From a virus, in the IMG/VR virus record IMGVR_UViG_3300010885_019771, positions 1-20,847 of that record: DNA of 20,847 nt; one strand, written 5' to 3'. This document shows, one piece after another, positions 1 through 20,847 of this stretch. The translations under genes and the position numbers were made by a program. Below the pieces are notes generated by a model. That model ran no database searches, had not been told where the DNA came from, and saw only the letters and a list, made by a program, of their open reading frames with translations. The stretch's first letter is position 1; each line of letters begins with the position of its first letter.

Positions 1-165
1 AACATTGGTGCAGATTTGCCACCTGCTGTGCGAGAGAAAGCACAAAAGGTAGTAATTTCTGCTATTATTGTTACTCAAGTTGCAACACAAGCGGCTGCTA
101 TGGCTGCCAGTGCTGCTGCTAGTTCTGCATCAAGTTCATCAGGATCAAGTCGAAAGAAGCAATAA
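1..165 (+). CDS. C-terminal end of an unidentified Ala/Ser-rich protein (5' truncated)
   Basis: Frame 1 is open from the first base to a TAA at 163-165, giving the last 54 residues of a gene that begins before the window. The visible part has an amphipathic or hydrophobic stretch (VVISAIIVTQVATQAAAMAA) followed by a low-complexity Ala/Ser/Gly tail ending in basic residues RKKQ. Its stop overlaps the ATG of the next gene by one base (TAATG), so the two are probably translationally coupled. Such a tail does not identify a family; a tail-fibre end or a membrane-associated phage protein are both possible. The reading frame is well supported by the coupling, the function is unknown. Confidence 0.6.
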   Translation, partial: NIGADLPPAVREKAQKVVISAIIVTQVATQAAAMAASAAASSASSSSGSSRKKQ

Positions 166-329
166 TGAAGTTTTTAAATGACCTTATTGGACAAATCTGG
201 ACTTTACTTGGCATGTTTGTAGCATGGATTGTATTAGAAGGATCTGCTAAGTCAGTAGTTGGTTGGTGCATCATTGTATCATTAGTTATATGGATGATCA
301 CGTTTCCACTGCGTAATCGTGACGAATAG
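165..329 (+). CDS. Small two-helix membrane protein, holin candidate
   Basis: This is a 54-residue protein starting at an ATG that overlaps the preceding stop codon. Two hydrophobic segments are visible, about residues 8-26 and 30-49, separated by a short turn containing Glu25 and Lys29, with a charged tail RNRDE. Size, two transmembrane helices and a polar C-terminus match the general plan of small phage holins, which make the inner-membrane lesion that lets an endolysin reach the cell wall. The M23 peptidase gene starts 34 bases downstream, which supports a lysis role by context. No catalytic motif exists to confirm it. It may instead be another small phage membrane protein. Confidence 0.65.
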   Translation: MKFLNDLIGQIWTLLGMFVAWIVLEGSAKSVVGWCIIVSLVIWMITFPLRNRDE

Positions 330-363
330 TACATAATAGTATTATCTATCTGAAAGGACTACT

Positions 364-822
364 ATGTCTGAACTTGTATACCATGAACCATTTCCTAAAG
401 CCACTCGTGGTGATGAGCTAGGTAACCTAGCACCATATCGCAATGGTCGTCCACATCGTGGTCAAGACTGGGCACCAAAAGAAAAGTCACCAATTAAGGC
501 TATCTGTGATGGTACTGTTGGGCTTGTTGCTTGGACCGATGTTCTTGGTCACATTATTGTTCACTCATCAAAAGATGCTAAGCATTGGGTGCTCTATGCT
601 CACCTTGCTGAAAAGCCGACCCTAAAAAAGGGTGACAAGGTTGTTGGTGGACAAACTGTTCTAGGACTAGTTGGTGGCGGTAAGAACACACCATCAGGGT
701 CTGCATCTACTGGTGCTCACCTACACATGACCGTTGCTACTATGGGTAAAGACTTCTCAGGTGTAGAAGCACACATGCTTCCATTTGAGCGTCTAGTTGA
801 CCCACTAACTCTATTTAAGTAA
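364..822 (+). CDS. M23-family metallopeptidase, probable endolysin
   Basis: This 152-residue protein carries the zinc-binding pattern of M23 (LytM/lysostaphin-type) peptidases: H31-x3-D35 in HRGQD and the H119-x-H121 pair in GAHLHM, plus the family's YAHL element at 78-81 and the LKKGDKV region around 87-93. These enzymes are Zn-dependent endopeptidases that cut peptide bridges in peptidoglycan. Almost the whole length is the catalytic domain; no separate cell-wall-binding domain or signal peptide is seen, so export would need a holin. A good ribosome site (GAAAGGA) precedes the ATG. The flanking small membrane proteins favour a lysis function, but a virion-associated wall-opening enzyme cannot be excluded. 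Confidence 0.88.
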   Translation: MSELVYHEPFPKATRGDELGNLAPYRNGRPHRGQDWAPKEKSPIKAICDGTVGLVAWTDVLGHIIVHSSKDAKHWVLYAHLAEKPTLKKGDKVVGGQTVLGLVGGGKNTPSGSASTGAHLHMTVATMGKDFSGVEAHMLPFERLVDPLTLFK

Positions 823-834
823 ATGATACAGAGA

Positions 835-902
835 AAAGCCCTAACTGGTAATACTAGTGCTGCTCTTAAGCGCACAAAGCTATTTAACCAGTCTAGGGCT
901 TT
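835..902 (+). other. Long imperfect inverted repeat just downstream of the lysin gene
   Basis: The arms are 835-849 (AAAGCCCTAACTGGT) and 887-902; they pair over 15 bp with a single unpaired C at 893. The loop is about 37 nt. In RNA this would form a stable stem immediately after the lysin stop codon. The right arm is followed by only a short T run (TTTA), so intrinsic termination is uncertain; a structured RNA or processing site is an alternative. Confidence 0.6.
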
Positions 903-931
903 ATCTGTACCTAAACAACAAAAACAAGAGA

Positions 932-983
932 CCTCTGTGTTTGTACACGCGCGCGCAGGACGCCAAAACTCAGAGGGTTTTGG
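932..983 (+). other. Hairpin with a loop complementary to upstream sequence (possible pseudoknot)
   Basis: CCAAAAC (963-969) and GTTTTGG (977-983) form a perfect 7-bp stem with the 7-nt loop TCAGAGG. Six of the loop bases (CAGAGG, 971-976) are exactly complementary to CCTCTG at 932-937, so the loop could pair upstream to make a pseudoknot-like fold. It lies about 35 nt before the next start codon at 1018. An alternating pyrimidine-purine run (about 944-956) sits between the two paired parts. Folding is inferred, not shown. Confidence 0.4.
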
Positions 984-1017
984 TGGAGGAAATAGAGTGG
1001 GGAAAAGGTAACGGTAT

Positions 1018-1362
1018 ATGGATCAAGTTGTACTATATTGGGCTGCTGGTATTATTACAGTAGGCACTGCACTTAGTATGTTAGCTGTGGCTCTAAAACG
1101 CCTCTACAAGCGCGTACAGGGCTTTATGGAGAATTGGGATCAATTTCACAGAGATTGGTCTGGAGAGCCTGCAATGCCCGGTAGAAGTGCTGTACCTGGT
1201 GTTATGGAGCGACTCAACCGGATTGATGGGGAATTAAAGCGTAATGGCGGTTCTTCTATGAAAGATGCAATTAATAGGGTTGAAAAGAAACTTGAACAAA
1301 TAGATGCTAGACTTGATCAAGGTAATCAACGATTTGAAGAAATTGAAACGAGAATACGATGA
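1018..1362 (+). CDS. Membrane-anchored coiled-coil protein, possible second holin or lysis accessory
   Basis: This is a 114-residue protein with one hydrophobic N-terminal segment (about residues 4-27) followed by a basic stretch (KRLYKR), a PGRSAVPGVMERL segment around 54-66, an NGGSSMKDAINRV segment around 76-88, and a C-terminal heptad-like helix to the end. This is an N-out, single-anchor topology with a cytoplasmic coiled coil. Similar small membrane proteins are common near actinophage lysins and are often called putative holins; that comparison is from memory. The ATG follows a purine-rich stretch (GGGGAAAAGG), and its TGA overlaps the next ATG (ATGA), so it is coupled to the gene at 1359. 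Confidence 0.6.
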   Translation: MDQVVLYWAAGIITVGTALSMLAVALKRLYKRVQGFMENWDQFHRDWSGEPAMPGRSAVPGVMERLNRIDGELKRNGGSSMKDAINRVEKKLEQIDARLDQGNQRFEEIETRIR

Positions 1363-1868
1363 CTTTTATGCCAAACAAAAAAGGCGGTAGAGTACCACAG
1401 CCGGGTGTAAATAACCCTATTGGTAGCGCAGGTGGTTTTGAAATTGCTGGTAACAGTGGTGCTGCAGGTAGTATTTTGGGTGCACTAGGAACTAGGCTAA
1501 ACGCACGAGGAATGAGCTGGAATGCTGCCCGTGCTGCATTAGAGGTTGCTAAAGTTGAAGCAACTAGAGACATGACTATTAAACAAATGGACGTGCAAGC
1601 TCAGGCTGAGGCTCAGCAAAGAGAGCATGAAGCTATCATTAAAACTACTCGTATGAACAATACACACGAGATTAGAAAAGCAAATGCGGCTTCTGAACAA
1701 GCTCGTTTAGATCAATTGCAGTCTACAAACAATGTTCATGGTGTTCTAAATAGACTAAGAGATGACTTTCCTGATGCTGATCTTGATTTTAAAACTGAAC
1801 GTGGTCAGTCAATATCGATCAGACGTCCTAGGGAGGCGTCCTCTGATTCTTCAGAGGGTGGGAGTTAG
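1359..1868 (+). CDS. Unrecognised protein with Gly-rich N-terminus and long coiled coil
   Basis: This 169-residue protein begins inside the previous gene's stop (ATGA overlap). Residues 1-50 are glycine- and asparagine-rich; about 55-130 is an Ala/Glu/Gln-rich region expected to be a continuous helix or coiled coil (ARAALEVAKVEATRD and onward); the C-terminus is acidic and Ser-rich (EASSDSSEGGS). No enzyme motif is seen. The Gly-rich start with segments such as GSILGALG could be membrane-active or flexible. Gene position after the membrane protein suggests expression with the lysis block, but a minor virion or scaffold-like role would fit equally well. Confidence 0.65.
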   Translation: MTFMPNKKGGRVPQPGVNNPIGSAGGFEIAGNSGAAGSILGALGTRLNARGMSWNAARAALEVAKVEATRDMTIKQMDVQAQAEAQQREHEAIIKTTRMNNTHEIRKANAASEQARLDQLQSTNNVHGVLNRLRDDFPDADLDFKTERGQSISIRRPREASSDSSEGGS

Positions 1869-2781
1869 CCCTAGAAGAAGAAACGACGCGTTTAATACAG
1901 GCTCAACTAGTGGTAGAGGCACTCCTGTAGACCCTACTAGAGTACCTGGTGCTCCTGCAATTCCATTAATTACTCCTCATTTTGAAGAAGCACAAGCTCA
2001 AGTAAACACAGAGTCTTCTAATGAATCTGGTATTCCAGAATCTACTACAGAAGGAAATGGAACTCCTGCTACAGCTGCACCTGCAGCTGCTCCTATTAAA
2101 GATCCTAATCATGGTTTCTATAAAGAAAATGGCGATTTTGAAACAGACCCTATAAAGATTGCTGCAGCATTTACTATGCAAGGTGCAAACACTAGAAGCA
2201 CAGGTCAGCCTTTTGATGCTAGATTCCCGTCTTATAAACACCCTACTTCTGGTGTTAGTGTTGAAAATATTTCTAAGTTAGATGAATCAAAAGCAAAGCC
2301 TACATTAATGCCTGCTATTAAAGTTGTTTTTAAAGGAAAAAACGCTAATAGATTTGGGTTGGAAAATCAAAAACCAGGTGCCAAATGGAACAATTCTCAC
2401 GGTGGTTATGAAAAACAAGGCGAAATCAGACCAAGTGGAATTAACTGGACAGGTGAAGAAAAAAATAGAGCTAAACATGAAGGCAGCTATTTTGAAAACT
2501 TGGTTATGCCAGCTGCAAATAAAATTGCTGAAATACACCAAAAGCTCAATAGTGAGAAAAATGGTGGAGCATCGGGTGTTGCTGCAGTAACTGATAAAAA
2601 CAACACTAGTGAATTACAGTGCTCTTTTTGCGGTACTACTGCTGACAGAGACACTTCTAAGCCTGAAACAGACAATGATTTTATATCTGATCACTCTATT
2701 TTAAAAAACGGCTGGTGTAGAGCAGCTATGCTAGCCCATAATACTCTGCACCCTATTAAAGGCAACTTAGAGGAAATTTAA
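1858..2781 (+). CDS. Unrecognised protein sharing a domain with its downstream neighbour; C-terminal Cys/His cluster
   Basis: From the GTG at 1858 the protein is 307 aa; the frame is open upstream to 1762 but that part overlaps the previous gene and looks like out-of-frame translation, so the start is uncertain (GTG 1801 and CTG 1843 are alternatives). Residues 1-80 are Pro/Ser/Thr/Ala-rich. About 95-235 is a domain that recurs in the next gene: FETDPIKI near its start and ANKIAEIHQKLNS at its end, against YETDIDKI and AKKIAEYHSKINS there. The C-terminus has C255-x2-C258, H279, C287, H294 and H298, a plausible zinc site. Function is unknown. Confidence 0.6.
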   Translation: MGVSPRRRNDAFNTGSTSGRGTPVDPTRVPGAPAIPLITPHFEEAQAQVNTESSNESGIPESTTEGNGTPATAAPAAAPIKDPNHGFYKENGDFETDPIKIAAAFTMQGANTRSTGQPFDARFPSYKHPTSGVSVENISKLDESKAKPTLMPAIKVVFKGKNANRFGLENQKPGAKWNNSHGGYEKQGEIRPSGINWTGEEKNRAKHEGSYFENLVMPAANKIAEIHQKLNSEKNGGASGVAAVTDKNNTSELQCSFCGTTADRDTSKPETDNDFISDHSILKNGWCRAAMLAHNTLHPIKGNLEEI

Positions 2782-2782
2782 A

Positions 2783-5485
2783 GTGTTAGATAAGATTACC
2801 CTGCTATCTTTAGGTATTAGACCTGATACAGATCCAAATGATCCTGAAACCTGGTCTGATGAATTAAAGATAAACCATAAAAGAACTTTACAGTCATTAG
2901 GCTCTAGAGCATCTGATATTGCAGTAAAACCTAAAGGAAAGGTTTCTGGAAAGTCTGGATCTTTTAAACCATCAACTAGTAAAAATCCTGAAACAGGGGC
3001 TTTAAGTGGAGATGAGATAAGACAAGAATCTGAAAGAATTAAAACCGCTTTAAGTCAGATTGACAACTCTGATTTAGAAAAAGATACGGCTCCTAAAGGT
3101 GTTAACTTTACTATATGGGGCAGTGCGTCAGACAAGTCTAAAAAGCTTATTAGAGAATACATAAAAACTCATAGAGAGTTTATAGCAAGACACCAAAAGA
3201 ATGGTCAGTTTCCAGCTGAAAGCGACCTTAGCTCGTCTGCCGCAGAAGATCTAGAAACACTTCAAGATAATCTTGCGGATGTACAAAGCGCACTTGGAGA
3301 AGAAGCCTATAAACGTGGTGAGCGTCATCCTGACCCAGAAGGTAATTTTGTTGTAGATCCTACAGAAGGAAAATGGGGTCAACAACAAGCTGTAATGGGT
3401 CATACAGAAGAATTAGGAAGAGTAAAATCTGCTCAATTATTTGCTTCTACCTATCCTCTTGGATTTACAGGGTATGATCGAGTTCCTGATGGAATGGATG
3501 AAATAGACTTTGATAATTTAAGCGCTCCAATTAAAGTTCCAACTATTAAGTTAAAACAGGCAAGCTCACAAGACCTTAAACAAGAACAAGCAACGGCAGA
3601 AGCTGCTGCAGCTGTTAAAAAGCCACAAAACATTTCAGATGAAGAACTTGATGATATGGAAGAAATGGATGGCTATGAATGTGATACTTGTGGTGAACCT
3701 GCAATTGGATACGATGAAGAAGACGGGTATCAATGTAAGAGTTGTTACAAAGATACTCATGGAACTAGTTCCGATGAAGATGAGCCAGAAGAAGAGTCCA
3801 GCACACCTGTAGCAAGTTCTGGATCAGAAAGTATGCCTAAGTTATCTCCAATAAAAGATGATGATGCGTCTCAATATACACCTGGTCCATATGAAACAGA
3901 TATAGATAAAATTAAGTCTCAATTTGCTATCACATCATCTTCAACTGCAAGAAAAGATGGCACCCCTGACTTTATTGCTAACTATACAAATCCAGAAGTT
4001 CCAGGTCATACAAAACTTGTTGTTAGTGCAATGGTTTCTCCAAATGCCACTGGAAGACCAAATCCAAATGGTGGACGACTTTACAGCATAAACTGGGGTG
4101 GGGACTCAGTAACTTTGGCTAATGGTAAAAACTCAACAAAACTTGTAGGTTGGGGTACAGGACAATTTGGAAAAGGAATTGCAACTGGGAGTAGAGAAGA
4201 CGAGTTTAATTTAGCGGTACATTCTGTTGCTAAAAAAATTGCGGAGTATCATTCTAAAATTAATAGCAAATTAGTTGGGTATACAGCTCCACAGTCTGAA
4301 GAAGAGGCTGCTTCTGAACTAAATAATGAGGGCGCTTCTACTGGTAATAATTATGTTAGCGCAGATTACAAAGGGTTTGCTGAGCATCAAAAAGCTGTAA
4401 ATGCAATTGATAAAGAGCTGTCTACTCACGATAAAAAGTCTTCTGGATTTGCTGCAGTTAAAGCATTAAGAGACGCTGTATCTCCTAATGGAGGTCCTAC
4501 ATTTGCAGACACTAATGAAGAAGAACGCGATAGAGTTACTGGCATTATAAACCAAGAACTTACTAAGCATAAAAAAGGCAGCATAATGCATGCGTCAATT
4601 AGCAGGATTGCAGATAACCTTGGGTATGACCTTTCTTCTGTCACACCTACTGTACAAGAACAAAATCAAGCACAAACTGAAGCTGGAAGCAACATATCTG
4701 CTCAAATGACAGAAGCTGCTGCACAATCTAAAGAAGAAAAATGGGATGACCCGAGTGGGTATGAAGTTAGAATTACTCAAGATGGTAAACGAGTAGTGTA
4801 TTCTGACTTTTTAAGGCAAAAAACTGTTCCTATTCCTAAAATAAGTGATAGTCAAAGAATCATGCTGTATACTAAACCTGCTGGTGAACCTCCTGCCCCA
4901 GTAGGGTTCCAAGAACGTGCAGCAACTAGACCTAAACCACCTAGTGCGGGAACTGTTAAATCAGAGGCAATTCCTAAAGAACAGCGTTTTGCTAGTAATT
5001 TAAGACCTGCAAATATCTCAGAAGATCATTGGAACGCTTTAGGTGAACTTGGTCAACATGGTAAGCTAGTTAGGTCGTTTGTGTCAATGTATGCCCATAA
5101 ATGGCACTCTATAAAGGATGGGGAAAGCAAGTACTCTTTAGACCAACTTAAAAGTGATAGAGACACTATAACTAGATTCTTTACAGAAAAAACTGGTGGA
5201 AATCGAGAAAGCTATGATGGGTCATATTTAAGAAGTTATCGTGATTTAGCTAATAACATATCAGGTGAGGCTACTTTAGGAAAAGGAGCTTACTATGATA
5301 AAGCAAGAAAGTCAATTGCTAAAGACAAAGAAACTTTAGGTAAATTAAAGTCTTCTTTTGGTGAACTTCCTAATAATGGTTTTGCAGATTCAAAAGACAC
5401 CAGTGGGGCATATAGTCCTGTAACTCCAGAAATAAGTAAGGGTATAGTCGATAGAGTACTATCTGCTTACCCAATGCCAGAATAA
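2783..5485 (+). CDS. Large (900 aa) unrecognised multidomain protein with a zinc-ribbon-like motif
   Basis: The GTG start at 2783 lies one base after the previous stop, with AGAGGA about 8 nt upstream. Residues 1-290 are polar and charged with some helical segments. C300-x2-C303 and C318-x2-C321 form a classic two-knuckle zinc-ribbon pattern set in very acidic sequence. About 370-497 is the domain shared with the upstream gene. The C-terminal 200 residues are a separate, largely helical, basic region with many Tyr/His/Trp. No nuclease, polymerase or protease motif is visible. The size and modular composition could suit an internal or ejected virion protein, or a large host-interaction protein; neither is shown. 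AGA arginine codons are frequent, unlike the capsid gene. Confidence 0.75.
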   Translation: MLDKITLLSLGIRPDTDPNDPETWSDELKINHKRTLQSLGSRASDIAVKPKGKVSGKSGSFKPSTSKNPETGALSGDEIRQESERIKTALSQIDNSDLEKDTAPKGVNFTIWGSASDKSKKLIREYIKTHREFIARHQKNGQFPAESDLSSSAAEDLETLQDNLADVQSALGEEAYKRGERHPDPEGNFVVDPTEGKWGQQQAVMGHTEELGRVKSAQLFASTYPLGFTGYDRVPDGMDEIDFDNLSAPIKVPTIKLKQASSQDLKQEQATAEAAAAVKKPQNISDEELDDMEEMDGYECDTCGEPAIGYDEEDGYQCKSCYKDTHGTSSDEDEPEEESSTPVASSGSESMPKLSPIKDDDASQYTPGPYETDIDKIKSQFAITSSSTARKDGTPDFIANYTNPEVPGHTKLVVSAMVSPNATGRPNPNGGRLYSINWGGDSVTLANGKNSTKLVGWGTGQFGKGIATGSREDEFNLAVHSVAKKIAEYHSKINSKLVGYTAPQSEEEAASELNNEGASTGNNYVSADYKGFAEHQKAVNAIDKELSTHDKKSSGFAAVKALRDAVSPNGGPTFADTNEEERDRVTGIINQELTKHKKGSIMHASISRIADNLGYDLSSVTPTVQEQNQAQTEAGSNISAQMTEAAAQSKEEKWDDPSGYEVRITQDGKRVVYSDFLRQKTVPIPKISDSQRIMLYTKPAGEPPAPVGFQERAATRPKPPSAGTVKSEAIPKEQRFASNLRPANISEDHWNALGELGQHGKLVRSFVSMYAHKWHSIKDGESKYSLDQLKSDRDTITRFFTEKTGGNRESYDGSYLRSYRDLANNISGEATLGKGAYYDKARKSIAKDKETLGKLKSSFGELPNNGFADSKDTSGAYSPVTPEISKGIVDRVLSAYPMPE

Positions 5486-5547
5486 AAATACTTTTAGCAC
5501 TATAAACAACTTAAAATATGTAATCCTTGTATTATTAAGGAGTAATT

Positions 5548-5799
5548 ATGGCTACTTGCGCTAACTGTTCTAATGAAGCATTTTTTATTTATCAGGTAAC
5601 TGATTCGTATAAGATTGACTTTTGTTCTGCTCACGTGCCTAATTTTTTGCGTTCTGAAAAGTACGCAGCAAGCCTTATTACCTTAGATTTACCAGTCATC
5701 GAAGAGGTGACCCCAGTGTCTCAGAAAAAGAAGTCTGTTGAGACAGTAGTTGAGGAAACTCCTGCTGAAGATCCAGAATCAGAAGATGCCACTAATTAG
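5548..5799 (+). CDS. Small zinc-finger-like protein with acidic tail
   Basis: This 83-residue protein has C4-x2-C7 and C26-x2-H29, spaced as in small treble-clef or zinc-ribbon folds, followed by a Glu-rich, low-complexity tail (about 50-83). A strong ribosome site (AAGGAG) lies before the ATG, following a 62-nt AT-rich gap after the 900-aa gene; no convincing promoter was found in that gap. The fold suggests binding of nucleic acid or protein, but no family is recognised. Its end overlaps the start of the next Cys-rich gene by 14 bases, so the two are likely expressed together. Confidence 0.7.
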   Translation: MATCANCSNEAFFIYQVTDSYKIDFCSAHVPNFLRSEKYAASLITLDLPVIEEVTPVSQKKKSVETVVEETPAEDPESEDATN

Positions 5800-6019
5800 G
5801 AAATTTGCCGTTCAAGGGCATCCCGTTCCTAATGGATATACTAGACCTCGTGGACCATTTCCACCAGAAATCCTAGCACAAACTAGGGTGGTTCATGAAG
5901 ACTACAACTCGGACTCCTTACATGAAGCATTAGATGACGTTCGCATGTTCCGCTGTAAGGAATGTGAAGATATTCTCTACGAGGATGAACTTATTAACCA
6001 TGATTGCGAAAGCGAGTAA
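5786..6019 (+). CDS. Small protein with C-terminal Cys/His zinc-like motif
   Basis: The ATG at 5786 gives 77 residues; the frame is open further upstream to a TTG at 5750, but the ATG is preferred because it gives the shorter overlap with the preceding gene. The N-terminal half is Pro- and Arg-rich (VPNGYTRPRGPFPPE). The C-terminal half contains C57-x2-C60 and H72-x-C74 in acidic surroundings, resembling a short zinc finger. The stop codon is two bases before the next gene's ATG. No family is recognised; the repeated appearance of Cys/His sites in this and the three preceding genes is the main clue. Confidence 0.65.
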   Translation: MPLIRKFAVQGHPVPNGYTRPRGPFPPEILAQTRVVHEDYNSDSLHEALDDVRMFRCKECEDILYEDELINHDCESE

Positions 6020-6021
6020 AA

Positions 6022-8103
6022 ATGCCTACAAATAGCGGCAATCCAGTCGACAGTGCTGGAAACCTTCAAGTCGATTTTGCGTGGGGTAATTTTCCTCCAC
6101 AGCCAAACGATGCACGTACAACTGTAGCTGACACTACAACACCTAGCACTACAACCGATCCAATTTTTTCATCAGCTAACCAGAACAAACGTATTGTTCC
6201 TGGTAAAGACAACCACGATAGTGTTCTTGGTGACTGGGGTGGCTATCCACTCTTTGATGCAGGAACAAAAAATGCTAATGGATTTTACCAGGGAAATACT
6301 GGTAAGTTTACTGGTACTGGTGCTACTGCAACAGCTCTAGCTAGCTATACTCCTTACATTGTAGTTCCTTCAGTATTTGGTCAGACTGACGCAAATGCTA
6401 AAGATGCACTTCGTGACAGTGGATTTGCTAACGCTAGCATCTCTAACGCTACTGCGGCTCTTGGTGGTCGTTGGAAGCCTACTGGTTGGACCACATCTGG
6501 TCAGAACGTAACTTTTACAGGTGGTGCAAACAGCGGACTAAGCGTTGGCGATATCTTCACTGTGTGGGGTTTTGGTGCCACTCTTAATGGTACATACACT
6601 GCTGGAGCATCAACTGCTACTACTAGCGTTGGTCCAGCAGCTTTTCTAGGCACTCCTGCAGCTACTTCTACTGGTACCGGTTATTTGGTTGTTGTAGGTC
6701 AAAGCCTAACAACCACTGCTACTGGTTCTGTTGGATCAGTTACTATTACTGTTGCTTCAGCAACTAACCTAACTGTTGGTATGGTTGCAACTGCTGTTGG
6801 TGTTCCAACTGGTGCTGTAATTCAGTACATTAATGGCACGTCTGTTCAGCTTTCAGCTCAGCTTACTGCTGCTTTGTCAACTACTTCTATTACTTTTGCT
6901 ACTCCTCAAAGAGTTGCATCAGGTATAAGCCTAGTAAGAAGAGACGGTACAAGTGCTACTGTAACCACTACTGCTACCCATGGTCTATCTGTTGGTGATA
7001 GCGTCACTGTTATTAACTCCGCTGTAAAGACTGCTCAACTTGCGACAGGTGCTTCAGGTCAAGCTGTTCTTAATCTAGCTGCTATTGGGGGTAACGCTCA
7101 GAATGACCAGGTATTTGGTCCTGGTATTCCTGCAGGTGCTACTATTACAGCTACTGGTGCGGGTACTCTTACCCCAACTATCAGCGCTAACTTGACTACA
7201 ACTCTTGTTGCTAACTCAGTTGCAACAACTGGTACAGGTACATTTGACTCTACAGCACTTACTGTTGCTTCAGGAACTGGTACTGTAAATGGTCACTTTG
7301 TCACTGGTTATGGTATTCCTGACAACACCTTTGTATCATCTGGTGGTGGAACTACTAGCATCGTTTTGAGCAAAGCCCTTAACGTGTCTATCAACGCTTC
7401 TGCTGTAACCTTCAGAATTGGTGCTACCACAACTGGTACTGCTGCTGTTGGAGCTACCGTTGTAAACGTGGCTGCTACTACTAACCTAGTAGTTGGACAG
7501 ACTGTATCTGGAACAGGTATTGCTGCAGGAACTACAATTGTTGCAATTAACACTCTTGCTCTTACTTTGAGCTTGCCATTAGTTGGAGCAGTGCCTGCTA
7601 GCACTCTTCTTACATTTACTAACTTGGTTACCATTGGTCTTCAATCTAGCGGTGTTCTTAACTCAGGTGTGGTATCTAACCTTCCAGTTGCTGTTCTAGT
7701 TACCTCAGTTCCTAGCACAACTAGCTTTACATTTGCGGATACTGGTGCTGCTGTGGCGCTTGCTTCAGATACTTACTGGACAACTGCTGCTGGTACTAAC
7801 AACGCAAGTCAGGCTACTCTAAACGTTGCTGCAGGTGCGGGTGCATTTGTTAACGCCCAGATTGGTAGCGTAGTTACAGGTCCTGGTATTGCTGATGGTA
7901 CAGTTGTTCTAACCCGTTCAACTGATGCACTTGGTCTTAGCAAGAATCTTACTGCAGCTATTACTGCTGGAACTGTTATTGGATTCTCTAGCGGTCAAGT
8001 AGTTCCAGGTGTACGTACAGGTACTGTATCTGCTCAAGGTGTTGCTGCAGGTGCGGCTACTACTGGTTCAAGCACTGCGATTACAGTAACTGTTTATAAC
8101 TAA
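6022..8103 (+). CDS. Beta-repeat virion-type protein with a PASTA-like segment
   Basis: This is a 693-residue protein from the ATG at 6022 (an in-frame TTG at 6004 lies inside the previous gene). Residues about 111-135 (VPSVFGQTDANAKDAL and flanks) resemble the first half of a PASTA domain, a module known to bind peptidoglycan fragments. At least five repeats of about 38 residues follow, near 256, 364, 427, 495 and 618, each built on a V-x-G-x-GI-x-x-GT turn and a later L-S strand. A separate GLSVGD element occurs near 173 and 321. Composition is Gly/Thr/Ala/Val-rich with almost no charge, as in phage decoration, spike or fibre proteins. An adsorption or capsid-surface role is inferred. Confidence 0.75.
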   Translation: MPTNSGNPVDSAGNLQVDFAWGNFPPQPNDARTTVADTTTPSTTTDPIFSSANQNKRIVPGKDNHDSVLGDWGGYPLFDAGTKNANGFYQGNTGKFTGTGATATALASYTPYIVVPSVFGQTDANAKDALRDSGFANASISNATAALGGRWKPTGWTTSGQNVTFTGGANSGLSVGDIFTVWGFGATLNGTYTAGASTATTSVGPAAFLGTPAATSTGTGYLVVVGQSLTTTATGSVGSVTITVASATNLTVGMVATAVGVPTGAVIQYINGTSVQLSAQLTAALSTTSITFATPQRVASGISLVRRDGTSATVTTTATHGLSVGDSVTVINSAVKTAQLATGASGQAVLNLAAIGGNAQNDQVFGPGIPAGATITATGAGTLTPTISANLTTTLVANSVATTGTGTFDSTALTVASGTGTVNGHFVTGYGIPDNTFVSSGGGTTSIVLSKALNVSINASAVTFRIGATTTGTAAVGATVVNVAATTNLVVGQTVSGTGIAAGTTIVAINTLALTLSLPLVGAVPASTLLTFTNLVTIGLQSSGVLNSGVVSNLPVAVLVTSVPSTTSFTFADTGAAVALASDTYWTTAAGTNNASQATLNVAAGAGAFVNAQIGSVVTGPGIADGTVVLTRSTDALGLSKNLTAAITAGTVIGFSSGQVVPGVRTGTVSAQGVAAGAATTGSSTAITVTVYN
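6787..7987 (+). repeat. Five degenerate ~38-residue beta repeats encoded within the virion-type gene
   Basis: The copies are recognisable by the turn motifs VGVPTGA, GPGIPAGA, GYGIPDN, GTGIAAGT and GPGIADGT, each followed about 15-20 residues later by a strand with L-S and ending near S/T-x-x-x-F. Spacing is irregular (63 to 123 residues), so other material sits between copies. Similar turn motifs are widespread in phage structural proteins. Confidence 0.6.
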
Positions 8104-8114
8104 ATATTGGTAAC

Positions 8115-8990
8115 ATGGCTAAGTCCTGGGATCCTAAAAATCAACCTGATCAGCAACTCCGTTTGGAAGCTGCTCAGCGATTGGATCCCAGGGCTGAGCT
8201 TTATCAGGTAAATCCTGATGTAGCTGTTGAGCTTCTTAAGCTCCAGCAAGGTACTGGTGGAAACTACACTAGTATTGAAAGTGCATTTCAAGCACTTCCT
8301 ACTGCCTCATCTGTTGGTGAATTTGCTAAAACAGGTCAATTTGCAGAAGCTAGATCTCTTTACTTTGATGATGCGGTTCGTGCATCTCAACTTGGATATG
8401 ATTTAACCACGGGTAAATATTACACTACAAGTACTGCGTATGACCCTAATACAAAAAGCAGGTATACTCGTGGTGGTATTGAGTATGACAATTTAGCTGC
8501 GGATGCTAGAGATTATGAGACTGAGCCTGCTCCAATTACAGTTAAACCTACATCTACAACTAATCCTAAAAAACCTAGAACAATTGCTGCAGGTTACAGA
8601 CCTGCAACTAGTGAAGATGGACGTGCAGGCACACTTACTGTAATTTTTAGAGATGGTAGCTACTACAACTACTATGATGTTGAACCTTATTTATGGCAGC
8701 AATTTAAGCAAGTAAAATCTAAAGGTAGATTTATACGTATGTATCTAGATCAAAAACCTAGAGGCTATGCAAGCGTTTCTTACATTAGTGCTATTGCTCA
8801 AAAGACTGAATACTACATCTCTCGTACTAACCAGGTTATGACTAAAGGTAAACAAGGGTTCCGTGCTAAGAGACAGCCTAATTTGGATAGAAGATTGCTA
8901 CAAGCCGAGCGGGCAACACGAAGAGCTGCTAGACTTGCTAGAGCAGCAGGAACTAATCCTGCAAGTACTAGAGGAAAAAGGCGCGCATAA
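8115..8990 (+). CDS. KTSC-like domain protein of unknown role
   Basis: This is a 291-residue protein. Residues about 170-218 (GTLTVIFRDGSYYNYYDV and on to the KSKGRFIRMYL segment) match the general pattern of the KTSC domain, a short beta module with a G-x-x-Y-x-Y core and an S-x-G-x-F/Y element found in phage and bacterial proteins, sometimes next to lysyl-tRNA synthetase-like modules. The N-terminal 140 residues are mixed alpha/beta and the C-terminal 45 residues are very rich in Arg and Ala (RRAARLARAA), probably a basic helix able to bind nucleic acid. It sits between virion and packaging genes, so a structural or DNA-contacting virion role is possible. The ribosome site is weak. Confidence 0.7.
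   Translation: MAKSWDPKNQPDQQLRLEAAQRLDPRAELYQVNPDVAVELLKLQQGTGGNYTSIESAFQALPTASSVGEFAKTGQFAEARSLYFDDAVRASQLGYDLTTGKYYTTSTAYDPNTKSRYTRGGIEYDNLAADARDYETEPAPITVKPTSTTNPKKPRTIAAGYRPATSEDGRAGTLTVIFRDGSYYNYYDVEPYLWQQFKQVKSKGRFIRMYLDQKPRGYASVSYISAIAQKTEYYISRTNQVMTKGKQGFRAKRQPNLDRRLLQAERATRRAARLARAAGTNPASTRGKRRA
8125..8192 (+). other. 10-bp perfect inverted repeat at the start of the KTSC-like gene
   Basis: CCTGGGATCC at 8125-8134 is exactly repeated in inverse at 8183-8192 (GGATCCCAGG), enclosing a 48-nt loop and beginning 10 nt after the ATG at 8115. In mRNA it could form a stem early in the coding region and affect ribosome access. Coding constraint does not demand complementarity here; chance remains possible. 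Confidence 0.45.
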
Positions 8991-8994
8991 CTTC

Positions 8995-9312
8995 ATGCCC
9001 AAAATACACAATATCGGAAAACAACACTTTGTACAGCTTTTTAGGTTTCCTGTTAAATGGGGTACTAAACTAGTTGTAGTAGGTCATACACAAGAAATAG
9101 AACCTCCATATAGAACCTCTAAACCTGTTATGATTAGATTACCCTTTTATCGTGTTTTAGTTATCGGTAAATGGAATGGAAAACTAGAAGAAGAAACAGC
9201 GCTCACAACTGCGCTAGAAATGCGAGTATTAACTGATGAAGATTTTCAAAAAGGATGGACCCCAGCAGCCTACAAAGCTACAGAAGAGGATAGCGTCTAT
9301 ATCGACTCCTGA
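8995..9312 (+). CDS. Small unrecognised protein upstream of terminase
   Basis: The ATG at 8995 gives 105 residues; the frame is open upstream to 8863 but that portion overlaps the previous gene. The protein alternates hydrophobic and polar residues, suggesting a small beta-rich domain (QLFRFPVKWGTKLVVVG, MIRLPFYRVLVIGKW), with an acidic C-terminus ending EEDSVYIDS. No motif identifies it. It starts four bases after the KTSC-like gene and its last 77 bases overlap the next gene in another frame. Its place just before the terminase makes a packaging or head function possible but unproven. Confidence 0.6.
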   Translation: MPKIHNIGKQHFVQLFRFPVKWGTKLVVVGHTQEIEPPYRTSKPVMIRLPFYRVLVIGKWNGKLEEETALTTALEMRVLTDEDFQKGWTPAAYKATEEDSVYIDS

Positions 9313-9472
9313 ACTAATAACTTGGGTTGAAACGCATCTATACATAATAGGTAAAGAAACCACTGCTTGGTTAAAAACTAAAGAAGCTTTTCTTTTAGAA
9401 GATGCCGCTTCAGCAGCAGAGACACTTGTGGCTATCATGGATGAGTTAAAAAAGAGGGCAAATGAGTTTTGA
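9236..9472 (+). CDS. Small helical protein immediately upstream of TerL
   Basis: This is a 78-residue protein predicted from its sequence to be mainly helical, with a basic start (MKIFKKDG) and an amphipathic core (ELITWVETHLYIIGKETTAWL to VAIMDELKKR). It begins inside the preceding gene (77-base overlap) and its stop overlaps the terminase ATG by 11 bases, so it is coupled to TerL. Position would fit a small terminase subunit or TerL-associated factor, but no helix-turn-helix DNA-binding motif is evident and it is shorter than usual TerS proteins, so that role is only a possibility. Confidence 0.6.
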   Translation: MKIFKKDGPQQPTKLQKRIASISTPELITWVETHLYIIGKETTAWLKTKEAFLLEDAASAAETLVAIMDELKKRANEF

Positions 9473-11042
9473 AGAAGATAAATTTGAGGAAATAAATCCT
9501 GATTTTTATAAAGAAGACAGAGAAGTCACAGAAGATGACTTTGAAGAACCCGAAGATGAGCTATCTAGAGAATTTGTTGAACGACTAATAGACAAAATTA
9601 TGGAGTTCATGGTTGTACTTGTAGGTCATGAATTGCACACTTATCAAAAACCATTAGCTAGACGAATCATTGAATCAGTTATTATTGGTGATGGTGAAGA
9701 GGTAACTGCTTTGGCTGCTCGTCAGTCTGGTAAGTCTGAAACTATTGCTAATACAGTGTCTACTTTAATGCTTCTAATGCCTAGATTAGCTAAGATTTAT
9801 CCAGACTTACTTGGTAAATTTAAAGACGGTATTTGGGTAGGATTATTTGCGCCTACTGAATCACAGGCAGAAACTTTGTTTAGTCGTACTGTAACTCGAT
9901 TGAGCTCAGAACGTGCACAAGAAATTCTTAGCGATCCTGAGATTGATGATATAGCTGCTAAAGCTGGTGGAGTTACTAAAATGATCAGACTTAAAAAGTC
10001 TGGATCTACTCTTACAATGATGACAGCTAACCCTAGAGCTAAAATTGAATCTAAGTCTTTTCATCTTGTTGTTATTGATGAGTGTCAAGAAGCAGATGAT
10101 TTTATTGTTACTAAATCTATCTCTCCTATGATGGCGTATTACGCGGGTACAATGGTAAAAACAGGTACTCCTACTACACATAAAAATAATTTTTACAAGT
10201 CCATTCAACTAAATCGACGTAGACAAACCGGTAGAAGTGCAAGACAAAACCACTTTCAATGGGACTACAGGGACGTATCAAAGATCAACCCAGATTATAA
10301 TAAGTTTATAAAGAAAGAGATGATTCGTATTGGAGAGGAGTCAGATGAATTTCAGATGTCATACAACTGCAAGTGGCTACTTGAACGAGGAATGTTTGTC
10401 TCTTCTACCCTCTTGGATGAGCTTGGTGACACTAGCCAAAAAATCGTCAAAACCTGGCATCAAACACCCGTTGTTGTTGGAATCGATCCTGCTCGAAAAA
10501 TGGACTCAACCGTTGTCACTGTTGTCTGGGTGGACTGGGACAGACCTGATGAGTTTGGGTATTATGACCATAGAATCCTCAACTGGTTGGAACTTCAAGG
10601 TGATGACTGGGAAGAACAGTACTTCCAAATAGTAAACTTTTTAAGCAACTATGACGTACTTGCAATTGGTATTGATGCCAATGGTGTTGGTGACGCGGTA
10701 GCACAGCGTCTAAAAATTCTTATGCCTAGAGCTGAGGTTGTAGCCCTCACATCTAGCCAATCAGAGCAATCTAAACGGTTTAAGCACTTACAGGAACTTT
10801 TACAAAGAAGATCTTTAGCGTACCCTTCTCATGCAGAGTCTAGAAGACTTCGTGTATGGAAGCGCTTTTATCAACAAATGACAGATGTTGAAATTAAGTA
10901 TAAAGGTCCTAACTTTACTGTAGCAGCACCTGATGAAACATACGCACACGATGACTTTGTGGATAGTTTAGCTATGGCTTGTTCTCTTACTAGAGAATTA
11001 GTAATGCCAGAGGTAAATGTTTCTTCTAGTCCTTTTTTCTAA
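9462..11042 (+). CDS. terL: Terminase large subunit (ATPase and nuclease)
   Basis: This 526-residue protein has the two-domain plan of TerL. The ATPase domain shows a Walker A-like AARQSGKSE (residues 85-93, K91), a Walker B LVVIDECQE with D206-E207, and a coupling-motif segment TGTPTT near 234. The nuclease domain shows GIDPA (D342), AIGIDANGVGD (D405) and AHDDFVDSLAM (D497/D498, D501), the acidic residues expected to bind metal in the RNase H-like fold. It drives ATP-dependent DNA translocation into the prohead through the portal and cuts the concatemer. AAGAGGG lies before the ATG. Length is normal for the family. The acidic N-terminal 35 residues are a small extension. Confidence 0.95.
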   Translation: MSFEEDKFEEINPDFYKEDREVTEDDFEEPEDELSREFVERLIDKIMEFMVVLVGHELHTYQKPLARRIIESVIIGDGEEVTALAARQSGKSETIANTVSTLMLLMPRLAKIYPDLLGKFKDGIWVGLFAPTESQAETLFSRTVTRLSSERAQEILSDPEIDDIAAKAGGVTKMIRLKKSGSTLTMMTANPRAKIESKSFHLVVIDECQEADDFIVTKSISPMMAYYAGTMVKTGTPTTHKNNFYKSIQLNRRRQTGRSARQNHFQWDYRDVSKINPDYNKFIKKEMIRIGEESDEFQMSYNCKWLLERGMFVSSTLLDELGDTSQKIVKTWHQTPVVVGIDPARKMDSTVVTVVWVDWDRPDEFGYYDHRILNWLELQGDDWEEQYFQIVNFLSNYDVLAIGIDANGVGDAVAQRLKILMPRAEVVALTSSQSEQSKRFKHLQELLQRRSLAYPSHAESRRLRVWKRFYQQMTDVEIKYKGPNFTVAAPDETYAHDDFVDSLAMACSLTRELVMPEVNVSSSPFF

Positions 11043-11133
11043 AAATAATGATTTCAGCCTTTATTTATGTTGATTTTGAGTCAAACTAATTACTGGAATA
11101 CTGCAGTTCCAATTCTAACTATAAGGAGTCCCC

Positions 11134-11529
11134 ATGGGCATTTCCCCAAATCCTATGTTTCCAGAACGTGCGCCGCAGGCGTACGAACTAAAAGGCGCAG
11201 GCAACATCGAGCGTAGAGGTCCACTTCGTTTTGAAGAGGGTATCGCTACTGACACTGACGTTCCTAACGACTTTCAGAAGGGCATCATGAGCGGCTTTGC
11301 AGCAGCTCCAGGTCGTCCTAACCGCAATGCACCAGTATGGCAGAAGCCAGCTGCTGAAACTCTAAGTGAGCGTGCTCACGTAGGTTCAGCTGCATGGATC
11401 GAAGCACCTACTTTCCTAGGTGAATTTGCACACGGTTCATTCACTAACTATGCTGAACAAAAAGTTGAACAGAAGTTTGTTTCTGGCGGCAAAACAGCTC
11501 GTTTGAACCCAACAGTAGTTCAAGACTAA
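11134..11529 (+). CDS. Small head-region protein, possibly a virion component
   Basis: This is a 131-residue protein preceded by a strong AAGGAG ribosome site after a 91-nt gap. It is rich in Gly, Pro, Ala, Phe and Arg with no predicted membrane segment or enzymatic motif, and contains repeated short motifs such as NPMFPERAP and FVSGGKTARLNP. Codon choice (many C-ending codons, CGT arginine) resembles the major capsid gene and differs from the accessory block, suggesting high expression. It lies between TerL and portal and is followed by a hairpin. A capsid-decoration or minor head role is inferred; no family is recognised. Confidence 0.7.
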   Translation: MGISPNPMFPERAPQAYELKGAGNIERRGPLRFEEGIATDTDVPNDFQKGIMSGFAAAPGRPNRNAPVWQKPAAETLSERAHVGSAAWIEAPTFLGEFAHGSFTNYAEQKVEQKFVSGGKTARLNPTVVQD

Positions 11530-11541
11530 TTACATTCCTAA

Positions 11542-11578
11542 GCTGACCTGCCCTAACCTGGGCAGGTAGCTTTGGTTT
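11542..11578 (+). terminator. Stable hairpin, possible intrinsic terminator
   Basis: ACCTGCCC (11546-11553) and GGGCAGGT (11560-11567) form a perfect 8-bp GC-rich stem with a TAACCT loop, extended by GCT/AGC around one bulged G. It is followed by TTTGGTTT, a weak T-rich stretch, so it may terminate partially or stabilise the 3' end of the upstream message. Confidence 0.6.
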
Positions 11579-11592
11579 GAGGAGACGGCATA

Positions 11593-11874
11593 ATGGCATC
11601 AGTACCTGCCAACGAAAAGCTTTGGGCTTTGATTGTAACTCAAGCAAAAGCTAAGTATACCAACTATCCTAACCCAGGGGCTAGCCACTGGGTTCATCAG
11701 CAATACCTGAAACATGGTGGTCGTTTTATTGAGACCAGCGAAGAAACTCGTCGTAAGAAGATTGCTGAAAAAATGCTTCAAGATAAGCTTCGTAAAAGAG
11801 TTGCCCATAAAGGTCTTAAAAAAGACGAAAAGAATTCAAAGCCTGTACCTAAGAAAAAGTCTAAGGATAAATAA
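11593..11874 (+). CDS. Small basic protein upstream of portal
   Basis: This is a 93-residue protein with a strong GAGGAG ribosome site. The N-terminal half holds an LWALIVTQAKAKYTNYPNPG segment followed by ASHWVHQQYLKHGGRF (about 31-46), a compact helical unit that I have seen described only loosely in phage proteins; the C-terminal half is lysine-rich (KKDEKNSKPVPKKKSKDK), probably disordered and able to bind nucleic acid. The stop is four bases before the portal ATG. Function is unknown; a DNA-contacting accessory or a head-assembly factor would fit its location and charge. Confidence 0.7.
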   Translation: MASVPANEKLWALIVTQAKAKYTNYPNPGASHWVHQQYLKHGGRFIETSEETRRKKIAEKMLQDKLRKRVAHKGLKKDEKNSKPVPKKKSKDK

Positions 11875-11878
11875 CTAA

Positions 11879-13618
11879 ATGTCTTTTGCAGACTTTTCAC
11901 CCCCGAGTTATAGAGCGGCTTCCTCTGACCTAACAATTTCTATTTCTCCATTAGGTCTAGTTGAGCTTGCTGATGAAGAGTTTGAGGTTCATGGTCCTCG
12001 TCTAAACCGATATTCGCTTAACTGGGCTATGTACCTTGGTCACCACTGGGGCTATCGCCGTGAACAAGGCGAAATGCAAATTTCGATTAATTACTACCGT
12101 GCATTTATTGATTACATAAACAGGTTTACTTTTGGAAAAGGTGTTCAGTTTAAGTCTCCTAAAGCAACTGAAGCTATTGTTCCTAAACTCTTAGAACGAG
12201 TTTGGGAAGTAGATAATAACAAAATGCAAATTCTTTTTGAAATGGCACAAAATGGCGCTTGTACAGGAGACTCTTTTGTAAAAGTTGCTTATGAAGAAGC
12301 TTGGGAAGATAGCGTTGGACGTTTTCACCCTGGTCGTGTACGTGTTCTTCCACTAAACCCAGCTTTTTGTTTTCCTGAGTTCCACCCTCACGACAGAACT
12401 CGTCTACTTAGATTTAAGCAGAAGTACCGTTTTTGGGGAACATCCCTAGAAGGTACTCGTCAGGTTTTTACTTATACTGAGATTCTTACTGATGATATTA
12501 TTGAAGAGTATATTAATGATGAGCTTATTGATAGCCGTCCAAATCCACTAGGTCAAATTCCAGTAGTACACATTCCTAATGTTCCTGTATCAGGATCTCC
12601 ATGGGGACTTGCTGATGCACATGACATTATTACTATTAACAGATCATTTAACGAGATCTCTACAGACATTGCAGACATAATCAACTATCACGCAGCTCCT
12701 GTAACAGTCATTGTTGGTGCTAAGGCTTCTAACCTTGAAAAGGGTGCTAAAAAGGTTTGGGGCGGTCTTCCTAAAGATTCCCAGGTATTTAACCTAGAAG
12801 GTGGTGGAGCTGGTCTTGCGGGTGCTATGGAGTATTTAGCATCGTTAAAGACAGCTATGCACGAAATGATGAACGTACCAGAAACTGCTCTTGGTCAAGT
12901 TCAGCCAATTTCTAATACTTCTGGTGTTGCTTTGTCTATTCAATATCAGCCTCTTATGAATCGTTGGTCACAAAAGACTGCTCAATATGGCACAGGGTTA
13001 GAACGCATTAATGAGATTATTATGCTAAACCTTGTAGTTAAAGAACCAGAAACTTTAATTTATGATCCAAGTCAGGGCAGTCCTTTAAAGCCTGGTCAAT
13101 TAACACAATTAGACCCTAATGATCCACTTACATATCAGTCTTTTGCACATTTTCCTCAGCCACTTCCTTTAGATAAGCTAATTCTTATGAGCGAACTTCA
13201 GCAAAAAATGGCTCTTGGTCTTGAGTCTAAAGAAGGCGCATTACGTGCTCTTGGTGAAGAATTCCCAGAAGAAAAGATGGAAGAAATCCGTCAAGAAATG
13301 ATTGAGGATGCTAAGGCTGACGGTGCTCTATCACTAATCAAGGTACAGATTCAAAAAGAGATTATGGATATGACCGGTATGATGCCAGGACCAGAAGGTG
13401 GCACAGCAACTCCTATTGACCCGATGATGATGGGCGATGGAGATGTTCTTGGAGATGGTATTGAAGGTCCTCCTGAAGAAGGAGAAGACAATCCTGTATT
13501 GAATTCAAACCCTGTAGAAGAAGAGGGTGAAGCATCTATGCGTGAAACACTGGTTCAACAAGCTTATGGAGCTAACATTCCAACAAGAGATCCTGTAGAT
13601 AATAGTAACAATAAATAA
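11879..13618 (+). CDS. Portal protein
   Basis: This 579-residue protein follows the pattern of phage portal proteins of the SPP1 gp6-like type: an N-terminal wing region with ISINYYRAFIDYINRF and FGKGVQF, a central beta-rich domain, then a stem and tunnel-loop region around residues 255-360 (SFNEISTDIADII, AMHEMMNVPETALGQ, SNTSGVALSIQYQPL) typical of the family, and a long acidic, Gly/Pro-rich C-terminus (about 490-579). Portals form the dodecameric ring at the packaging vertex, dock the terminase and later carry the tail connector. Location between TerL and scaffold/capsid is the standard head-gene order and strongly supports the call. Confidence 0.9.
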   Translation: MSFADFSPPSYRAASSDLTISISPLGLVELADEEFEVHGPRLNRYSLNWAMYLGHHWGYRREQGEMQISINYYRAFIDYINRFTFGKGVQFKSPKATEAIVPKLLERVWEVDNNKMQILFEMAQNGACTGDSFVKVAYEEAWEDSVGRFHPGRVRVLPLNPAFCFPEFHPHDRTRLLRFKQKYRFWGTSLEGTRQVFTYTEILTDDIIEEYINDELIDSRPNPLGQIPVVHIPNVPVSGSPWGLADAHDIITINRSFNEISTDIADIINYHAAPVTVIVGAKASNLEKGAKKVWGGLPKDSQVFNLEGGGAGLAGAMEYLASLKTAMHEMMNVPETALGQVQPISNTSGVALSIQYQPLMNRWSQKTAQYGTGLERINEIIMLNLVVKEPETLIYDPSQGSPLKPGQLTQLDPNDPLTYQSFAHFPQPLPLDKLILMSELQQKMALGLESKEGALRALGEEFPEEKMEEIRQEMIEDAKADGALSLIKVQIQKEIMDMTGMMPGPEGGTATPIDPMMMGDGDVLGDGIEGPPEEGEDNPVLNSNPVEEEGEASMRETLVQQAYGANIPTRDPVDNSNNK

Positions 13619-13733
13619 TTCTAGTTTGCTAAGAAACTAAGTGTTTATTTCCCTATCCTTATAGTATACCCACTGACAAGGTCACGTGCTCACACATCGG
13701 AAAACGACCCACGAGAATGAAAAGAGAATAATA

Positions 13734-14495
13734 ATGGATGAAAACCTAGAGGCAGTAGAAACTGCTGAACAAGTTACACCTGAAGTTTTTGTTGAGGAAA
13801 CACAGTTGCCAAATACTAACGAAGTCAAAGAAGCAATTCAGAAGGCTCGTGCACAGGAAAAAGCAAAGCTATACCCTCAGGTAGAAAAACTACAGGAAGA
13901 ACTCGCCCTCCTTCGCAAGGAGCGTGAAGAACGCCAAGCCCTAGAGGCTGAGCGTACAGCAAAGCGTCAAGCTCGTGAATCTGAGCGTGCAGCTGAACGT
14001 AAAAAGCAGGAAGAATCAGAACTTGAAGTTCGCGATCTACTTGTTAAAAAAGAACAAGAATGGGCAACCAAACTTGAAGCTGAGCGTAAAGAGCGTGAGA
14101 AGGCATTTGCCCTTCTAGAGCGTGAACGTGAGTTCCAGGATCTGCAACAATTTCGTTTGCAGCGCATGGAACAGGAACGCGAAAGTATTATTCCAGAACT
14201 AGTTGATCTAATTTCTGGAAATTCCCGTGATGAAATCGAGCAGAGCATCGCAGGTCTTAAAGAACGTTCTGCAAAAATCTTTGACTCAGTTGCGCAAGTT
14301 GCACAGCAAAGTCGTAAAGAGATGTCTGGTACTCGTATTACAGTACCAGCTAACGGACCCCTCGATAACAATTCGGACTCAGCTACGTTAACCCCAGACA
14401 GTATTTCAAATATGTCAATGGCAGAATATGCAAAGAATCGCTCAAAGCTTTTGGGCGGTAATAATAACCGTGGACAGGGATTGTTCGGTAATTAA
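13734..14495 (+). CDS. Capsid scaffolding protein
   Basis: This is a 253-residue protein from the ATG at 13734, chosen because AAGAGA precedes it and the residues encoded upstream (open to a GTG at 13686) look non-coding. Residues about 30-150 are one long Glu/Arg/Lys/Gln-rich coiled coil (EREERQALEAERTAKR and similar); residues 150-200 are more hydrophobic; the C-terminal 55 residues are Ser/Asn/Gly-rich with a basic patch (YAKNRSKLLGGNNNRGQ), the usual site of capsid binding in scaffolds. It lies directly before the major capsid gene, as scaffolds do. No protease motif is seen, so a separate or absent maturation protease is implied. Confidence 0.85.
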   Translation: MDENLEAVETAEQVTPEVFVEETQLPNTNEVKEAIQKARAQEKAKLYPQVEKLQEELALLRKEREERQALEAERTAKRQARESERAAERKKQEESELEVRDLLVKKEQEWATKLEAERKEREKAFALLEREREFQDLQQFRLQRMEQERESIIPELVDLISGNSRDEIEQSIAGLKERSAKIFDSVAQVAQQSRKEMSGTRITVPANGPLDNNSDSATLTPDSISNMSMAEYAKNRSKLLGGNNNRGQGLFGN

Positions 14496-14533
14496 ACCAC
14501 CCAACTAACTACCGCTTCTGAAAGGAGCAAACA

Positions 14534-15697
14534 ATGGCAGGTTCTGCTATAACAGGTTCGTCCCAGCTCGCTGGTGCACCTACCGCTTACTCAGGTTCTA
14601 ACTCACAGTTGAGCCAATCAATTCAAACCATCTGGTCAAAGGAAATCCTTTTCCAGGCTATGCCTATCCTTCGCTTCGAGCAGTTCGCTGTTAAGAAGAC
14701 TGAACTTGGTGTTGCTCCTGGTCTTCGTGTTAACTTCCTACGTTACAAGAACTTTGCAGTGGACCCAACTCCACTATCTGAAGGTGTACGTATGACCACC
14801 AACGCTCTAACCGCAGAGCAGATCGCTATCACCGTTGCTGAGCACGGATACGCAGTTGCAGTGTCAGAATTGTTGCTAAATGCTTCATTCGATGACATTA
14901 TGGCTTCTGCTTCTCGTTTGCTTGGTCGCCACATGGCTCAGTACCTAGACGTACAGGCACGTAACACCCTATCGGCTGCTACTTCCTCTGTGTTTGGTTA
15001 CGACCGTTCAGGTTTCTCAGCAGCAACTACTTTCAACACTTATGCTGAAGGTACCACTGTTAGCTCGATCACTAGCCTAACTGCAAACCACAAGCTAACT
15101 ACTGGTGCTATCAAGGATGCAGCTCTAGTTCTTGCATCTAAGAACATTCCAAGACTTGGCGAAACTTACGTCCAGTTCATTCACCCTAAGCAGTCTCGTG
15201 ACCTTCGCTCAAACCCAGAGTTTATCGAAGTAACTAAGTACGCTGCTCCAGGTAACTTCATGCTAGGTGAAATCGGTCGTCTATATGACGTCGTATTCAT
15301 CGAGACCACTAACCTAAACAAGCTAGCTCAAAGCACTGCTTACAGCCAGGTTAACAACGTGGGTACTCCAGCAAGCCAGGTTGAAGTTCCTGTAAAGGCT
15401 AACACTAACCCAGGTCGTGGTGGTAACCCAGGTTACGGCTCAACCGCTCCTGACTCAACAGTAGACGTAGCTGGTTCAACTCAGATTGCCGGTACTACTG
15501 GTACTCCTGGTGCATTTGATGTGTACGAATCAGTAATGATTGGTGACAACGCATTTGGTCACGCTATCTCACTTCCAGTTGAGCTTCGTGATGGTGGTGT
15601 TCTAGACTTTGGTCGTGAGCACGCACTAGCATGGTATGCTATCTGGGGTCTAGGTGTCATTACTGACCAGGCTATCGTTAAGGTCTACACCGCTTAA
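14534..15697 (+). CDS. Major capsid protein, N4-gp56-like HK97-fold family
   Basis: This is a 387-residue protein after a strong AAAGGAG site. It shows the features of the N4-gp56 family: an N-terminal arm, an IQTIWSKEILFQAMPILRFEQF helix region, GLRVNFLRYKNFAVDPTPLSEG (about 62-83), then a long helix with HGYAVAVSELLLNASFDD and LGRHMAQYLDVQARNTL (about 104-146), a variable insertion near 265-320, and an end segment DNAFGHAISLPVEL to VKVYTA. It assembles into the icosahedral shell on the scaffold. Codon use is strongly biased (CGT, GGT, AAC), as expected for the most expressed virion gene. The family call rests on sequence pattern, not alignment. Confidence 0.88.
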   Translation: MAGSAITGSSQLAGAPTAYSGSNSQLSQSIQTIWSKEILFQAMPILRFEQFAVKKTELGVAPGLRVNFLRYKNFAVDPTPLSEGVRMTTNALTAEQIAITVAEHGYAVAVSELLLNASFDDIMASASRLLGRHMAQYLDVQARNTLSAATSSVFGYDRSGFSAATTFNTYAEGTTVSSITSLTANHKLTTGAIKDAALVLASKNIPRLGETYVQFIHPKQSRDLRSNPEFIEVTKYAAPGNFMLGEIGRLYDVVFIETTNLNKLAQSTAYSQVNNVGTPASQVEVPVKANTNPGRGGNPGYGSTAPDSTVDVAGSTQIAGTTGTPGAFDVYESVMIGDNAFGHAISLPVELRDGGVLDFGREHALAWYAIWGLGVITDQAIVKVYTA

Positions 15698-15718
15698 CAA
15701 CAAAACCTCTCGTAGGGC

Positions 15719-15742
15719 GGGGGGCTGGTTCGCCAGTCCCCC
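15719..15742 (+). terminator. GC-rich UUCG-loop hairpin after the capsid gene
   Basis: GGGGGGCTGG (15719-15728) and CCAGTCCCCC (15733-15742) pair over 10 bp with one G-T wobble around a TTCG tetraloop. No T tract follows, so it is not a standard intrinsic terminator; protection of the capsid mRNA 3' end or partial attenuation are alternatives. Confidence 0.55.
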
Positions 15743-15780
15743 AATTACGAACCCATTACTCAAACAAGGAGAAACACATC

Positions 15781-16152
15781 GTGCCAAATCAACAAACAAG
15801 TCCTTTGGACGCTACCGGTCGTGCTGCAGAACAAGCCGCTAAAAAGAATGCTGCAGAAATTAACAAACGCAAAGAAGAGATTGCTCTCTCTCGTGCTGCT
15901 GAGGAAGAGCTACTAGAAACAGCTGTCTTTGATCCAAAGCAGCCTGATGTACCACTTCTCATTGATGAAATTGAAGAAGTTGGAGTAGGGATTAACAACG
16001 AAAAAGTTGTTATTCGTACAATGCAAGATATTGATGATATGACTTACGGAATAGGCAATAACTACACTTTCAAAGCTGGAGTTAAGTATTCTGTGCCAAA
16101 GGATCTAGCAGATTATCTAGAACGCCTTGGCTACATTTGGCGTCCTAATTAA
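15781..16152 (+). CDS. Small head-associated protein after the capsid gene
   Basis: This is a 123-residue protein starting at GTG 15781, supported by AAGGAG 11 nt upstream and immediate coding character. Residues 15-50 are a charged helix (AEQAAKKNAAEINKRKEE); residues 65-123 form a mixed region ending DYLERLGYIWRPN. The segment YTFKAGVKYSVPKDLADYLERLG resembles short modules seen after capsid genes in other phages, recalled but not checked. Placement between the capsid gene and a strong terminator supports a head or head-tail joining role. No catalytic motif is present. Confidence 0.7.
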   Translation: MPNQQTSPLDATGRAAEQAAKKNAAEINKRKEEIALSRAAEEELLETAVFDPKQPDVPLLIDEIEEVGVGINNEKVVIRTMQDIDDMTYGIGNNYTFKAGVKYSVPKDLADYLERLGYIWRPN

Positions 16153-16168
16153 GAACGTCTAATAAACT

Positions 16169-16214
16169 GCCCATCCTGTTAGTACCGCCTTCCTCCTAAC
16201 AGGGTGGGCTTTTT
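16169..16214 (+). terminator. Strong rho-independent terminator
   Basis: GCCCATCCTGTTAG (16169-16182) pairs with CTAACAGGGTGGGC (16196-16209) over 14 bp with a single T-G wobble and a 13-nt loop, followed directly by TTTTT (16210-16214). This is a textbook intrinsic terminator closing the head-gene block. The 64 nt to the next gene is AT-rich, with TATAAG-like hexamers but no convincing -35 partner. Confidence 0.9.
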
Positions 16215-16278
16215 CATGTTTGGGCAGTATTTATAAGCAAAATAAGAGAATATAAGTGTATACCTTTATGGAGGACTC

Positions 16279-17811
16279 TTGGCAGTTTTAACTAATCTTG
16301 CAAATCAACTTCGCTTTGAACTTGGCGATCTTGGTAAATCTTTCGTAACTAACTTTGTTGCTGATGGTACTACAAACAGGTTTAGACTTCACTATGCCCC
16401 GTTAGACGGCGATGGTGTAAAAGTCTTTAAAAATGGCGTTGATATCTCTACTTTAGCTTCTGTAGAAGAGCAAACTGGTGTTTTAGTTACAGACACTGTT
16501 CCTGCTGATGGCGATGAGCTTCTTGTTAGCGGAACATACTACAGGTATTTTACTGCAACAGAAATAAAAAAAATTGTAGAAGAAGCCTTAATAACCCATA
16601 CAAATGGACATACTGATGTTGTTGGACGCCAACTTACTTTAGAAAACTTACCTACAATTGAAGAGTACCCTGTAGTTATACATGCGGTTACTTTGGCTTT
16701 ATATACCCTAGCAACAGACGCTGCTTTTGACATTGACATCCAAGCACCTGATGGCGTGAATATTCCTAGATCTGAACGCTATCGTCAGCTAATGGATATG
16801 GTTCAAGCAAGACAATCTCAGTATCGTGAGCTATGTACTCTTCTAGGTGTTGGTCTATACAAGATCGATGTGTTTAATCTTAATAGAATCTCTAAGGCTA
16901 CCGGTCGTCTTGTACCTATGTACGTCCCTCAAGAGGTTGACGATCGTTCATATCCAGAAAGAACACACGTTACTACACCTACTCTAGGTTCTATAGCTCA
17001 ACCTTGGGAAACTGAATCTGGCGAGTTAACCGCTTACCAGGGTCGTGCATTTAGCCACTCATTGTCAGTTATTGGTAACTATGCTGGCAAATCATTCATC
17101 GCTAATCTTCTAAATCAACGTGGATCTGTTCTTACAGTACAACCATTTACCTTAGATGTGACAACTTCAGTTGATGTTACTATTACAGCTGTTTCTAGAA
17201 CTGCGTCTAGTACGTCTATTCTTCTTACTACCAGTACTCCTCATAGTTTAGTGCAAGGTGAACTAGCAACAATTATTGGTGTAGATAGTACTGTAAATGG
17301 AACGGTTACTGTGGCAAGCATTGTAAGCACTACTCAATTTACTGTTACTGGAACTGCCACTACTGCTCTTGCACTAACTAATCTTTCTGGTCAAGTGTCA
17401 ACAACTGGTACGGATGTTATTACAGCCGCTACTAGAACTGCTGGAAGTACTTCAATTCTTCTTACTACTAATGCAGTAAATAGTTTGGCGCAAGGAGATG
17501 CTGTAGTTATTACTGATGTAGATAGTACTGTTGATGGATTTGGAACAGTTGCAACTATTGTAAGCAATACACAGTTTACTATTACGGGTATTGCAACTAC
17601 TGCGCTTGCACTAACTGGTCTTGCTGGTCAGGCAGAAACAGATGCTTCTAAGGCATACACATTTGATATTTCTCTTATTGCTGAACAAACTTTGCGTTTG
17701 GCTGAAAGAACATACTGGTCTATATCTACAGTAGATGCGTTTACTAATGAAAAAATTGAAATTCAAGGTGGTAAGTTCTACACTGTCAGACGTAATACGG
17801 TGGTATTGTGA
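16279..17811 (+). CDS. Connector-like neck protein carrying a tandem beta repeat
   Basis: This is a 510-residue protein from TTG 16279, chosen because GGAGGA lies just upstream (spacing is short) and the next residues AVLTNLANQLRFELGD read as a typical start. The N-terminal 90 residues look like a small beta domain (NRFRLHYAPLDGDGVKVFKNG), and residues about 95-190 are helical with VIHAVTLALYTLATDAAFD and RSERYRQLMDMVQARQSQY, as in head-tail connector proteins. Residues about 300-457 hold two copies of a 79-residue beta unit, after which the chain ends with a beta segment. A head-tail joining or upper-tail role is inferred from position and this pattern; it could also be a tail protein proper. 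Confidence 0.65.
   Translation: MAVLTNLANQLRFELGDLGKSFVTNFVADGTTNRFRLHYAPLDGDGVKVFKNGVDISTLASVEEQTGVLVTDTVPADGDELLVSGTYYRYFTATEIKKIVEEALITHTNGHTDVVGRQLTLENLPTIEEYPVVIHAVTLALYTLATDAAFDIDIQAPDGVNIPRSERYRQLMDMVQARQSQYRELCTLLGVGLYKIDVFNLNRISKATGRLVPMYVPQEVDDRSYPERTHVTTPTLGSIAQPWETESGELTAYQGRAFSHSLSVIGNYAGKSFIANLLNQRGSVLTVQPFTLDVTTSVDVTITAVSRTASSTSILLTTSTPHSLVQGELATIIGVDSTVNGTVTVASIVSTTQFTVTGTATTALALTNLSGQVSTTGTDVITAATRTAGSTSILLTTNAVNSLAQGDAVVITDVDSTVDGFGTVATIVSNTQFTITGIATTALALTGLAGQAETDASKAYTFDISLIAEQTLRLAERTYWSISTVDAFTNEKIEIQGGKFYTVRRNTVVL
17179..17640 (+). repeat. Two tandem 237-bp repeats encoding a beta module
   Basis: The two units begin near 17179 and 17416 and align with a period of 237 bp (79 residues). 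Shared elements include STSILLTT, DSTV, STTQFT or SNTQFT and TTALALT. Each unit contains an S-L-x-QG-[DE] turn related to the HGLSVGD element of the virion-type protein at 6022-8103. Divergence at the nucleotide level shows an old duplication. Confidence 0.8.
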
Positions 17812-18284
17812 CCATAAACCCAAACGCCCCTATTTTACCTGAACAAGATGTTGCGTTAATTCCGGTTTATGATGAACCATATAATCCTAATGATTACCCT
17901 ACAGCTGGTACTCCACCACAAACTGTAGATCCTCTTATTGACTGGCAAGCTGTCGATATAAATTTACTTCCTGGAGTTCCTGGTCAAAGAGGTCCTACTG
18001 GTCCTGCTGGAGCAGCTGGAGCAGCTGGACCTGCTGGTGCTGCTGGAGCAACTGGTGCAGCTGGTGCTACAGGACCAGCAGGAGTTTCAGGAGGGTCTTT
18101 TAGTTACACTCCTGCGGATGCAAGGGATACTTACACAATTTCACACAATTTAGGGTATCAACCAAACGTAATGGTGGTTGATTCCTTTGGCACTGAATAT
18201 TTTGGAACAATAGTTTACACTAATACTAATAGCCTAACCATTACTTTTACCTCTGCGGTATACGCTACCGCTTACCTATCTTAA
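17808..18284 (+). CDS. Collagen-like short fibre protein
   Basis: This is a 158-residue protein whose GTG start overlaps the previous TGA (GTGA), indicating coupling. Residues 1-55 are Pro/Asp-rich and may anchor to the tail; residues 56-96 are about 13 Gly-x-y triplets (GPTGPAGAAGAAGPAG and following), expected to form a collagen-type triple helix; residues 97-158 form a beta-rich tip with YTISHNLGYQPNVMVVDSFG. The tip resembles the C-terminus of the next gene (THGLGTNLVTAQVYDTST). Collagen repeats in phage are typical of trimeric fibres. A receptor-contacting or fibre-linker role is inferred. Confidence 0.85.
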   Translation: MTINPNAPILPEQDVALIPVYDEPYNPNDYPTAGTPPQTVDPLIDWQAVDINLLPGVPGQRGPTGPAGAAGAAGPAGAAGATGAAGATGPAGVSGGSFSYTPADARDTYTISHNLGYQPNVMVVDSFGTEYFGTIVYTNTNSLTITFTSAVYATAYLS

Positions 18285-18293
18285 GGATAAACA

Positions 18294-20153
18294 ATGGCAA
18301 AATCATTTTTGACGGACATTAACCTCAACAGGAACGTCCTGCTTAATGCAAAGATTCAAGCGTGGGGCTCTACTCCTACAGGCACTGGAAGTCCTGATGG
18401 TTCAGGAAACGCTTTAGCAGGTCAGATTTCCGCTTACCTTGGTGACCTATACATTTTTACTGGTGCAAGCGGAACACCTGCAAACACTTGGAGTAGAGTA
18501 GGCAATACTCTTTCAGATAGCACAAGCACTACAAGTTCTACAACTGGTGCATCTTCTACTGCTGTTAAGGCTGCTTATGACTTAGCGGCTGCTGCTCTGC
18601 CTAAGAGCGGAGGTACCATGACAGGTGCCATTGCAATGGGTTCAAACAACATCACTGGTACAGGAAGCATCTCTGCGACAACCTTTACTGGGGCTCTAAC
18701 AGGTAATGCTTCTACTGCGACTACCGCTAGTGCAACTACTGGAACACTTACTTTTGGTACTGGTCTTACTGCTGGTGGTGCGTCCTTTAATGGTTCTGCC
18801 GCTATAACTATTACCCCAGTATCTGCATCGACCACCGCTGCTGGTATTGTCCAGTTGAGCGATAGCACATCAACTACTGGAAGCACTAAAGCCGCTACTG
18901 AAACAGCAGTCAAGGCTGCTTATGATCGTGGTAGCACAGGTGTAACTAACGCTGCTACTGCTCAAAGCACTGCTGATGCTGCTCTGCCAAAGGCTGGTGG
19001 CACTATGTCTGGTGCTATTGCCATGGGCAACAACAAGATTACTGGTCTTGGAACTCCTACTGGGGATGCTGATGCAGCAACCAAGCTATACGTTGACTCA
19101 ACGGCACAGGGAATTGACTGGAAAGCATCTGTTCGTGCAGCCACCACTGCTAATGGAACGCTAGCCTCGGCATACGCTAATGGCTCCGTTGTTGACGGTG
19201 TAACGCTTGCTACTGGAAACCGCATTCTTATTAAGGACCAAACTACTGGTTCAGAAAATGGTATCTATACAGTAAACGCAACAGGAGCACCTACACGTGC
19301 AATTGACGCCGATTCAGCATCCGAAATAGTAGCTTCTTTTGCAGTATTTGTTGAAGAAGGTACTGATAACGCAGACTGCGGCTTCGTACTTACTAATAAC
19401 GGAACAGTAACTGTTGGAACTACCGCTCTTACATTCACTCAGTTCACTGGGCTAGGTCAGGTTACCGCTGGTAATGGTCTTACCAAAACTGGTAACACCC
19501 TAAACGCAGTAGGTACATCTGACCGCATCACAGTTGGCACTGACAGCATTGACATTGCTTCAACATACGCAGGTCAGTCAACTATAACTACAGTTTCTAG
19601 CACAACAGGTATTACTACTGGTGCTTGGAAAGCAACTGTAATTGACCCAGCTTACGGTGGTACAGGTGTAGCCAACACTGGTAAAACAATTACTCTTGGT
19701 GGAAACCTTACTACTTTAGGTGCTTTTGCTACCACTATTACTTCTACTGCAACTACTAACGTAACGTTACCCGCTGGTACCTCAACTTTGGTTAACACCG
19801 CAGTTGCCACTCTTTCTTCACTTACGTCAGTAGGAACAATTGGAACGGGTGTTTGGCAGGGAACTGCTGTTGGTGTTCTGTATGGTGGTACAGGTGCTAC
19901 CACAGCCGCCGCTGCTAGAACTAACCTAGGTGCTACTACCAAGGTAACTCTTGTAGGTACTGGTACAGGAAGCAGTATTGCATTGACTCACGGTCTTGGA
20001 ACCAATCTAGTTACTGCTCAAGTTTACGACACTTCAACCTCAACCGCTACTTTGGTAGAAGTAGACATTACAGTAACTAGCACAGTTGCTACCGCCACTT
20101 TTGCATCCGCCACAACTACACTAAGCAACTACACACTCGTCGTCATAGGTTAG
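18294..20153 (+). CDS. Tail fibre protein with duplicated fibre repeats
   Basis: This is a 619-residue protein after AAGGAT. An N-terminal MAKSFLTDINLNRNVLLNAKI segment is shared in style with the next gene. Two copies of a phage-fibre module occur: SDSTSTT...TAVKAAYD near residues 74 and 189, and LPKSGGTMTGAIAMGSNNITG against LPKAGGTMSGAIAMGNNKITG near 102 and 231. YGGTG elements at about 454 and 530, the latter leading into TTAAAARTNLGA, are common in long fibres. A central domain (about 275-390) with NGIYTV and a C-terminal tip end the chain. Thr/Ala/Gly-rich, nearly uncharged sequence fits a trimeric host-binding fibre. A chaperone gene for it is not seen in the window. Confidence 0.88.
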   Translation: MAKSFLTDINLNRNVLLNAKIQAWGSTPTGTGSPDGSGNALAGQISAYLGDLYIFTGASGTPANTWSRVGNTLSDSTSTTSSTTGASSTAVKAAYDLAAAALPKSGGTMTGAIAMGSNNITGTGSISATTFTGALTGNASTATTASATTGTLTFGTGLTAGGASFNGSAAITITPVSASTTAAGIVQLSDSTSTTGSTKAATETAVKAAYDRGSTGVTNAATAQSTADAALPKAGGTMSGAIAMGNNKITGLGTPTGDADAATKLYVDSTAQGIDWKASVRAATTANGTLASAYANGSVVDGVTLATGNRILIKDQTTGSENGIYTVNATGAPTRAIDADSASEIVASFAVFVEEGTDNADCGFVLTNNGTVTVGTTALTFTQFTGLGQVTAGNGLTKTGNTLNAVGTSDRITVGTDSIDIASTYAGQSTITTVSSTTGITTGAWKATVIDPAYGGTGVANTGKTITLGGNLTTLGAFATTITSTATTNVTLPAGTSTLVNTAVATLSSLTSVGTIGTGVWQGTAVGVLYGGTGATTAAAARTNLGATTKVTLVGTGTGSSIALTHGLGTNLVTAQVYDTSTSTATLVEVDITVTSTVATATFASATTTLSNYTLVVIG

Positions 20154-20162
20154 GCTTAACCC

Positions 20163-20847
20163 ATGACTACAAAGTTTCTCAATAACATTGACCTAAACGG
20201 CACACTAACTATCGCAGGTTCTGGTGGAACTAATGGTTACTTTTTAAAGACTGATGGTACTGGAGTTATTTCTTGGGCTGCTGCTTCTGGTGGTGGTTCA
20301 GGTTTTACTGGTGCTGGTACTTCTATCACAAACATAACTGGCTCAGCAAGCAATAATATGACTATTACCTCTGCTGCTTCTGGTAATGGTACCCTAACGC
20401 TACTGCCTTCGGGTCAAGGCAACATTAATCTAAATAACCCTTATACAACTAGACCTGCTGGCTCCGTATCTATTGTTGGTCAAGTTCCTACTGGGGTTAA
20501 TGGTGGACACATTTATATACAATCTGCTTATGCAGGTTCTGGTGCTCCAGGAAACATTTACATTGATGGTCAATACGATGAAGTTAATTCTAGAGGAAAT
20601 GTCTACATTGGAGCTGGCGTTGATGGTCTAACCTCTGCATCAGCTGCAGTTTATTTAGGTACAACTGGGGTTCAAATTTACATAGATGGAACTATCTCGA
20701 ACCCTCTAAAAGTTAGTGGTGGTAGTGCTGGTACTTCAGGACAATTTCTAAAATCAAATGGTACAGGTGGTCCTCCTAGTTGGGTAACTTCTTCGACAGT
20801 TACTTCTTACACAGTTTTAGGTTCTACAACTTTTTCTGGAACCGCAC
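20163..20847 (+). CDS. Second tail fibre-like protein (3' truncated by window end)
   Basis: From ATG 20163 the frame is open to the end of the window, giving 228 residues with no stop. It starts MTTKFLNNIDLNGTLTIAG, parallel to the start of the preceding fibre gene. Two related motifs, GTNGYFLKTDGTGVISW near residue 24 and GTSGQFLKSNGTGGPPSW near 192, match a repeat common in tail-fibre and baseplate proteins. The region between is Gly/Ser/Asn-rich with beta strands (GNIYIDGQYDE, GNVYIGAGVD). It lacks a strong ribosome site; the ATG lies 9 bases after the previous stop. The fibre call is by composition and motif. Confidence 0.78.
   Translation, partial: MTTKFLNNIDLNGTLTIAGSGGTNGYFLKTDGTGVISWAAASGGGSGFTGAGTSITNITGSASNNMTITSAASGNGTLTLLPSGQGNINLNNPYTTRPAGSVSIVGQVPTGVNGGHIYIQSAYAGSGAPGNIYIDGQYDEVNSRGNVYIGAGVDGLTSASAAVYLGTTGVQIYIDGTISNPLKVSGGSAGTSGQFLKSNGTGGPPSWVTSSTVTSYTVLGSTTFSGTA

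Follow-up and report, generated by a model that had tools for sequence, protein, structure and literature searches.

Sequence evidence for exchange of protein halves at a conserved hinge in an accessory late gene cassette of actinophage-related phages

Comparison of five related contigs indicates that phages exchange halves of a large protein, encoded by the second gene of an orphan two-gene cassette, with a conserved 24-aa hinge as the site of exchange. The cassette, consisting of the genes P1 and P2, was analysed in a 20.8-kb virus record (IMGVR_UViG_3300010885_019771; 20,847 nt), the whole of which is referred to here as the window. An earlier sequence-only reading of this DNA had drawn attention to a domain found in both proteins. 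We regard hinge-centred exchange as the more interesting result than the duplication of this domain, and a modular architecture with shuffling of the cassette proteins as very probable.

The P1-P2 cassette and its phage lineage

Genes encoding TerL, an SPP1-type portal and the major capsid protein are identifiable in the window by family searches. The order on the + strand of its first half is M23 peptidase, g114, g169, P1, P2, two small Cys-rich genes, a long repeat protein, a KTSC protein and TerL. The nearest annotated phages are the Streptomyces phages BRock and LuckySocke, with about 50% identity in TerL and 58-59% in the capsid protein, and the head-gene order of the window resembles theirs. 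Both are contractile-tailed phages and carry tail sheaths; a related 60-kb contig encodes a protein that, judged from its sequence, is sheath-like. These Streptomyces phage relatives suggest an actinobacterium as the host. The fetched regions of BRock and LuckySocke gave no tblastn match to P1 or P2 and none to any module profile, nor did tblastn of P1 and P2 against annotated phages return a match.

P1 (307 aa; 1858..2781, + strand) starts with a GTG that overlaps the preceding gene g169, and P2 (900 aa; 2783..5485, +) begins 1 nt past the P1 stop. Both open reading frames lie where the sequence-only reading had placed them, and both are kept in relatives with dN/dS of about 0.1-0.3. The left border of the cassette is formed by g114 and g169 (1018..1868, +), of which g114 consists of a hydrophobic segment plus a coiled coil and may be holin-like. 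The right border is ZnA (5548..5799, +), a small Cys-rich conserved gene present in most related loci covering that position. Searching with TerL yielded 80 loci at 77-100% identity. In 46 of these, all outside the P1-P2 clade, the border genes are separated by 0.3-1.2 kb that hold other short genes, as against 3.7-4.4 kb in the window and in contigs L001, L002 and L008. These 46 loci have both border genes but no cassette; the P1-P2 pair is therefore accessory, and it sits among the late genes of a small clade akin to BRock and LuckySocke. The 699-aa repeat protein and the M23 peptidase nearby vary as well, and fast change is not confined to the cassette. A promoter and terminator scan gave nothing informative.

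Relatives of P1 and P2 in IMG/VR amount to four contigs (L001, L002, L005 and L008); together with the window these are the five contigs to which the mosaic comparison refers. Scans of IMG/VR with domain A, the hinge, M7 and the C-terminal module found no contigs beyond these four, and two scans of 84,980 species genomes, for domain A and for the C-terminal module, found no relative.

Exchange of gene 2 halves at the hinge

P2 is acidic and hydrophilic in composition and, by its open reading frame, comparisons and model, is a multidomain mosaic protein. DNA and protein comparison place the site of exchange at the conserved hinge TVQEQNQAQTEAGSNISAQMTEAA (P2 residues 623-646; 4649..4720, +). 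Up to the hinge, gene 2 of L001 is like that of the window, with 88% DNA identity over the first 1.5 kb; beyond the hinge it matches L008 at 87-89% identity. Gene 2 of L005 and of L008 show 95% DNA identity over 445 codons and then diverge, and beyond the hinge L005 has its C-terminal part in common with L002 (83% DNA identity over 1258 bases). All four combinations of two types of N-half with two types of C-half are thereby seen in the five contigs, and the window adds a third type of C-half. Gene 2 DNA of the window aligns with that of L005 or L008 only at the hinge and in short C-terminal patches; with L002 the first 180 bases also align. An N-terminal motif, NDPETWSDELKINHKR (2783..2917, +), is present in each of the five gene 2 proteins.

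Domain mosaicism in phages, in which otherwise unlike proteins have long fragments of high identity in common, has been described (Nat Commun 2023, PMC10684548); there a mosaic pair is defined by a common fragment of at least 50 aa with at least 30% identity that covers at most half of each protein. The gene 2 proteins of L001 and L008 are such a pair, having 267 aa in common at 86.9% identity, which is 30% and 37% of their lengths, while their N-halves yield short weak matches only. The recent cases known concern mainly receptor-binding proteins, endolysins, neck passage structures and replication proteins (PMC10684548). The long high-identity fragment in L001 and L008 gene 2 is of the same kind; P1 and P2 differ from those cases in that they are zinc-finger-like orphans of the late region with a single, fixed hinge. 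Assembly chimeras as a source of the mosaics were rejected by argument: the common halves are 83-95% identical, not 100%, and come from different metagenomes.

Between more distant pairs, pS in the hinge is about 0.4-0.6, near background, and pN is 0.09-0.17. As synonymous sites have diverged while the amino acids were kept, the hinge is under constraint as protein and does not merely reflect recent exchange. Between the window and L001, dS is 0.02 for TerL, 0.34 for P1, 0.30 for the N-half of P2 and 1.22 for its C-half. These values, far higher in P1 and the P2 halves than in TerL, show that the history of the cassette is separate from that of its neighbours, the cassette being swapped. Inside closely alignable halves dN/dS is 0.1-0.3, which shows that P1 and P2 are functional proteins under purifying selection on their comparable parts. 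P1 itself has orthologues in L001 (94%) and L002 (62%), with dN/dS of 0.09-0.26. A stretch of P1, EEAQAQVNTESSNESG, was considered as a copy of the hinge and rejected, 392 of 5000 shuffles scoring equally.

This pattern bears on the explanation that P1 and P2 are assembly or lysis-timing accessory proteins of the cytoplasm, scaffold- or chaperone-like and with no role in defence, whose variation would be drift and general recombination at a permissive locus. The neighbouring lysis, terminase and head genes fit such proteins, as do the variable lengths of adjacent genes and the lack of the cassette in most relatives. Exchange that is centred on a conserved hinge, between modules under purifying selection, is not what a merely permissive locus would lead one to expect, and a core assembly role is poorly compatible with absence from 46 relatives. 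We therefore consider this explanation unlikely.

Domain A and other modules of P1 and P2

P1 comprises a disordered N-terminus, domain A and a zinc-finger-like C-terminal tail. Its copy of domain A spans residues 93-236 (2134..2565, +), that of P2 residues 366-500 (3878..4282, +); both assignments draw on BLASTP, hhalign, Smith-Waterman shuffles, the models and a sequence pattern. This pattern, [FY]ETDxxKI ... AxKIAExHxK[IL]NS, had been the mark of the duplicated domain in the sequence-only reading and is indeed present at P1 94-232 and P2 370-495. All open reading frames of about 90 loci that were fetched contain just one further occurrence, which is in the L001 orthologue of P1. Full-length BLASTP of P1 against P2, a single comparison, gave E = 0.005 over P1 73-236 and P2 350-499. 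Comparison of two small profiles by hhalign found two collinear blocks at the domain ends with E values of 0.0038 and 0.015 and low HH probabilities (9% and 3%). Smith-Waterman scores were compared with those of shuffles preserving local composition; p was about 0.001 with full-length proteins and 0.0006-0.004 with domain A alone. A third, divergent version in L005 and L008 (LETNEDAIRSRFVL ... NIALYHRGLLGEK) matches P2 domain A (p 0.0007 and 0.008), and because it bridges to the P2 copy, support for the P1-P2 relationship rises.

The similarity might also be accidental, or short motifs at both ends might have converged. The low HH probabilities would agree with that, as would the thin identity between P1 and P2 at the two domain ends and the non-significant Smith-Waterman shuffle comparison of P1 domain A with the L005/L008 version; the shuffle statistics of the pair, the collinear blocks with their consistent spacing, the bridging third version and the like order of predicted elements make it improbable. 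P1 and P2 thus probably carry remote copies of one domain, the evidence from the P1-P2 pair alone being of modest strength.

AlphaFold2 models were built from seven-row alignments, those of P1 and P2 containing each other's sequences, and reached a mean pLDDT of 48.5 for P1 and 53.9 for P2. Domain A is modelled in both as a short helix, strands and a long C-terminal helix (helices 98-103 ... 209-234 in P1, 374-379 ... 471-497 in P2); pLDDT in this region is low, about 40-70 in P1 and 30-79 in P2. Owing to this low confidence and to the overlapping alignments, the agreement of the models is not independent evidence. The sequence-only reading had named the lack of a significant score together with different predicted folds as the outcome that would speak against it; what was obtained are modest significant scores and a similar order of elements in low-confidence models.

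BLASTP and shuffles bear out that a domain is duplicated and that the larger P2 has one of the copies within it, but duplication "within one family" proved too narrow a description, domain A being a portable module in proteins that are otherwise unlike. It is found in both genes of the window and of L001, in gene 1 only of L002 and in gene 2 only of L008. The proposed INW-containing centre did not hold: the INW of P1 (195-197) is not aligned with that of P2 (436-438), and the common residue is a Trp, W197 in P1 and W457 in P2. Each protein has a Cys cluster, as had been noted, but the cluster is no common feature, since CxxC...H...C follows domain A in P1 (255-287) and CxxC-x14-CxxC precedes it in P2 (300-321).

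The P1 cluster is of C2HC type (C255, C258, H279, C287; 2611..2745, +) and by profile search recurs in gene 1 of L001, L002, L008 and L005. The P2 cluster is zinc-ribbon-like (C300, C303, C318, C321; 3674..3760, +); gene 2 of L002 has neither domain A nor this Cys cluster. In the tail of P1 and midway along P2 the Cys/His spacing is like that of C2HC and zinc-ribbon fingers (zf-C2HC5, TraR-like C4) and suggests zinc binding by both; they differ from these fingers in that all matches to zinc-finger families are weak and lie below curated cut-offs.

By sequence comparison, domain A is one among several duplicated modules, because the helical module M4 resembles a C-terminal module of other gene 2 proteins and the two halves of M6 are alike. 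M4 (P2 residues 100-232; 3080..3478, +) is an N-terminal copy of the C-terminal module of L001 and L008 gene 2, with 0 of 3000 shuffles scoring as well; it is predicted to be helical, with pLDDT mostly 74-89 over P2 81-180. M6, likewise helical, covers residues 528-613 (4364..4621, +; pLDDT about 77-90). The C-terminal helical module (4934..5482, +), which ends in YPMPE, shows about 42% identity to the C-termini of L002 and L005. Within the P2 model, prediction is better for a helical part (about 80-180) and for a region of four helices (531-613) and weaker for the C-terminal helical region; the stretches 227-282, 328-367 and 618-739 fall below pLDDT 50. P1 and P2 are both hydrophilic multidomain proteins, with low-confidence, probably disordered linkers between small, predicted-folded modules.

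Neither by sequence nor by profile did searches of Pfam, PHROGs, NCBIfam, PADLOC and the PDB yield a hit above cut-off for P1, P2 or the relatives tested, in agreement with the earlier view that no known enzyme motif explains domain A. Fold matches of P1 (best Z 3.3; some E2-enzyme chains at Z 2.1-2.8) were judged meaningless. Those of P2 (best Z 6.3, to PedB, then bromodomains) lie on the four-helix bundle of M6, a common arrangement, and were uninformative.

Possible roles of the cassette proteins

We propose that P1-P2 is an accessory late cassette whose shuffled modules serve as multivalent host-interaction adaptors, possibly in the virion; as a whole, we give this explanation an even chance. 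The modules would be binding parts for variable targets of the host or of rival phages, and gene 2 would encode a multivalent adaptor that changes specificity through swaps of its halves at the hinge. The position beside capsid, terminase and lysis genes suggests late expression and, possibly, delivery with the virion. Taken separately, a host-facing adaptor role of the predicted binding modules falls slightly short of even chances, and virion delivery is doubtful.

The exchangeable C-halves behind a fixed hinge could also belong to receptor-binding or adhesion proteins that are associated with the tail or the surface and diversified via C-terminal exchange. Such proteins would hardly be expected from a locus between lysis and terminase genes, outside the tail region, or from mostly helical models with disordered linkers; neither by sequence nor by low-confidence model did P1 or P2 match receptor-binding or tail-fibre families or folds in an informative way. 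Zinc-finger-like Cys clusters would, moreover, be better suited to a reducing cytoplasm. Of the explanations weighed here we hold this one to be the least probable.

A third explanation shares virion delivery with the one we propose. The N-terminal leader of P1 (1858..1947, +; MGVSPRRRNDAFNTGSTSGRGTPV) resembles that of the otherwise different gene 1 protein of L008 (MGVKPKSSRNAAFSQGSGGGRTTRV), one of 5000 shuffles scoring as well in a comparison that is based on few sequences. Ip1, Ip2 and Ip3 of T4 are variable, injected accessory proteins with a leader alone in common (PMC12373910). P1 and P2 could similarly be virion-internal proteins injected with the DNA, their N-terminal leader directing packaging and their variable bodies inhibiting host defences. 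The cassette is like the T4 proteins (PMC12373910) in being accessory and variable and, it would seem, in joining unlike gene 1 bodies to similar leaders, and it lies in the late region. It differs in that no sequence relation of P1 or P2 to Ip1-Ip3 was detected and in that gene 2 is long, multidomain and shuffled by halves. A prohead protease of the S78 family, the one family looked for, was not found in seven related records, which may count against injection. The gene 2 product is, besides, much bigger than typical T4 internal proteins. Injection of this kind is a tentative reading.

Returning to the adaptor explanation, its furthest extension is a counter-defence or host-takeover system of two genes, in which the large protein would act as a combinatorial adaptor with N- and C-halves interchangeable at the hinge and domain A would bind from either gene. 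We advance this extension with considerable reserve; such a system would be previously undescribed.

The best-known examples of mosaic phage proteins are receptor-binding proteins and endolysins. The proteins described here are late-region orphans of another kind, shuffled by halves at one conserved hinge, and the phages concerned have near-identical packaging genes. Should the modules prove to bind host factors, the cassette would be an unexplored arms-race locus of environmental actinophage-related phages, and the exchange pattern would guide the choice of modules and hosts to be tested together.

Related contigs L008 and L002

Both IMG/VR contigs carry relatives of the two-gene P1-P2 cassette of the window. 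In the gene-1 protein of L008 (4828-5775), the positional counterpart of P1, domain A, the remote domain common to P1 and P2, is replaced by two CxxC..H..C clusters. In L002, genes for a GNAT acetyltransferase and an HSP20-like chaperone (2691-3679) lie upstream of the lysis genes.

Cys-rich, repeat and KTSC genes

An overlapping pair of small Cys-rich genes (window 5548-6019) is kept in most related phage loci. The long repeat protein encoded at 6019-8103 contains a PASTA-like stretch (YIVVPSVFGQTDANAKDALRDSGF), and its relatives in closely related phages range from about 223 to 706 aa. The gene at 8115-8990, whose product has a KTSC domain (Pfam PF13619, E 9e-12), adjoins TerL and is conserved there; the Streptomyces phages BRock and LuckySocke, the nearest annotated relatives by TerL and capsid, show a shorter match to this protein.

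Collagen-like protein

A small protein with collagen-like GXX repeats is encoded at 17808-18284 of the window, beside adhesion-type, repeat-rich genes.
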